The notes under the pieces are model-generated. The model did no database searches, was not told the origin of the DNA, and saw only the letters and a program-made list of their open reading frames with translations. A stretch of DNA of 64,000 nucleotides from Alphaproteobacteria bacterium (GTDB lineage: Bacteria > Pseudomonadota > Alphaproteobacteria > Rickettsiales > UBA8987). The DNA lies in NCBI GenBank assembly GCA_030429625.1, contig JAUIFA010000005.1, positions 1-64,000 on the forward strand, written 5' to 3'. Both the position numbers and the translations under genes were made by a program. Of the stretch, positions 1 to 64,000 are shown piece by piece; the stretch's first letter is position 1; each line of letters begins with the position of its first letter.

Positions 1-137
1 TTACATACACAAGAATACGCCGTCTCCAATTCTATAAAATATCAAATCTACAATCTTAAATACACCACTCCATCATACACTCCGCCATACAAAATTATCC
101 CAATATAAAATCAGTATTTTTTGCTGAGAGTAATTTA
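1..137. other. Intergenic edge with no visible feature
   Basis: This is AT-rich sequence downstream of the lpxL-like gene. I see no ORF with a ribosome binding site and no clear terminator hairpin. Whatever follows the lipid A genes on the minus strand lies outside the window. Confidence 0.5.
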
Positions 138-998
138 TTACTGCTTTGGCCAGCGTTTATGTACCCAGAACCATTGGGAAGGATTTTCTTTGATCCAAGA
201 TTCAAACATCGTATGAATTTTAGTTAGAGTCTCTAAAGGTGTCTTTTCATCAACATCCATTGCGGGTTCAAAATGTAGTTCATAATGTGTTCCCTTTGTA
301 CGAATAACATGAGCAGGGATAATAGTGCTGTTAAATTTTGTGGCAAGCTCAGCAACAGCAGGGGCAGTCATCGCATCTCTTCCAAAAAATGGAACCGCAA
401 TACCATTGTTCATCTTTTGGTCAACCAACATGCCGACAATACCATTATTCTTAAGTTCTTCCAGCAAAGGTTTTATGGCATTCTTTCCTTTAGAAACCAT
501 TGCTTTACAAGATGTTGAACGATATTCTTGAATTAGTTTATTAACATAAGGATTATTGGCTTTTCTGTAGACGCACACCATAGGGTAGGTTAATTCAGCA
601 ACGCTTCTGGGGCCAATTTCCCAGTTCCCAAAATGGCCACTAACAATAATAACACTCTTTCCTCGATCTATTGCATTTTGTAAATGCTCTTGTCCATAGA
701 CGTCAATATGGTGCTTAAACCGTTCGCCGGTATATTTAGAAAGGTGAGGAAGTTCAGCAACAGTACGGCCTAAATTATCCCACATATTGTTGATAGTAAT
801 ATCAATATTTTTCTCTGACATGTGAGGAAAAGCGAGAGTAATATTTTGACGGGCAGTTTTGTTTACTTTTAAAAAAGGGCCAATTTTTCGAGCCAAGAGC
901 CCTCCCATATAGGAGGAGGCTTCAATGCCGATGGTTTTAAACAATATAAATAGAACATAAACAAAAATAAATTCACCTACATAGCGGAGCTTCTTCAT
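138..998 (-). CDS. LpxL/HtrB-family lipid A acyltransferase
   Basis: The product (286 aa) belongs to the lysophospholipid/lauroyl acyltransferase family, which adds the secondary acyl chains to Kdo2-lipid IVA at the inner membrane. An N-terminal hydrophobic segment (about residues 8-22) provides membrane anchoring. The catalytic HX4E motif is visible as HFGNWE (His122, Glu127), and downstream segments such as GKNAIKPLL and MLVDQKMNNGIAVPFFG match the family. The start codon overlaps the end of lpxK by 4 bases, so the two are translationally coupled, last in an msbA-DUF374-waaA-lpxK-lpxL run. I cannot say from sequence whether it acts as LpxL or LpxM, or which chain length it uses. Confidence 0.88.
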   Translation of the reverse strand: MKKLRYVGEFIFVYVLFILFKTIGIEASSYMGGLLARKIGPFLKVNKTARQNITLAFPHMSEKNIDITINNMWDNLGRTVAELPHLSKYTGERFKHHIDVYGQEHLQNAIDRGKSVIIVSGHFGNWEIGPRSVAELTYPMVCVYRKANNPYVNKLIQEYRSTSCKAMVSKGKNAIKPLLEELKNNGIVGMLVDQKMNNGIAVPFFGRDAMTAPAVAELATKFNSTIIPAHVIRTKGTHYELHFEPAMDVDEKTPLETLTKIHTMFESWIKENPSQWFWVHKRWPKQ

Positions 999-1963
999 AA
1001 TAGAGGCTCCAAAATTTGTGATATTTTTTCTTCATCTATTAAATGAATATTTATTGGTAATATACTAATATTATTAGTATAATGATTATTTATCTTTACA
1101 AGATCTTTTGTGGTGGTGATGAGCTTGCTGTTTGTGTTCTTAGCTAATTCAATGAGTTCTTCAATCTCTTTATCAGAATAATAATGATGATCCGGAAAGT
1201 AGATTTCTTTACTGATTATATAGCCATTCTCATGCAATGTTGTAAAGAATTTGGCCGGATTGCCTATTCCGGCAAAGGCAACATAACTAGAATTTTTCTC
1301 CGGTGCAGTGTGTTCATTTACAGAAATTTTTGCCTCTAATATTGGTACTTTTTTATGTATAAGATATTGGATATTTTTTATATCTTGGCCAATAATGACA
1401 GCATAATCGCATTGGGATATCCCATATGAAAGATTATTGCGCAGTGGTCCTGCAGGCAATAAGAATCCGTTACCAAGACCGTATGTGCCGTCAATTATCA
1501 TAAAAGTAAGGTCTTTGTTAACCGAGCGATCGTGCATGCCGTCATCAAGAATGATCATATTTGCCCCATCCTCTATGGCTTTTTGAATTCCTGTTGCTCG
1601 ATTTTTACAAACATAGCAGGGTGCAATTCTGGCGAGCAATAAAGCTTCGTCACCAACAATTTGAGGTGAAGAGCTTGATTCCACCTTAATAGTTCCAGAA
1701 AAAGTACCTTTATATCCCTTGCTAACAAATGCAGGGCTTTTACCTTTCTTAATGAGTAACTTAGCAAGAGTAATAGCCGTGGGAGTTTTCCCTGTTCCGC
1801 CAACAACTAGATTACCAATACAGATCACTGGAACAGGAAATTTTTGTAATTTATTAAAAGGAAAAAGAAGACATAGCCGAATATAGACCCAATACAGCAA
1901 TGAGAATGGCAGTAATAGGGCACTGAATATATTTTTACGTTGCCAGAATATTGGTGCTTTCAT
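995..1963 (-). CDS. lpxK: Tetraacyldisaccharide 4'-kinase
   Basis: LpxK (322 aa, usual length) phosphorylates the 4' position of the lipid A disaccharide to give lipid IVA at the inner membrane. The P-loop GGTGKT is at residues 55-60, within the family segment NLVVGGTGKTPTA, and a hydrophobic stretch near residues 14-36 fits the membrane-binding N-terminus. The motif LDDGMHDRSV matches the conserved DDG(M/F)QH-type region, with HD in place of the usual QH. It sits 11 bases after waaA and overlaps the lpxL-like gene by 4 bases, so the substrate and product steps of one pathway are co-transcribed. Confidence 0.95.
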   Translation of the reverse strand: MKAPIFWQRKNIFSALLLPFSLLYWVYIRLCLLFPFNKLQKFPVPVICIGNLVVGGTGKTPTAITLAKLLIKKGKSPAFVSKGYKGTFSGTIKVESSSSPQIVGDEALLLARIAPCYVCKNRATGIQKAIEDGANMIILDDGMHDRSVNKDLTFMIIDGTYGLGNGFLLPAGPLRNNLSYGISQCDYAVIIGQDIKNIQYLIHKKVPILEAKISVNEHTAPEKNSSYVAFAGIGNPAKFFTTLHENGYIISKEIYFPDHHYYSDKEIEELIELAKNTNSKLITTTKDLVKINNHYTNNISILPINIHLIDEEKISQILEPLL

Positions 1964-1974
1964 GCCCGCATCAC

Positions 1975-3261
1975 TTATATTCCTTTGTCCTCAGGACCCA
2001 TAAGGGGTTTAAGGTAAGGAGATAAATTGTCTATATAGCTGTCCATCACACCTTTTTTACTTTCCATCAAAGCCATAGATCGAGTAGATAATTGTTCCTG
2101 CGCTTCGTGGTCAGAAAGCAAGTAATCTACCTTTTCAGCCAGTGTTTTTGTATCCCGTACAATAATGGTGGCATTTTGTTCAATCAATTCTTTGTAAATG
2201 AGTTTGAAATTGTCTGTATAAGGGCCAGTCAAAATAGCGCAATCCAAACGTGCTGCTTCAAGCGGATTTTGTCCACCTTTATCAATCATAGAACCCCCAA
2301 TAAACACAATGGAGGCAAGGCGGTAGAATATCCCCAGTTCTCCAACGGTATCAGCAATATACACGTCAGTTTTTTCAGTGATTTCTTGCTTTGAAGAACG
2401 CAGGGACAAATTATATTTGGCCTTATATTCATGGACAATCTCTTTGCCACGAGAAGGGTGACGTGGAATGATGATGGTCAATAAATCAGGGCGGGTTTCT
2501 TTTAAAATATTGTGCGCTTTGAAGATAAATTCTTCCTCACCTGGATGTGTACTGGCAGCAATCCAGATAGGTCTGTCACCAATTTGCGAGACAAGTTTTC
2601 CTGTTTCTTTAGGATCAGCAGGCAGAGCCGGGGCATCAAACTTTAAATTACCAACGCATATAGCATTGCGTGCTCCTAATTTTTCAAGGCGGGTTTTGTC
2701 ATCTTCGCTTTGGCATAGTGAGAGAGAGAAACAGGATAAAATACGTTTTGCCATGCTGCCATATTTTTGCCATTTTTTATAGGAGTCAATAGAGATGCGG
2801 GCATTGATTTGTGCCATCGTGCAACCACTATCATGCGTTTCAATAATCATGTTCGGCCATAATTCAGATTCCACCCAAAGGGCAAGGCTTGGTTGCCAAT
2901 GCTGCAAAAATCGACGCACAGTTATGACTTTGTCGATGGGCGCATATTGGTGAAATGCACGTGACGGCAGGCGTTTTTCTATAATCTGTGCGGAAGTAAC
3001 CGTTCCGGTAGTGATCACCACATTGATAGATTGATATTGTTCGAGAACTTTTTTTATCAATGGCAACACTGACATTACTTCCCCTATACTGGCGGCATGA
3101 ACCCAAATAACATGCCCCTGTGGTCGTGGAAAACTTGCATGGCCAAGGCGCTCGGAAAAACGCTGAGGATCTTCCTTACCAGAAGATTTCCTTCGCATTA
3201 GCCATAAATCAATAAGTGGCCCCGCAAGATAAGAAAATAACCTGTATAATTTTAAATACAT
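1975..3261 (-). CDS. waaA: Kdo transferase (WaaA/KdtA)
   Basis: This 428-aa GT30-family enzyme transfers 3-deoxy-D-manno-octulosonate from CMP-Kdo to lipid IVA on the cytoplasmic face of the inner membrane. The N-terminus LYRLFSYLAGPLIDLW is the membrane anchor, and the conserved WVHAASIGEV motif contains the catalytic Glu (Glu61). The C-terminal half has the donor-binding Rossmann pattern, including IPRHPSRG and FIGGSMIDKGGQNPLEAA. Length is typical. One or two Kdo additions cannot be told from sequence. It lies 15 bases after the DUF374 gene and 11 before lpxK. Confidence 0.95.
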   Translation of the reverse strand: MYLKLYRLFSYLAGPLIDLWLMRRKSSGKEDPQRFSERLGHASFPRPQGHVIWVHAASIGEVMSVLPLIKKVLEQYQSINVVITTGTVTSAQIIEKRLPSRAFHQYAPIDKVITVRRFLQHWQPSLALWVESELWPNMIIETHDSGCTMAQINARISIDSYKKWQKYGSMAKRILSCFSLSLCQSEDDKTRLEKLGARNAICVGNLKFDAPALPADPKETGKLVSQIGDRPIWIAASTHPGEEEFIFKAHNILKETRPDLLTIIIPRHPSRGKEIVHEYKAKYNLSLRSSKQEITEKTDVYIADTVGELGIFYRLASIVFIGGSMIDKGGQNPLEAARLDCAILTGPYTDNFKLIYKELIEQNATIIVRDTKTLAEKVDYLLSDHEAQEQLSTRSMALMESKKGVMDSYIDNLSPYLKPLMGPEDKGI

Positions 3262-3276
3262 AAAAATCCAGTATAA

Positions 3277-3990
3277 TTATATTTTTGCCGAAATCCCCTT
3301 ATCAGCCTCACTTGTTATAGTGTTTAACCGAGTTTGGAGAATTTTTCTACTATTTTCGAGTATATCTTGTGAGGCATTTTTCTCAATGGTTAGAGCCTCA
3401 CCAACAGTAAATAAAATAGTGCCAAAAGGCAGCGGTACCATAAAATTATCCCAGCTGTTAATAAAATAAGCTTTACTAGAAGACACCGTTAAAGGAATGA
3501 TTTTTGCCTCGGTTTTGCCGGCAATGTTGAGCATGCTGGTTTCGTTGATCTCATATTTTGGCCCTTTTGGCCCGTCAGGCGTATAAGCGATAATTTTCCC
3601 CTGCTTGAGCACGGAGATGGACTCTTTTAAGACGCTTCCACCACCACGATCTTTAGCACCTTTTTCATGGCTGTTGCTTCGGTTGGTTGACCCTCGTATC
3701 AGCTTGAGGCCAAACATTTTCAACACCGGAACAATAAGCGCACCGTCGCCATGACGGGAAACCACGGAATAGACATTTTTTCGTAAAGTGGATTTTCCAA
3801 GCAGTGGCATAAAAAGAAGGCGGCCATGCCAAAAGGCTAGAATTATGGGATCATTCTGGTCGGTAATCTTCTTCAAATATTCAATATTTTGATAATGAAT
3901 TTTGCTGGTGTAAAAGACAAACAGACAATATTTATGAACAATAAAGCAGATCAACCATTTGACAGGTGTTAATGTTAAAATCTTTTTCAT
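3277..3990 (-). CDS. DUF374 lysophospholipid acyltransferase-family protein
   Basis: The protein (237 aa) has the family signatures of DUF374, a branch of the PlsC-like acyltransferases common beside msbA and waaA in alphaproteobacteria. Visible motifs are AFWHGRLLFMP (His55), VSRHGDGALI with RGST following, and YTPDGPKGP. A hydrophobic N-terminal segment (about residues 10-28) suggests membrane association. The acceptor is unproven; the position between msbA and waaA points to lipid A or phospholipid acylation. It is 2 bases downstream of msbA, so coupled translation is likely. Confidence 0.85.
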   Translation of the reverse strand: MKKILTLTPVKWLICFIVHKYCLFVFYTSKIHYQNIEYLKKITDQNDPIILAFWHGRLLFMPLLGKSTLRKNVYSVVSRHGDGALIVPVLKMFGLKLIRGSTNRSNSHEKGAKDRGGGSVLKESISVLKQGKIIAYTPDGPKGPKYEINETSMLNIAGKTEAKIIPLTVSSSKAYFINSWDNFMVPLPFGTILFTVGEALTIEKNASQDILENSRKILQTRLNTITSEADKGISAKI

Positions 3991-3992
3991 AA

Positions 3993-5747
3993 TTACGCAT
4001 CAAACTGGTGGTGATAAAGTCCCGCATACACATTGTTAAGAGCCAGAAGTTGCTCATGCGTGCCCGATTCAACAACATTTCCCTTATCAATCACATAAAT
4101 AAGGTCGGAATTTATAATTGTCGACAAACGGTGCGCAATCACCAATGTAGTTCTTCCTTTCATCAGGGTTTCGAGTGCATTTTGAATTTCCTTCTCGGAA
4201 ATAGTATCCAAAGCGGAAGTGGCTTCATCAAGCAGCAAAATCGGCGAGTTGGCTAGCATCGCACGCGCGATGGCAATACGCTGGCGTTGGCCGCCGGAGA
4301 GTTTCACTCCATGTTGCCCGATTGGGGTGTCGTAACCGTTGGGTTGGGAAAGAATAAATTCATGCGCCGAGGCAAGTTTTGCGGCCTCTTCAACGTCTTG
4401 ATCTGAAGCACTGTGTTTTCCATAGCGAATATTTTCTTTAATCGTAGTATCAAATAAGGTGGCTTCCTGACTGACGATGGCAATGTTATCCCGTAGTGAT
4501 TTCAGAGAAACATTGCGTATGTCATCTTCTCCAATGCTCACGCACCCCTCAGTCGGATCATAAAAACGTAGAATCAAATTCATTATGGTAGATTTGCCTC
4601 CACCAGAATGCCCAACAAGGGCAACATTCTTTCCGCTTGGGACAGTAATATTAACATCGTTCAGAGCAGACATGTCTGTATTTTTATAAGCAAAGGATAC
4701 GTTATGAAGACAAATGTTTTTTCCATGCGCATCAAGCACTATCGCGTTGTCTTTGTCCTTTATCTCCGATTGTTTGTCTAAAACAAGAAATAGCCGTTTG
4801 ACGGCGGCTAAGCCTTCCTGAATATTTGTATTTAATGAGGACAGAGATTTAACAGGCTTATAGGCCATAAGAAGCGCAGTGATAAAGGAAAAGAATGAAC
4901 CTGGAGTGGTGTTGCCTTCTAGCACTTGATAGCCGCCATACCAGATCACTGCGGCAATGGCTAGCCCTGCGAGCATTTCCATCATAGGAGAGGATATGGA
5001 TTCAATCTTAGCGGATTTTATATACAGTTTGAAGATGTCTTCAATAGATTTTTTGGCCTTATTGACCTCATATTCTTCGTTGTTGTAGGATTTAACCACA
5101 CGAACACCTTGAAAACTATCCTCCAGAGTGGCGGTAAAATCTTCCAAGGATTCTTGAATTGAATGTGATACTTTGCGCATTCTCTTGCCCAAACGCACAA
5201 CCGGATAGACAGCAAACAAAAACACCGCCACACCGATAACAGCCAACTCCACACTTTGATACAGTAACACACCCACAAGAAAGATAAAGGTAAAGAGCTG
5301 GTTGATAAGGCTGGTTAACACTTGCAAAATATTTTTTCGGATCACATAAATATCGTTGGTGAAGCGGGAGATAAGATTGCCTGAAGATTTGTCATTAAAT
5401 AAGGAAATATCACTGTATAACAAATGCTCATAGAGCTGAATTTGCATATCGGTTACAATACGCTGCCCGATATATTTCATCCACAGAGAATAACAATATA
5501 CAGAGACCGCCTTTATGACCGCAATAAATAAAATTGCTAGCGGAATAAGCAGCAGTAAATCGCGATTCTGCTTTACAAAAATTTCATCCAATACCGGCTC
5601 AATAAGCAAGGCATTGGTGGCCGTTGCAGCGGCGGCAAGAATCATACACAAAAAAGACCACATAATTTTTTTTGTATGTGCGGCGATGTAATCGCTTATC
5701 AGGCGCTTTGATAGCTGGTATGAGGAATATTCTTTTTTATCTTTCAT
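3993..5747 (-). CDS. msbA: Lipid A export ABC transporter, MsbA type
   Basis: This 584-aa half-transporter fuses six transmembrane helices (residues about 30-310) to one ATPase domain. The Walker A GHSGGGKST is at 379-387, the ABC signature LSGGQ at 483-487, Walker B ILLLDE at 503-508, and an H-loop follows in LVIAHRLSTI. The family flips core-lipid A from the inner to the outer leaflet of the inner membrane. Peptide or drug exporters of the same architecture are possible, but the neighbours (DUF374, waaA, lpxK, lpxL-like) support lipid A export. It starts 8 bases after the large TPR gene, linking the motility and lipid A blocks. Confidence 0.9.
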   Translation of the reverse strand: MKDKKEYSSYQLSKRLISDYIAAHTKKIMWSFLCMILAAAATATNALLIEPVLDEIFVKQNRDLLLLIPLAILFIAVIKAVSVYCYSLWMKYIGQRIVTDMQIQLYEHLLYSDISLFNDKSSGNLISRFTNDIYVIRKNILQVLTSLINQLFTFIFLVGVLLYQSVELAVIGVAVFLFAVYPVVRLGKRMRKVSHSIQESLEDFTATLEDSFQGVRVVKSYNNEEYEVNKAKKSIEDIFKLYIKSAKIESISSPMMEMLAGLAIAAVIWYGGYQVLEGNTTPGSFFSFITALLMAYKPVKSLSSLNTNIQEGLAAVKRLFLVLDKQSEIKDKDNAIVLDAHGKNICLHNVSFAYKNTDMSALNDVNITVPSGKNVALVGHSGGGKSTIMNLILRFYDPTEGCVSIGEDDIRNVSLKSLRDNIAIVSQEATLFDTTIKENIRYGKHSASDQDVEEAAKLASAHEFILSQPNGYDTPIGQHGVKLSGGQRQRIAIARAMLANSPILLLDEATSALDTISEKEIQNALETLMKGRTTLVIAHRLSTIINSDLIYVIDKGNVVESGTHEQLLALNNVYAGLYHHQFDA

Positions 5748-5755
5748 ATGTTTTC

Positions 5756-8700
5756 TTACTGTTGTTCAACGGCAGCATTGAGTTGAGAATATTTATCCAC
5801 CGAATCGTAAATTTTTATAAAATCAGGTAAGTCTTTTAAAGCAATGTTTCCTTTAAATACCACATCATCCTGCTTTGGTACAAAGCGTTTATCCAATATT
5901 TTTAGCACACGGATGGTAGTCTGGTTTATCGTAACATCCCTGAAATCTCTTTGCAGTTCACTAAGTTTTCTTTTTGAGTCTCTTCCAACATCGCTTTCCA
6001 GGTCTTCCATTTGCATTGCATAGGCAATCGCTAGACGTACGATAAGATCTCTGTCCGCATCAGAGAGATATTCTTTTTCACGTAACGCATCAACTTTTGG
6101 AGCAAGCAAAGTGGCAATACTTGCCCACTCTTTGCTTGGCCACACAGCGTATTCTAAGATAAAATCTTCTATTTCATCCAACTGTATGGTGTTAGAAAAA
6201 TCTTCAAAGTTAAGAGTCTTGACATCATCGGCTACGAAGTTGAAAACTTTTAACAGTTCGGGGTCAATAATTTTTTCAGAAAAATCCTGCCGCATTTGTT
6301 TTATTTTATCAAATTCTTCTTGCATACGATAGGACACAAGAAGTTTTATCACCTGTTGGGTTTCCATTTCTGTTAGATCTACCCGACCTTCTTCACGCAA
6401 TTGCGGCAAGCGCGGCTCTACAATATCCATAACCCCAAACCAGTTCTTCTTTTTCCAAAATGTATTTAGCCTTATATTTTGTGCGTCCGGAGAAAAATCA
6501 TTGTACAACAATTCAAATACTTTTTCGGCTTCTCCCAGTTTCTGATAGGCCAAGGCTTCCTGATAACGCAATGCGTTGGCAACAGACGGACGAATTTCAC
6601 TGTCGTCTTTTACGCTATTTATTGCCTTAATCGCTTCGACAGGCTTCTTATTCTCAAGATAGAGTTTGGCCAATTTTAAGGTGAGAAGATGCTTTAAATC
6701 ACCGGTAGTTCTAAAACGTATCTGGTGAGAAATGATGTTTGCTGCATTGTCCAGAAGGTCTGCATTTATAAAATGCTCAGCAAGTTGTTGGGTAATACGA
6801 TCCCCAATATCCCCAACCGGAGTTAACTCTCTGAATGAAAAATACAAGGATAAAGCATCAAACGGGTTAAGCTTATAAGCCTCGCCCGCATCAAATAACT
6901 CAACAAAAGTTTGTTTCATTTTTCCAGCAATGAAAAGAGATTCTTTTGTGTTGGGAAAGTTTGTTACCAAAGTCTGCCATGCGGTAAGACCTTTCATGTA
7001 TTCTTTTTCTTTGATGTAAAGTTGACCAATAAGTTTCAGAACATCAAGCTCAAGATTATCACCCCTCCAGATCGAGCCGACAATATTAAAGTCTTCGATT
7101 GCTTCAGTAGGGGAGATCACCCCGTTGATCAACCGTAGCTTTGCCAGTTCATAGATAGCGCGGGCGCGATTATAGCGATCTTCAATCTCATGAGAAAGAG
7201 GTTCCCATAGGCTGATGGCTTTATCAATTTCATCGGCCTGTGCAGCAATAAGTCCTCGTATAAACTTGGTATCATTTTCTAAACCTTCAGGGATACCATT
7301 AAACGAAATCGACTCAAGAATTCCATTTGCTTCATCAAGCAGGTTCTGCTTGACCATAAATTGAGCAAATAGCAGCCCAATATTATACCTTAAATCCTCT
7401 GGGTATTTCTGCATGAACCGCTCATAGCTGACCACAAAATCAATAGGAAGATCACTTTCTATCTTCTTTCGTGCCAAGAGAGCATGCTGGAACATACTCA
7501 TCCATTTCCACAGACTAATCTCTTCAAAACTCTCATGACCTTTAACTTCCGCAGCCAGAGAGCTAAAATCTTCTTCAGCCTCCCTGTATCGTCCTATCAG
7601 ATATTTACAGGCGGCTATCATAAGGTCAACCTCCTGCATTTGTTCATAAATTGGGTCAATAATCTTTATTTCTCTTGCCATGCCAAGTGCTTCTTCATAC
7701 ATTTTTAGGGAGAAATAATATTTTGCAATTTCTACCCGTTTGTATGTTTTTGTTTCCTTGTCAGCCTTGAGAAGATTTTTATATAATTCACGTCTTTTAT
7801 CAATAAAGCCCATTTCGGAGATTCTTTCCAAATCTTTTACCGTATAGCCATCTGAGGTGATAACTCTTTGCCCTTTTTTCTTTTTAGCTGTATGGGCTTT
7901 TTCTGCTCCATCAGGTGTTTCTTCATTGGATGCTTCTTGTTCCTCCGATTCTTCTTCTTCATAAGCCGAACCATCGGCAAGTTTTTCCAAGCCAAGAGGA
8001 AGGTAATTAAACGGCAGAACAGTTTCGGTAACCAGAACAATTTTTCGCTGTCTCAATGGCTTAGCTTCTACTGTTTCTTCTGTCCCAGCTAGGAAAAGAT
8101 CCTGTGAAATATAAAGTTGGTTTGAGCTGTATATTTCCAACCCCTCTTTATGTGTTTTGTATAAAACGCCATCGGACTTTTGAATAACCACAATCCCCTG
8201 AAGGGTGGGGGGGAGTTTAAAGTCAATAAAGTCTCTTTCCACAATAACCGCAACAGAGGGTTGATACATTGGAGCAATATGTAATGTATCACCCACTTCA
8301 GAATCAATGATGGACAGAACTTCTGAGGGGTTCTTAGCGGTCAAGAAAACCTTGGGTCCTTGTTTGGATGGGCCGATATTAACCTGAACAGGATTTTCAA
8401 TAATTTCTGCACCTTCCATTGAGGCCAAAGTTTCTTTCTTAATATCCATTTCCCATCGAATGCCAGCCAGCTTTACATTAATTTGTAATCTTTCTTTGGT
8501 TGGGTGGAGGCCAGAGAGTATGTAATTATCTTTTACTTTAAACTTAAGTACTGTAAAATTTTCTCCCTCGACCTCCTGAACCTCTGAGAAATAGGTCATA
8601 GTTGGCATGTCTTCAAAATCAAGGACAGTTGATTTGTTAAAAATAACCCACACATAATTGCCACGAACAAAAACCGAAGAGGCGACAGGTTTTGTCCATG

Positions 8701-9817
8701 GAAAAACGATTCTCACCGCACCAGCTGTTTCCAATTTTTCTTCCACTGGAATTAATATTCTTGAACGTCTTTCAGCTTCTTGGGCAGCGAGAAGTGCTTG
8801 TTCCCGACGTTTTTCCTCCTCCAACTGCTTTAAAGTAATGCCTTTTCTCTTTAATAATTCCTGATTTTTTAAATCTTCTTTTGCTTTAATAATTCGTGTT
8901 TCCCTTGACTCACGGAGCTTCTGTAATTTTTGTTGTAGCTCCATTTTTGCGATTTCAATTTCTTCTTGTTTTTTTGCCTCAAGCTCTCGAATTCTTTTCT
9001 GAGCCTCAGCCTCCGGATTGATCGGTTTTTTGCGTGGCGCACCTTCTGTTGTAAAGAAGGACTCTAAGAAAGACGGCTTATTTTTAGGAAAAACTCTTAA
9101 CCAGATATTTTCTATAGCTGATTTCTTCTTTTCTTTTTCCAGAGTTTGTTTCAGCTTTTCTATTTCACTATTAATTTCAGCAATCTCAAACGAAGGCTTG
9201 TTGACCGGTTTTGGTGCACTCTTTAAAAGTTGTAACTTTTTTTCTTCCGGCGAAAGTTTGGGTTCAATTACATCAAAACCAACAAAATTCTTACCATAGA
9301 ATTTACGCACCCGTGCATTGTCTTGTGTTAATAGTAGGTGGACAATTTTGTTGTTGTCTTTGTCTATTGAAGCTGCGGCAATATGTTTCTGTATTGGAAT
9401 AATAATTTCATCAAGATTGATTGAAATGTCTTTATCAAATGTGATCGACAGCAGGTCGCCCTTACGTACCACTTTGTAATCATTATCCTCCTTGAATTTA
9501 AAAATTAAACGGCCAAAACGATTATGAGGAAAGCCTTTTGCCAAGATTACATTGCTTGTCGTACTGTTGGGGTTATTAGTATTGTATAATTTTAAATTTT
9601 CCAGAGCTTTATTAATTGCTGCCTTGGCTTTTTCTGGGCTTGGGCTATTGGCAATTGCTGGGACTTTGTTTGTTTGCGCTTGTCCGCTAGGTTTTTTCTC
9701 CTGATTTTGTGCATAGAGGGTCTGGACATTAAAACTCACCAAACAGCACAAAACCAGCAGCAATGCAGAAAGCCGCTTGCCAAATCTCACGCTGTTTTTA
9801 AGAAGATTAAATATCAT
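5756..9817 (-). CDS. Large exported TPR/coiled-coil protein of the motility operon
   Basis: I do not recognise a named gene. The 1353-aa product has a signal peptide or N-terminal anchor (hydrophobic about residues 16-36, ending QTLYAQ). A beta-rich AMIN-like segment follows (about 90-200, with FGRLIFKF). Next is a long charged coiled coil (about 210-350, rich in Glu, Lys, Arg), then a second similar beta-rich segment (about 360-450, AGAVRIVFPW), an acidic linker (about 625-650), and TPR-like helical pairs over roughly 680-1110. It should act in the periplasm or span the inner membrane. It sits 12 bases after a motB-like gene. Inference: a motor- or stator-associated scaffold, in the manner of other periplasmic flagellar accessory proteins. 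A cell-envelope role unrelated to motility is the alternative. Confidence 0.75.
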   Translation of the reverse strand: MIFNLLKNSVRFGKRLSALLLVLCCLVSFNVQTLYAQNQEKKPSGQAQTNKVPAIANSPSPEKAKAAINKALENLKLYNTNNPNSTTSNVILAKGFPHNRFGRLIFKFKEDNDYKVVRKGDLLSITFDKDISINLDEIIIPIQKHIAAASIDKDNNKIVHLLLTQDNARVRKFYGKNFVGFDVIEPKLSPEEKKLQLLKSAPKPVNKPSFEIAEINSEIEKLKQTLEKEKKKSAIENIWLRVFPKNKPSFLESFFTTEGAPRKKPINPEAEAQKRIRELEAKKQEEIEIAKMELQQKLQKLRESRETRIIKAKEDLKNQELLKRKGITLKQLEEEKRREQALLAAQEAERRSRILIPVEEKLETAGAVRIVFPWTKPVASSVFVRGNYVWVIFNKSTVLDFEDMPTMTYFSEVQEVEGENFTVLKFKVKDNYILSGLHPTKERLQINVKLAGIRWEMDIKKETLASMEGAEIIENPVQVNIGPSKQGPKVFLTAKNPSEVLSIIDSEVGDTLHIAPMYQPSVAVIVERDFIDFKLPPTLQGIVVIQKSDGVLYKTHKEGLEIYSSNQLYISQDLFLAGTEETVEAKPLRQRKIVLVTETVLPFNYLPLGLEKLADGSAYEEEESEEQEASNEETPDGAEKAHTAKKKKGQRVITSDGYTVKDLERISEMGFIDKRRELYKNLLKADKETKTYKRVEIAKYYFSLKMYEEALGMAREIKIIDPIYEQMQEVDLMIAACKYLIGRYREAEEDFSSLAAEVKGHESFEEISLWKWMSMFQHALLARKKIESDLPIDFVVSYERFMQKYPEDLRYNIGLLFAQFMVKQNLLDEANGILESISFNGIPEGLENDTKFIRGLIAAQADEIDKAISLWEPLSHEIEDRYNRARAIYELAKLRLINGVISPTEAIEDFNIVGSIWRGDNLELDVLKLIGQLYIKEKEYMKGLTAWQTLVTNFPNTKESLFIAGKMKQTFVELFDAGEAYKLNPFDALSLYFSFRELTPVGDIGDRITQQLAEHFINADLLDNAANIISHQIRFRTTGDLKHLLTLKLAKLYLENKKPVEAIKAINSVKDDSEIRPSVANALRYQEALAYQKLGEAEKVFELLYNDFSPDAQNIRLNTFWKKKNWFGVMDIVEPRLPQLREEGRVDLTEMETQQVIKLLVSYRMQEEFDKIKQMRQDFSEKIIDPELLKVFNFVADDVKTLNFEDFSNTIQLDEIEDFILEYAVWPSKEWASIATLLAPKVDALREKEYLSDADRDLIVRLAIAYAMQMEDLESDVGRDSKRKLSELQRDFRDVTINQTTIRVLKILDKRFVPKQDDVVFKGNIALKDLPDFIKIYDSVDKYSQLNAAVEQQ

Positions 9818-9829
9818 CTATGTCCTTGT

Positions 9830-10558
9830 TTATAAAGATAAATCTCCGGCCTTAAATTCTCTTACAATAATATCAATGCTTTTGTTCAAACGTTGTTTTA
9901 TCTCCGGTGCTATGTCAATAAACTCTTCAAAGTTTGACCCAATCCTTCCATAAGGGGTGATTTTATATTGATAACCATTATTTCTCAAGTATTTGGATAA
10001 AACAATTGCCCGACCGATGGCCAGATTCCAATAAGACGGATACATATTAGTGACAATATGGTCTTCAGAAGCGTTACCATAGATATCAATATGATTTTTT
10101 AATGAATATAATGCGTTAGCAATTACGTCGAGAAGAGGAATAATTTCAGCCCGTATTTCAACCGAATCTGTTTTAAAGACAGAGTCATACGGTATGGACA
10201 AGATGATACGATCATCCAGTCGACTGATTGTTAATAATTCTTTTGTTTCAGGCAAATAAGCAATATTACTACGCAATATGGTGACCAAATAATCAATATC
10301 CGTGGCCTTGTTGTCGTCCAGTCTTTTTATTTCAAACTCTTTGGTAGGAATAGTACTTTGTGTTTGAGAATTTGGATTTAAGTTAGAGATAAGAGAATGT
10401 TTAATGGTGTGCCATTTTTCTAGATCTATTTCAGAAAGCGAATATATGAGAACAAAAAATGTCAAAACCAATGATAGTAAATCTGAAAAAGTCATCATCC
10501 ATCTGTCAGATTGATGGTCTTCCTCTTCAATCATCATATTTTCCAGATTATTGTCCAT
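9830..10558 (-). CDS. motB: MotB-family stator protein with OmpA-like domain
   Basis: The start is placed at the ATG at 10558, preceded by a GGGGG ribosome site, giving 242 aa. MotB anchors the proton-driven stator to peptidoglycan. The single membrane helix follows WMMTFSDLLSLVLTFF; the Asp in TFSD aligns with the proton-binding Asp32 of E. coli MotB. The C-terminal OmpA-like domain shows the peptidoglycan-binding pattern (YPSYWNLAIGRAIVLSKYL, then NKSIDIIV). It overlaps the upstream motB-like gene by 11 bases. No motA is in the window, so its partner is encoded elsewhere. Confidence 0.88.
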   Translation of the reverse strand: MDNNLENMMIEEEDHQSDRWMMTFSDLLSLVLTFFVLIYSLSEIDLEKWHTIKHSLISNLNPNSQTQSTIPTKEFEIKRLDDNKATDIDYLVTILRSNIAYLPETKELLTISRLDDRIILSIPYDSVFKTDSVEIRAEIIPLLDVIANALYSLKNHIDIYGNASEDHIVTNMYPSYWNLAIGRAIVLSKYLRNNGYQYKITPYGRIGSNFEEFIDIAPEIKQRLNKSIDIIVREFKAGDLSL

Positions 10559-11291
10559 CACCGCCCCCACTTTCTTCTGAAGCAACATCCGGATAGGCCG
10601 CTTCCTCTATGTTAAAACGCACATAAAAACGCATAACCAGTGATTGATCTAATGCACTGTCTATGCCGACAAGCATGGATTTATTACTGACCCCATTACG
10701 GATTAGACTGTTTGCTAAATTGCTGACCCGCGCCAATGACAGATTATCCTCTGTATCATACTCACTGCTCTGAGATTCAGACGGAGAGATGGAGATTTCA
10801 ACGTCAATCCGCAAGCCCTCTTTAATGTTTGCAAGTTCGGCTGCCAAAGACTGAATAAAGTTCTGATGCTTGCGTTGAATGGAGTCCTTGTTTTTATTAA
10901 AGAAATCACTCACAGGGATGCTAATTTGGGTCACAGGCCCATCTTCAATAACAGTGGCCTGGATTAAAGTAACAGAATCACGTGCTAGATTTCCAATTCT
11001 TTTAGAATATTCAATAATAGATGGATCATTTCCCGACAGGTTGATGTTATCAATTTTTATGTCGGACGTGCGTTCGTCCTGCTTAAGCTTAAATGTGCTT
11101 CTAACGCCATCTAAAATTTCATCATTGTCCTTCTTTTTAATAGAAGAAATTGAGTTTAACAAAATAAAAAAAGCAAGAATAACAAGATATAAGGCAACAA
11201 AGAGTGACGCCGAACTCATTTTTTTTTCATGGACGTTCGAAGGATTTCCTCCGGAAGAATCTGCGTTAAAATTATAGCTATCCGTCTGCAT
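10548..11291 (-). CDS. MotB-like paralogue lacking the proton-binding Asp
   Basis: The ATG at 11291 gives 247 aa; an in-frame TTG at 11300 is less likely. The architecture is MotB-like: a short cytoplasmic tail, one membrane helix (SLFVALYLVILAFFILL), then a periplasmic region ending in a weakly OmpA-like domain (LSLARVSNLANSLIRNGV). Aligning the helix on AFF to MotB puts Ala where the essential Asp should be, and there is no acidic residue in the helix. It therefore should not conduct protons alone. Inference: a structural partner or regulator of the adjacent MotB. It is the first gene of the pair, following cheZ after about 100 bases. Confidence 0.75.
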   Translation of the reverse strand: MQTDSYNFNADSSGGNPSNVHEKKMSSASLFVALYLVILAFFILLNSISSIKKKDNDEILDGVRSTFKLKQDERTSDIKIDNINLSGNDPSIIEYSKRIGNLARDSVTLIQATVIEDGPVTQISIPVSDFFNKNKDSIQRKHQNFIQSLAAELANIKEGLRIDVEISISPSESQSSEYDTEDNLSLARVSNLANSLIRNGVSNKSMLVGIDSALDQSLVMRFYVRFNIEEAAYPDVASEESGGGDGQ

Positions 11292-11391
11292 TGTTGCCAA
11301 GTCTCTACCATTACCTTACACCGACTTCAGCATAACTTTAAAACATGACAATGGAAAGAAAAAATAGTGTTTGTGGAAGAGCAATAATGAA

Positions 11392-12012
11392 TTAATTATC
11401 GGCAAATAATTTATCGATTTCATCTTGGGTTGGTACTTCATGTTGTGGGCCGTTCATAAGGTCATCATCAGAGGCTATATGTTCTTTTTCTTTATATTCA
11501 ATTTCAACCTTGCCTCGGATGGCTTCAAGCAGAACATGTATGGCTGTATCAACTTCAGATAAGGTTGCCATAACCTTGCTTACCCTTTGTCCGGTGATGT
11601 CTTGGAAATTGCACGCCTCAAATATTTTAGTAATTTCATCAAAGATAGCCGATGTTTTTTCCTCTGGTAGGTCAAGATTTACCACGTCCCTTTGAATTTT
11701 TTCTACGGAGTCCAAAATAGCATGCGTGGCATCCTCAGCAGCTTTGACCACCGCATCAAGTTCCATATGTGCGTCAGGAAATTTTTCACTGGAAACAACG
11801 CCCGGGTGTGGTTGGGATAACTCAACTTTGATGGTGTCAATTTTCTCTGCAATCTGTTCAATACCTTCATAGACCTCATTATGGTGCTTGCCACGCAGAT
11901 TGCTAAATAAAGCGTCAATATCATCAATTTGTAGACCATCACCCTTTTCTTTGACCAATGCGTTAAGAGACTTTAAGAAATCCTGCGCAAGTTTTTTACC
12001 AGTATTTGGCAT
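11392..12012 (-). CDS. cheZ: CheZ-type CheY-P phosphatase
   Basis: This 206-aa protein matches the CheZ family, which dephosphorylates CheY-P and so ends the motor signal. The catalytic motif NFQDITGQ is present with Asp138 and Gln142, equal to Asp143 and Gln147 of E. coli CheZ. Long amphipathic helices around it (about 80-170) fit the CheZ four-helix dimer. The C-terminus VPTQDEIDKLFADN corresponds to the CheY-binding tail of CheZ, and closely resembles the FliM N-terminal CheY-docking peptide encoded upstream. It lies 23 bases after cheY. Confidence 0.88.
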   Translation of the reverse strand: MPNTGKKLAQDFLKSLNALVKEKGDGLQIDDIDALFSNLRGKHHNEVYEGIEQIAEKIDTIKVELSQPHPGVVSSEKFPDAHMELDAVVKAAEDATHAILDSVEKIQRDVVNLDLPEEKTSAIFDEITKIFEACNFQDITGQRVSKVMATLSEVDTAIHVLLEAIRGKVEIEYKEKEHIASDDDLMNGPQHEVPTQDEIDKLFADN

Positions 12013-12035
12013 TTTTATCCCCTTACTTCAAACAA

Positions 12036-12422
12036 TTAGAAGTTTCCAATAACCGCAGAGAGTTTTGTTTTTAAAGTGGCCGCGTTAAAAGGTTTAACGA
12101 TGTAATTATTCACACCAGCATTTTTAGCGACAATCACATTATCCACTTTGGTTTCTGCCGTAACCATTATAAACGGTAATTTTGCGGTTTTTTCTGTCGC
12201 GCGGATGGTTTTGAGCAGTTCAAGCCCGGACATAGGCTCCATATTCCAGTCGGATATGATTAATTTATACTCTTTGTCCTCCATTTTTGCTAACGCCATT
12301 TCACCGTCATTGGCTTCATCAATATTGCCAAACCCAAGTTGCTCCAGAAGCCCCCTAATAATCCTACGCATCGTGTTATAATCATCTACCACCAGAATAG
12401 GCATCTGTTTGTCAACGGACAT
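12036..12422 (-). CDS. cheY: Chemotaxis response regulator CheY
   Basis: This is a single receiver domain of 128 aa. The acidic pair is Asp13-Asp14, the phosphoacceptor is Asp58 (ISDWNMEPMSG), and the switch residues Thr88, Tyr107 and Lys110 match E. coli CheY. Phosphorylated CheY binds FliM and changes motor rotation. No histidine kinase or receptor gene is in the window. The gene sits between a motE-like gene and cheZ, so response regulator, phosphatase and the FliM target are all encoded in one strand run. Confidence 0.93.
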   Translation of the reverse strand: MSVDKQMPILVVDDYNTMRRIIRGLLEQLGFGNIDEANDGEMALAKMEDKEYKLIISDWNMEPMSGLELLKTIRATEKTAKLPFIMVTAETKVDNVIVAKNAGVNNYIVKPFNAATLKTKLSAVIGNF

Positions 12423-12479
12423 TTTAAACTCCTGATTATTTTAAATTTCCTACTTACTAAGCATGTACCTCGAAGTGTT

Positions 12480-12508
12480 ATTGTACATTTTCGTGACCAA
12501 TTGCACAA
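12480..12508 (-). promoter_or_regulatory. Candidate sigma70-type promoter for cheY-cheZ-motB
   Basis: Read on the minus strand, TTGTGC (12508-12503) and TACAAT (12485-12480) are separated by 17 bases and lie about 60 bases upstream of cheY, in the 121-base gap after the motE-like gene. The -10 box matches 5 of 6 consensus bases but the -35 only 3 of 6. It would give this part of the operon its own start. Confidence 0.4.
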
Positions 12509-12543
12509 TAATAAATTCCTGGTTTATATTATTTTATAGAAAT

Positions 12544-13200
12544 TTATTCTTTTGGAGGAACAAGCTTACCGTGTTTTGCAAAAGTAACGGTTAGCTCTTT
12601 TGCAAGAATTGGATCCATTTTTGCTAAGATAAGGGCAAGCCTGTCTTCTTTCATTTTTTCAGAAATGGCCAGAAGTGAGTCAATGTCCAGCTCAGAAAAT
12701 ATTTTTGCAGCTGCTTTGGGCTTCATATTCTCGTATATCTTAACCAAACTTTGAATTTTTTTGTTCTCTTTGGCATTATATTCTCGAAGACTTTCTTCAA
12801 CTTGTTGCTTCAATTCCCGCAGTTCACCAATTTTATGGTCTATTTTTTCTTGGGTAATCTTAAGAATGTTTTCTTTTATTTCGAGATCTTTTTCCCATTG
12901 CTCAAGTTCTTCACGACGCTTGGAAAGTCGCTTCAGAATGTCAAGTTCCGTGGCAGTATATTCAATACGCTGTTCGCTGAGAATTCTCTTTTTATTTTCA
13001 TCCATTTGTTCTTCGGTAGCATCATCTCCAGCGCCTGCAGCATCTCCCTCATTTAGGGTAGCCTCTTCTTCCTGTGCGTATGCGGATGAAATAAGTGAGA
13101 AACTTGAAGCCAAGTCGTATTTGGTAACGATTTCAGTTATTTTCAACACCAGCAAAATTAAACTGGCTATGATAATAATAGAAAGAAGACTAAAGCGCAT
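12544..13200 (-). CDS. MotE-like protein with MgtE_N-type domain
   Basis: The protein (218 aa) has an N-terminal membrane helix or signal (about residues 4-20), a Glu-rich linker, and a long coiled coil (about 75-150). It ends in an MgtE N-type domain (KIYENMKPKAAAKIFSELD and LILAKMDPILAKEL). The combination is typical of alphaproteobacterial MotE-family proteins encoded in flagellar operons; in Sinorhizobium MotE is a periplasmic chaperone for MotC. The exact role here is inferred. It abuts the DUF6468 gene with no intervening base. Confidence 0.75.
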   Translation of the reverse strand: MRFSLLSIIIIASLILLVLKITEIVTKYDLASSFSLISSAYAQEEEATLNEGDAAGAGDDATEEQMDENKKRILSEQRIEYTATELDILKRLSKRREELEQWEKDLEIKENILKITQEKIDHKIGELRELKQQVEESLREYNAKENKKIQSLVKIYENMKPKAAAKIFSELDIDSLLAISEKMKEDRLALILAKMDPILAKELTVTFAKHGKLVPPKE

Positions 13201-13947
13201 CTAATCCCCCTGAGAAGCAATGAGTGTCTGAGCAAGCTTACGTTTATCAAAAGGGTTTGATGTTATTTTATTGTCGGCACCAGCTTTAGAACTTTCAGCC
13301 TGTTGGGGCTGCTGCATTTGTGATTTTCCTTCTTGCAGTAAAGAAGGGTTTTGTGCTTGAGCTTTTCGAACCGCGATTTTTGCCAAGACATCATCCAGCG
13401 CCTCTTTTTTAGACGGAGGAACTTCTTCCGTGGCTGTTTGTGGTTGTGGCTTTTCATTCCCTAATGGTGGATTGGGATGATTGTTTGTTGTGCTTTGAGA
13501 TGAGCTTTGTTGAGAGAATTTCTGAACTTCTGTTGGATTTTCAGAGGCTTCAGCTTGTTTGTATAAAGGCTGTTGTTCAGAATGCGGTTCGGATCTTTTT
13601 ACCACAGGGGGGCGTGCTGTTACGGCTCTTGATGCCCCAATCTGCCTTTCAAGTACGTCGGCTACGTGCTCTCCCTTGTCCATCAAAAAAGACAGATCAT
13701 TAGCAAGAAAGCGTGCCTTCTTAATATTTTCATTAAGGGTCTGGTCGGTTTCTTCACCAAGGGTTTTTAGTTGGCTGACATTGTCCTCTGCCCGTAGAAT
13801 GGCATTGTTAAAATCACCAATAAATTTGTTAAAATCGTCCTTACCTTCATGCAGAAACGTAATACGGCGACTAAGTTTCCAGCAATAAATGACCGTAAGA
13901 AACAGTAATGCGGCAATCAGACAATCAAGTAATACAGAGAAGCTCAT
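13201..13947 (-). CDS. DUF6468-family membrane protein of the flagellar operon
   Basis: The product (248 aa) has an N-terminal membrane helix (about residues 5-23), then a helical segment (about 30-95), then a long low-complexity Gln/Pro/Ser-rich linker (about 115-230). The N-terminal part resembles DUF6468, a domain of unknown function found next to fliM in alphaproteobacteria. The start overlaps the fliM stop as ATGA, so the two are translationally coupled. The function is unknown; the location suggests a motor-associated inner-membrane protein. Confidence 0.7.
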   Translation of the reverse strand: MSFSVLLDCLIAALLFLTVIYCWKLSRRITFLHEGKDDFNKFIGDFNNAILRAEDNVSQLKTLGEETDQTLNENIKKARFLANDLSFLMDKGEHVADVLERQIGASRAVTARPPVVKRSEPHSEQQPLYKQAEASENPTEVQKFSQQSSSQSTTNNHPNPPLGNEKPQPQTATEEVPPSKKEALDDVLAKIAVRKAQAQNPSLLQEGKSQMQQPQQAESSKAGADNKITSNPFDKRKLAQTLIASQGD

Positions 13948-14972
13948 ATAATCTTTTTCACATCATCATGGTTCATAGAGGTTAACTTAATAGCTAGTTT
14001 TTTCCCTGATGCTCCAAATTTTCCCAACATAAGAGGGATACTCTTGCAAGTCATCGTTATATTATCACTAGGGGTTTTATTCATAACAATTGTTGAACCA
14101 ACTTGCAAGTTTGCAAGCTCTTTTAGTGTAATATATTTATCATCAAGCTTTGCTTCAACGGTAACAGTTGATTCTTTAATTTCGTCACTCAAATGATTTT
14201 CCCACGAGGCATCAGATCCAAATGATTCACCACTAAACATCTGTAATAACAAGTCTTTTACAGGCTCTAAGGTGGCGTATGGGAAGATGATGTCGATTTT
14301 ACCGCCGCGATCGTCCATTTCTACCCGTAGGGCAATTAGGATTACCGCACTTTCTGGACGGGTGATGGTAGCAAATCTTGGATTGGTTTCTAGCCGCTCA
14401 TGCCTAAATGTGGCAGGGGTCAGTGGGTTAAAAGCAATTTCCATATCATCAAGGATTAACTTTGTAAGCGTTTTAACAATGTCCTGTTCAATAATGGTAA
14501 AGGGACGACCTTCTATTTTTACATTTTTCTTTTGTTTTCCTCCGCCAAGTAGAATGTCTACCATGGCATAAGTCAACGAGCTGTCTATGGTTACAATGCC
14601 ATAATTTTCCCATTCTACGGCCTGAAAAATTTGCAGCAGGGCTGGCAGAGGTACGGAGTTTAAATAATCTTCAAACCGCATAGAACTTATTGAGTCGATG
14701 CCGATGTCAACATTTTCATTGGTTAAATTGCGTAAGCCGCTGGATAACGTACGGATGAAGCGGTCAAAAACCACCTCAAGCATAGGAAGTCTTTCATAAT
14801 TTTCTTGCGATTTATCAAGTAAAGCCTGCACACCAGTAGTTGGGCCAAGATTGCCTGCATCAAACCCCAAAAGGCTGTCAATTTCATCCTGACTTAATGT
14901 ACTGGCATCACCACCCATGGCGGCAGCCATGTCTGCTTCCGCGTCAATATTTTCTTCTACTTCATCCGCCAT
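13944..14972 (-). CDS. fliM: Flagellar motor switch protein FliM
   Basis: FliM (342 aa, normal length) forms the middle of the C-ring and is the docking site for CheY-P. The N-terminal CheY-binding motif LSQDEIDSLLG is at about residues 27-37. The CheC-like middle domain (about 60-240) includes the family segments LVDILLGGG and TRPESAVILIALRVEM. The C-terminal SpoA/FliN-like domain follows (about 260-342). It is 12 bases after fliL and overlaps the DUF6468 gene by 4 bases. fliG and fliN are not in the window. Confidence 0.95.
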   Translation of the reverse strand: MADEVEENIDAEADMAAAMGGDASTLSQDEIDSLLGFDAGNLGPTTGVQALLDKSQENYERLPMLEVVFDRFIRTLSSGLRNLTNENVDIGIDSISSMRFEDYLNSVPLPALLQIFQAVEWENYGIVTIDSSLTYAMVDILLGGGKQKKNVKIEGRPFTIIEQDIVKTLTKLILDDMEIAFNPLTPATFRHERLETNPRFATITRPESAVILIALRVEMDDRGGKIDIIFPYATLEPVKDLLLQMFSGESFGSDASWENHLSDEIKESTVTVEAKLDDKYITLKELANLQVGSTIVMNKTPSDNITMTCKSIPLMLGKFGASGKKLAIKLTSMNHDDVKKII

Positions 14973-14984
14973 AGATTAAACACA

Positions 14985-15548
14985 TTATTGTACTATAATT
15001 TCCTTAAATAGAATATCAGTTACTTCATCGGGTTCAAGGGTCTTGTTAATGCGTAACAAGAGCTCCTCTCTTAGCCTGTGTAATGCTGCTGAGCCTTGGA
15101 GATCCGTATTACGTAACTCACGCAAATAGATTTGGAAAGTATCGCGAATACGCGGCATTTTTGATTCCACAACAGTTTTTGTCGCCAAATTGGGTAGCTC
15201 CAATGTTACTACCATTTTTAAGAAACTTACCTGTTTGCCCGGGTTGTTCAGGTTGACAATAAATTCTTCCAGATCATAATACTGGATTTTAGGGGCGTTA
15301 AGAGCCTTTTCTTCTTCACTTTGTTCAGAACCACCGCCCTCTAATATACCACTAAAATACACACCGGCACCACCGCCGCCAAGAAGCAATATGACAATCA
15401 GAAGGATAATAAGAAGTTTTTTTGTGTTGCCTTTCTTTTTCTTTTTTTTCTTCTTTTTACCACCTTCACCCTCTTCATCATCCTCTTCGTCTTCTTCCAG
15501 ATCTTCGTCTTCCTCAACTTCTTCTATTTCTTCTTCTTTATCGGCCAT
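14985..15548 (-). CDS. fliL: Flagellar basal body protein FliL
   Basis: FliL (187 aa) is a single-pass inner-membrane protein that surrounds the stator and supports torque. The N-terminus is extremely acidic (about residues 3-27, runs of Glu and Asp), then comes a run of Lys before the membrane helix (about 47-67). The periplasmic FliL domain follows, with the motif YYDLEEFIVNLNNPG. The acidic plus poly-Lys cytoplasmic tail is longer and more extreme than in enterobacterial FliL. A GGGGT ribosome site precedes the ATG. It is the first gene of the minus-strand motility run. Confidence 0.92.
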   Translation of the reverse strand: MADKEEEIEEVEEDEDLEEDEEDDEEGEGGKKKKKKKKKGNTKKLLIILLIVILLLGGGGAGVYFSGILEGGGSEQSEEEKALNAPKIQYYDLEEFIVNLNNPGKQVSFLKMVVTLELPNLATKTVVESKMPRIRDTFQIYLRELRNTDLQGSAALHRLREELLLRINKTLEPDEVTDILFKEIIVQ

Positions 15549-15561
15549 CGTTACCCCTACA

Positions 15562-15575
15562 TTGTAATATTACAA
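15562..15575. promoter_or_regulatory. Perfect 14-base palindrome upstream of fliL
   Basis: TTGTAATATTACAA is a perfect inverted repeat 14-27 bases before the fliL start codon. It lies just downstream of a candidate promoter, where a bound dimeric repressor would block transcription. It could be a chance AT-rich palindrome; I do not recognise the cognate regulator. Confidence 0.4.
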
Positions 15576-15588
15576 ACTACATTTTTAT

Positions 15589-15617
15589 TTTATACCATAT
15601 GCGTTCTAGGCTGTACA
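15589..15617 (-). promoter_or_regulatory. Candidate promoter for the fliL motility run
   Basis: On the minus strand, TGTACA (15617-15612) and TATAAA (15594-15589) are 17 bases apart, about 41 bases from the fliL start. The matches to the sigma70 consensus are 4/6 and 5/6. I saw no sigma28 or sigma54 flagellar promoter in this gap. Confidence 0.4.
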
Positions 15618-15838
15618 TAGTCTTTTCTATTTTATCATACGCACCTTTTGGTCATTTTGGCAAATACTGTAAAATAGCTATGGATATATCCCAAGGAACA
15701 GATTATATTATCTCAGGGCAACATTGTGTTGTTATGTGTGTGTTTAGAGATTTTTGCAGATAGGTTCTAAAGTACACCTAACTATGAGTATGTTGCGTTT
15801 ATACTTATTTTTATACATATAATTTAAAGGGGCAAACA

Positions 15839-18667
15839 TTGCAGTTAATTGATTTAGTTAAAGATATTGATGGGATAAAAATTATTGGTTCGGGTGATGT
15901 TGAAATAAAAAATATAAGCAGTGATTCAAGGGAGTGTGAAGAAGGAACCTTGTTTGTTGCGTTGCAAGGGTCTAACAATGACGGTTATGATTTTATTGAC
16001 CATGCTGTAGGTAATGGAGCTTCGGCACTGCTAACCGAAAGTGAGGCTGAACAAAAAGTCCCAACACTATGTATCGAGAGTGAAACACCAAAACAGATAG
16101 TTTCCCAAATTTGCAAACGTTTTTACGGAGAGCATCCGGAGCATATTCTGGCCGTGACAGGCACCAACGGTAAATCATCAGCAGTACATTTTGTTAGAGA
16201 AATATTGCACAAACTTGGGAAGAAGGCTGGTTCTATAGGTACACTCGGTGTGGTGGATGTGGAAGGAAATAGACAACGGGGGAGTTTGACAACACCAGGA
16301 ATTATTGGTTTGCATCAACAATTGGCTGAGTTAAAAAAACAAGGGGCGGAATATGCGGTGATGGAGGCTTCCAGTCATGGGCTGCATCAGGAAAGACTGT
16401 CTGGTATCATTCCGGAAGTGGCGGGTTTTACCAATCTTTCGCACGATCATCTCGATTATCATGGTACGCTGGAGCACTATTTTGATGCCAAGCTAAAATT
16501 ATTTACTGAAGTCATGCAAAATGGGGTCGCGGTTTTAAATTCTGATATTAAAGAATTCAAGACCATTAGCAAAAAAATCGGTTCGCAGAAAATTATCAGC
16601 TATGGTAAAAACGGTGATTTAAAATTGGTGGCCACGTCGCCAGAACTGGACGGCATGACCATAACATTTGAGGATGCCAAGGCCAGCTACGATATTTCCA
16701 CCAAACTAATAGGTGAGTTTCAGGCCTATAATCTTTTATGTGCCATTGGTATGGTGGAGGCTTTGGGGATTCCCATGGTGGAAATTGTCAAGGCATGTGA
16801 AAATATAAGCGCGGTTAAAGGACGAATGGATATTGCGGCATTTTCTCCAGTTGGCGCTCCGGTTATTGTGGACTATGCCCACACCCCTGAAGCATTGGAA
16901 ACAGTTTTAATGTCTCTGCGCCCTCATGTTAAAGGCAAGCTGGTTGTCATATTCGGCTGTGGCGGTGAGAGAGACAAGGAAAAACGTCCGGAAATGGGGA
17001 AAATTGCCAAAGAGCTGGCCGATGTGGTGATTGTCACAGACGATAATTCACGCATGGAGAAAGCTGTCAACATACGTCAGGAAATTATTGCTGCTTGTCC
17101 GGAAGCAACAGAAATTGCCAACCGCAAAGAGGCCATTGCCTATGGTGTTAGCCTGCTTGAAGAAGGGGATATGCTGTTAATTGCCGGCAAAGGCCATGAA
17201 GATTATCAAATCATCGGTCGTCGTAAATACCGTTTTGACGACGGTGAAATCGCACGTCGTGCCATTGGCTCTCCTTTATGGGATGCAACGGATGTGGTTT
17301 CTGCGACCAAGGGAACAACAAAAAATACCGATTGGACAGCCTATGGTGTTTCCATAGATTCAAGAACCATCAAAAGAGGTGATTTGTTCATTGCGTTAAA
17401 AGGAGAGGCCTTTGATGGCCATGATTATGTGGCGGAAGCTCTGGAAAAAGGCGCAGTGGCCGCCATTATCCAGAAGAAGCCTTCAGGGGTTAAGGACGAT
17501 TCCAGCCTTATCAAAGTGACAAACACTCAAAAAGCATTGAACGATTTGGCAGTATATCGTCGTAACCAGTCGGAGGCCAAAACCGTTGCGGTGACAGGCA
17601 GTGTAGGAAAAACTGGTGTTAAGGATGCCATTGCGGTCATTCTTGGCTATCAGGCACGTACCCATTCCACCCAAGGTAATTTGAATAATTCTATTGGTCT
17701 GCCTCTTTCTATGGCGCGCTTGCCGTTGGATTGCAAATACGCAGTCTACGAAATTGGTATGAGCAACAAGGGTGAAATTAAGCCGTTGGTGGCTATGCTA
17801 AAGCCAGATGTTTCGGTCATTACCGCCATTGAAGAAGCCCACATGCAAAATTTTAAGTCCATTGTGGAAGTCGCCAATGCCAAGGCAGAGATTTTTGAAT
17901 CTACCAATAAGGACGGTACGGTTGTCTTGCCGTATGACAGTTCTCTTTTAACCTATCTGGCGGCTAAGGCACATAAGCTGGGCATCAAAAACATTGTGAG
18001 TTTTGGTGTGGGGGAATTTGCCAATTACCGCTTAGTGAAGGGGCGTGAATACAGTGATGGTATTAAGCTTGTGGCTAATTTTAGAGGCAATGATTTTCGC
18101 TTTAAGATTGGGCTTCTTGGCCGTCATAATGCCATCAATGCCATGGCCGTGATGGCTGCGATTGAGGCCATCGGTGGTGATTTGGGGCAAGCAGCAAGAA
18201 CTTACATCAAGGTGCGGGCCTCACAAGGACGTGGGCGTATCCATCGTGTAAGAATTGGCGGCAACCGCATCACCATGATTGATGACAGTTATAATGCCTG
18301 TCCTTCGTCCATGGCCGCTGCTATTGATGTGCTTAGTTCGGTAGGATATGACACAAGGGGTAGGCTTGTTGCGGTGCTTGGTGATATGCTGGAGCTAGGA
18401 AAGAATGAGGTAGAGTACCACAAAAGTTTGGCAGATCTCATTGCGGAAAACAAAGTAGATGTGGTGCTTACTTCTGGTGGATTGATGAAAAACCTACATA
18501 GCTCACTGCCACAAGATGTTGACAAACGCCATGTTGAGAAACCCGACGAATTGCTCGGGGTAATTAACGAAGTAATAAAAAGAGGCGATGTGATATTGCT
18601 TAAAGGTTCTCACGGTAGTAACCTGTGGCAAGTTGCAGAATCTTTAAAGGCCGGTGAAGGTAACTAA
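15839..18667 (+). CDS. MurE-MurF fusion: UDP-MurNAc-tripeptide synthetase and D-Ala-D-Ala-adding enzyme
   Basis: One 942-aa frame, starting at TTG after AAAGGGGC, joins two complete Mur ligases. MurE spans about residues 1-485: N-domain with [17 protein letters not shown]-loop GTNGKSS, and a substrate motif DDNSR (402-405 is D-N-S-R) where meso-diaminopimelate enzymes usually read DNPR. MurF spans about 495-942: [17 protein letters not shown]-loop TGSVGKTG, the motif [11 protein letters not shown] and a C-terminal [10 protein letters not shown]. The protein would add the third residue and then D-Ala-D-Ala to the UDP-MurNAc peptide in the cytoplasm. MurE-MurF fusions are known in Bordetella; they are less familiar in this phylum branch. 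It opens the dcw run and is 2 bases before mraY. Confidence 0.95.
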
Positions 18668-18669
18668 AA

Positions 18670-19758
18670 ATGCTCTACCATCTTCTCGTCCCGCTTGCTG
18701 ATGAGTATACGATATTTAACGTTTTTCGTTATTTGACGTTTCGTAGTGGTGGAGCAGTAATCACATCGCTGATTATCTGTTTTATTATTGGACCAAAAAT
18801 CATTGCATGGTTAAAAAGCAAACAAGGAGCTGGGCAGCCTATCCGTGAGGATGGGCCAGAATCTCACCTGCTCACTAAACACGGTACACCCACCATGGGT
18901 GGATTTATGATTTTAATCTCGATGGTATTTTCCACTTTGTTGTGGGCAGATCTGAGCAACGTCTATGTGTGGGTGGTATTGTTGGTGACCATAGGCTTTG
19001 GTGCGCTGGGATTTTATGACGATTATATGAAACTAACAAAGCGTAGCTCCAAAGGCATTTCTGGTAAGAAAAAAATATTCTGGCAAGTGGCGATGAGTGT
19101 GGCCGCGTGTTATATCATTATGATTGCCGCCAACGATAATGATGCCACGCATCTTGCTCTGCCATTTCTAAAAACTTATTTGCTGGATATGGGCTGGTTC
19201 TACATCATTTTTGGCTGTTTTGTGATGGTCGGATCGTCCAATGCAGTGAATTTGACCGACGGTCTAGATGGGCTGGCTATTGTTCCGATGATGATTGCTT
19301 CGAGTTGTTTTGCACTTATTTCCTATCTTGTGGGTAACGCGGTTTTTGCTGAATATTTACAACTGCACGCGATGCCTGGTAGTGGAGAAGTGGCCATTAT
19401 TTGTACTTCGATGGTGGGGGCTGGCCTAGGGTTCTTATGGTTTAACGCTCCTCCGGCACAAGTGTTTATGGGGGATACGGGCAGTTTGTCGCTGGGAGCG
19501 ATGTTAGGTTCGGTCAGCATCATCACCAAACATGAATTTGTGTTGGCTATCATCGGCGGGCTTTTTGTGGTGGAGGCGCTTTCGGTCATCATTCAGGTGC
19601 GTTATTATAAAATGACTGGAAAACGGATTTTTTTAATGGCACCGATCCACCACCATTTTGAAAAGAAAGGTTGGAGCGAGCCAACCATCGTCATTCGTTT
19701 CTGGATTATTGCCGTGATATTTGCTTTAATTGGTTTGTCGACACTAAAGTTGAGGTAA
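18670..19758 (+). CDS. mraY: Phospho-N-acetylmuramoyl-pentapeptide transferase
   Basis: MraY (362 aa) transfers phospho-MurNAc-pentapeptide to undecaprenyl phosphate, making lipid I. Ten membrane helices are expected, and the family motifs are visible: TMGG near residues 75-78, [28 protein letters not shown] with catalytic Asp residues, and [12 protein letters not shown] near the C-terminus. The GAAGGTAA ribosome site lies within the end of the murE-murF fusion, 2 bases upstream. Product MurF pentapeptide feeds it directly. Confidence 0.97.
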
Positions 19759-19761
19759 GAC

Positions 19762-20400
19762 ATGGACAAGGACGATGTACAATATGCGGGATTCTGGAAG
19801 CGTTTTTCTGCCATTTCTATCGACAGCATCCCTTTGATGATATTGGGTGCGTTGGTGGTCAACATCTTCAGTTCTTTGAGTGGCCAGAGCAATCAATCGG
19901 GCTCTAATACTGATTTTATCATTAATCTGTTGGTTGCCGTATTGTATGTTTTTTTCCTGATGAGTTCGAAATGGCAGGCGACTATTGGTAAGAAAATGGT
20001 CAATATTTACGTGGTAAATAAGGGTGACTTCAGTAAGCCTTCAGCAAAGAAAATGTTTGTCAGAGCCGCTATCCAATACGTCCCTTTGTTTTTGCCGTTT
20101 ATTTTTTTGGCGTTGCGTTTTGATACGCTGTCTAACGGAGTGTTTGAATCGTTCGGGCAATATTTAGATCGGCTGATGCAATTAATGACTCAAGGGGGCG
20201 CTGCTACACAGGCAGAACTTGATGCGATTGATAATATTGCTCAAGCCAGCCAGTTTTACACCGGAATTATGATAGTTAGTTCTATCATTTGGTTTGGCAT
20301 GGCGGGGTGGACCAAGGAAAAGACGGCGTTACACGATATGATATGTGGCACACGGGTGATTTTCGGCTCTCCTAAGCCAAAAGAAAATGATATGGCGTAG
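19762..20400 (+). CDS. RDD-family membrane protein inside the mur cluster
   Basis: The 212-aa product has the RDD-domain layout: an N-terminal YAGFWKRFSAISIDSIP motif with Arg and Asp at helix 1, and a second helix around residues 46-65. The WQATIGKKMVNIYVV segment follows, then further helices (about 100-116 and 170-185), ending in a cytoplasmic tail with LHDMICGTRVI. RDD proteins are membrane proteins of mostly unknown function; some are linked to sodium or proton exchange. A gene of this type between mraY and murD is not part of the usual dcw order. It is only 3 bases after mraY with a GAGGTAAG ribosome site, so it is co-translated with the lipid I pathway. Confidence 0.85.
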   Translation: MDKDDVQYAGFWKRFSAISIDSIPLMILGALVVNIFSSLSGQSNQSGSNTDFIINLLVAVLYVFFLMSSKWQATIGKKMVNIYVVNKGDFSKPSAKKMFVRAAIQYVPLFLPFIFLALRFDTLSNGVFESFGQYLDRLMQLMTQGGAATQAELDAIDNIAQASQFYTGIMIVSSIIWFGMAGWTKEKTALHDMICGTRVIFGSPKPKENDMA

Positions 20401-20416
20401 GAACGATGTTTGTCTT

Positions 20417-21727
20417 ATGAATAATTCACAAATATTTAGTGCGTATTGTGGCAAGAAAATAGGGGTTTTCGGACTGGGTAAGTCTGGATTGTCGGCGCTT
20501 AAAGCATTGACTTCCGCTGGTGCAGAAATCTATGTGTGGGACGATTCTGTGGTGGATGTACCGGAGAAGAAAGCACACTTTGAGCCGTGGGAGAACTGGC
20601 CATGGGAAACCCTCGACGCGTTGGTTCTAAGTCCGGGTGTGCCGTTGACCTATCCACAGCCACACGACATTGTGACAAAGGCAAAAGCACATCATTGTCC
20701 CATTATTTGCGACATTGAATTATTGTACCATTCTCACCCCGATGCAACCTATGTCGCGGTCACAGGGACGAATGGAAAATCTACCACTACAGCCTTAATT
20801 GCACATATTTGCAAAGAATTAGGAATACAACACGCCATGGGCGGCAATATCGGCATTGCTGTAGGAGATTTACCAGTTTTAGATAAGGGCGGTGTGTATG
20901 TGCTTGAGCTTTCTTCTTACCAGTTGGATTTATTAGACCAGACAAAATTTGATGTGGCTGTGTTACTCAACATCACGGCAGATCATATTGACCGTCATGG
21001 CGACATGGTGGGGTATGTTGCTGCTAAGAAAAGGATATTTAAACATCAGTCGCTTCAAGACACGGCGATTATATGTGTGGAGAATAGCTATTGTGCGGAT
21101 ATCTACGAAGACATGAAGAATAGGGCACATGTTGTACCCGTTTCTGTGGGAAGTGACAATGTATCCATTGGGAATTTCCCGCGTCTTGCCGGTCGACATA
21201 ACCAACAAAACATCGCTTGTGCTATGGCGGCAATAAAAATACTGGGCAATTACTCCGATGAGGAAATTATCAAGGCCATTGCCAGCTTTGAGGGGTTGGC
21301 GCATCGCCTACAGTTGATCAATAAAATTAACGGGGTGACGTATGTTAATGACAGCAAGGCCACCAATGACGTTGCCACATGGCAGGCACTTAATGCGTAT
21401 GAAAATATTTATTGGATCGTAGGAGGGGTGGCCAAAGAAGGTGGTATTACATCACTCGAGCCGTTGTTTAAAAATATTAAGCATGCTTTTTTGTTGGGGC
21501 AGGCTGAAGATGAATTTGCTGCTAGTTTGGACGGAAAAGTTCCTTACACAAAATGTGGCAATTTGGACAATGCTTTTAAACAGGCCAGTCAGTCTGCACA
21601 AAAAGATAAAATAAAGTCCCCAATTGTGTTATTGTCTCCGGCATGTGCGTCTTTTGATCAGTTTAAGAATTTTGAACAAAGAGGGCAGGCCTTTATAGAT
21701 ATGGTGAGTAAATTACATGGCAATTAA
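20417..21727 (+). CDS. murD: UDP-N-acetylmuramoylalanine--D-glutamate ligase
   Basis: MurD adds D-Glu to UDP-MurNAc-L-Ala. I place the start at ATG 20417 (436 aa), where the N-terminal Rossmann motif KKIGVFGLGKSGLSAL follows at once; an in-frame ATG at 20387 would overlap the RDD gene by 14 bases and add ten atypical residues. The P-loop GTNGKST is at residues 117-123, and NDSKATND and the C-terminal LSPACASFDQFKNFEQRG match the family. Its end overlaps the ftsW start by 11 bases. Confidence 0.95.
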   Translation: MNNSQIFSAYCGKKIGVFGLGKSGLSALKALTSAGAEIYVWDDSVVDVPEKKAHFEPWENWPWETLDALVLSPGVPLTYPQPHDIVTKAKAHHCPIICDIELLYHSHPDATYVAVTGTNGKSTTTALIAHICKELGIQHAMGGNIGIAVGDLPVLDKGGVYVLELSSYQLDLLDQTKFDVAVLLNITADHIDRHGDMVGYVAAKKRIFKHQSLQDTAIICVENSYCADIYEDMKNRAHVVPVSVGSDNVSIGNFPRLAGRHNQQNIACAMAAIKILGNYSDEEIIKAIASFEGLAHRLQLINKINGVTYVNDSKATNDVATWQALNAYENIYWIVGGVAKEGGITSLEPLFKNIKHAFLLGQAEDEFAASLDGKVPYTKCGNLDNAFKQASQSAQKDKIKSPIVLLSPACASFDQFKNFEQRGQAFIDMVSKLHGN

Positions 21728-22835
21728 ATTTGATCGTACAGACACAAGGCTTATCAGCCAATGGTGGCGGACGATTGACCGCTCTTTGCTGGGCGGGATT
21801 GTGATGATCATTGCCTGCGGAATTGTGTTGGTGATGGCTGCCAGCCCTGTGGTGGCGGAAAGAATAGGGCTGCCGGCATTTTATTTTGCCCACCGTCAGT
21901 TCATATTTTTATGCATTGGTATGGTGTGTATGTTTATATTCTCGTTGATGCCAGTAGTGTATGTGCGGCGCATCGCAGTATTGAGTTTTGTTGGCTGTAT
22001 TGTTCTGTTGGTGATGGTGCAGATATTTGGGGCAGAGGTAAAAGGGGCAAAACGCTGGTTGTTTTTAGGTGGGTTTACGTTACAGCCGTCCGAATTTATC
22101 AAGCCATTTTTTGCGGTGGTAGTAGCGTGGGTCTTAGCGCGCGGCAATCGGGAAGCAAAATTTCCCGGCTTTAGAATAGCCCTGTTACTTTACGGTATTG
22201 TTGCGTTTATGCTCATTATGCAGCCGGATTTTGGGATGACCATTGCCATCTCGGTGATTTGGGCAGTGCAGATGTTCTTAGCAGGGCTTTCGGTGACATG
22301 GATCGTAGGAATTGTTGTGTGTGCCGCCATTGGTTCTGTGTGCGCTTATATGTTTTTGCCCCATGTGGCACAAAGAATTGATACGTTCTTTGACCCTGCA
22401 TCAGGGGATAATTATCAGGTTGTTAAATCTTTGGAAGCATTTGTAAATGGTGGTTTTCTAGGCGTTGGCCCAGGAGAAGGTGTGGTCAAAGAGGTAATTC
22501 CTGATTCGCACACAGACTTTATTTTCGCTGTAGCCGGAGAGGAATTTGGTTCCATCGCGTGTCTGGTGATTGTGGCATTGTTTGTTTTTGTGGTAATCCG
22601 TGGTTTTATAAGAATATACAAAGAAGAAGATTTGTTCATAGTATATGCTTCTGCAGGATTACTCATCCAATTTGCCATGCAGGCCATTATTAATATGGGT
22701 GTGTCGTTAAACCTGTTGCCCAACACAGGAATGACCCTGCCATTTATCAGCTATGGTGGTTCTTCCACCGTCGCAATCTCCATTACCATGGGCATGATTC
22801 TTTCTTTTACCAGAAAACGCTTTGGTAATACGTAA
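21717..22835 (+). CDS. ftsW: Lipid II polymerase FtsW (SEDS family)
   Basis: FtsW (372 aa) is the SEDS-family septal glycan polymerase with about ten membrane helices. Family signatures are visible: GAEVKGAKRWLFLGGFTLQPSEFIKP, QPDFGMT, the large periplasmic loop with FLGVGPGEGVVKEVIPDSHTDFIF broken here as GVGPGEG and DSHTDFIFAVAGEEFG, and LPNTGMTLPFISYGGSS near the C-terminus. Its usual partner FtsI (PBP3) is not in this window. It overlaps murD by 11 bases. Confidence 0.96.
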   Translation: MAIKFDRTDTRLISQWWRTIDRSLLGGIVMIIACGIVLVMAASPVVAERIGLPAFYFAHRQFIFLCIGMVCMFIFSLMPVVYVRRIAVLSFVGCIVLLVMVQIFGAEVKGAKRWLFLGGFTLQPSEFIKPFFAVVVAWVLARGNREAKFPGFRIALLLYGIVAFMLIMQPDFGMTIAISVIWAVQMFLAGLSVTWIVGIVVCAAIGSVCAYMFLPHVAQRIDTFFDPASGDNYQVVKSLEAFVNGGFLGVGPGEGVVKEVIPDSHTDFIFAVAGEEFGSIACLVIVALFVFVVIRGFIRIYKEEDLFIVYASAGLLIQFAMQAIINMGVSLNLLPNTGMTLPFISYGGSSTVAISITMGMILSFTRKRFGNT

Positions 22836-22906
22836 AACCTATGGATAATTTCATGAATATGTTTATATTGGGTTTGACGATTACCTAACAGGAAAGAACT
22901 AGTAAA

Positions 22907-24076
22907 ATGAAAACAGTTATATTGGCATCCGGTGGTACTGGGGGGCACATTTTCCCTGCAGAGGCTCTGGCAGCAGAGCTTAAGTCTCGTGGTTACAGGC
23001 CAGTTCTTGTGACAGATGATCGCTACGATAATTATATCACCAGTGCAAAGAATCTTGATCTTGAAACTTGTATTGTCAGAAGCGGTTCGCTTGGTGGAGG
23101 AATTTTCCAAAAAATAAAAGCGGCCTATGCCATTGCGGTGGGATATTTTCAAGCCAGAAATATTATCAAGGATTTGCATCCGGTGGCAGTGGTTGGGTTT
23201 GGTGGTTATCCCTCATTTCCAACAATGTATGCGGCAACCAGAATGAAAGTCGGTACTATTATTCACGAACAAAACTCAATGATTGGTCGGGCAAATTTTG
23301 TTTTGTCGGACAAAGTGGACGTGATTGCTACCTCGTTTGAAGAAGTGTCCGGAGTGGGTAAAGAAAACAGCCATAAAATTCGTTTTACTGGCAACCCTGT
23401 GCGCCATGCCATCAAAGCCATTCGGGACATGGAATATCCTGATTGGAACGAGAACAGCATTCTGCGTATTTTTGTTACTGGTGGCAGTCAGGGTGCGTCG
23501 ATTTTTTCTGATGTCATTCCGGAGGCTATTGGCCTTTTATCGCAGGAATTAAGAGACAGAATCCGTGTGGATCAGCAATGTAGAGAAGGCACAATCCGAC
23601 AGGTTAAGGAAGAATATAGGGTCATTGGGGTCAGTGCCGAATTAGCAACATTCTTTCACGATGTGCCTTCGCGTTTGGCGGCTTCTCATTTGGTCATTGC
23701 ACGTTCTGGGGCTTCCACGCTGGCAGAAATTTCTGTTGCTGGCCGTCCGGCTATTATGGTGCCTTATCCCCATGCAATGGATGATCATCAGAGGATCAAC
23801 GCCAACGCAATGGAGGAGTCTGGTGGTGGTTGGGTGATGCCGCAGGAGGCCTTTACTCCACAGGCCTTGGCAGCAAGGCTTGAAGCGTTGTTGACTTTAC
23901 CAGCAACATTGATTGAGGCAGCGGCGGCTTCTCGTAAATTTGGCCGCCCAGATGCAGATAAAAATCTAGCAGATTTGGTAGATAAAATAAGTGTTGGTAA
24001 TGTGGAAAAAGGTGGTGTTATTGCCGAAGAAATTGAAGGTATGTCAAAGTTAGATGAGATTGAGACCACAGGATAA
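22907..24076 (+). CDS. murG: Lipid I GlcNAc transferase MurG
   Basis: MurG (389 aa) adds GlcNAc from UDP-GlcNAc to lipid I to make lipid II at the inner membrane. The N-terminal glycine-rich loop ASGGTGGHIFPA is present, and the second domain contains FVTGGSQGA, ARSGASTLAEI and the sugar-nucleotide region VPYPHAMDDHQ. The protein is slightly longer than E. coli MurG (355 aa), with an added C-terminal tail. A 71-base gap from ftsW contains an AGGAAAG ribosome site. Confidence 0.96.
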   Translation: MKTVILASGGTGGHIFPAEALAAELKSRGYRPVLVTDDRYDNYITSAKNLDLETCIVRSGSLGGGIFQKIKAAYAIAVGYFQARNIIKDLHPVAVVGFGGYPSFPTMYAATRMKVGTIIHEQNSMIGRANFVLSDKVDVIATSFEEVSGVGKENSHKIRFTGNPVRHAIKAIRDMEYPDWNENSILRIFVTGGSQGASIFSDVIPEAIGLLSQELRDRIRVDQQCREGTIRQVKEEYRVIGVSAELATFFHDVPSRLAASHLVIARSGASTLAEISVAGRPAIMVPYPHAMDDHQRINANAMEESGGGWVMPQEAFTPQALAARLEALLTLPATLIEAAAASRKFGRPDADKNLADLVDKISVGNVEKGGVIAEEIEGMSKLDEIETTG

Positions 24077-24091
24077 TAGAAGTATACAGAG

Positions 24092-25573
24092 ATGATTAGA
24101 GTACCCAAAAGACTGACACAGACACGCTCCATTCCGGCCATCTCTATGCCGCTTGACATAGGAGTGGTGTATTTTGTAGGTATTGGTGGTATCGGGATGA
24201 GTGGTATTGCTGAGATATTGCATAACCTTGGATACAATGTTGCCGGATCGGATGTGAGCGAAAACGCAACAGTGCAGCGTCTTCAAAAGATGGGCATTGA
24301 TGTTAAGATCGGGCAAAAGGCTGAAAACATAAAGAATGTGGCGGTGGTGGTGAAATCTACGGCCGTACCGATGACCAATCCTGAGATTGTTGCTGCGAGA
24401 GAACAAAATATTCCTGTGGTGCGTCGGGCAGAGATGCTGGCCGAGTTGACCCACTTAAAAGCCACAATTGCCGTGGCAGGATCACACGGGAAGACCACAA
24501 CCACCTCTTTGGTAGGGCATATTTTAGAAGCGGCAAACATGCAACCTACCGTGATAAATGGTGGGGTGATTAATGCTTACGGTACAAATGCCCATCTTGG
24601 TCAGGGGGATTGGTTGGTGGCCGAGGCAGATGAATCAGACGGTACGTTTATTAACATTCCCGCCACCATTGGCATTATTACCAATATGGATCCGGAGCAT
24701 CTGGATTATTGGGGAACCTATGATGAGCTTAAAAAAGGGTTTAAATCTTTTATAGAGCGTTTGCCTTTTTATGGTTTTGCGGCGTTGTGCTATGATCATA
24801 AGGCGGTCAGAGAGCTGGGGGATCATGTGTATGATCGCCGTATTCTCAGCTATGGCACAGAAAGCGATGATGTGGATGTGCGTGGGGTCAATATCCGGTT
24901 TGATGAGCATGGCTCTGTGTTTGATATTGAGATATCTGAGCGTATTACCGGTGATGCTATTCGTTATATTAAAGACGTCAGGTTGGCTGCAGCAGGGTTG
25001 CATAATATCAAAAACGCATTGGCCGCGGTGGTGGTAGCCATTGAAATGAAATTGGACGATGAGGTCATTTACAACGCCTTTGCTAAATTTTCTGGCGTTA
25101 AACGACGCTTTACCAAGGTTGGAGTGGTTAACGGTGTTACCATTATTGATGATTATGCCCACCATCCGGTGGAAATTAAGGCTACACTGGAGGCCGCCAG
25201 TAATATCGTGGCCAACACATCGGGTAAGGTCATTGCGGTGGTTCAGCCCCATAGATATAGCCGTCTGGAAAATCTTTTCTCTGAATTTTGCAAATGTTTT
25301 GTCTTTGCCGATAAAGTAATTGTTGCCAATGTCTATGCGGCGGGAGAATCTCCCATTGCCGGTGTGGACAGTCAGGCATTGGTCGACGTATTACAGAAAA
25401 ATTCAGTGGATGCCAAAATTCTTAAGGATGAAACGACGCTGGCCAAAGACATTACTGAGATTGCCAACAACGGAGATTTAGTGGTGTGCATGGGGGCGGG
25501 GTCGATCACCCTATGGGCCAATAAGTTGCCGGAGCAAATGGCGGGTTTGTCCAAAATATCTAAGGTGGGATAG
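24092..25573 (+). CDS. murC: UDP-N-acetylmuramate--L-alanine ligase
   Basis: MurC (493 aa) adds the first residue, L-Ala, to UDP-MurNAc. The N-terminal FVGIGGIGMSGIAE is the UDP-binding motif, the P-loop GSHGKTTT begins at residue 130, and EADESDGTF and DDYAHHPVEI match the central and C-terminal domains. About 20 residues precede the usual N-terminus, so a later start is possible but no better ribosome site is seen. The TAG stop overlaps the murB GTG by one base. Confidence 0.96.
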   Translation: MIRVPKRLTQTRSIPAISMPLDIGVVYFVGIGGIGMSGIAEILHNLGYNVAGSDVSENATVQRLQKMGIDVKIGQKAENIKNVAVVVKSTAVPMTNPEIVAAREQNIPVVRRAEMLAELTHLKATIAVAGSHGKTTTTSLVGHILEAANMQPTVINGGVINAYGTNAHLGQGDWLVAEADESDGTFINIPATIGIITNMDPEHLDYWGTYDELKKGFKSFIERLPFYGFAALCYDHKAVRELGDHVYDRRILSYGTESDDVDVRGVNIRFDEHGSVFDIEISERITGDAIRYIKDVRLAAAGLHNIKNALAAVVVAIEMKLDDEVIYNAFAKFSGVKRRFTKVGVVNGVTIIDDYAHHPVEIKATLEAASNIVANTSGKVIAVVQPHRYSRLENLFSEFCKCFVFADKVIVANVYAAGESPIAGVDSQALVDVLQKNSVDAKILKDETTLAKDITEIANNGDLVVCMGAGSITLWANKLPEQMAGLSKISKVG

Positions 25574-26475
25574 TGGGTAATTTGCTACAAAAACTTCCTC
25601 AGGTTAGAGGAAAATACCGCAAAGATGTTGATCTTTCAAAAGTGACTTGGTTTAGGGTTGGAGGTAAGGCAGATGTGGTTTTTCGTCCGGCCGACGAAGA
25701 GGATCTGAGTTATTTCCTGCAACATAAACCTAAGGATATTCCGGTTACCATTTTAGGTTTGTGCTCCAATGTGATCGTACGTGACGGTGGCATTAAAGGG
25801 GTGGTCATTCGTTTGGGTGGTGGCTTTTCCAAGGTGGATATAGAAGAAGGTAAAATTACGGTTGGAGCAGGATGTTTAAATTCTCAACTCACAGACATAT
25901 TAATTGAAAACGGTTTGAGTGGGTTGGAATTTTTAAGTGGAATTCCTGGTTCGATTGGTGGTGCGTTGGCGATGAATGCTGGTGCGTATGGTAAGGAAGT
26001 TAAGGACGTGCTTGTAGAAGCCCGCGCGGTGGATGAAGAAGGCTGCATTCATACCATGCTGGCAGACGATATGGGGTTTTCTTATCGTTGCAATGCCGTT
26101 CCAGACGAGTGGATATTTGTGCAGGCAACGTTTAAGACAGAAAAGGAAAAACCTGCTGTGGTGATGGACAGGGTGGCTGAAATTGCCAAACAGCGTGAAG
26201 CCTCCCAACCCATACGTTCACGCACGGGAGGCAGCACATTTCGTAATCCGGAAGGGGATAAAAAAGCCTGGCAGTTTATTGACGATGTAGGTGGTCGTGG
26301 GTTAACGCGTGGCGGCGCACAGATATCAGAACAACATTGCAATTTTATGATCAATACAGGTGAGGCCAGTGCGCGTGATCTGGAATTGCTTGGGAAAGAA
26401 ATTCGTGATAAGGTGCATAAAAAATATGGCGTTATGTTGCAATGGGAAATAAAACGCCTTGGTGAGGGGATGTAA
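25573..26475 (+). CDS. murB: UDP-N-acetylenolpyruvoylglucosamine reductase
   Basis: MurB (300 aa) reduces UDP-GlcNAc-enolpyruvate to UDP-MurNAc using FAD and NADPH. It starts at GTG, overlapping the murC stop by one base. FAD-binding motifs are TWFRVGGKADV, LGLCSNVIVRDGG and GIPGSIGGALAMNAGAYG. The proton-donor Ser lies in GGSTFRNPEG, and the length and pattern fit type II (short) MurB. The next gene, ddl, begins immediately after its stop. Confidence 0.96.
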   Translation: MGNLLQKLPQVRGKYRKDVDLSKVTWFRVGGKADVVFRPADEEDLSYFLQHKPKDIPVTILGLCSNVIVRDGGIKGVVIRLGGGFSKVDIEEGKITVGAGCLNSQLTDILIENGLSGLEFLSGIPGSIGGALAMNAGAYGKEVKDVLVEARAVDEEGCIHTMLADDMGFSYRCNAVPDEWIFVQATFKTEKEKPAVVMDRVAEIAKQREASQPIRSRTGGSTFRNPEGDKKAWQFIDDVGGRGLTRGGAQISEQHCNFMINTGEASARDLELLGKEIRDKVHKKYGVMLQWEIKRLGEGM

Positions 26476-26476
26476 G

Positions 26477-27382
26477 GTGGATTGTAAAAAGATTGCAGTA
26501 CTAAAAGGCGGTATGTCTTCTGAAAGGGAGGTATCACTCAATTCGGCAGCGGCAGTTTCAAAAGTGCTGACAGAATGCGGCTATGAGGTTATCGAAATTG
26601 ATGTGGGTAAAGATGTCGCCGAGCAATTGGCGTTTGTCCGTCCGGATGTGGTGTTCAATGCGTTGCATGGGACGTATGGTGAGGATGGGTGTATTCAAGG
26701 GCTGCTTGAAATTATGCAAATTCCCTATACCCACTCGGGTGTGATGGCTTCAGCCATTGCGATGGATAAACCGACAGCCAAAATATTATTTGAAACCGTT
26801 GGCATACGATGTGCGCCGGGGCAAGTTGTCAGCTCACAGGAACTTAAATCCGGTGTGGAGATTTTAAATTGTCCGGTGGTTATAAAGCCAACCAATGATG
26901 GCTCAAGCGTTGGTGTACATATCATTGATGAAATTTCAGAATTGGCAAATTTTGATTATCAGGCAGAAAAAAGATACCTGATTGAAAAATTTATCGCCGG
27001 CAGGGAACTCACCGTTGGGATGATTGGTGACCGTGTGACAGAAGTCTGTGAGATTAAGCCTAAAGATGGATTTTATGACTACTCCAATAAATACAAATCG
27101 CACGAAACACAATATATTATTCCGGCGGATATTCCTAAAAATATTGCTGAGGAAGCAAAAGAATTTGCCATCAAAGCGCATAGGATTCTTGGTTGTCGGG
27201 GTATCTCGCGGTCGGACATTCGCTACGGTGAGGACGGCAAGATTTACATGCTGGAAACCAATACCCATCCGGGGATGACGGCCACTTCACTGATCCCAAA
27301 ACTGGCAAAGAATATGGGGATAACATTTAATGAACTGATGCAGTTGCTCATTGACAATGCTAAATTGGATAAGGACTCCTGA
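26477..27382 (+). CDS. ddl: D-alanine--D-alanine ligase
   Basis: Ddl (301 aa from GTG 26477, which has GAGGGG eight bases upstream) makes D-Ala-D-Ala for the MurF half of the fusion protein. A longer frame from TTG 26459 overlaps murB and adds six atypical residues. Visible ATP-grasp motifs are KGGMSSEREVSLNS at the N-terminus, LHGTYGEDGCIQG, VKPTNDGSSVGV-like IKPTNDGSSVGVH and the metal site LETNTHPGMT. The stop overlaps ftsQ in a TGATG arrangement. Confidence 0.95.
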   Translation: MDCKKIAVLKGGMSSEREVSLNSAAAVSKVLTECGYEVIEIDVGKDVAEQLAFVRPDVVFNALHGTYGEDGCIQGLLEIMQIPYTHSGVMASAIAMDKPTAKILFETVGIRCAPGQVVSSQELKSGVEILNCPVVIKPTNDGSSVGVHIIDEISELANFDYQAEKRYLIEKFIAGRELTVGMIGDRVTEVCEIKPKDGFYDYSNKYKSHETQYIIPADIPKNIAEEAKEFAIKAHRILGCRGISRSDIRYGEDGKIYMLETNTHPGMTATSLIPKLAKNMGITFNELMQLLIDNAKLDKDS

Positions 27383-28218
27383 TGGTCAGGAAACGTGGTG
27401 TAAAAAAACAGAATTATCGGGAAAAATCGAAGCGTATTTATAAAGAGCGCCGGCTTCGTCATTTTTTTACACGCATCGCTCGTTACGGGATTTTACCAGT
27501 TCTGCTTATTGTTATTTCGCTTTCAGTGTGGCTGTACAAGGCCGGATATGTCGAAAAATTTGGGCAATATATTGTTGAAAATATAATTGTGCTTAGCTCT
27601 TATGCCGGGTTGAATCTTGAGGTGGTCTATCACGACGGTACGAACATGGTTTTAGAGGATGAACTACTGTCGTTTCTTCCTCTGGAAGAAAGTGGTTATC
27701 GAAAAATTCCTCTCTATTCGCTTGACCTTGATGCGCTTAAATATCAAATGGAATCACTAGGATGGATTGAATCGGTTGCCATTGAGCGTAATTTGCCCAA
27801 TGCACTGGTATTAACGGTCAAAGAACGTAATCCACAGGCGATTTGGCAGTATAAGGGACAGCTTTATTTGATTGATCGTAGTGGGGCGTTAATCACCAAA
27901 GAAGGCATAGAACAATTTGCACGCTTGCCCGTTATTGTAGGCGAAGATGCCAATACATTTTTTGAATCTCTGTATATTTTTATGTCGGAAGAGCCAGAAT
28001 TGATGGATAATGTCCAGTCGATAATCCGAGTAGGGGGTAGGCGATGGAACGTACGTATGAAAAATGGCATTGAAATTAAATTGCCCGAAGAAAAGCCGGA
28101 TGTTGCTTGGCGTAGGCTGGCAAAATTACAGCGTGAGAAAAAAATTCTTGATAGAAAGATAAAATACATAGACTTACGGGTTGAAGATCGTCTATTTATT
28201 CTATCTGATGAGAAATAG
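27382..28218 (+). CDS. ftsQ: Cell division protein FtsQ
   Basis: FtsQ (278 aa) is a bitopic membrane protein linking early and late divisome components. It has a very basic cytoplasmic tail (about residues 1-32), one membrane helix (about 36-52), a POTRA-like region (LDLDALKYQMESLGWIESVAIERNLP spread over about 113-140, with NALVLTVKERNPQAIW following) and the FtsQ beta domain. Start and ddl stop overlap as TGATG. FtsL and FtsB partners are not in the window. Confidence 0.93.
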   Translation: MVRKRGVKKQNYREKSKRIYKERRLRHFFTRIARYGILPVLLIVISLSVWLYKAGYVEKFGQYIVENIIVLSSYAGLNLEVVYHDGTNMVLEDELLSFLPLEESGYRKIPLYSLDLDALKYQMESLGWIESVAIERNLPNALVLTVKERNPQAIWQYKGQLYLIDRSGALITKEGIEQFARLPVIVGEDANTFFESLYIFMSEEPELMDNVQSIIRVGGRRWNVRMKNGIEIKLPEEKPDVAWRRLAKLQREKKILDRKIKYIDLRVEDRLFILSDEK

Positions 28219-28238
28219 GTTTTTTATATGGGTATGGT

Positions 28239-29504
28239 ATGGCAAAAAGCGGGGTAGTGGCGGTATTAGATCTTGGTACATCCAAGATTGCCTGTTTTAT
28301 TGCCCATATTAATAATGCGGGTAAAATCACCGTGCTGGGGATTGGCCATCAGGTGTCGCAGGGCATTAAGGCCGGCATTGTCATTGATGTAAAAAAAGCA
28401 GAAGTTTCGATCCTTGCAGCCATCAATGCGGCTGAGAAAATGGCCGGAGAGACTATTGAACAAGCCATTATTAATGTGTCGGGAAGTTCGATAGATTCTA
28501 ACATCATCAGTGTTGAAACCTCAACATCAGGGCATGAGGTAACCGACAGGGATGTGAATTTGATTATCCGTAAAGGCTATGAACATCATAGTGTGGAAGA
28601 GGGCGAAATCATCCATTGTATGCCCATCGATTATGCCATTGATGAGATTCGTGGAATTCGTGATCCGCGTGGTATGTTGGGCAGTACGTTAAGCACTGAG
28701 TTGCACATCATCACGGCGTCAAGTACCACAGTACATAATTTGACAAACTGTTTGGCGCGCTGTGAGTTGCAAGTAGAAGATTATGTGACTACGCCTAATG
28801 TTTCCGCCGAAGCTTGTTTGACAGAAGATGAAAAAAATCTGGGAGTTATTTGTTTGGACATTGGCGCAGGAAATACCTCCATTGCTTTATATTCCAACGG
28901 CAATTGTATTTATGTTGATAGTATTCCCGTCGGTGGTGGCCATGTAACGCGGGACATTGCCAAAGGATTTTCCATTAGTATTGAGAGTGCTGAGCGGATT
29001 AAAACTCTTTATGGGACAGTGATTCATACGCCGGGGGACGACCGTGAGGTTATCGACATCCCTCTTTCAGATATGCAAGCAGACATTCCTAATGATGTTT
29101 CAGTGGGGTTAGACGACAAATTTATTTCTAAATCTTTTCTTACCTCTATTATTCGTCCTCGCATGGAGGAGATTTTGGAGCTGGCAAAGAAGAATCTTGA
29201 ATCCAGTAGTTTTTATAACATTGCTGGGCCAAGAGTGGTTATTACCGGTGGCGCCAGCCAACTCCAGGGAGTTAAAGAGCTTGCGGGTCAAATCTTTAAC
29301 AAACATGTGCGTATCGGCACTCCGGCAGATCTTGAAGGTATGCCAGATTCCATCAAAGGGCCTGCCTTTTCAGCCTGCGTGGGCATGTTGCTCTATGCCG
29401 CGTCAAAATACGATATCAGCTCCAATATGGTCAGTCAGGCCAACAATATTTCCAAAAAAACTGTCATTGGTAGAATGGTCAAATGGTTCAAAGATAATTT
29501 TTAA
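28239..29504 (+). CDS. ftsA: Cell division protein FtsA
   Basis: FtsA (421 aa) is the actin-like protein that tethers FtsZ to the membrane. The nucleotide-binding motifs are VLDLGTSKIACFIA at the N-terminus, ICLDIGAGNTSIALY in the middle and VITGGASQLQGV near residue 335. The C-terminal amphipathic helix is KKTVIGRMVKWFKDNF, the membrane-targeting sequence. It lies 20 bases after ftsQ with a weak ribosome site. Confidence 0.96.
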   Translation: MAKSGVVAVLDLGTSKIACFIAHINNAGKITVLGIGHQVSQGIKAGIVIDVKKAEVSILAAINAAEKMAGETIEQAIINVSGSSIDSNIISVETSTSGHEVTDRDVNLIIRKGYEHHSVEEGEIIHCMPIDYAIDEIRGIRDPRGMLGSTLSTELHIITASSTTVHNLTNCLARCELQVEDYVTTPNVSAEACLTEDEKNLGVICLDIGAGNTSIALYSNGNCIYVDSIPVGGGHVTRDIAKGFSISIESAERIKTLYGTVIHTPGDDREVIDIPLSDMQADIPNDVSVGLDDKFISKSFLTSIIRPRMEEILELAKKNLESSSFYNIAGPRVVITGGASQLQGVKELAGQIFNKHVRIGTPADLEGMPDSIKGPAFSACVGMLLYAASKYDISSNMVSQANNISKKTVIGRMVKWFKDNF

Positions 29505-29611
29505 ATTCTATCGTTCAAATAAGATAAATAATACGTTAAAAAACTCTATACTAAACCTCCTAAATGTTGTATCTTACGACTGGGTAAGAATCACATAGAT
29601 AGGAAGAACGT

Positions 29612-31138
29612 ATGACCCTGAATCTGCAATTGCCAACGAAACAAACCTTAAAACCTACCATTACGGTCTTTGGTGTTGGTGGTGGTGGTGGCAATGCGGT
29701 GAGTAATATGATCGCAGCAAATCTCGAAGGGGTAAACTTTGTTGTCGCCAACACAGACGCGCAAGCTCTAGAAGAAAATTTATGTAAAGAACATATCCAG
29801 CTTGGGGATGATATCACTCAGGGTTTGGGTGCGGGCTCTTTTCCTGAGGTGGGGAAAGCTTCTGCGGAAGACTCCAGCGGGGAGATTCTTGAATATCTTC
29901 AAGGCAGCAATATGGTATTTATCACCGCCGGTCTTGGTGGTGGAACAGGCACTGGTGCTGCGCCGGTGGTGGCACGGATTGCACGTGAGCAAGGAATTTT
30001 AACAGTGGCAGTGGTAACGAAGCCATTCCATTTTGAAGGCTCTCACCGGATGAAAGTTGCAGAAATGGGGCTAAAGGAATTGCAACAATATGTGGACACA
30101 CTCATTGTCATTCCTAACCAGAATTTGTTCCGGGTGGCGGATAAAAATACGACCTTCTTGGATGCGTTTAAATTGGCCGATGAGGTATTGCATTCTGGGG
30201 TGCGCGGGATCACCGATTTGATGACCATGCCGGGCTTAATCAATCTTGATTTTTCTGATGTGCGTTCGGTGATGAGCGAAATGGGTAAAGCCATGATGGG
30301 TACGGGTGAGGCTGAAGGTGACAACCGTGCGATTGATGCCGCGGAGGCTGCCATTGCTAATCCATTATTAGACAATGTATCAATGAAGGGTGCACGTGGT
30401 GTGTTAATTAATATCACCGGTGGTGCGGACATGACCTTATTTGAGGTTGATGAAGCTGCAAACCGTATTCGTGAAGAAGTGGATCCGGATGCTAATATTA
30501 TCTTCGGTTCGGCCTTTAATGAAGATCTTGAGGGTAAAGTTCGGGTGTCGGTTGTTGCGACAGGGATTGATTACGTATCCGATTTAAGTAAGGCTACACA
30601 TATTTATGCGGAACGTGAAGAGAAACAATCAAATCAAGAAACTGAAGAAAGACAGCAACCTATGTCCCATTCTTCCAGCGGCATCTACAGTTCCATAGTA
30701 CAGGACGTTGAAGGAAATGAGAATAAGGCAAATAACCAGAATATCAATATCTCCATTCCTCCAGAACAGAAATATCAGCCCGAGGAAGAACAGGAAACAG
30801 GAGATGTTGGCGATAGTTTTATTGCCCCAGAGCCGGTAGAGCCAAAAAAGACGCATATTGATAATGATCCGCCATTAAAAGTCCCTGACACATTGTTTGA
30901 TGCAATTGAAAAACCACATTCTGGAGGTTTTTTCGGTGGGCTTTTTGGTGGTGGAAAAAGAAAAGAATCTGGCCAAGAGCACCAAGAACAGAGTTCTGCA
31001 AAAGTGGCGGATCCAATTGGAAGTCTGTCTGCCCAATTTGCTAATATGTCTGATAACCAACCTGCAAAAGAACCTGCAATGGCAGGTGTTGATGAGGACG
31101 ATTTAGATATTCCTGCCTTCTTGCGCAGAAAAAAATAA
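29612..31138 (+). CDS. ftsZ: Cell division GTPase FtsZ
   Basis: FtsZ (508 aa) forms the Z-ring. The tubulin signature GGGTGTG is at residues 109-115, and the catalytic T7-type segment [16 protein letters not shown] is present. After the core (about residue 330) comes a long disordered linker rich in Gln, Glu and Pro. A glycine/phenylalanine patch ([14 protein letters not shown]) precedes the conserved C-terminal peptide [10 protein letters not shown], which binds FtsA and other tethers. The long linker is typical of alphaproteobacteria. A 107-base gap separates it from ftsA, enough for its own promoter, although I could not assign one with confidence. Confidence 0.98.
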
Positions 31139-31188
31139 TATATTTTTTGTAATAAAATCTATGTTTTTGGGTTAATTTCTTATCAAAT

Positions 31189-31217
31189 TTGACAGCTTTA
31201 ATCGTTTTTGTTACAAT
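31189..31217 (+). promoter_or_regulatory. Strong sigma70-type promoter downstream of ftsZ
   Basis: A perfect -35 box TTGACA (31189-31194) is followed after exactly 17 bases by TACAAT (31212-31217), one mismatch from consensus. It faces the unknown small exported protein gene at 31332, giving a leader of about 110 bases. This is the best promoter I see in the window. Confidence 0.8.
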
Positions 31218-31331
31218 GATGGCGATTTCTTCTGAACATAAATTTAGGATTTCTATCGTGATCTCCTAATTTCTCAAATTCAGTACACACGAAAAAAGCA
31301 AAACGTGTAAACCAAGCGAAAGGAAAGACCC

Positions 31332-31829
31332 ATGAAAACAATCTTGTGGGTGGTTGCTATCCTCGTGATGGCAGGCGTTGCAGTCAAGGAGGCGTGCAGT
31401 GAAAGTTTCTTTCAGCAACTGTTTAGCGGCAATGGGGATAAGTCTTTGCCGGACGTTACCATTTGGACGCCGATATTGCGTGCGGTACCTGTAGGACAGT
31501 ACAGCATCAAATCGGCTTCGGAAGACGACCAGGTGAGGCTTTTTCTTGAGCATCCAAGTGGGCGTCTGGAACTTTGGTACGAAGGTAAAGTGCGTGGTCC
31601 CAAATTGGTTTTCTATCACACGGACGATCAACAAGATAGTGGCTACACTCTCTTGAAGAACCGCCATAATGAACGCCAATTCCGTCTGGAGCCACCAGAA
31701 AAAGGCGGTGCGATTTTGGTCCTTGTCGACCAACTTCGTGAGTCTGGTTCGCAAGGGCTGCCAGTGATTCTTGAATTCATTGGGAGTACACCACCGCGAC
31801 GACTCTTTGAAAAAGTAAAGGACGATTAA
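31332..31829 (+). CDS. Unknown small exported protein between ftsZ and lpxC
   Basis: I do not recognise this 165-aa protein. An AAAGGAAAG ribosome site precedes ATG. The N-terminus has a hydrophobic signal segment (about residues 4-18, TILWVVAILVMAGVAV), then a Cys at 22 without a clear lipobox, so secretion or membrane anchoring is likely. The rest is a soluble, mostly beta-looking domain (SIKSASEDDQVRLFLE, LELWYEGKVRGPKLVFYHT). It is a monocistronic unit with a near-consensus promoter and a strong terminator, unlike its operon-embedded neighbours, which suggests high constitutive expression. Base composition looks somewhat more GC-rich than ftsZ, so recent acquisition is possible. Confidence 0.75.
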   Translation: MKTILWVVAILVMAGVAVKEACSESFFQQLFSGNGDKSLPDVTIWTPILRAVPVGQYSIKSASEDDQVRLFLEHPSGRLELWYEGKVRGPKLVFYHTDDQQDSGYTLLKNRHNERQFRLEPPEKGGAILVLVDQLRESGSQGLPVILEFIGSTPPRRLFEKVKDD

Positions 31830-31852
31830 CCCCGTCTTTGATACACCTTTCT

Positions 31853-31888
31853 AAAGCGACCCCCCCCAGGGGTCGCTTTTCTTTTTTA
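31853..31888 (+). terminator. Rho-independent terminator after the small exported protein gene
   Basis: The 11-base stem AAAGCGACCCC (31853-31863) pairs perfectly with GGGGTCGCTTT (31869-31879) around the loop CCCCA, followed by a T-rich tract. It ends the unit starting at the 31189 promoter and isolates lpxC from it. Confidence 0.92.
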
Positions 31889-31918
31889 TAAGTGTAACAA
31901 TTTGTAATAAAGAATGGT

Positions 31919-31947
31919 TTGGCGCTCACCTATGCCTATGTTAGACT
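31919..31947 (+). promoter_or_regulatory. Candidate promoter for lpxC
   Basis: TTGGCG (31919-31924) and TAGACT (31942-31947) are 17 bases apart and 38 bases before the lpxC ATG. The boxes match consensus at 4/6 each. A strong terminator lies just upstream, so lpxC needs its own start; this is the best candidate. Confidence 0.5.
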
Positions 31948-31984
31948 TAGCGCAGATTTTACAGTGATTGAGCAAGGAACATAA

Positions 31985-32854
31985 ATGTTTAACAAACATC
32001 CAAAACAACATACATTAGCTAAGAAGGTTTCCTGTGCGGGTATCGGGCTTCACAGCGGTCAGGAAGTGAAGATGAGTATTCTTCCGGCGGAAGTTGGCTC
32101 TGGTATTGTGTTCGTGCGTACAGATGTGGACGGGTTTGATCCAGTGGTTCCGGCTGATTATACCAAAGTGGTGGATACTAATTTAGGCACCACCATTGCC
32201 AATGATGATGGGACGATTGTTAGTACTATTGAACATTTGATGGCAGCACTTTGGGGATGCAACATTGACAATGCAGTCATAGAGATTCAAGGGCCGGAAA
32301 TCCCGATTATGGATGGAAGTTCTGAGCCGTTTGTATTTTTGATTGAATGTGCCGGTGTGATGGAACAAGATGTGCCACGCCGGATCATCGAAGTATTAAA
32401 AGCAATAGAGTTGGTAGAAGAAGGAAAGCATATTTCCATCGTGCCTTCGCCGTCATTCTCGGTCAATCTAGAAATTGATTTTGATAGTAAAGCCGTGGCC
32501 AATCAGAAGGCAGTATATCGTTCTTCGGATGTCTCATTTAAAACCGATCTTTGCCGCGCACGTACCTTTGGATTTGAACATGAAGTGGAATATTTACGCT
32601 CTCAGGGTCTAATTAAAGGTGGTTCAAAAGACAACGCCATTGTGGTGAGTGGGGACAAGATTCTTAATGAGGAAGGTTTACGCTATAATGATGAGTTTGT
32701 ACGCCATAAGATTCTTGATTGTATTGGTGACTTTTATCTTGCTGGTGGTTTAGTACAGGGAGAGTTTACCGGCTATCGCTCTGGGCATGACCTAAATAAC
32801 CAGATCTTGCATAAACTCTTTGAAGACGAAACGGCTTGGCGTATTGTGCAATAG
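31985..32854 (+). CDS. lpxC: UDP-3-O-acyl-N-acetylglucosamine deacetylase
   Basis: LpxC (289 aa) is the zinc hydrolase for the committed step of lipid A synthesis. Zinc ligands are His84 (STIEHLMAALWG), His241 and Asp245 (RHKILDCIGD); the general base pairing Glu83 and catalytic His268 (SGHDLNNQIL) are present. The protein is a little shorter than E. coli LpxC (305 aa), mainly at the C-terminus, where the FtsH-recognition tail of E. coli resides. ftsH is also encoded in this window. AAGGAAC ribosome site. The gene follows ftsZ closely, as in the enterobacterial dcw tail. Confidence 0.97.
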   Translation: MFNKHPKQHTLAKKVSCAGIGLHSGQEVKMSILPAEVGSGIVFVRTDVDGFDPVVPADYTKVVDTNLGTTIANDDGTIVSTIEHLMAALWGCNIDNAVIEIQGPEIPIMDGSSEPFVFLIECAGVMEQDVPRRIIEVLKAIELVEEGKHISIVPSPSFSVNLEIDFDSKAVANQKAVYRSSDVSFKTDLCRARTFGFEHEVEYLRSQGLIKGGSKDNAIVVSGDKILNEEGLRYNDEFVRHKILDCIGDFYLAGGLVQGEFTGYRSGHDLNNQILHKLFEDETAWRIVQ

Positions 32855-32938
32855 TATTCGTTGTGTGCTATTTTCGTATAATTACTCGACATCCATCTTC
32901 TTTTATGGTAATAATTTCCCGATGATTAGGGGCTATGG

Positions 32939-33880
32939 ATGCTAAGATTTTTTGTCGTTTTGTTGGTGTTATTTTCTGTTTCTGCCTGTGGTGGTGAAAT
33001 AGCCATGCCAGAAATCCCTTTCATTAACGATTCTGACACAAAGGTAGAGAAAGAGCCTTTGGCTGAAGTGGAGGACAAAACTCCTTCTGCCCAAAAATTG
33101 TACAAAACTGCCAAAGAGTTCTTGGATAAAAAAAGATACGAAAAAGCCATAGAGAATTTTCAGGAGATTGAACGAGTCTATCCGTTTGACAAATTGGCAA
33201 CCAAGGCGCAGGTGATGGTGGCCTACGCAAATTACAAAAATGAAGAATATGACGATGCGGTGGATGTAATTGATAAATATATCCGTCTTAACCCTGGTAG
33301 TGATGACACGGTCTACATGTATTATCTCAAGGCGTTGTGTTATTATGACAGGATTGCAGATGTGAAACGCGACCAGAAAGTGACAGCAAACGCATTGGTG
33401 GCCTTAAAGGAGCTGGTTCAGCGTTACCCAGAGAGTAGTTATGCTCGTGATGCCAGCCTAAAGGTTGATTTGGTGGAGGATCACCTTGCCGGAAAACATA
33501 TGGAAATTGGGCGTTTTTATCTTCAGGAAAAGAAATTTATTGCGGCGATTAATCGTTTTAAAAAAGTGGTGGATGAATATCAAGGCACCAACCACATTGA
33601 AGAGGCACTTTATCGTCTGACGGAAACCTACCTTTTGTTAGGATTAAAAGAAGAAGCAAAGAAAAATGCTGCTGTTTTGGGGCATAATTATCCTGACAGC
33701 AAATGGTACCGTTATGCGTATAAAATTTTAAAAGAGGGCAAAAACAAAACCAGCGTTGAAGATAAAAGCTGGTGGGATTTTGACCTGAATTTTGGTGGTA
33801 CAAAACCTGCCAGTGATGAGCCACTACCAAAAGACAATATTGCTGACCGCTGGTTGGACAAAATCATAGATTCTTTCTAG
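32939..33880 (+). CDS. bamD: Outer-membrane assembly lipoprotein BamD
   Basis: BamD/ComL (313 aa) is the essential TPR lipoprotein of the beta-barrel assembly machine, facing the periplasm. The signal ends in the lipobox VSAC, with Cys17 the likely lipidated residue. TPR pairs follow: SAQKLYKTAKEFLDKKRYEK, NFQEIERVYPFDKLATKAQ, MVAYANYKNEEYDDAVDVID. A C-terminal extension of about 40 residues (rich in Lys, Trp, Asp) goes beyond E. coli BamD (245 aa). TTAGGGGC ribosome site. It lies 84 bases after lpxC. Confidence 0.93.
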   Translation: MLRFFVVLLVLFSVSACGGEIAMPEIPFINDSDTKVEKEPLAEVEDKTPSAQKLYKTAKEFLDKKRYEKAIENFQEIERVYPFDKLATKAQVMVAYANYKNEEYDDAVDVIDKYIRLNPGSDDTVYMYYLKALCYYDRIADVKRDQKVTANALVALKELVQRYPESSYARDASLKVDLVEDHLAGKHMEIGRFYLQEKKFIAAINRFKKVVDEYQGTNHIEEALYRLTETYLLLGLKEEAKKNAAVLGHNYPDSKWYRYAYKILKEGKNKTSVEDKSWWDFDLNFGGTKPASDEPLPKDNIADRWLDKIIDSF

Positions 33881-33894
33881 GCTGATATGGGGTC

Positions 33895-33989
33895 GTCATC
33901 CTGTGGAATTTCTAGAAATTAGCACAGGATCCATAGGGCTAGATATAAAAATGGATTCTGCGCTGTCGTTTTACTCCCCGCAGAATGAC
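33895..33989. repeat. Composite palindromic element between bamD and recN
   Basis: This 95-base element folds on itself. An outer arm GTCAT (33895-33899) pairs with ATGAC (33985-33989). Inside lie two hairpins. One pairs ATCCTGTG (33898-33905) with CACAGGAT (33923-33930) around AATTTCTAGAAATT, itself a perfect palindrome. The second pairs ATTCTGCG (33955-33962) with CGCAGAAT (33979-33986). CCAT/ATGG (33931-33934, 33951-33954) adds a central stem. The GTCATtCTG/CAGaATGAC theme resembles dispersed palindromic repeats of Rickettsiales and other alphaproteobacteria. It may also serve as the bamD terminator. Only one copy is in the window. Confidence 0.65.
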
Positions 33990-34087
33990 ACAAACGTCAT
34001 AGGGCGACTTGATGCGCCATACAGTTTAAACCACTGGCCATAAACAGCCTTCTTGTTTTGACGTATAGAACCTCGTATAATGCGGGA

Positions 34088-35755
34088 ATGTTAAAGAGCT
34101 TAACCATAAAAAACATTGTCCTGATTGATCGGCTGGAAATCCCTTTTGAACAAGGGCTTTGTGTGTTGACGGGGGAAACCGGAGCGGGAAAATCTATCCT
34201 GCTGGATGCGTTGGGGCTGGCCTTAGGCAAGCGTGCTGAGGCCAGACTGGTGCGCCATGGGCAAGAACAAGGCAGTGTCATCGCCAGCTTTGAAATAGAA
34301 AATGACCCACGCATAAAAGAGATTCTCAAAGAACAAGCCATAGAACCAGAAGACATGTTGGTGCTCAAACGGGTGGTGTTTGCCGATGGCAAGAGCAAAG
34401 CCTTTGTTAACGGTGAGCCGGTAAACCAATCGTTTTTGCAATCTTTGGCGCAAAGCTTAATTGAAATCCACGGTCAGCATGAGCAGCGCGGTTTGCTGGA
34501 TGTGGCCACGCACATTCAAACCCTTGATGCCTACGCCAAAGACTCTGCCTTGTTAAAGCAGGTCAGGGCAGCATTCAAACACTGGAAAGAAAGTTGTGCC
34601 GCCTATGAGGACCTAAAAGAAAAAGCCGAAAAGGCCAAAGAGGAAGAGGAATATCTGCGCCATGTGTTGCAGGAGTTAGAGCAGCTCAACGTGCAGGAAG
34701 GAGAGGAGGAATCTCTAGCAGACCGTCGCTCACTGCTTATGAACAGTGAAAAAATCATTGCCACCCTAAACGAGGCATTGGAATATCTTACCGGCAAGCA
34801 CGACGTACAAAGTTCTCTGGCCAGTGCAGAACGTATTCTGCACCGCAATATTACCGAGTCTTCCTCCGACATATTTGAACCTGCCCTGCAGGCCTTGGAT
34901 CGTGCTTCGATAGAAATTTCTGAGGCGTTGGAGTGTATTGAACATACCGCTGAGGAAGTGGACATTGATGCGTCTGAGCTTAACGACACGGAAGAGCGTT
35001 TGTTTGCCATCCGTGCCGCGGCGCGTAAATATAACGTTCCGGCCGATGGTTTAAGCGAATATGCCAAACAAGTAGCACAATCGGTCGAGTTGATTGAATC
35101 TCAGGATAGTCAGTTGCAGGCCTTGGAACAACAAATGGAAGAGGCCTTGCGGCAATATGACGCGCTGGCACAGAATATCAGCCAGATTCGCCATGATTAT
35201 GCTAGCAAGATGGAGCAGCACATTGCCAAGGAGCTGGCGCCGCTAAAAATGGAAAATGCCGCTTTGCAGGTTAAGATTGAGCCATTAGAACAGGCGCAGT
35301 GGAACGAAAACGGGCAAGACCGTGTTAGCTTTTTAGTGCGTACCAATCCGGGCAGTCCGTTTGGTTCACTGGGCAAGATTGCCTCTGGGGGTGAGTTGTC
35401 CCGCTTTATGCTGGCAATGAAGGTGATACTTTCGGGCGTATATTCGGTACCAACAATGATTTTTGATGAGATTGATACCGGTATTGGCGGGGCAACGGCC
35501 GATGCGGTTGGCAAAAGGCTAGGCAAATTGGGGCAGTCGGTGCAGGTATTGTGCGTGACGCACCAGCCGCAAGTGGCGTCTTATGGCAACCACCATTTGC
35601 GTATCTCCAAAAAATCAGACGGTAAAGTTACCACCACCAGCGTCGAGTTGTTGGACGACATCAAGCGCAAGGAAGAAGTGGCGCGGATGCTGGCCGGTGA
35701 GCTGGTAACGGATGAAGCACGTGCAGCGGCACATAAATTGATGAGCAGTGCCTAG
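34088..35755 (+). CDS. recN: DNA repair protein RecN
   Basis: RecN (555 aa from ATG 34088) is an SMC-like ATPase acting on double-strand breaks. An in-frame TTG at 34058 gives ten extra atypical residues and is not chosen. Walker A is GETGAGKS at residues 29-36. A long coiled coil fills about 160-390, and the C-terminal lobe carries the signature LASGGELSRFMLA-like IASGGELSRFMLAMK and Walker B MIFDEIDTGIGG. The stop is directly followed by the ligA ATG, so the two repair genes are coupled. The ribosome site is weak. Confidence 0.95.
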   Translation: MLKSLTIKNIVLIDRLEIPFEQGLCVLTGETGAGKSILLDALGLALGKRAEARLVRHGQEQGSVIASFEIENDPRIKEILKEQAIEPEDMLVLKRVVFADGKSKAFVNGEPVNQSFLQSLAQSLIEIHGQHEQRGLLDVATHIQTLDAYAKDSALLKQVRAAFKHWKESCAAYEDLKEKAEKAKEEEEYLRHVLQELEQLNVQEGEEESLADRRSLLMNSEKIIATLNEALEYLTGKHDVQSSLASAERILHRNITESSSDIFEPALQALDRASIEISEALECIEHTAEEVDIDASELNDTEERLFAIRAAARKYNVPADGLSEYAKQVAQSVELIESQDSQLQALEQQMEEALRQYDALAQNISQIRHDYASKMEQHIAKELAPLKMENAALQVKIEPLEQAQWNENGQDRVSFLVRTNPGSPFGSLGKIASGGELSRFMLAMKVILSGVYSVPTMIFDEIDTGIGGATADAVGKRLGKLGQSVQVLCVTHQPQVASYGNHHLRISKKSDGKVTTTSVELLDDIKRKEEVARMLAGELVTDEARAAAHKLMSSA

Positions 35756-38667
<2,912 letters not shown>

Positions 38668-38675
<8 letters not shown>

Positions 38676-40407
38676 ATTACAGGCATTACGTCAGCAGCTT
38701 GAAGATCACCAGCTGGATGGTTATCTGATCCCGATGAGCGATGCCTTTGGCAGCGAATATCTGCCGGAAGAGGCGCGTCGCTTGCAATACGTAACTGGGT
38801 TCACCGGTTCGGCAGGCTTTGCCATCGTGCTAAAAGATAAGGCCGCGTTTTTTACCGATGGACGTTATACGATTCAGGCCAGAAATCAAGTTTCTACGGC
38901 AGATTTTCAACTGTATAACAGTGGGGAAATGAGCCCAGATAAATGGTGTTCGCAACATCTTAAATCGGGGAAGATTATCGGTTTTGATCCATGGTTATTT
39001 ACCGATAACCAACTGCTAAAATATTATCAATCAGGGCAGGAAATTGGCTTTGAAATTGTGCCGATAGAGGAAAATTTGGTGGATAATATTTGGCAGGATA
39101 AACCACATCCAGCGCCAAATAAAATATTTATCCATAACATTAAATATGCTGGGCAATCATCTGATATAAAAATAGAAAACATAGTTGATAATATTAAGAA
39201 TAACAAGGTTGATGCGGTATTGATTACCAGTGCGGAATCGGTGAACTGGTTGCTCAATATCCGTGGTTATGACCTTCCGCTTACTCCTGTCGCTTTGTCT
39301 TATGCTGTGGTAGAAAACTCCGGCAAAGTGACGTTGTTTATTGACCAGCAAAAAGTTAACAATGACAGTAAGAAAGCCCTTGAAGATAAGGTAAGCATCT
39401 TACCCATAGAAGAGGTTAGCACATACCTAAAAACTCTTGCAGGCAAGTGGGTGCAGATTGACCCGAATAATTGCCCGCACGCGATCGTAAATCTGCTGCA
39501 CGAAGCAGGAGCAGATGTTTTGAATAATGACGATCCGTGTATCTTGGCGCGCGCGTGCAAAAATGAGGTGGAGGTGCAGGGAATGCGTAACGCGCATATC
39601 CGTGATGGGGCGGCGTTGGTAAAATTTTTCTGCTGGCTGGAGGGGCAATCCGGTCTCAGTGAAATTGACGCTTCGGACAAATTGGCCGAGATTCGCGCTC
39701 AGGGAGATTTATTCCATAGTCTGAGTTTTGATACGATTTCCGGATTTGGTTCTAACGGTGCGATTGTGCACTATAAAGCCACTCCAGATTCGACAAAAAC
39801 CATTACCCAAGGCATGTATTTGCTGGATTCTGGCGCGCAATATCTTGATGGTACCACCGACGTGACCCGTACCATTTACATTGGTGAAAACCCCTCTGAG
39901 CAAATGCGCCGCCATTATACGTTGGTGTTAAAAGGGCATATTGCCTTGGCGCAGGCTAAATTTCTCCGTGGAACAACCGGCTCTGAGCTTGATCCTTTGG
40001 CCAGACAGTTTCTGCAAGAGCATGGCTTGGACTATGACCACGGCACAGGTCATGGTGTGGGCAGTTTCCTCAACGTACATGAAGGGCCACAGCGTATCAG
40101 TAAGATAGCCAATAAGGTGGCGTTGCGTGAAGGAATGATCATTTCTAATGAGCCGGGAGTCTATATTGAAGGGCAATACGGCATAAGGATTGAGAATCTG
40201 GTTCTGGTCGTGCCTTCAGAGGACAATTTACTTGCGTTTGAGACGCTGACGCTTGTGCCCTTGGCAATAAATCTCATCGAGACGGATTTGTTGAATAAAG
40301 ATGAGATGGATTGGATCAATATGTATCACGCTAAAGTGCTTGAAAAGCTCTCTCCATTACTAAACAAGACGGAGCAAGAGTGGCTCAAAAAGAACATCTC
40401 TTTTTAA
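38668..40407 (+). CDS. Xaa-Pro aminopeptidase, M24B family
   Basis: This 579-aa metallopeptidase removes N-terminal residues that precede proline. It has the long three-domain layout: two creatinase-like N domains (about 1-310) and a C-terminal pita-bread catalytic domain. Metal-ligand motifs are DSGAQYLDGTTDVTRT (two Asp), HGTGHGVGSFLNVHEGP (His) and SNEPGVYIEGQYGIRIEN (two Glu). The long form resembles eukaryotic-type aminopeptidase P1 and its alphaproteobacterial homologues. It ends tail-to-tail with the next gene, overlapping by 4 bases. Confidence 0.93.
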
Positions 40408-41042
40408 TGAACGGAACTGTTGTCCTGTTCATCATCTTCTTGCTCAAGCTGTTTTTGAATCAATGCAAAAGGAGACAGTTCTTCTTCCTCTTCAAAGGGG
40501 ACTTCTTGGAACGTTGGCGGGGTTTTGGGCTTACTGTCTTGTTCTTCTTTGGTTTTTACTGTGGCCTCAGGCATAGTTTCCACCTCTTTTTGTGGGCTTT
40601 GTGTTCTGGTTTTCTCAGGCGTTTCCTCTGCAATATCCTCTTCTATTTTACTGGGGGTAGAGTAGGAATGCACTGAAACAGTGTTCCGTATGGAGTCCTG
40701 ACCAATAGTATCATGTTTTTGTGGCTGTAAGCTATCACGGGAAGAGACTCTTATCTTATCAGATTCTTCTTTTTTGCTATCCTCTTTGTCGTCAGATAGA
40801 TCAATTTGTGTCGATTTCGTCTCAGTGTTCGAGGATTTTTTTGTGTAATGACGTTCTTGTTCAATAGTTTTAATTACAATGTCAAAGGCTTCTTCGATTT
40901 TTGTGCATGAGTTATTAATGGATTGTATCACCAGAGGGTCAACATAACCAACTTGTTTACTCAAATCTTTAGAATTATCTCTGATTCTTTGAACATAACG
41001 TTGAGCAATTTCATTTAATTCTGTTGTAATTTGATCTGACAT
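40404..41042 (-). CDS. Unknown acidic protein with helical N-domain and disordered tail
   Basis: I do not recognise this gene. From ATG 41042 (AGGGTAGT ribosome site) it gives 212 aa; 18 further upstream codons from 41096 are not chosen. The first about 75 residues look helical (TTELNEIAQRYVQRIRDNS, then IQSINNSCTKIEEAFDIVI). The remainder is Glu, Lys, Ser and Thr-rich with little hydrophobicity and is probably disordered. No signal peptide or membrane segment is seen. It follows the XRE regulator gene on the same strand after 119 bases and converges on the aminopeptidase gene with a 4-base overlap. Confidence 0.65.
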   Translation of the reverse strand: MSDQITTELNEIAQRYVQRIRDNSKDLSKQVGYVDPLVIQSINNSCTKIEEAFDIVIKTIEQERHYTKKSSNTETKSTQIDLSDDKEDSKKEESDKIRVSSRDSLQPQKHDTIGQDSIRNTVSVHSYSTPSKIEEDIAEETPEKTRTQSPQKEVETMPEATVKTKEEQDSKPKTPPTFQEVPFEEEEELSPFALIQKQLEQEDDEQDNSSVH

Positions 41043-41161
41043 ACTACCCTCATTATAACTATCTATTTCCAGCGATAATTTTAGTATAATGATCAAATGT
41101 TAATATAAGGTTAAGGCAGCAAAGATTTTTCTAATTTTACATTCAAAATACAGGCCATCAA

Positions 41162-41581
41162 CTAAACATTGTTATTTACCAGACGAATAGAATCTATTGC
41201 ATTTGAATTTCTATCAATTTTTTCATCTTCTAAAAATGTTTTTAGTAATTTTGTTATCATGTCTCTATGAGATTTTTTGCGCATTTTGGCAAAATCTTTC
41301 ATGATGGTTATGGCTTCTTGTTCGGATATAATGCTTTGTATGCCCTCATCATCCACACAATCTTCAAAGAAGTAGGTAACCGGAGATTCAAGAGTTTTTG
41401 CAATGTCTATAATACGGCTTACCGAAATACGGTTTGTTCCGATAATATATTTTTGGAGTTGTTGATGCGTCACACCAATCTCTTTTGCCAACTCCTGACG
41501 TGTTATACCCTTATTTAGCCTTAGTTTATTTACTTTTTCACCAATGCTCTTATCAATGTCCCGTATGGATTTTGCATTCAT
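41162..41581 (-). CDS. XRE-family helix-turn-helix regulator
   Basis: The 139-aa protein has a Cro/CI-type HTH at about residues 15-70 (VNKLRLNKGITRQELAKEIG, then VTHQQLQKYIIGTNRIS). A C-terminal helical region (about 75-125, DEGIQSIISEQEAITIMKDF) probably serves for dimerisation. No ligand domain is recognisable. The target is unknown. An inverted repeat GGATATT/AATATCC lies 31-52 bases upstream, a possible autoregulatory site. It is divergent from rplU. Confidence 0.88.
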   Translation of the reverse strand: MNAKSIRDIDKSIGEKVNKLRLNKGITRQELAKEIGVTHQQLQKYIIGTNRISVSRIIDIAKTLESPVTYFFEDCVDDEGIQSIISEQEAITIMKDFAKMRKKSHRDMITKLLKTFLEDEKIDRNSNAIDSIRLVNNNV

Positions 41582-41611
41582 AACGCTTCTGCCTATATGT
41601 TACTAGTTCTT

Positions 41612-41633
41612 GGATATTTTTACATCAATATCC
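41612..41633. promoter_or_regulatory. Inverted repeat upstream of the XRE regulator
   Basis: GGATATT (41612-41618) and AATATCC (41627-41633) form a 7-base perfect inverted repeat with an 8-base spacer. Its position 31-52 bases before the regulator start fits an operator. It may be a chance AT-rich repeat. Confidence 0.35.
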
Positions 41634-41771
41634 GACTTAATTACTATGTTAATAAATAAATATCAACCATTAGTTTAAGTGGTAATGAATTGTAGCAAAA
41701 TAAACGGGTATTTTGAATGTATGTTCTTTCAGGACATAGGTATTTTTTATGGGTAATATATCAGAATTATG

Positions 41772-41799
41772 TTGACAGTTTGTGTGATACACATATATT
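41772..41799 (+). promoter_or_regulatory. Promoter for rplU-rpmA with palindrome in the spacer
   Basis: TTGACA (41772-41777) is a perfect -35 box and TATATT (41794-41799) a 5/6 -10 box, 16 bases apart. The spacer contains TGTGTGATACACA (41781-41793), a perfect 5-base inverted repeat around GAT, which a dimeric regulator could occupy. The L21 start is 61 bases beyond the -10 box. Confidence 0.7.
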
Positions 41800-41860
41800 A
41801 CGCCTTCCCAAATGATATACAGCCTTGGCTGGAGAAAACATATTTAGTTCGGAAAGAGTG

Positions 41861-42439
41861 ATGTTTGCAGTATTAAGAACTGGTGGTAAACAGTATAAAG
41901 TTGCCCAAAATGATGTGATTAAAGTTGAGAAATTGTCTAAAGACACGGTGGCTCAGCCTGGCGAGATAATTCTTCTCGAAGAAGTTTTAGTCTATAATGA
42001 TGGAAAGAAGACAACCATTGGCGCACCAACGGTAAAAAATATTTCTGTTTCTGCCGAAGTAATCGAACAAACAAAAGACGACAAGGTGCTTATCTTCAAA
42101 AAGAAACGTCGTCATAATTATCGTCGTAAAGTCGGTTACAGACATAATGTTGTGTATCTTCGTATCAAAGAAATGGGCGAGGGACTAACAGCAAAGAAAG
42201 CTCCGGCTAAAGCAGCAAAACCAGCAGAAAAAGTAGAAGAAAAGAAGGCTGCACCAAAGAAAGCTGCTACGGAAGCAAAGAAAACAACAGCTAAGACAGC
42301 TAAGACAGCAAAACCAGCAGAAAAAGTAGAAGAAAAGAAGGCTGCACCAAAGAAAGCTGCTACGGAAGCAAAGAAAGCTCCGGCTAAGAAGCCCGCTGCA
42401 AAGAAAACAACAGCTAAAAAAGCTGAAGATAAAAAATAA
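41861..42439 (+). CDS. rplU: 50S ribosomal protein L21 with long Lys/Ala-rich tail
   Basis: The start is the ATG at 41861 (GGAAAGAG ribosome site), giving 192 aa; a TTG at 41825 is not chosen. Residues 1-103 are a normal L21 ([35 protein letters not shown]). Residues about 104-192 are a Lys, Ala, Glu and Pro-rich extension not found in E. coli L21 (103 aa). The tail includes an internal duplication encoded by a 93-base direct repeat. The extension is positively charged and probably disordered; binding to rRNA or other nucleic acid is an inference. Confidence 0.93.
42213..42376 (+). repeat. 93-base-period direct repeat inside the rplU tail
   Basis: The 71 bases at 42213-42283 recur without a mismatch at 42306-42376, offset by 93 bases (31 codons), so the frame is kept. 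The repeated peptide begins [20 protein letters not shown]. Perfect DNA identity suggests a recent duplication by slippage or unequal recombination and a copy number that may vary between strains. Confidence 0.88.
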
Positions 42440-42460
42440 TAGTAGGAAGAGGATTAAGTC

Positions 42461-42718
42461 ATGGCTCACAAAAAAGCTGGTGGTAGTTCTAATAACGGTC
42501 GCGATTCGATAGGTCGTCGTCTTGGTGTTAAAAAATATGGTGGTGAAGCGGTTATTCCTGGTAATATCATCATTCGCCAACGTGGCACAAAATTTTATCC
42601 TGGTGATAATGTTGGTATGGGCAAAGATCATACACTCTTTGCTACGGCCGAAGGTAAAGTGCAGTTTAAGACTAAATCCAATGGGCGCCAATATGTTTCC
42701 GTAGTGAATGCGGCATAG
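42461..42718 (+). CDS. rpmA: 50S ribosomal protein L27
   Basis: L27 (85 aa, normal length) lies at the peptidyl transferase centre. The N-terminus [16 protein letters not shown] is the conserved start with no cleavable leader of the Firmicutes type; [13 protein letters not shown] and [11 protein letters not shown] follow. AGGAAGAGG-type ribosome site. It is 21 bases after rplU and before a terminator. Confidence 0.97.
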
Positions 42719-42729
42719 TGCTTCGATAA

Positions 42730-43818
<1,089 letters not shown>

Positions 43819-43832
43819 AATACAAGTGGTAC

Positions 43833-43988
43833 TTATTCTTCCGTTTTTGTTAAAGTAGCTCTCTTCGCAATACGTATTTCTCTTAACAGAGAAACCGCAT
43901 CCCGACATTCTTCAGTCCCGTGATCATGCCTAAGATTATATTGCTGTATTGATGAACATTCTTCCTGTTTTTGTAGTGCGTATACCAT
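43833..43988 (-). CDS. Small unknown ORF downstream of ygfZ
   Basis: This 51-codon frame starts at ATG 43988 with AGGGAG 10 bases upstream and ends in TAA. The translated start is MVYALQKQEECSSIQQYN and the C-terminus is basic (LREIRIAKRATLTKTEE). It looks soluble and helical and has no membrane segment. It lies on the same strand as ygfZ, 61 bases after it. I do not recognise a family; the good ribosome site is the main support. Confidence 0.5.
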   Translation of the reverse strand: MVYALQKQEECSSIQQYNLRHDHGTEECRDAVSLLREIRIAKRATLTKTEE

Positions 43989-44049
43989 AACATTTTCTCC
44001 CTAAAATGTCCCCGTTTGATTTTTATGCTAAGCCTCCAGATAACAATAG

Positions 44050-44925
44050 TCAACACAATTCTAATACAAAATTTTCACAATTAAAAGTTGTGGATTGCAA
44101 GTCTTTACCATCAATAGAATTTTCTAACATTGCCAGAGACATATGTGCAATAGATGAAGTAATATATCCTATTTTACAATCGTTTAAATATATTTCTTTG
44201 TCTTTAAGATTAGATATATCAGAGTCACTTTTAAGACAATGGATAGACTGACGTATTGTCCCGCGATGATGTATACGTGTGGTGACTTCCTGCCCAACAT
44301 AACAGCCTTTTGTAAAATTTATTGCGTTGAGTTTAGCCATATTAAATCGCAAGGGAAATGATTTCTCCACTACCATGTCATGTTCTCCGTCAGGCACAAT
44401 ATTTTCAATACGCATTTGTTGGTATTCGGATTCGTTTCCTTGAACAAAGTCATGTGATTGGAAGGATTGATAGTGGTTTTCCCGTTCAATGATGGCACGG
44501 CCAAAAAGTTCCTTTTTGCGAGGATCAATGTAAGCAACGCCCTTGCAAAATCTTTTGGCACTTCCTGCTTCTGAAACATTTCCTACTTCCGAAAACACGT
44601 TTTCTCCAATCAGCGCAACGGCCTCATACTCATCAGAAATATCTTCTATTTCCACCTTTGATCGCAGGCGATACATCTTTAACTTTTTTAATAATTCTGC
44701 CTTTTGACTGGTAACACAATCTATAAAATAAAGATCATCTCTTTTGGCAATAAACATTTCAAACAGAAATTTGCCCTGCGGGGTTAATATCAGGCTATAG
44801 ATGGCTCTTTTCTCATTTACTAAGGCGATGTCATTGGTCAAGATGCCTTGTAAGAAGTGGGGTGCGTCTTCTCCTGAAATACAAAGAACCGACCGTGTGG
44901 ATAAAGGTATGTATTTGTTTTCCAT
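44050..44925 (-). CDS. ygfZ: YgfZ/GcvT-family folate-binding Fe-S protein
   Basis: YgfZ-type proteins (291 aa here) use folate and a conserved Cys to support iron-sulfur cluster assembly or repair. The signature KGCYVGQEVTTR is present, including the conserved Cys, and the N-terminus has the GcvT-like ISGEDAPHFLQGILTND motif. It follows the glycosyltransferase gene by 2 bases. It should not be taken for glycine cleavage T protein, as it is shorter and carries the YgfZ signature. Confidence 0.92.
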   Translation of the reverse strand: MENKYIPLSTRSVLCISGEDAPHFLQGILTNDIALVNEKRAIYSLILTPQGKFLFEMFIAKRDDLYFIDCVTSQKAELLKKLKMYRLRSKVEIEDISDEYEAVALIGENVFSEVGNVSEAGSAKRFCKGVAYIDPRKKELFGRAIIERENHYQSFQSHDFVQGNESEYQQMRIENIVPDGEHDMVVEKSFPLRFNMAKLNAINFTKGCYVGQEVTTRIHHRGTIRQSIHCLKSDSDISNLKDKEIYLNDCKIGYITSSIAHMSLAMLENSIDGKDLQSTTFNCENFVLELC

Positions 44926-44927
44926 TA

Positions 44928-45935
44928 TTATTTCCTTACAATATAATGCAGCGCATGGTCTATTTTCTGGCTGATGGCCTGTATGGCATAGTTTTGCGTA
45001 ACCATATTGTAGCCATTAGTCGCCAGTGTATGTCTTAGCTCATAATCACCAATAAGTTCTGTAATGGCTTTTGCCATTGCATCCTCATCGTTCTTTCTGA
45101 CAATCAGAGCATCCTGATGATGAGTACAGATTTCCATAGGGCCTTCGCTGTCGGTAGTAATCACCGGCCTTGCATAGCTGAGCGCTTCTAACAATACAAT
45201 ACCAAACGGTTCATGTAGAGAGGGCAGGACAAACATATCCAGCTTGGTGAAGAAATCTTCTTTATCATCAATCCAGCCGGTAAATTCAATAAGATGGGAA
45301 AGGTTTAACTCGTCCGTAAGTTGTCTTAGTGATTCTTTCTCTTCACCTTCTCCGGCAATAAGTACTTTTATGTTCCCGGTGGTTTCTGTAACTTTCTTGA
45401 TGGAGTGAATAAAAACATCAAACCCTTTCTTTTTCACAAAACGTCCCATGGCACCAATGACAATAGGGGTTTCATGTTCCTGTGGAAGCATTATGGATTG
45501 AGGTACGTTTACCATGTTAGGAATGTGAAAAACTTTGCGCGCCATCACCCGATCCTGTAGGTCTTTCGTGATGGTAAAGGCTGCATCGAGTTTGGCCAGA
45601 CGTTTAATATTATAATTATGTGCCACCCCAATGACGGGACAGATATTCTTCGCTGCCTTTGACATTAAAGAGATGGCTCGGTTGCCATGGCATATGATGG
45701 CATCAGGCTGATATTTCTCAATCAGTTTACGAAGTTTTAAAATTGCAAAAAAGTCATATTGGCCAAAATTACGTAGGTGATAAAATTCACCTTTTATGTG
45801 AGGGATAATAGCGGCTTTGGAATGAGCCACATTTAGCACGTCATGTCCGGCAAGCTCTAACGCGGTACAATAATCAAGGAAGGCTTGCTCAATGCCGCCA
45901 AGATTTCTACCAAACATCACATTTATAATACGCAT
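44928..45935 (-). CDS. GT4-family glycosyltransferase
   Basis: This 335-aa GT-B glycosyltransferase probably uses a nucleotide sugar for LPS or surface glycan synthesis. Donor-domain motifs are GRFVKKKGFDVFI, ALSYARPVITTDSEGPMEIC and the catalytic region HEPFGIVLLEAL (Glu-X7-Glu type). The N-terminal domain shows GRNLGGIEQAFLDYC. The acceptor is unknown. The partner gene is ygfZ, so context does not help much. Confidence 0.85.
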   Translation of the reverse strand: MRIINVMFGRNLGGIEQAFLDYCTALELAGHDVLNVAHSKAAIIPHIKGEFYHLRNFGQYDFFAILKLRKLIEKYQPDAIICHGNRAISLMSKAAKNICPVIGVAHNYNIKRLAKLDAAFTITKDLQDRVMARKVFHIPNMVNVPQSIMLPQEHETPIVIGAMGRFVKKKGFDVFIHSIKKVTETTGNIKVLIAGEGEEKESLRQLTDELNLSHLIEFTGWIDDKEDFFTKLDMFVLPSLHEPFGIVLLEALSYARPVITTDSEGPMEICTHHQDALIVRKNDEDAMAKAITELIGDYELRHTLATNGYNMVTQNYAIQAISQKIDHALHYIVRK

Positions 45936-45985
45936 AATGTGCGGATAGTAACTCTATTCCTCAAGAGTGTAAATATAAGTGTTAT

Positions 45986-46249
45986 CTAATGTATGGTCAG
46001 CTGCAAATCGGCATGGACAAAATCAGACGGGTTAATAAGCTTGCAGCTTGTCACGCTGTATGAATGGAGCTTTCCATCAAGCTGTTTTTCCCAAAAATTA
46101 AGAAATCTAACCAGCTCAGGAAAATCAGGACATAAATCATATTCCTGCCAGACATAGCTCTGCAAAATGCTTGGATAATCCGGCATGTGATAGAGTATCT
46201 CCGCCGTAGTCAGGCGATAATCGTTTAATAAGAAGTCTATATCATCCAT
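45986..46249 (-). CDS. Usg-family protein
   Basis: This 87-aa protein matches the alphaproteobacterial Usg family (YRLTTAEILYHMPDYPSILQ, YVWQEYDLCPDFPELVRFL, then LHSYSV). The name comes from an old link to aromatic amino acid genes upstream of trpF; the function is unproven. A GGGAGG ribosome site precedes the ATG. The family is confined largely to alphaproteobacteria, making this gene a taxonomic marker here. Confidence 0.88.
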   Translation of the reverse strand: MDDIDFLLNDYRLTTAEILYHMPDYPSILQSYVWQEYDLCPDFPELVRFLNFWEKQLDGKLHSYSVTSCKLINPSDFVHADLQLTIH

Positions 46250-46350
46250 AAATACCTCCCATAATATCTACATGATATATTGTAATTATAACATATTTTG
46301 GTGGTTTTTAAAATGCGTAAATAATCGTAAGAAAAAAATAAACTATCAGA

Positions 46351-47016
46351 TTATTTCAAAAAGACATCGGCCAGAAACTCTTTTGCAAATTCAATGCCTT
46401 CCATATCAATAGCATGAGGTAATAGGGGGCGGGAAAGATGCCGTATATTTATGTTATTTTTTTCAAGGGCATCAACCGCATTACCCAACGCAGCATAAGG
46501 GACTACCGGATCCATCACGCCGTGAATAAGTGCCACCTTTGGGCGAGATTTAATATGTTCATCAATGGGTTCATAATCTAACAGTGAACCGGAAAAACCC
46601 ACAATTCCTGCACAGGGATTGTCTCGTCTTAAGGCCACATGCAGCGACATCATCGTGCCTTGAGAAAAGCCAATAAATGCCAGATTTTTATCTTCAAGAC
46701 CAAATCGGTGCAGCATTTGATCGATGTAATGGTTTAATATTGGAGCAACATCTTCTGCACCTTCATACATGGCTCTATTGTTGTAGGTAGCTAAGCTAAA
46801 CCATTGATAACCAAAGGGAGACATTTCACAACGGAAGGGGGCATTGGGAGAAAGAAACTGTGCCTTTGGCAGAGATTTGGCAAATTCTGGCGCAAGGCTG
46901 ATAAGATCCTGCCCGTCTGAACCGTAGCCGTGCAATAAAATAACCAATTGTTCTGGGTCTCCACCGGAAAGTGGAGCCAACTCAGGGCCTTTTAATTCTG
47001 TGACAATATCGCTCAT
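46351..47016 (-). CDS. Carboxylesterase/phospholipase-type alpha-beta hydrolase
   Basis: The 221-aa protein belongs to the Abhydrolase_2 (YpfH/carboxylesterase) family. The oxyanion region LHGYGSDGQDLI, nucleophile GFSQGTMMS (Ser in GxSxG), acid in GVMDPVVP and the terminal His in PHAIDMEGI form the catalytic triad. Substrates may be short-chain esters or lysophospholipids. No signal peptide is seen, so it is cytoplasmic. AAGGAAC ribosome site; it follows xerD by 9 bases. Confidence 0.9.
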   Translation of the reverse strand: MSDIVTELKGPELAPLSGGDPEQLVILLHGYGSDGQDLISLAPEFAKSLPKAQFLSPNAPFRCEMSPFGYQWFSLATYNNRAMYEGAEDVAPILNHYIDQMLHRFGLEDKNLAFIGFSQGTMMSLHVALRRDNPCAGIVGFSGSLLDYEPIDEHIKSRPKVALIHGVMDPVVPYAALGNAVDALEKNNINIRHLSRPLLPHAIDMEGIEFAKEFLADVFLK

Positions 47017-47025
47017 AAACGTTCC

Positions 47026-47928
47026 TTATTGTTTGGCTAGAGGGTGTTTCTCATTTACCAGAGACTTTAGACTATCTTTGGAGATATGGGTATATATTTG
47101 TGTGGTTGAGATGTCGCTATGACCAAGTAATTCTTGTAAGATGCGTAAATCCATTCCATTATTCAACAAATGGCTGGCAAAAGAGTGGCGCAGAACGTGG
47201 GGCGACAACTTATCGGGGGGAAGGTTTGATTGCATGGCCAAATCTTTAAGCATTCTGCCAACAAGTTGCCGTGCAATGTGCCCTTGTTTGGATTTGGCAG
47301 GAAACAGATAGCTGCTTTTTTTTGGCTCAAGGATAGCCAGATATTCTTGAATAATATGAACCGCAGAAGTGTTGAGTGGAACAATACGTTCTTTATTGCC
47401 TTTTCCTTTGATCATAATAAAATAAATATCTGCTCCATTTTGGGAAGATATTCTGTGTTGTATGGAGTCTTTTCTCAGGCTAATAAGCTCTGAAATACGC
47501 ATGCCTGAGGCGTACAAAATTTCTAATATTGCGCTGAGCCGAAGACCTTTGACACTTTTATCTTTATGGGCGGACTGAAATAGGGCATCCACTTCTTCTT
47601 CTGAGAGATATTTTGGCAAATACATACCTTGTTTAGGGGAGTCAACTCCGTGAGTAGGGTTGTGCCTGATGTGACCCTCGCTGTAAAGAAACTGGTAAAA
47701 TTGTTTTAGGCTGGAGAGCTGCCGTGCAATGGTGGTGGTGGCATAATTTCTTTTTGATAAATAAGTTAAATAATCCTCTATATCCGATTGTTTTACTGAT
47801 ATTAAATCAATTTTATTTATGAACTCATCAAATTGATTTAAATCCCTTCCGTAGGACTCAATCGTATTATCTGCAGCACCGCGTTCGGCAATCATGGTTT
47901 CTAGAAATGCGCTAATATGCCCAGACAT
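47026..47928 (-). CDS. xerD: Tyrosine recombinase XerD
   Basis: XerD (300 aa) resolves chromosome dimers at dif with XerC and FtsK. Catalytic residues are visible: Arg in YASGMRISEL, the HVLRHSFASHLL box (His, Arg), the second His in LLGHSDIS and the nucleophile Tyr in TQIYTHIS. The N-terminal SAM-like core-binding domain contains YATTTIARQLSSLKQFYQFL. It has no convincing ribosome site and begins 6 bases after the small membrane protein's stop, which suggests coupled translation. XerC is not in the window, and the C/D assignment relies on overall pattern. Confidence 0.92.
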   Translation of the reverse strand: MSGHISAFLETMIAERGAADNTIESYGRDLNQFDEFINKIDLISVKQSDIEDYLTYLSKRNYATTTIARQLSSLKQFYQFLYSEGHIRHNPTHGVDSPKQGMYLPKYLSEEEVDALFQSAHKDKSVKGLRLSAILEILYASGMRISELISLRKDSIQHRISSQNGADIYFIMIKGKGNKERIVPLNTSAVHIIQEYLAILEPKKSSYLFPAKSKQGHIARQLVGRMLKDLAMQSNLPPDKLSPHVLRHSFASHLLNNGMDLRILQELLGHSDISTTQIYTHISKDSLKSLVNEKHPLAKQ

Positions 47929-47934
47929 GATGGG

Positions 47935-48090
47935 TTATTTTAAGGCTTCATGTTCGATGGCAATGGTCACGGTTTGGGTCTCTGGTTGTATATCACCACT
48001 GGCAATGATGGCTAAAATAGCTCCTACAATAACAATCAATCCAAAGATAATTCTTCCCGCTTTTTTATTTTCACTCTTATGTTTTTTCAT
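47935..48090 (-). CDS. Small membrane protein upstream of xerD
   Basis: The 51-codon frame starts at ATG 48090 after GGGG (14 bases upstream), encoding a basic N-terminus (MKKHKSENKKAGR), one membrane helix (about residues 14-30, IIFGLIVIVGAILAIIA) and a short outer tail. Its stop is 6 bases before xerD, so it probably heads that operon. I do not recognise a function. It is divergent from aroK with a shared 101-base region. Confidence 0.6.
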   Translation of the reverse strand: MKKHKSENKKAGRIIFGLIVIVGAILAIIASGDIQPETQTVTIAIEHEALK

Positions 48091-48191
48091 AAAATATTTC
48101 CCCAAGAAGTTTAATTTGTTATATAGTATAATGCTGTGAAAATATGATGATGCAAGGTAAAACTATTATAACATAGTTTTTATGGAATGAA

Positions 48192-48719
48192 ATGACTTAT
48201 ACACCTAAAAAAACCATTGTTCTTGTTGGCCTTATGGGGGTTGGTAAAACAACGTTAGGAAAGCGTTTGGCGGGTGATATGGGGTTGGAATTTGTGGATC
48301 TCGATATTTTAATTGAGCAAGATCAGGGTTGTTCTATCTCTCAGATATTTGACTATGCTAGTGAAACAACATTTCGTTCGATTGAACGCCGTATTCTGCA
48401 GGAACAGCTTCAGAGTGGTGTAAAGATTATTGCCACGGGCGGCGGCGCGTTCATTGAAGAAGAAAACAGAAAAATGATAAAAGAAAAAGCTATTTCTATT
48501 TGGCTGAAGGCAGATCTTGGTACTCTGATTGATCGAACTTCTAAGAGAACCAACCGTCCACTGCTTGAACAGGGAAATAAAAAACATATATTAACCCAAC
48601 TGATGGAAAAGAGAGATCCTATCTATGAAGAGGCGGATTTTTCTGTACAAACCGATCGTGGATCACATTATACAATAATCAGAGAAATAATTAAGAAGAT
48701 AAAACTGTATGACAAATGA
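48192..48719 (+). CDS. aroK: Shikimate kinase
   Basis: AroK (175 aa) phosphorylates shikimate in the chorismate pathway. The P-loop GLMGVGKTT is at about residues 13-21, the shikimate-binding DLD follows at FVDLDILIEQ, the RxxE motif (FRSIERRIL) and GGGAF are present, and the LID has RTSKRTNRPLL. It overlaps aroB by 11 bases, the common aroK-aroB pair. Confidence 0.96.
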   Translation: MTYTPKKTIVLVGLMGVGKTTLGKRLAGDMGLEFVDLDILIEQDQGCSISQIFDYASETTFRSIERRILQEQLQSGVKIIATGGGAFIEEENRKMIKEKAISIWLKADLGTLIDRTSKRTNRPLLEQGNKKHILTQLMEKRDPIYEEADFSVQTDRGSHYTIIREIIKKIKLYDK

Positions 48720-49836
48720 AATTGTTAAAGTAGATTTGGATGATCGTAGTTACGATATCATCATTGGCAGTGACCTGTTGTCGAGTGCTGGGGAATATAT
48801 AAGACCGGTGCTTTCCTCCAACCGTGTTGTGATCATCACCGATGAAAATATCGCTGTAGCTGGTCATGCGCGTCATTTGGAGATGGCTTTGGACAAAGAA
48901 GATATCTCCCATGATGTGATTGTTCTGCCCGCCGGAGAAGCAACAAAGAGCTTTGCTCATCTGGAAGATTTGCTCAATAAAATATTGGCCTTACAGCCGG
49001 ATCGTAAACTGACATTGATTGCCCTTGGTGGCGGTGTGATTGGTGACATTACCGGCTTTGCGGCAAGCATATTGCTGCGTGGTGTCTCTTTTATCCAGAT
49101 TCCAACCAGCTTGCTTGCCATGGTGGATAGCTCTGTTGGTGGCAAAACCGGTATCAATACAAAATACGGTAAAAACCTTGTAGGTAGCTTTTATCAGCCC
49201 AAAATGGTTTTGATAGACCTTTTAACACTTCAGACACTGCCCGCCCGCCAATTACTTGCTGGCTATGCTGAAGCAGTGAAATATGCTTTGGTGTGGAAAG
49301 AGTTTAAATTTAACGAATTTGAGGACAACGCATTTTTGTGGCAGGATGTTTCAGACATTTCAAGCAAGGAATTTCAGCAACAGCTGCTTTCAATGGTCAA
49401 ACAAAGTTGTCAGGCAAAGGCAAGGATTGTGGCTCAGGATGAGAAAGAGGGTGGTGTGCGGGCTTTGTTAAATCTGGGGCATACATTTGGCCATGCGCTT
49501 GAGGCAGAAATGGGCTATGATGGACGTTTGTTACATGGTGAGGCGATTGCGGTGGGGATGGTTCTGGCCTTTGCCTATTCTCAACATATTGGTTTATGTA
49601 AGGAAGAAGATGTGCGGCGGGTAGAACAATTATTGATGTCGGTGAATTTACCAACCTCCATTGCCGACATAGACGAACATCTTCAGGCAGATAAATTGCT
49701 GCAACATATGTATCAGGATAAGAAAGTCGACAATGGGAAATTGGTGTTTATTTTGGTCAATGCCATTGGCAATGGCTTTGTCAAAAAAGACATCAATGGT
49801 AGTGATATTCTGGCCTTTTTGAATAAAATGATCTAA
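48709..49836 (+). CDS. aroB: 3-dehydroquinate synthase
   Basis: AroB (375 aa) makes 3-dehydroquinate from DAHP using NAD and a divalent metal. Motifs are GGGVIGDITGFAASILLRGV, PTSLLAMVDSSVGGKTGIN, ending GHTFGHALEAEMGYDGRLLHGEAIAVGM (given here in parts: LGHTFGHALEA and LHGEAIAVGM) with the metal-binding His residues. It overlaps aroK, supplying the same pathway. Confidence 0.96.
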   Translation: MTNEIVKVDLDDRSYDIIIGSDLLSSAGEYIRPVLSSNRVVIITDENIAVAGHARHLEMALDKEDISHDVIVLPAGEATKSFAHLEDLLNKILALQPDRKLTLIALGGGVIGDITGFAASILLRGVSFIQIPTSLLAMVDSSVGGKTGINTKYGKNLVGSFYQPKMVLIDLLTLQTLPARQLLAGYAEAVKYALVWKEFKFNEFEDNAFLWQDVSDISSKEFQQQLLSMVKQSCQAKARIVAQDEKEGGVRALLNLGHTFGHALEAEMGYDGRLLHGEAIAVGMVLAFAYSQHIGLCKEEDVRRVEQLLMSVNLPTSIADIDEHLQADKLLQHMYQDKKVDNGKLVFILVNAIGNGFVKKDINGSDILAFLNKMI

Positions 49837-49848
49837 TGTAATATTCCT

Positions 49849-51123
49849 ATGATAGCACTGACAATAATTTTCATAATTTTACTCATCTGTATTTCAGCCT
49901 TTTTTTCCAGTTCTGAGACAGGGCTGACAGGCTCTTCTCGTGCAAAAATTCATAAATTGAAAATGGAAGGAAACAAAAAAGCCGAAATTGTGGGTAAGCT
50001 ACGTGAGGATAAGGATCGTCTCATCGGCACCATATTGCTGGGGAATAATGCGGTAAACATTGCTGCTACCATCTTAGCCACCAATCTGACAGTCAAATTA
50101 TATGGATCCGATTATAACGAATTTGTTTTGACAACAATTATGACCTTAGTGATATTAATTTTCGCAGAAGTTATCCCTAAAACCTACGCATTTAATAATG
50201 CAGAGCGGGTGGCATTATTGGTTGCCCCAATTTTTAATATATTGGTTATTGTGCTGTACCCCATCACTAAAGCAGTACAGATTTGTTCGGATATAATAAT
50301 AAAATGTATTACTCCTAAAAACAAAACATACGAAGATTACGAGGATATGGAGGGAGTTGATGTTCTGCGTGGAGCCATTGAAGTGCATCATGATGAAGGG
50401 TCGGTGGTCAAGGACGATCGGGATATGCTTGGCAGTATACTTGATCTTGCGGATACGGAAGTAGGTGAGATTATGATTCACCGTAAGGAAATGCAAACAT
50501 GCGACGTTTCTATGAGCAATGCTGAAATTGTGGAATATATGCTCAGTACACCATATACACGGATTCCTTTCTGGGAAAATGAACCGGACAATATCATTGG
50601 GGTGATGCACAGCAAATATCTTATGCGTGCTTTGCGCAATCATGAAGGTGATGTGGATGAGATGGACATGCGTTCCATTATGAGAGAGCCATGGTTTGTG
50701 CCGGAAAATAGAAATTTGAAAGAACAGTTACAGGCTTTTCGTGATTCTAATAATCATTTTGCTTTTGTGGTGGACGAATACGGTGCGTTACAAGGCATGT
50801 TAACGCTCGAAGATATTATTGAAGAAATCGTTGGACAGATTGAAGAAGAGCCAGAAAGAGGGGATATCATTTCCCGTGATATTGAAGAAACCGAAGACGG
50901 CATGTATATTGTAGACGGGCAGATTTCTATCCGTGATTTAAACCGTGCATTGGACTGGAATCTTTCGGATGAAGAGGCTTCAACCCTTGCAGGGCTTATC
51001 ATTTATGAAGCCAAACTGATTCCTGAAAAGGGTCAAAAATTCCACTTCAACGGCTATCATTTTGAGATTGTTGAAAAAATCCGAAATCAGATTACACGTG
51101 TTAAGGTAGGTTTGGTACAATAG
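49849..51123 (+). CDS. CorC/HlyC (DUF21-CBS) membrane protein
   Basis: The 424-aa protein has an N-terminal DUF21 transmembrane domain (about residues 1-190, with FFSSSETGLTGSSRAKIHKL), two CBS domains (about 205-330, ending GMLTLEDIIEEIVGQIEEEP) and a C-terminal CorC_HlyC domain (about 345-424). The family (CorB/CNNM) is linked to magnesium efflux or homeostasis. The neighbours give no further clue. Its stop directly abuts the stop of rnhA on the other strand. Confidence 0.9.
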   Translation: MIALTIIFIILLICISAFFSSSETGLTGSSRAKIHKLKMEGNKKAEIVGKLREDKDRLIGTILLGNNAVNIAATILATNLTVKLYGSDYNEFVLTTIMTLVILIFAEVIPKTYAFNNAERVALLVAPIFNILVIVLYPITKAVQICSDIIIKCITPKNKTYEDYEDMEGVDVLRGAIEVHHDEGSVVKDDRDMLGSILDLADTEVGEIMIHRKEMQTCDVSMSNAEIVEYMLSTPYTRIPFWENEPDNIIGVMHSKYLMRALRNHEGDVDEMDMRSIMREPWFVPENRNLKEQLQAFRDSNNHFAFVVDEYGALQGMLTLEDIIEEIVGQIEEEPERGDIISRDIEETEDGMYIVDGQISIRDLNRALDWNLSDEEASTLAGLIIYEAKLIPEKGQKFHFNGYHFEIVEKIRNQITRVKVGLVQ

Positions 51124-51561
51124 TTATTTGGCTTCGTCTGCTCCTTTGCAGGCAAGTTCATCGGCACGTTCGTTGCCTGGATTGCCATCATGACCCTTGA
51201 CCCATTGCCAGTTAATATCATGACCATTACACAGTTCATCAAGTTTTTTCCAAAGATCGTCGTTTTTCACATGTTTCTTGTTGGCCGTTTTCCATCCCTT
51301 TGCTTTCCAACCATCAATCCATTGCGTAATGCCGTCAATAATATATTTGCTGTCAGTATATAATACCACTTTGCATGGTTCTTTTAAGGTAGAGAGTGCC
51401 TCGATAACGGCAGTAAGCTCCATACGGTTGTTGGTGGTATCTTTTTGACTGCCATAGATTTCTTTTTTGTGACCATTATACCGTAGAATTGCGCCCCAGC
51501 CACCTGGACCAGGATTACCGGAACATGCTCCGTCTGTGTAGATAATTATTTCTTTTGTCAC
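51124..51561 (-). CDS. rnhA: Ribonuclease HI
   Basis: RNase HI (145 aa from GTG 51561) removes RNA from RNA-DNA hybrids. Catalytic acidic residues are in [34 protein letters not shown] and ERADELA, with the conserved His in GHDGNPGN. The GTG has AAGGGG eight bases upstream, but this ribosome site is the 3' arm of the rpmE terminator hairpin. An upstream ATG at 51579 would start in its loop. The gene ends where the CorC gene ends, on opposite strands. Confidence 0.93.
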
Positions 51562-51596
51562 AAAAAAAGCCCCTTGCATTGCTCAGGGGCTTTTTT
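51562..51596 (-). terminator. Rho-independent terminator after rpmE, overlapping the rnhA start region
   Basis: A 12-base perfect stem pairs 51563-51574 with 51585-51596 (GCCCC/GGGGC flanked by A and T runs), loop 51575-51584. Read leftward it follows rpmE and ends in a U-run. The same hairpin holds the rnhA ribosome site. The A and T flanks make it symmetrical, so it could stop transcription from both sides. Confidence 0.88.
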
Positions 51597-51623
51597 ATCA
51601 TAAGAATATTGAACTAACCAGTA

Positions 51624-51857
51624 TTAGTTCTTCTTTTTAGTGCCGATACTACCAAATTTATTATTGAATTTGGCAACTTTACCAACATTTTCATTCACAA
51701 ACGCACCGCCGCCTGTCCAGGCCGGGTGTGTGTTTGTATCAACGTCCAGCTGAAGAGTGTCACCTTCTTTGCCATAAGTTGAGAATGTTTTAAAAGATTC
51801 ACCGTTAGTCAATCTAACCGTAATCTCATGATAATCTGGGTGTATATTTGCTTTCAT
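51624..51857 (-). CDS. rpmE: 50S ribosomal protein L31, zinc-free form
   Basis: L31 (77 aa) sits at the subunit interface. Family segments [19 protein letters not shown] and [20 protein letters not shown] are visible. It contains no Cys at all, so it is the C-minus form that needs no zinc; many bacteria keep such a form for zinc-poor conditions. No zinc-containing paralogue is in the window. It precedes the terminator at 51562-51596. Confidence 0.93.
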
Positions 51858-51925
51858 TTCTAACTCCGCAATATCACTAAGGAAAGGGGCTTTTACACCA
51901 TATATGTAACAGATGCAAGTGCTAA

Positions 51926-52717
51926 TTACATATTATAAAAATGGTTAATTGGACCATAACCACTGCCAATTGTGGGAGCGTGTTTGATGGCTTCTTGAAT
52001 ATAGTCATGAGCGGTTTTAACCGCACTGGGCAAAGCAATACCCTGCGCCATTTGTGCTGCAATAGCAGAGGCATAGCTGCAGCCGGTTCCATGGGTGCTG
52101 GTGGTTTCAATACGTGAGCTTTGCAAGGTAATAAGTTCATCCTCGTAAAAAAGAATATCAACCAGATTACTGTCTTGCAGATGTCCACCTTTTAACAAGA
52201 CAGATTCTGCGCCGGTGCGCGTTTTAATAACCTTTGCTGCGGCGCGCATTTCCTCAAAGTTTCGTATCTCCATCTGGGCAATAATTTCTGCTTCAGGGAT
52301 ATTGGGGGTCACAAGGGTACAGCCTTTGATAAAGCGCAATATCAGAGTTTCTATTGCGTCATCGTCAAGCAATTTTGCTCCTCCCTTGGCCACCATAACC
52401 GGGTCAATGATTCTTGGAATATCAGGAGTATGTCGTTCAATCATGTCTGCTGATGCTTCGATAATTTCTTGAGAATACATCATGCCGGTTTTGATTGCGT
52501 CTGCGCCAATATCAACCAATATAGCTTCAATTTGTTTGGCTACCAAATCAGGATCTATGGGATAAATATCAGTAACCTCTTGTGTGTTTTGCGCGGTAAT
52601 AGCCGTAATAGCTGTTGATGAATAGCCATTAAAGGCGCTCACGGTTTTTATATCCCCCTGAATACCTGCACCTCCTCCAGAATCGGATCCGGCGATAATA
52701 AGAACTCTTCCATCCAT
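51926..52717 (-). CDS. thiD: Hydroxymethylpyrimidine/phosphomethylpyrimidine kinase
   Basis: ThiD (263 aa) phosphorylates HMP and HMP-P for thiamine synthesis. N-terminal [18 protein letters not shown] and C-terminal [14 protein letters not shown] (the anion hole and catalytic Asp region shared with ribokinases) are diagnostic, with [11 protein letters not shown] in the centre. It follows glmM by 29 bases, so it is probably read from the ftsH-glmM transcript. Confidence 0.94.
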
Positions 52718-52746
52718 ATTTCCCCCTTTGTAAAATTACAACGGTT

Positions 52747-54096
52747 TTACGATGATTTAATAGCCTCAATAATGGTGTTTGCCACTTGTTCTGTCAACTT
52801 CGTGTCTTCGCTTTCGGTCATCACGCGGATAAGAGGTTCAGTGCCAGATTTGCGAATGAGTACCCGACCACCATCACCCAATGTATCTTCACCAGATTTG
52901 ATTGCCTCTTGAACCGATAATTTATCGAGAGGATCTTTCCCATTTTTATTATAGGAGACATTTTTTAATGTTTGTGGGTAGGGGGTGAAGGAATGCAATA
53001 ACTCACTGGCAGGCTTTTGGTGCGTTACAAGAATGGCCAATGCTTGCAGTGCTGCTAAAATCCCATCGCCAGTGGTGGTATAATCGCCGAAGATAATATG
53101 CCCTGATTGTTCTCCACCAAGATTGTAACCGCCTTCACGCATTTTTTCGATTACGTAACGATCACCAACATTGGCACGAATCAGCTCAATGCCGTTGTTT
53201 TTCAGCATTTTCTCCAGCCCAATGTTCGACATCACCGTTGCCACCAATGCGTTGCCGGAAAGCACGTCTCTTTCTTTAAAATACAATGCGATAGCGCCCA
53301 TAAGTTGATCGCCGTCAATCAACTGACCTTTTTCATCACAGAGGATAACACGATCTGCATCACCATCAAGCGCAATGCCTAAATCTGCCCCATGTTCCAG
53401 CACAGCCTCCTGAATAGATTCAGGATGCATCGATCCACACGCTTTATTAATGTTAAAACCATCAGGCTTGTTGGCCAAAATAACGACTTCCGCACCCAGT
53501 TCCCACAAAATGGTAGGGCCAAGCTTATAGCCCGCGCCATTGGCACAATCGATAACAATTTTTAATCCATCCAGACGGCATCGGCGCGGGAAGGTGGCTT
53601 TTACATATTCAATATAACGCCCTTGAGCATCATCCAGACGGTGGGCACGACCCAATTTATCTGAAGGGGCAAGATAGGATGTTAAATCACCTTCCATCAT
53701 TGCTTCAATTTCTTGTTCTACTTCGTCGGAAAGTTTGTTTCCGCGTCCGTCAAAAAATTTAATTCCGTTATCGTGATAGGCATTGTGAGAGGCAGAGATC
53801 ATCACACCCATATCTGCCCGTAGCGAACGGGTCAGCATGGAAATGGCTGGGGTAGGGATGGGGCCAACCAATGTCACATTCATCCCCATAGAGATAAAGC
53901 CGCTGGTTAAGGCTGGTTCAAGTAAATAGCCAGAAAGCCTTGTGTCTTTACCAATAACCACACGGTGACTGCGTTTTGGGTCTTTGCTAAAATACGCACC
54001 GGCGGCCATACCCACACGCAAAATTGTCTGTGCGTCCATAGGGTTTTCGTTAGCCTTGCCACGGATGCCGTCTGTTCCAAAATATTTGCGTGACAT
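52747..54096 (-). CDS. glmM: Phosphoglucosamine mutase
   Basis: GlmM (449 aa) converts glucosamine-6-phosphate to glucosamine-1-phosphate, feeding UDP-GlcNAc for peptidoglycan and lipid A. The phosphoserine motif ISASHN gives Ser103. The metal loop [13 protein letters not shown] and the C-terminal phosphate-binding [12 protein letters not shown] are present. It lies 2 bases after ftsH, the order seen in many bacteria. Confidence 0.97.
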
Positions 54097-54098
54097 TA

Positions 54099-56057
54099 TT
54101 ATTCACCGTCTTTGTCTGTATCTTCAGACTTTTTTGTTTTCTTTGTTGGTTTTTTCGCTGCCGGTTTTTTGTCTTTCTCATCCCTATGAGTTTTTGGCAG
54201 GGATGATTTTACGGTTTTGGACTTTTTCTTTTCGTCCTTACCATTTTTCTTAATGTCTTTTCCCGCCAACAGGTCGTTGATTTCATCTCCGCTAAGGGTT
54301 TCATATTCCAACAAAGCTTTAGCCAATTTATGCAGATCATCAATATGTTCTTTTAATATTTTATTGGCAAGATCCATCCCGGACTGTACCAATATCTTGG
54401 TTTCTTTATCAATCAAATTAGCAGTGTCTTCAGAAGCCGCACTGCCCCGGCCTGCAGAATAACCAAGGAACGGTTCTGGGTTATCATCACCATGAAATAC
54501 TGGGCCAATTTTATCACTCATCCCCCAGCTTGCCACCATGTTTTTAGCCATACGGGTGGCATATTGGATGTCTGAGGAGGCACCGCTGGTCACTTTTTCA
54601 TAGCCAAAAATAATTTCCTCTGCCACACGGCCACCCATGGCCATAGCAATATCGGCCTTAAGCTTTTCACGAGTAACAGACAGCCTGTCTTCTTCGGGCA
54701 GCCGCATCACCATCCCCAACGCTCTGCCACGTGGAATGATGGTGGCTTTATGAATCGGGTCACAAGCGGGAATATGTATGCCAACAAGGGCATGACCGGC
54801 TTCATGATAAGCCGTGAGTTCTTTTTCCTGATCACTCATCACCATGGATTTGCGTTCAGATCCCATCATGACCTTGTCTTTGGCATCTTCCATCTCTTGC
54901 ATGGTAACAACTTTCTTGTCACGACGAGCAGCCAATAATGCCGCTTCATTAACCAAATTGGCCAAATCTGCCCCAGCAAAGCCAGGTGTTCCACGAGCAA
55001 TCACCTTTAAATCTACATCAGGAGATAGCGGGGTTTTACGGGTATGAATACCAAGAATCAATTCACGGCCTTTAACATCTGGCAATTGCACCACCACCTG
55101 TCTGTCAAAACGACCCGGACGCAATAGAGCAGGGTCAAGCACGTCTGGACGGTTGGTTGCTGCCACAATAATCACGCCTTCATGGCCATCAAACCCATCC
55201 ATTTCTACCAAAAGCTGGTTAAGGGTTTGTTCACGTTCGTCATTGCCGCCGCCAAAACCCGCACCACGGTGACGGCCCACAGCATCAATCTCGTCAATAA
55301 AAATGATACAAGGAGCATTTTTGCGTCCTTGTTCAAACATATCGCGCACACGGCTAGCACCCACACCAACAAACATTTCAACAAAATCTGAACCAGAAAT
55401 GCTAAAAAATGGCACTTGTGCCTCGCCTGCAATGGAACGCGCAAGCAAGGTTTTACCTGTACCTGGAGAGCCGGTCAGCAATACCCCTTTAGGAATCTTT
55501 CCGCCAAGCTTCTGAAATTTAGCGGGTTCTTTCAAGAAATCCACAATCTCAGAAAGTTCTTCCTTGGCTTCGTCAATACCTGCCACATCGTCAAAGGTTA
55601 CAATACCATGATGTTCCGTCATCAGCTTTGCACGGGATTTACCAAAGCCCATTGCGCCGCCGCCACCTTTGCCACCACCTTGCATCTGGTTCATAATAAA
55701 CAACCACACAAACACAATGATAACGATAGTGATGATGGTTTCAATGATGGAACCGATAAATTGAGAACTGGTATCTGGACGGCGTGCTTCAAATTTCACG
55801 CCTTCTTTTTCCAGCCGATTAATCAGATCCGGATAATCCGGTGCATAGGTTACAAAATGTGAGTTGTTTGACGTTACATAATAAATATCTCTGCCTTCAA
55901 TGGAGGCTTTTGTTACTTCGCCCGCACTGACTTGGGATAAAAAGTCAGAAAATGGAACTTCATGACCACCTGCTTTGTCGGTAACAGAGCTAAAAATGGT
56001 CAATACCACCAAGAAAATAAGTGTCCATATGATTAGGTTTTTAGCGATTCCGTTCAC
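54099..56057 (-). CDS. ftsH: ATP-dependent zinc metalloprotease FtsH
   Basis: FtsH (652 aa) is the membrane AAA+ protease for quality control and, in E. coli, LpxC turnover. Two membrane helices frame the periplasmic domain (about residues 8-22 and 108-125). Walker A is TGSPGTGKT, Walker [10 protein letters not shown], the second region of homology [19 protein letters not shown], and the zinc site HEAGH. A C-terminal Lys/Glu/Pro-rich tail (about 595-652) is longer than in E. coli and probably disordered. It lies 50 bases after tilS. Confidence 0.97.
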
Positions 56058-56107
56058 GTATTCTGTCCTTACATTATGTCAAAAAGTGCTTCAACATACC
56101 AAGCAAA

Positions 56108-57397
56108 TTATATAGCTGCAAGGAGTTTTGACGGCAGAAAATCACAATCAATGGCTTCCTTTGGGCATTGTTCAGTATAATAATTGATATGGGGTATGGA
56201 GAGGATATTTTCAACCCCATCCGACGATATTTTCTTAATTATAGGCAAACTGTATAAAACCGATTTAGGAAATGTGGTAGGATACTGAAAATTATCCAGA
56301 GATTTTAGGTTGTTTTCTGAGAGAGAGGCTGCCAGACATTGTCCTAAATTTTTATCTAGGCGGATAGCAAATCGATTGTCCCACACTGTTTTTTCTATAA
56401 TTTCCTTTTCATTAGCAAGGCACGATCTTTCCCGAACAAAAATCACATTATTCTTATGTGATTCGATCTTGCCGCCATGAAGTGTTGCTCCGGTAAAATC
56501 ATCCTCAATAATTTTGCCGTGAAGATTTAGGAGCTTTTCCATGCGGGGAATTTCATCTCTATTGCCAACAGAAAGCAAACATTCTTTTAGCAAGCGTAAC
56601 TGGATTTCTTCCGGCACGCTCATAAATTCAGTAATATTCAGGGTAATATAGCCCTGATCATGAAGCGTCACGCATGAAGTGGCGGCCTGTTGGGTGAAAT
56701 GTTCAAGTGCCTCTTTAACCCGTTGCATGGATTTGGCCGTATTTAAAATACGAGACGTGACGATGTTTTCCTCTTCCCCTGAAAACCGCCATAGCAAAGA
56801 CCGTAATTTATTACGTTTATAATAGGTATTGTCATTGGTAGGGTCTTCAATCCAGTCGATACTATTCTCTTCAAGATAGGAAATTAGTTCGTTCTTGTTC
56901 ACATTCAGTAGGGGGCGCATTATGTTTATACCATTGAATGTCGATAGCATTTCCATAGCACAAAGCCCGTCTACCCCGCTGCCTCTTTCAAGACGCATAA
57001 GAAAAGTCTCGATCTGATCGTCAGCATGATGGGCAATAAGCAGGTGAGTAATATTGTTGTGTTTACAATATTCTTCAAGCAGCCCATAACGAATCTTGCG
57101 TGCCTCTTCCATAATATTAGCATCGGGCTTAGAGCCTGCATGTGTTAGAATATGGTGAGGTACGGCAAGATTACGTGCCCACTTGGCCACGGTCTGGGCT
57201 TCATCTTTCGATTCATTGCGAAAATTATGATCTACCGTTAAGGCAATCATCTCCACTTTCTTATCGGCTGCCCAAAGCTTTGTTAGATGCAGTAAGGCCA
57301 TACTGTCCGCACCACCGGAAACTGCCACTGCCACCTTTTTGGGCAACGCGTTTTTACAAAGACTGTCAACAGAATAAAAAAAATTTTCTACGAGCAT
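56108..57397 (-). CDS. tilS: tRNA(Ile)-lysidine synthetase
   Basis: TilS (429 aa) adds lysine to C34 of tRNA-Ile(CAU) so it reads AUA. The PP-loop VAVSGGADSMALL and the conserved HHADDQIETFLMRLERGSG are present at the N-terminus; the N-terminal catalytic domain ends around residue 215 and a divergent C-terminal domain follows. It overlaps cpoB by 10 bases and precedes ftsH, the common tilS-ftsH linkage. Confidence 0.94.
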   Translation of the reverse strand: MLVENFFYSVDSLCKNALPKKVAVAVSGGADSMALLHLTKLWAADKKVEMIALTVDHNFRNESKDEAQTVAKWARNLAVPHHILTHAGSKPDANIMEEARKIRYGLLEEYCKHNNITHLLIAHHADDQIETFLMRLERGSGVDGLCAMEMLSTFNGINIMRPLLNVNKNELISYLEENSIDWIEDPTNDNTYYKRNKLRSLLWRFSGEEENIVTSRILNTAKSMQRVKEALEHFTQQAATSCVTLHDQGYITLNITEFMSVPEEIQLRLLKECLLSVGNRDEIPRMEKLLNLHGKIIEDDFTGATLHGGKIESHKNNVIFVRERSCLANEKEIIEKTVWDNRFAIRLDKNLGQCLAASLSENNLKSLDNFQYPTTFPKSVLYSLPIIKKISSDGVENILSIPHINYYTEQCPKEAIDCDFLPSKLLAAI

Positions 57398-58110
57398 TTA
57401 AGTTTTCTAATTTCTTCACGAGCACGGCTAAGAATCCGCAAGGATGCAGAAGAATCATTACTTAACAATTGGTTATAGGTGATGCAGGCTTCTTCATCCT
57501 TGCCCATCTCACGCAATGACATTGCCAGCTTTAATAAATTATCTGACGATTTATTTCCCTGTGGGAATTTTTCATAGCCCTTGAGGAAAGTCATGGATGC
57601 TTTTTCAAATTCACGACGGGCATAGTAGGATTCGCCCAACCAATAGTATACATTGTCCAGCAATTTATGTTCGGGATAATGATCAACAAAGCGTAAGAAC
57701 AAGTCTTCTGCCTTGAGATAATCTTTTTCCCGTATTTTTAGCAATGCATCCTTATATAAATCTTCAGGATTTTCTACCGGAATAGAGGAAACAATCGGGT
57801 TAGCCAAGTTTTGTGAAGCAGGAGTGCTTAACCCATTATTTTGGCTTGAAAGAGAGTATTCCAGACGTTCCACTTTTGCGGTTAGCTGCTTTATATCTTC
57901 TTCCAGACTGGAAAGTCGCGATTCGTACGCTGAATTATCTTCTTTTGTACTCGTCGGAATATTAGAAACATCTCCACGATAGACAGCCTGTTCAAGTGTA
58001 TGTATGCGTATGCGCATTTGGCGTAATTCATTACTTTCACTATTTTGCGCCCATGCCTGTGATGAAATAAGCAATAACAACACAACCAAAACATATAAAG
58101 TATGTTTCAT
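57388..58110 (-). CDS. cpoB: Cell division coordinator CpoB (YbgF)
   Basis: The ATG at 58110 after GGGAGAGAG gives 240 aa; the longer frame from 58125 adds five residues. CpoB links Tol-Pal constriction with peptidoglycan synthesis in the periplasm. The signal peptide ends SQAWA, a short coiled coil follows (about 20-90), then TPR repeats (DALLKIREKDYLKAEDLF, LGESYYARREFEKA, ending SLREMGKDEEACITYNQLL). It lies 78 bases after pal and overlaps tilS by 10 bases. tolQRAB are not in the window. Confidence 0.9.
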   Translation of the reverse strand: MKHTLYVLVVLLLLISSQAWAQNSESNELRQMRIRIHTLEQAVYRGDVSNIPTSTKEDNSAYESRLSSLEEDIKQLTAKVERLEYSLSSQNNGLSTPASQNLANPIVSSIPVENPEDLYKDALLKIREKDYLKAEDLFLRFVDHYPEHKLLDNVYYWLGESYYARREFEKASMTFLKGYEKFPQGNKSSDNLLKLAMSLREMGKDEEACITYNQLLSNDSSASLRILSRAREEIRKLKCS

Positions 58111-58188
58111 AATTCTCTCTCCCAACAGACTTTAACAACCAACCAGATTTCTATAAAAGAAGTTAGCCAGTATTTTAGACGCGTACTG

Positions 58189-58734
58189 TTAATTTACAAC
58201 AGTCACACCTCTACGATTTTTACTCCATGCTGCTTCATTTGAACCAAGATATTCAGGATGTTCTTTGCCGTAACTAATGGTTTTGATCCGACTAGACTCA
58301 ACTCCCTGAGAAATAAGATAATTTTTGACCGAGTTGGCACGTTTTTCACCAAGGGCAAGGTTGTATTCTCTTGTGCCTCTTTCATCACAATGGCCTTCTA
58401 TTGTAATTGTAATAGAAGGATGTTGTATCAACCATTGTGCCTGACGTTTGAGTGTTTGGCTGGAGAGGGTGGTAATTTGAGCGCTGTTAAAATCAAAGAA
58501 CACACGGTCACCAATATTAGCAACAAGGTCATCTTGTGAACCAGCGGCATAATTCCCTAAATCACCCGATTCAAATCCGCCATTTGCCCCGTAATTATTC
58601 CCAGTGCCTTGCGAACCATCTTGGGTAACTCCATCTTCTGTGGTAACAATACCATCTCCAATGTTCTCACCATCACTACACGCAGTGAGCAATGAAATTG
58701 TCAGCAATACCACAAGAATCTTTTTAAATGACAT
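58189..58734 (-). CDS. pal: Peptidoglycan-associated lipoprotein Pal
   Basis: Pal (181 aa) anchors the outer membrane to peptidoglycan during division. The lipobox LLTAC ends the signal peptide (Cys19). A Gly/Asn-rich disordered linker follows, then the OmpA-like domain with TIEGHCDERGTREYNLALGEKRA spread as GHCDERGTREYN and GEKRANSVKNYL, and the C-terminal NRRGVTVV. AAGGAGA ribosome site. Length is typical (E. coli 173 aa). Confidence 0.95.
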   Translation of the reverse strand: MSFKKILVVLLTISLLTACSDGENIGDGIVTTEDGVTQDGSQGTGNNYGANGGFESGDLGNYAAGSQDDLVANIGDRVFFDFNSAQITTLSSQTLKRQAQWLIQHPSITITIEGHCDERGTREYNLALGEKRANSVKNYLISQGVESSRIKTISYGKEHPEYLGSNEAAWSKNRRGVTVVN

Positions 58735-58753
58735 TATATTTCTCCTTATACCT

Positions 58754-58773
58754 TCTTCTCAAGTCTTCTCAAG
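58754..58773. repeat. Tandem 10-base repeat in the pal leader
   Basis: TCTTCTCAAG occurs twice without a gap (58754-58763 and 58764-58773), in the untranslated leader about 20 bases before the pal start. Its short length makes slippage the likely cause. Confidence 0.7.
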
Positions 58774-58787
58774 ACCATATAGGGTTT

Positions 58788-58816
58788 TGTATAACATAAT
58801 CTAGGAGGACTGTAAA
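58788..58816 (-). promoter_or_regulatory. Candidate promoter for pal-cpoB
   Basis: On the minus strand, TTTACA (58816-58811) and TATACA (58793-58788) are 17 bases apart, about 54 bases before the pal ATG and just downstream of the rplQ terminator. The matches are 5/6 and 4/6. Confidence 0.5.
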
Positions 58817-58834
58817 TACATATAGCAACCGCAT

Positions 58835-58866
58835 AAAAAAAGAGCCGTAAAACGACTCTTTTTATT
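58835..58866 (-). terminator. Rho-independent terminator after rplQ
   Basis: Ten-base arms at 58838-58847 and 58852-58861 pair with one G-U, loop of 4. Read leftward it ends in a U-run and closes the ribosomal operon. A and T flanks on both sides would let it work in either direction. Confidence 0.85.
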
Positions 58867-58893
58867 TTATTTCTGCATCGGAAAAAGAATGAA

Positions 58894-59328
58894 TTATGCA
58901 GCATCTTCTGCATCAAGAGCGGCTTGTTCTTCTGCCACACGTGCCCGATCATTCTTTCCTTTGGCTTCCACATCACGGTCGACAAATTCAATGACCGCCA
59001 TTGCTGCGGAATCACCAAAACGGAAACCATTCTTAAGTACACGAGTGTAACCGCCATTGCGTTCTTTATAGCGTTCAGCAATCACTGTGAATAATTTATT
59101 GACCAGTTCTTTATCTGCTACAACAGAAAGAGCCTGACGACGTGCATGTAAATCACCACGCTTGCCAAGAGTCACAAGTTTTTCAACGATAGGGCGCAAC
59201 TCTTTAGCTTTAGGAAGAGTTGTACGGATTTGTTCATGTTCGATCAAAGACGTACACAGATTTCTAAACAAAGACTTTCTGTGGCTACTGGTTCTGCCTA
59301 ATTTACGACCGCTTATACCGTGACGCAT
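58894..59328 (-). CDS. rplQ: 50S ribosomal protein L17
   Basis: L17 (144 aa) begins [20 protein letters not shown], the canonical start, and includes [17 protein letters not shown] and the family segment [15 protein letters not shown]. The final about 25 residues are an acidic and Ala-rich tail beyond E. coli L17 (127 aa). It is the last gene of the ribosomal run, 35 bases after rpoA and followed by a terminator. Confidence 0.97.
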
Positions 59329-59363
59329 TGTATTGCTCCTTCTTGTGCCTTATGGCAATATTG

Positions 59364-60389
59364 TTAATTATATGGATCTTCGTGTCGTTTAGCCAATTCC
59401 TCAATGTTTTCAGGCGGCCAATCTTCTACTTCCATACCAAAGCGCAATCCCATTTCAGAAAGCACTTCTTTAATTTCGTTAAGTGATTTACGTCCAAAGT
59501 TTGGTGTTTTTAGCATTTCGGCTTCAGTCTTGCGCACAAGATCACCAATATAGACAATATTATCATTTTTCAAGCAGTTGGCTGAACGTACAGAAAGTTC
59601 AAGCTCTTCGACTTTACGAAGAAGATTTTTGTTAAATGACAATTCTTCAATTTCTTCTTCTGCTGGCATATCTACTTCTTCAAAATTAATGAAGAGTTGC
59701 AGTTGGTCTTGAATGATACGGGCAGAAAAAGCTACCGCATCTTCAGGAGTCACCGCGCCATTAGTTTCAATGGTAAGAACCAGCTTGTCGTAGTCGGTAA
59801 ACTGCCCCACACGACTATCAAGAATTTTATAGCTTACACGTTTCACCGGACTGTACAAAGCATCTACAGGGATAATGCCAATGGGAGCATCTTCTTGCTT
59901 GTGTTGGTTGGCGGGGATATAACCTTTACCAGTGTCAATGATAAGCTCCATATTAAACTCAGCATTTTTTTCCAACGTGCAGATAATAGCATCTTTATCG
60001 ATAATTTCAGTGTCTGCGTTGGTTTCAATCATCTCCGCTGTTACCACACATGGGCCTTTTGCTTTGATGTAAGCACGTTGTCTTTCTGGGTTATGAGATT
60101 TGATAGCCAAAGACTTTACGTTTAATACAATGTCCGTTACATCTTCGCGCACACCAGGAACCGAAGTAAATTCATGAAGAGCATTGTCAATCTTAATAGC
60201 AGTAACTGCTGCACCTTGAATGGAAGAAAGCAACACGCGACGAAGGGCATTTCCTAACGTCAAGCCATAGCCTTTTTCCAAAGGCTCAACCGTAATTTCT
60301 GCCTTGTTAGCATTGTCTTTGTTGTTAGCAATCTCAATAGTTGAAGGTTTGATTAACTCATTCCAGTTTTTTGCGATTATTGTGCTCAT
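59364..60389 (-). CDS. rpoA: RNA polymerase subunit alpha
   Basis: RpoA (341 aa) nucleates the polymerase and contacts promoter UP elements and activators. The N-terminal domain has [21 protein letters not shown] (given in parts: [24 protein letters not shown]), and the C-terminal domain has [12 protein letters not shown] and [17 protein letters not shown], the DNA-binding helix pair. Its location between rpsK and rplQ is universal in proteobacteria. Confidence 0.98.
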
Positions 60390-60439
60390 AGTTAAGTAGC
60401 CTCTTTACGTGCTGGATTTATGTAAAATATTTCGTTTAA

Positions 60440-60823
60440 TTATACGCGACGACGCTTAGGTGGACGACATCCGTTGTGTGGGATAGGGGTAACATCTTTA
60501 ATAGATGTAATATTAAAGCCACAAGAATGAAGTGCACGAAGTGATGATTCGCGGCCTGATCCAGGGCCTTTAACCAAAACGTCAAGCGTGATAACACCAT
60601 GTTCCTTTGCTGCCAGCCCTGCTTTTTCAGAGGCAATCTGCGCCGCATAAGGAGTAGATTTACGTGAGCCTTTAAAACCACATCCGCCACAAGATGCCCA
60701 CGAGATTGTGTTACCCTGCATATCCGCAATGGTAATCATGGTATTGTTGAATGTAGAATTAATATGTGCTACGGCACGACTAATATTCTTCTTAACTTTT
60801 TTCTTAGTAGATTTTACTGCCAT
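60440..60823 (-). CDS. rpsK: 30S ribosomal protein S11
   Basis: S11 (127 aa) lies in the platform of the small subunit. The segments [31 protein letters not shown] and the basic C-terminus [12 protein letters not shown] are conserved. It is 23 bases after rpsM. Confidence 0.98.
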
Positions 60824-60846
60824 TTTACCTAGCCTTTAATTACAAA

Positions 60847-61215
60847 CTATTTCTTCTTACCGGCGATCGCAACTGCTTTACCTTTACGAGTGCGCGCATT
60901 TGTGTGGGTGCGTTGACCACGTACAGGAAGTTTGCGACGGTGACGCAGCCCCTGATACGAACCAAGATCCATTTTGGTTTTAATGTTGACCGCAACTTCA
61001 CGGCGCAAATCACCTTCTACGGTAAAATTCGCATCAATATATTCACGAATGCGTATCACTTCGTCATCAGCAAGGTCAAAAACACGTGTTTCAGGTTTAA
61101 TCTTCGCGTTTTTACAAATTTCAGTCGCTGCAGTACGACCTATACCATAGATATAGGTAAGAGCGATATCAACACGCTTATTTGTTGGTACATTTACACC
61201 GGCAATACGGGCCAC
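60847..61215 (-). CDS. rpsM: 30S ribosomal protein S13
   Basis: S13 (122 aa) is a small-subunit head protein contacting the P-site tRNA. It starts [20 protein letters not shown] and has [30 protein letters not shown] and a Lys-rich end. A 106-base gap separates it from adk, which could hold a promoter, but I cannot assign one. rpmJ, sometimes found between secY and rpsM, is not here. Confidence 0.98.
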
Positions 61216-61321
61216 AATACAATCTCCATCTTAATCTAATTTCATCTATTAGATGCAAAAATCCATTCCAGTAGGAGGCGCATCATATAGATATCATTCT
61301 TTAAGTCAACGAATTTATCGA

Positions 61322-61966
61322 CTAATTTAAAACTTTCTTAATCGCTTCGGTTACCCTATCAATATCGGCCATACCATCGACAATATGATGGATACCTTTA
61401 TGCTGATAATAGGGCAAAACAGGAGCGGTTTGTTCGTGGTATGTTTCAAGACGAGAGGCAACACATTCGGCCGTATCATCCGCGCGGGTAGAGAATTCTG
61501 TTCCACCACATTTATCACATACACCATCAACCTGAGTAGGCTGGCTAATTTTATTATAACCTGCACCACACTGGCTACAAGTAAAACGATTACAAATACG
61601 CTCTGTGAGCTTTGTGTCGTCTACCTGAATTTCAATTGTTAGATCAATTTTATTACCGGAATCAGACAGCATTGTATCCAGAGCTTCAGCCTGAGCTTCT
61701 GTTCTGGGAAAACCATCAAGCAAAAAACCATTCTTACAATCGTCTTCGGCAATCCGATCTTTAATCATGCCCACAATGATATCATCAGATACTAATCCGC
61801 CTTCTTCCATAATTTTCTGTGCCCGTTTGCCCATTTCTGTACCGGCCTTCACCGCCGCACGCAACATATCACCCGTTGAAAGTTGAGGTATGTTTAGCAA
61901 TTCTTCCAAACGCTTAGCTTGAGTCCCTTTTCCTGCCCCGGGTGGGCCAAATAAAATGATGTTCAT
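61322..61966 (-). CDS. adk: Adenylate kinase with zinc-binding lid
   Basis: Adk (214 aa) interconverts AMP, ADP and ATP. The P-loop GPPGAGKGT is at residues 8-16; the LID carries a Cys4 set (Cys130, Cys133, Cys150, Cys153), the zinc-containing form usual in Gram-positive and some alphaproteobacterial enzymes but not in E. coli. DGFPRT is also present. It overlaps secY by one base, as in the ribosomal operon of many alphaproteobacteria. Confidence 0.97.
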   Translation of the reverse strand: MNIILFGPPGAGKGTQAKRLEELLNIPQLSTGDMLRAAVKAGTEMGKRAQKIMEEGGLVSDDIIVGMIKDRIAEDDCKNGFLLDGFPRTEAQAEALDTMLSDSGNKIDLTIEIQVDDTKLTERICNRFTCSQCGAGYNKISQPTQVDGVCDKCGGTEFSTRADDTAECVASRLETYHEQTAPVLPYYQHKGIHHIVDGMADIDRVTEAIKKVLN

Positions 61967-63306
61967 TATCTACGTCTTCCCCTCAGTTTTGCCTTCTTAA
62001 TTAACCCCTCATATTGGTGAGCCAGAAGATGAGAATGGATCTGTCCCACTGTGTCCATAGACACATTGACCACAATCAATAGACTGGTTCCGCCAAGATA
62101 AAAAGGCACAGAATATTGAGAGATTAAAATTTCAGGAACCACACAGACAAACGCAATATAAGCAGAGCCTAAAACTGTCAGACGGGTAATCACGTACATC
62201 AGATAATCGGAGGTGGTTTTGCCAGGGCGAATGCCAGGGATAAATCCACCATTTTTCTTTAAATTATCGGCAGTTTCAGACGGGTTGAATACATGGCGTG
62301 AATAAAAGAAGCAGAAAAACACAATCAAAGCAATGTATAATAGGATATAAAGAGGACTGCCATGAGCAAGATTAAGAACAATCCAGTCAATAACAGGGGA
62401 GGCTTCGTCTTTGTTGGATGTAAAAGTCGCCAATGTGCCAGGGAATAAAAGCAGGGAGCTGGCAAAAATTGGAGGGATGACCCCAGCTGTGTTGAGCTTT
62501 AGAGGCATATGAGAAGATTCCCCACCAAATTGCTTATTACCTACTTGACGTTTGGGGTATTGCACAAGGACACGGCGTTGGGCACGTTCCATAAACACAA
62601 TAAAGGCAATCAATGCCAAGGCCATAAACAAAATAGCAAGGATGATAGTAGTATCCAGAGCATTGGTACGACCTAATTCAAAGGTACTGGCTATGGCACG
62701 TGGCAACTCCGCTACAATACCGGCGAATATAATTAAGGAAATACCATTACCAATGCCACGGGAGGTGATCTGTTCTCCTAGCCACATGATAAACATAGTA
62801 CCACCAACAAGCGATATAACCGTGGTGGCTGTAAAAAAAGCCCCTGGGTTTATGACTGCATTGCTGTAGGCAGTTTGGAGGAAAGTAGAAAGCCCCATCG
62901 CTTGTATGGAGGTCATTAATACTGTACCATAACGGGTATATTTATTGATTTTACGCCGTCCGGCTTCGCCCTCTTTCTTTAAGGCGGCAAGCTGTGGAAC
63001 CATTACGGTCATCAATTGCATGATAATAGACACGGTAATATAGGGCATAATACTTAAGGCGAAGATCGTCATCCGCCCAAGAGAACCACCAGAAAACATA
63101 TTAAAAATATCAAGAAGACCTCCCGATTGCTGGGCAAAAATTGAGGCCAAAATGCGGCTATCAATTCCGGGGAGGGGGATGTAGGTACCAATGCGGTATA
63201 CCACAAGTGCAATAATGGCAAACCAGATACGCTGTTTTAGTTCTTTCGCTTTACCAATAACGCCAAGATTCATTCCCCCGGCAGTTAAACTGTTTGCTTT
63301 TGCCAT
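61966..63306 (-). CDS. secY: Protein translocase subunit SecY
   Basis: SecY (446 aa) is the pore of the Sec translocon with ten membrane helices. Conserved parts are IPLPGID near the N-terminus, NMFSGGSLGRMTIFALSIMPYI (given in parts: FSGGSLGRMTIFALSIMPYI), the plug-related region, VQYPKRQVGNKQFGG and the C-terminal RRR. It lies 30 bases after rplO and overlaps adk by one base. Confidence 0.98.
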   Translation of the reverse strand: MAKANSLTAGGMNLGVIGKAKELKQRIWFAIIALVVYRIGTYIPLPGIDSRILASIFAQQSGGLLDIFNMFSGGSLGRMTIFALSIMPYITVSIIMQLMTVMVPQLAALKKEGEAGRRKINKYTRYGTVLMTSIQAMGLSTFLQTAYSNAVINPGAFFTATTVISLVGGTMFIMWLGEQITSRGIGNGISLIIFAGIVAELPRAIASTFELGRTNALDTTIILAILFMALALIAFIVFMERAQRRVLVQYPKRQVGNKQFGGESSHMPLKLNTAGVIPPIFASSLLLFPGTLATFTSNKDEASPVIDWIVLNLAHGSPLYILLYIALIVFFCFFYSRHVFNPSETADNLKKNGGFIPGIRPGKTTSDYLMYVITRLTVLGSAYIAFVCVVPEILISQYSVPFYLGGTSLLIVVNVSMDTVGQIHSHLLAHQYEGLIKKAKLRGRRR

Positions 63307-63336
63307 ACCGCTTTGATACCCAAAATATGTTAAAAT

Positions 63337-63843
63337 CTATTCAGACTTTGCCTTTTTACTGGCTGGTTTTACTTTTTTCTCAGCAACAACGACCACTTTT
63401 CCACCTGCTTTTTCTACAGCTTTAATCGCTGCTTCAGATGCTTTGTCCACTTCAATAGTCAGGCCAGTTTTTAAGCTGCCTTTTGCCAGAAGCTTGATAC
63501 CTGATTTGTCTCCAGTCATTGCACCAATTTCAGAAAGTACAGACTTATCAAGGGTTTTCTTAGCATCAATTTTCTTTTCGTCTACCAGTTTTTGTAGCTT
63601 ATCAAGATTGATTACTTCATATTCCTGACGTGATGGATTGTTAAATCCACGCTTAGGAAGGCGACGGTGAATAGGCATCTGTCCACCTTCAAAGCCATTG
63701 ATGGCCACACCAGAACGTGATTTTTGACCTTTGATACCACGGCCACCGGTTTTGCCTTTACCAGAGCCAATACCACGCGCAACACGCGTGGCAGACTTGC
63801 GTGCGCCTTTATTGTCATTAATTTGATTTAGAATAGTACTCAT
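63337..63843 (-). CDS. rplO: 50S ribosomal protein L15
   Basis: L15 (168 aa) has the glycine-rich N-terminus RGIGSGKGKTGGRGIKGQKS, then GFEGGQMPIHRRLPKRGF. The C-terminal about 20 residues are Lys, Val and Ala-rich beyond the E. coli protein (144 aa), in line with L21 and L17 tails in this genome. Confidence 0.97.
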   Translation of the reverse strand: MSTILNQINDNKGARKSATRVARGIGSGKGKTGGRGIKGQKSRSGVAINGFEGGQMPIHRRLPKRGFNNPSRQEYEVINLDKLQKLVDEKKIDAKKTLDKSVLSEIGAMTGDKSGIKLLAKGSLKTGLTIEVDKASEAAIKAVEKAGGKVVVVAEKKVKPASKKAKSE

Positions 63844-63866
63844 AATATTCTCACTTAAACTAAAAT

Positions 63867-64000
63867 TTAGTCTTCCACCTTTATAAGATGTCGAACTTTG
63901 TTAATCATCCCGCGTACAGACGGAGTATCTTCCAACTCACGTGTACGGTTCATTTTATTGAGGCCAAGGCCGATAAGTGTTTGGCGTTGGCTTTTATGAC
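63867..64000 (-). CDS. rpmD: 50S ribosomal protein L30, partial at the window edge
   Basis: The last 44 residues are in the window, beginning [17 protein letters not shown] and ending HLIKVED. The L30 pattern ([20 protein letters not shown]) is clear, and its place before rplO is the normal spc-operon order. The N-terminal part lies outside the window. Confidence 0.93.

Follow-up and report, generated by a model that had tools for sequence, protein, structure and literature searches.

Two unlike neighbouring MotB copies, one without the ion-binding Asp, suggest a flagellar motor core of two unequal halves in Alphaproteobacteria

In the flagellar stators described in the accessible text of PMC9389320, the two MotB chains are identical and each bears an Asp. 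The 5:2 motor model given there lets the two sites, one per chain, alternate; the motor advances 36 degrees per step and needs ten ions for a full turn. What, then, is the role of a MotB-like protein that has lost this Asp and is encoded immediately beside one that has kept it? Such a pair, here called A and B, lies in the window (the whole stretch of alphaproteobacterial DNA that was analysed, 64,000 nucleotides), where it forms part of the following cluster:

5756..9817, minus strand: periplasmic AMIN-like/TPR protein, 1353 aa, downstream of B, a proposed scaffold
9830..10588, minus strand: B, MotB/PomB/MotS-like protein with the Asp, from its first ATG
9830-10558, minus strand: B from its second possible ATG start
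10548..11291, minus strand: A, MotB paralogue without the ion-binding Asp, ATG start, 247 aa
10548-11300, minus strand: A as a longer open reading frame from a TTG, 250 aa
11166..11219, minus strand: transmembrane helix core of A, SLFVALYLVILAFFILLN, with Ala at the Asp position (approximate bounds)
11392..12012, minus strand: cheZ-like gene
12036..12422, minus strand: cheY-like gene
12544..13200, minus strand: MotE-like protein with an MgtE_N-like C-terminal part
13201..13947, minus strand: DUF6468 protein
13944..14972, minus strand: fliM (profile match at 14247-14801)
14985..15548, minus strand: fliL-like gene, named from its sequence, with homologues at the same place in relatives

Read along the minus strand, the order is fliL, fliM, DUF6468, MotE-like, cheY, cheZ, A, B and the gene of the 1353-aa protein; some of these names were read from the sequences. 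The MotE-like protein has a weak match to the NCBIfam flagellar collar family FlbB (28 bits for a cut-off of 110, E 1.6e-6). An earlier note on this DNA gave the overlap of the two motB-like genes as 11 bases, which holds for the second start of B (10558); from the first ATG, the overlap is 41 bases. All three ATG starts, one of A and two of B, were checked in the sequence.

As a single sequence, A stays below the Pfam cut-offs for MotB_plug (19.5 of 24) and OmpA (21.5 of 27.2), and B scores 49.7 bits against MotB_plug, above the cut-off of 24, and 22.1 of 27.2 against OmpA, below it. Comparison of the A and B profiles with hhalign gave a probability of 99.3 and an E value of 2e-20 over 190 columns, covering the helix and the periplasmic domain, and a profile of 13 A proteins found the solved MotB and PomB chains of the PDB at E values of 2.9e-13 and 9.2e-13, helix included. 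For the fold of A, we aligned 67 of the 78 named A proteins (those of the named loci described below) with that of the window; of these 68 proteins, 66 have a MotB_plug match at E 0.01. The AlphaFold model of A (mean pLDDT 77.6) consists of one long helix and an OmpA-like domain, and its periplasmic fold, mainly residues 86-227, aligns to PomB (3wpw) with a Z-score of 14.3 and to MotS (9ljl) with one of 14.0 (VIA-align). The model agrees with the layout of a single helix and an OmpA-like domain noticed earlier. Descent and fold make A a MotB, one in which the ion site is missing; because Ala stands at the Asp position while homology and fold both agree with MotB, we treat A as a MotB homologue and do not file it as an ion-binding stator subunit.

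How widely is the pair held? Among 55 relatives, 14 genomes matched A, counting the window's own and one (G050) in which the match is an ordinary MotB. Of 289 genomes sampled from the class, the A profile matches 143 at E 0.001, many of these matches being ordinary MotB proteins, and 79 of the 289 hold the A-B pair; the 79 include G189, counted on adjacent matches only, G306, with broken frames, and G146, with the pair split over contigs. FliM was found in 168 of the 289 class genomes and in 78 of the 79 with the pair. A and B lie on one strand in 74 of the 75 class loci that have both, with an overlap of exactly 4 bases in 39 of the 75. Separated copies are both kept in G029, where they are on two contigs, and in G167, where they are on opposite strands; in G034, a draft 80% complete, A is present and no B was found. 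Eleven of 60 loci were left out: six with other MotB types and no A (L106, L107, L108, L110, L116, L138), a canonical MotB (L135), a B at a contig edge (L113), the broken frames of G306 (L111), a locus with no match (L137) and a repeat of an A already counted (L134). L048 and L136 come from a single genome divided between contigs; L133 contributes a B with its partner A on a different contig.

A further set of named loci, the best 80 of 448 confirmed, has A upstream of B on the same strand in 78 cases, never more than 264 bases apart; in the remaining two, the start of B lies no more than 62 bases from the edge of its contig. Thalassospira, Terasakiella, Tistrella, Kiloniella, Sneathiella and Aestuariispira are among these best 80, as are metagenome bins called Micavibrio and Emcibacter, and a genus missing from the list carries no meaning. 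Homologues of the window's neighbours recur in the 80 named loci, many of which are cut by contig ends: AMIN/TPR in 70, MotE-like in 67, DUF6468 in 63, fliM in 60, fliL in 54, cheZ in 48 and cheY in 44. In a tree of 121 chosen proteins, built by a quick search with the Asp column left out and with many long branches, the class A rows fall on one side of a branch with a support of 100 and the B rows on one side of another with a support of 95. Judged from these sequences, A and B are two old clades.

The helix alignment sets VALYLVILAFF of A against SDLLSLVLTFF of B, with the Ala of A opposite the Asp of B. The latter would correspond to Asp32 of E. coli, as had been proposed, according to the MotB_plug match and to eight ordinary MotB proteins with Asp in the same column. 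Removal of repeats by the last 150 residues left 158 A and 159 B proteins. Of the distinct A rows, 157 span the helix; at the Asp position they have Ser (91), Ala (30) or Gly (30) and, more rarely, Asp (4), Pro (1) or Asn (1), and the Asp is kept in 158 of the 158 alignable B rows. We also looked for an acidic residue elsewhere in the helix of A, a finding that the earlier note had said would speak against its reading: by sequence, 153 of the 157 A rows contain neither Asp nor Glu in any of the 18 helix columns, the exceptions being the four Asp rows. The acid-free helix, which was first seen in the window alone, is therefore the rule in A proteins. Its conservation comes close to that of the B helix, with a mean entropy of 1.34 bits (1.09 in B), and an AFF motif is common to both; the periplasmic parts have mean entropies of 3.02 bits in A and 2.51 bits in B. 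This combination of a conserved helix and a variable periplasmic part is as expected of a helix that is packed in a MotA ring, rather than of a mere membrane anchor.

The four A proteins that do bear the Asp are L018, L090 (which is the same as L205), L096 and L102. Match scores show that they combine B-type helices with A-type periplasmic domains: in L102, the A and B models give the helix 15.8 and 47.6 bits, and the periplasmic part 68.4 and 20.9 bits, respectively. On the 121-protein tree, these proteins require four changes. The simplest account is that the helix of B was copied into A in four lineages, likely by gene conversion; that all four kept an ancestral state is a less simple alternative. 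Under either history, a B-type helix can stand in the place of that of A. Because these four A proteins bear an Asp, a single ion site per stator would be common and not required.

Which MotA could accommodate the pair? A MotB_plug search of the window's genome gave three places, namely B, A (below the cut-off) and, next to a MotA on contig C8, a canonical MotB, and a MotA_ExbB search gave four, namely the C8 MotA, a second MotA on contig C6 and two TolQ/ExbB-like proteins. The second MotA is of the PomA type and lies in a fliF-fliG-fliH-fliN-motA cluster, with no MotB seen within 7 kb around it. The canonical MotB was considered as its partner and ruled out, the genome having a separate motA-motB pair on C8; since C8 has this pair of its own, the C6 MotA is the free one, and the A-B pair is its obvious partner. 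Across the class, a second MotA of at least 150 bits is found in 76 of the 79 pair genomes and in 15 of the 210 others (Fisher p 3e-50) and, within the FliM genomes, in 76 of 78 with the pair and 12 of 90 without (p 5e-32), both tests ignoring kinship. Three drafts, G102, G157 and G159, have the pair without a second MotA at 150 bits, and two others, G090 and G288, have a strong second-MotA match without the pair.

We next consider the periplasmic side, for which the set of peptidoglycan-binding residues (Gly, Asp, Leu, Arg) was taken from the available part of PMC3080404, the second Arg giving no column in our count. In 45 A rows, Gly is kept in 18, Asp in 3, Leu in 23 and Arg in 35, and A of the window has Ser, Glu, Leu and Arg at these positions and so lacks the full set. 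The wall-binding Asp is kept in 26 of 44 B rows; in the window, B is itself degenerate (GNAS for GHTD), the genome's ordinary MotB has Ser at the Asp position, and some other ordinary MotB and PomB proteins also lack this Asp. The proposal that A sets peptidoglycan contact thus fits poorly in this class, on what is a soft test, given that B and ordinary MotB proteins vary at the same positions. With that reservation, we set aside A as a wall anchor in this class, its motif being largely lost.

Since the motif of A is mostly lost and B of the window is degenerate too, anchoring may rest on the AMIN/TPR neighbour. The window's protein itself has TPR matches. An alignment of 40 of its 70 relatives with it (41 members) has AMIN-like matches in 26 and TPR_2 matches in 21, so that the family of 5756-9817 shows the combination of AMIN and TPR domains beside stator genes that marks MotK-like proteins. 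In the model of the Terasakiella member (mean pLDDT 83.4), beta regions lead into a helical superhelix, and its top Foldseek match is 9hmf_K, a chain from the flagellar scaffold of C. jejuni (E 5.7e-9), with low TM-scores of 0.15 and 0.21 and with generic TPR proteins close behind. Weak matches of the AMIN/TPR protein to plant receptor kinases among PDB sequences were taken as chance.

A similar arrangement exists outside the class, elsewhere in the phylum in a class of its own. Of 249 genomes of the phylum that were searched, 41 matched, 37 of them from outside the window's class, and loci were fetched from 32 of these 37. In 22 of the 32 (families f181 and f200), a motA gene is followed by an A-like and a B-like gene, A' and B', and then by fliL, fliM or both; a single motA was seen at these loci:

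L223, L224, L226-L229, L234-L249: motA-A'-B' loci

No Asp-less pair was seen in the other ten of the 32 (L225, L230-L233, L250-L254). Two of these, L225 and L253, have two MotB/PomB genes in tandem, both with the Asp, which may represent an earlier stage of such a pair. At the 22 loci, the Asp position is Glu (19) or Gln (3) in A' and Asp (22) in B'. The wall-binding Asp of the OmpA motif is Asp in all 22 A' and is Asp (5), Asn (12) or Ser (5) in B'; an Asn before the Trp is present in 22 of 22 A' and in none of the B', and both proteins retain the motif's Gly, Leu and Arg. In 17 of the 22 loci, the Asp and the full wall motif thus do not occur together on either chain. At most loci, where one MotA gene adjoins the pair, B' would provide the ion site and A' the better wall motif, a division that is suggestive only, because single PomB and ordinary MotB proteins also vary at the wall motif. 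It is nonetheless a counter-case to the poor wall motif of A, the Asp-less copy A' being here the one with the better motif. In the tree, A' and A together form one side of a branch with a support of 86.

Taken together, two unlike neighbouring MotB copies, one of them without the ion residue, suggest a motor core of two unequal halves. We think it probable that A and B form a heterodimeric MotB core, in a stator of composition MotA5:A1:B1 in place of MotA5:MotB2, with one ion site and not two; the heterodimer and its stoichiometry are our inference from pairing, helix conservation and co-occurrence. In such a stator, the second, PomA-type MotA would form the ring and the A-B heterodimer its axle. 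Because only B has the ion-binding Asp, the ion would be bound there alone, at one site per stator, and the helix of A would act as an uncharged filler in the second place, packed against B and the ring. The OmpA-like domains of A and B would pair in the periplasm, and the AMIN/TPR neighbour would probably help to hold the stator unit. A one-site cycle of this kind would use one ion per 72 degrees. The idea of a non-conducting structural partner, put forward in the earlier note, agrees well with the acid-free conserved helix and with the steady company of an Asp-bearing MotB; our reading, drawn from sequence comparison, of A as one half of a MotB dimer inside the MotA ring would be more specific than a separate placement factor.

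Several other explanations deserve to be weighed against the heterodimer. A could form a non-conducting complex of its own, such as a homodimer that stays outside the MotA ring, and with it position B2 stators at the motor or keep them there, which develops the placement idea of the earlier note; it has the membrane helix and OmpA-like domain for this, and accessory proteins with OmpA-like domains occur in other motors. However, the conserved part of A is its helix, with the AFF motif as in B, and not the periplasmic domain, and its wall-binding residues are mostly lost, so that we find this account unlikely. A might instead be an assembly or gating factor that keeps a MotA-B complex inactive by capping B and departs once the complex has docked. 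Translational coupling of A and B would suit such a role, as would the conservation of the helix and of the following plug region in Pfam MotB_plug; the helix exchanges and the whole MotB-like periplasmic fold of A would be left unexplained, which makes this quite improbable.

Homodimers are also compatible with the observations if the second MotA serves two stators, with B2 as the driver and A2 as an idle or braking unit that sets the number of docked drivers. We judge this very improbable, in view of the 17 out-of-class loci in which neither chain combines the Asp with the full wall motif and of a strict 1:1 gene pairing that would offer no way to vary the ratio. That A conducts as well, through Ser or another residue, with ion sites on both chains, would draw on Ser being the commonest residue at the position and on the Glu of most A' proteins; since 60 of the 157 A rows have Ala or Gly there and the helix offers no acid elsewhere, it is scarcely plausible. 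Finally, A is highly divergent (median A-A identity of 21%) and has lost known functional residues, as a decaying copy without function might. Intact, paired reading frames of A and B are nevertheless present in 74 class loci where the genes adjoin and in 78 named loci, and broken frames were seen in one genome only (G306), where B is broken too; such conservation across the class rules decay out, and we give it next to no chance.

A broader statement can tentatively be made, to which we give somewhat less than even weight: much of the Alphaproteobacteria, together with a second lineage outside the class, would build MotA5 round an obligate MotB heterodimer in which one Asp drives each stator, the second lineage having its ion site and its better wall anchor on different chains. 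Compared with MotA5:MotB2 and PomA5:PomB2, the ring and B-type proteins are homologous, B has the Asp helix and OmpA-like domain, and A has the same fold; the difference is that the two B-type proteins are unlike and that one has no ion site. An Asp-less MotB partner was not found described in the open literature, most subscription papers being outside the search. The nearest described case, as far as the consulted text of PMC9389320 goes, is AglR-AglQ-AglS of Myxococcus gliding, with one MotA-like and two MotB-like proteins, for which that text states that the pairing of AglQ and AglS in one motor is unknown. Unlike A and B, AglQ and AglS are both predicted to have the Asp, and the system is non-flagellar and of the ExbD/TolR type (PMC3169522, in the part available).

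For the neighbouring genes, the closest likeness is the Fla2 system of Cereibacter sphaeroides, where, in the available text of PMC10954123, an AMIN and TPR protein, MotK, and MotE are encoded beside the stator genes and MotK is needed for rotation and binds MotE and MotB2. The AMIN-like/TPR and MotE-like proteins of the window resemble these by domain layout and position, and the text on Fla2 names one MotB2 and no Asp-less partner. PflA and PflB of Campylobacter jejuni, described in the accessible part of PMC12222027 as a beta-domain and TPR superhelix that scaffold stators, are likened to the Terasakiella model by the Foldseek fold match only, with its low TM-scores.

The 5:2 rotary motor models rest on two equivalent Asp-bearing MotB chains, as the available text of PMC9389320 presents them. 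A natural one-site stator, if it exists, would show whether two sites are needed; it would break with the alternation between two sites that 5:2 models assume, predict half the ions per turn with 72-degree or limping steps, and answer for MotB the question raised by AglQ and AglS, that of two MotB-like proteins sharing one motor. The idea is practical to test, since the genes are present in the culturable genera Thalassospira, Terasakiella and Sneathiella.

In a second motor family, contig C5 of the window's genome, G000 (L009:2964-3838), carries an ExbB-like gene followed by two ExbD-like genes, one reading PLIDMVFLL, with the Asp, and the other PLINVVFLL, with Asn, a mismatch of the same kind as that between A and B.
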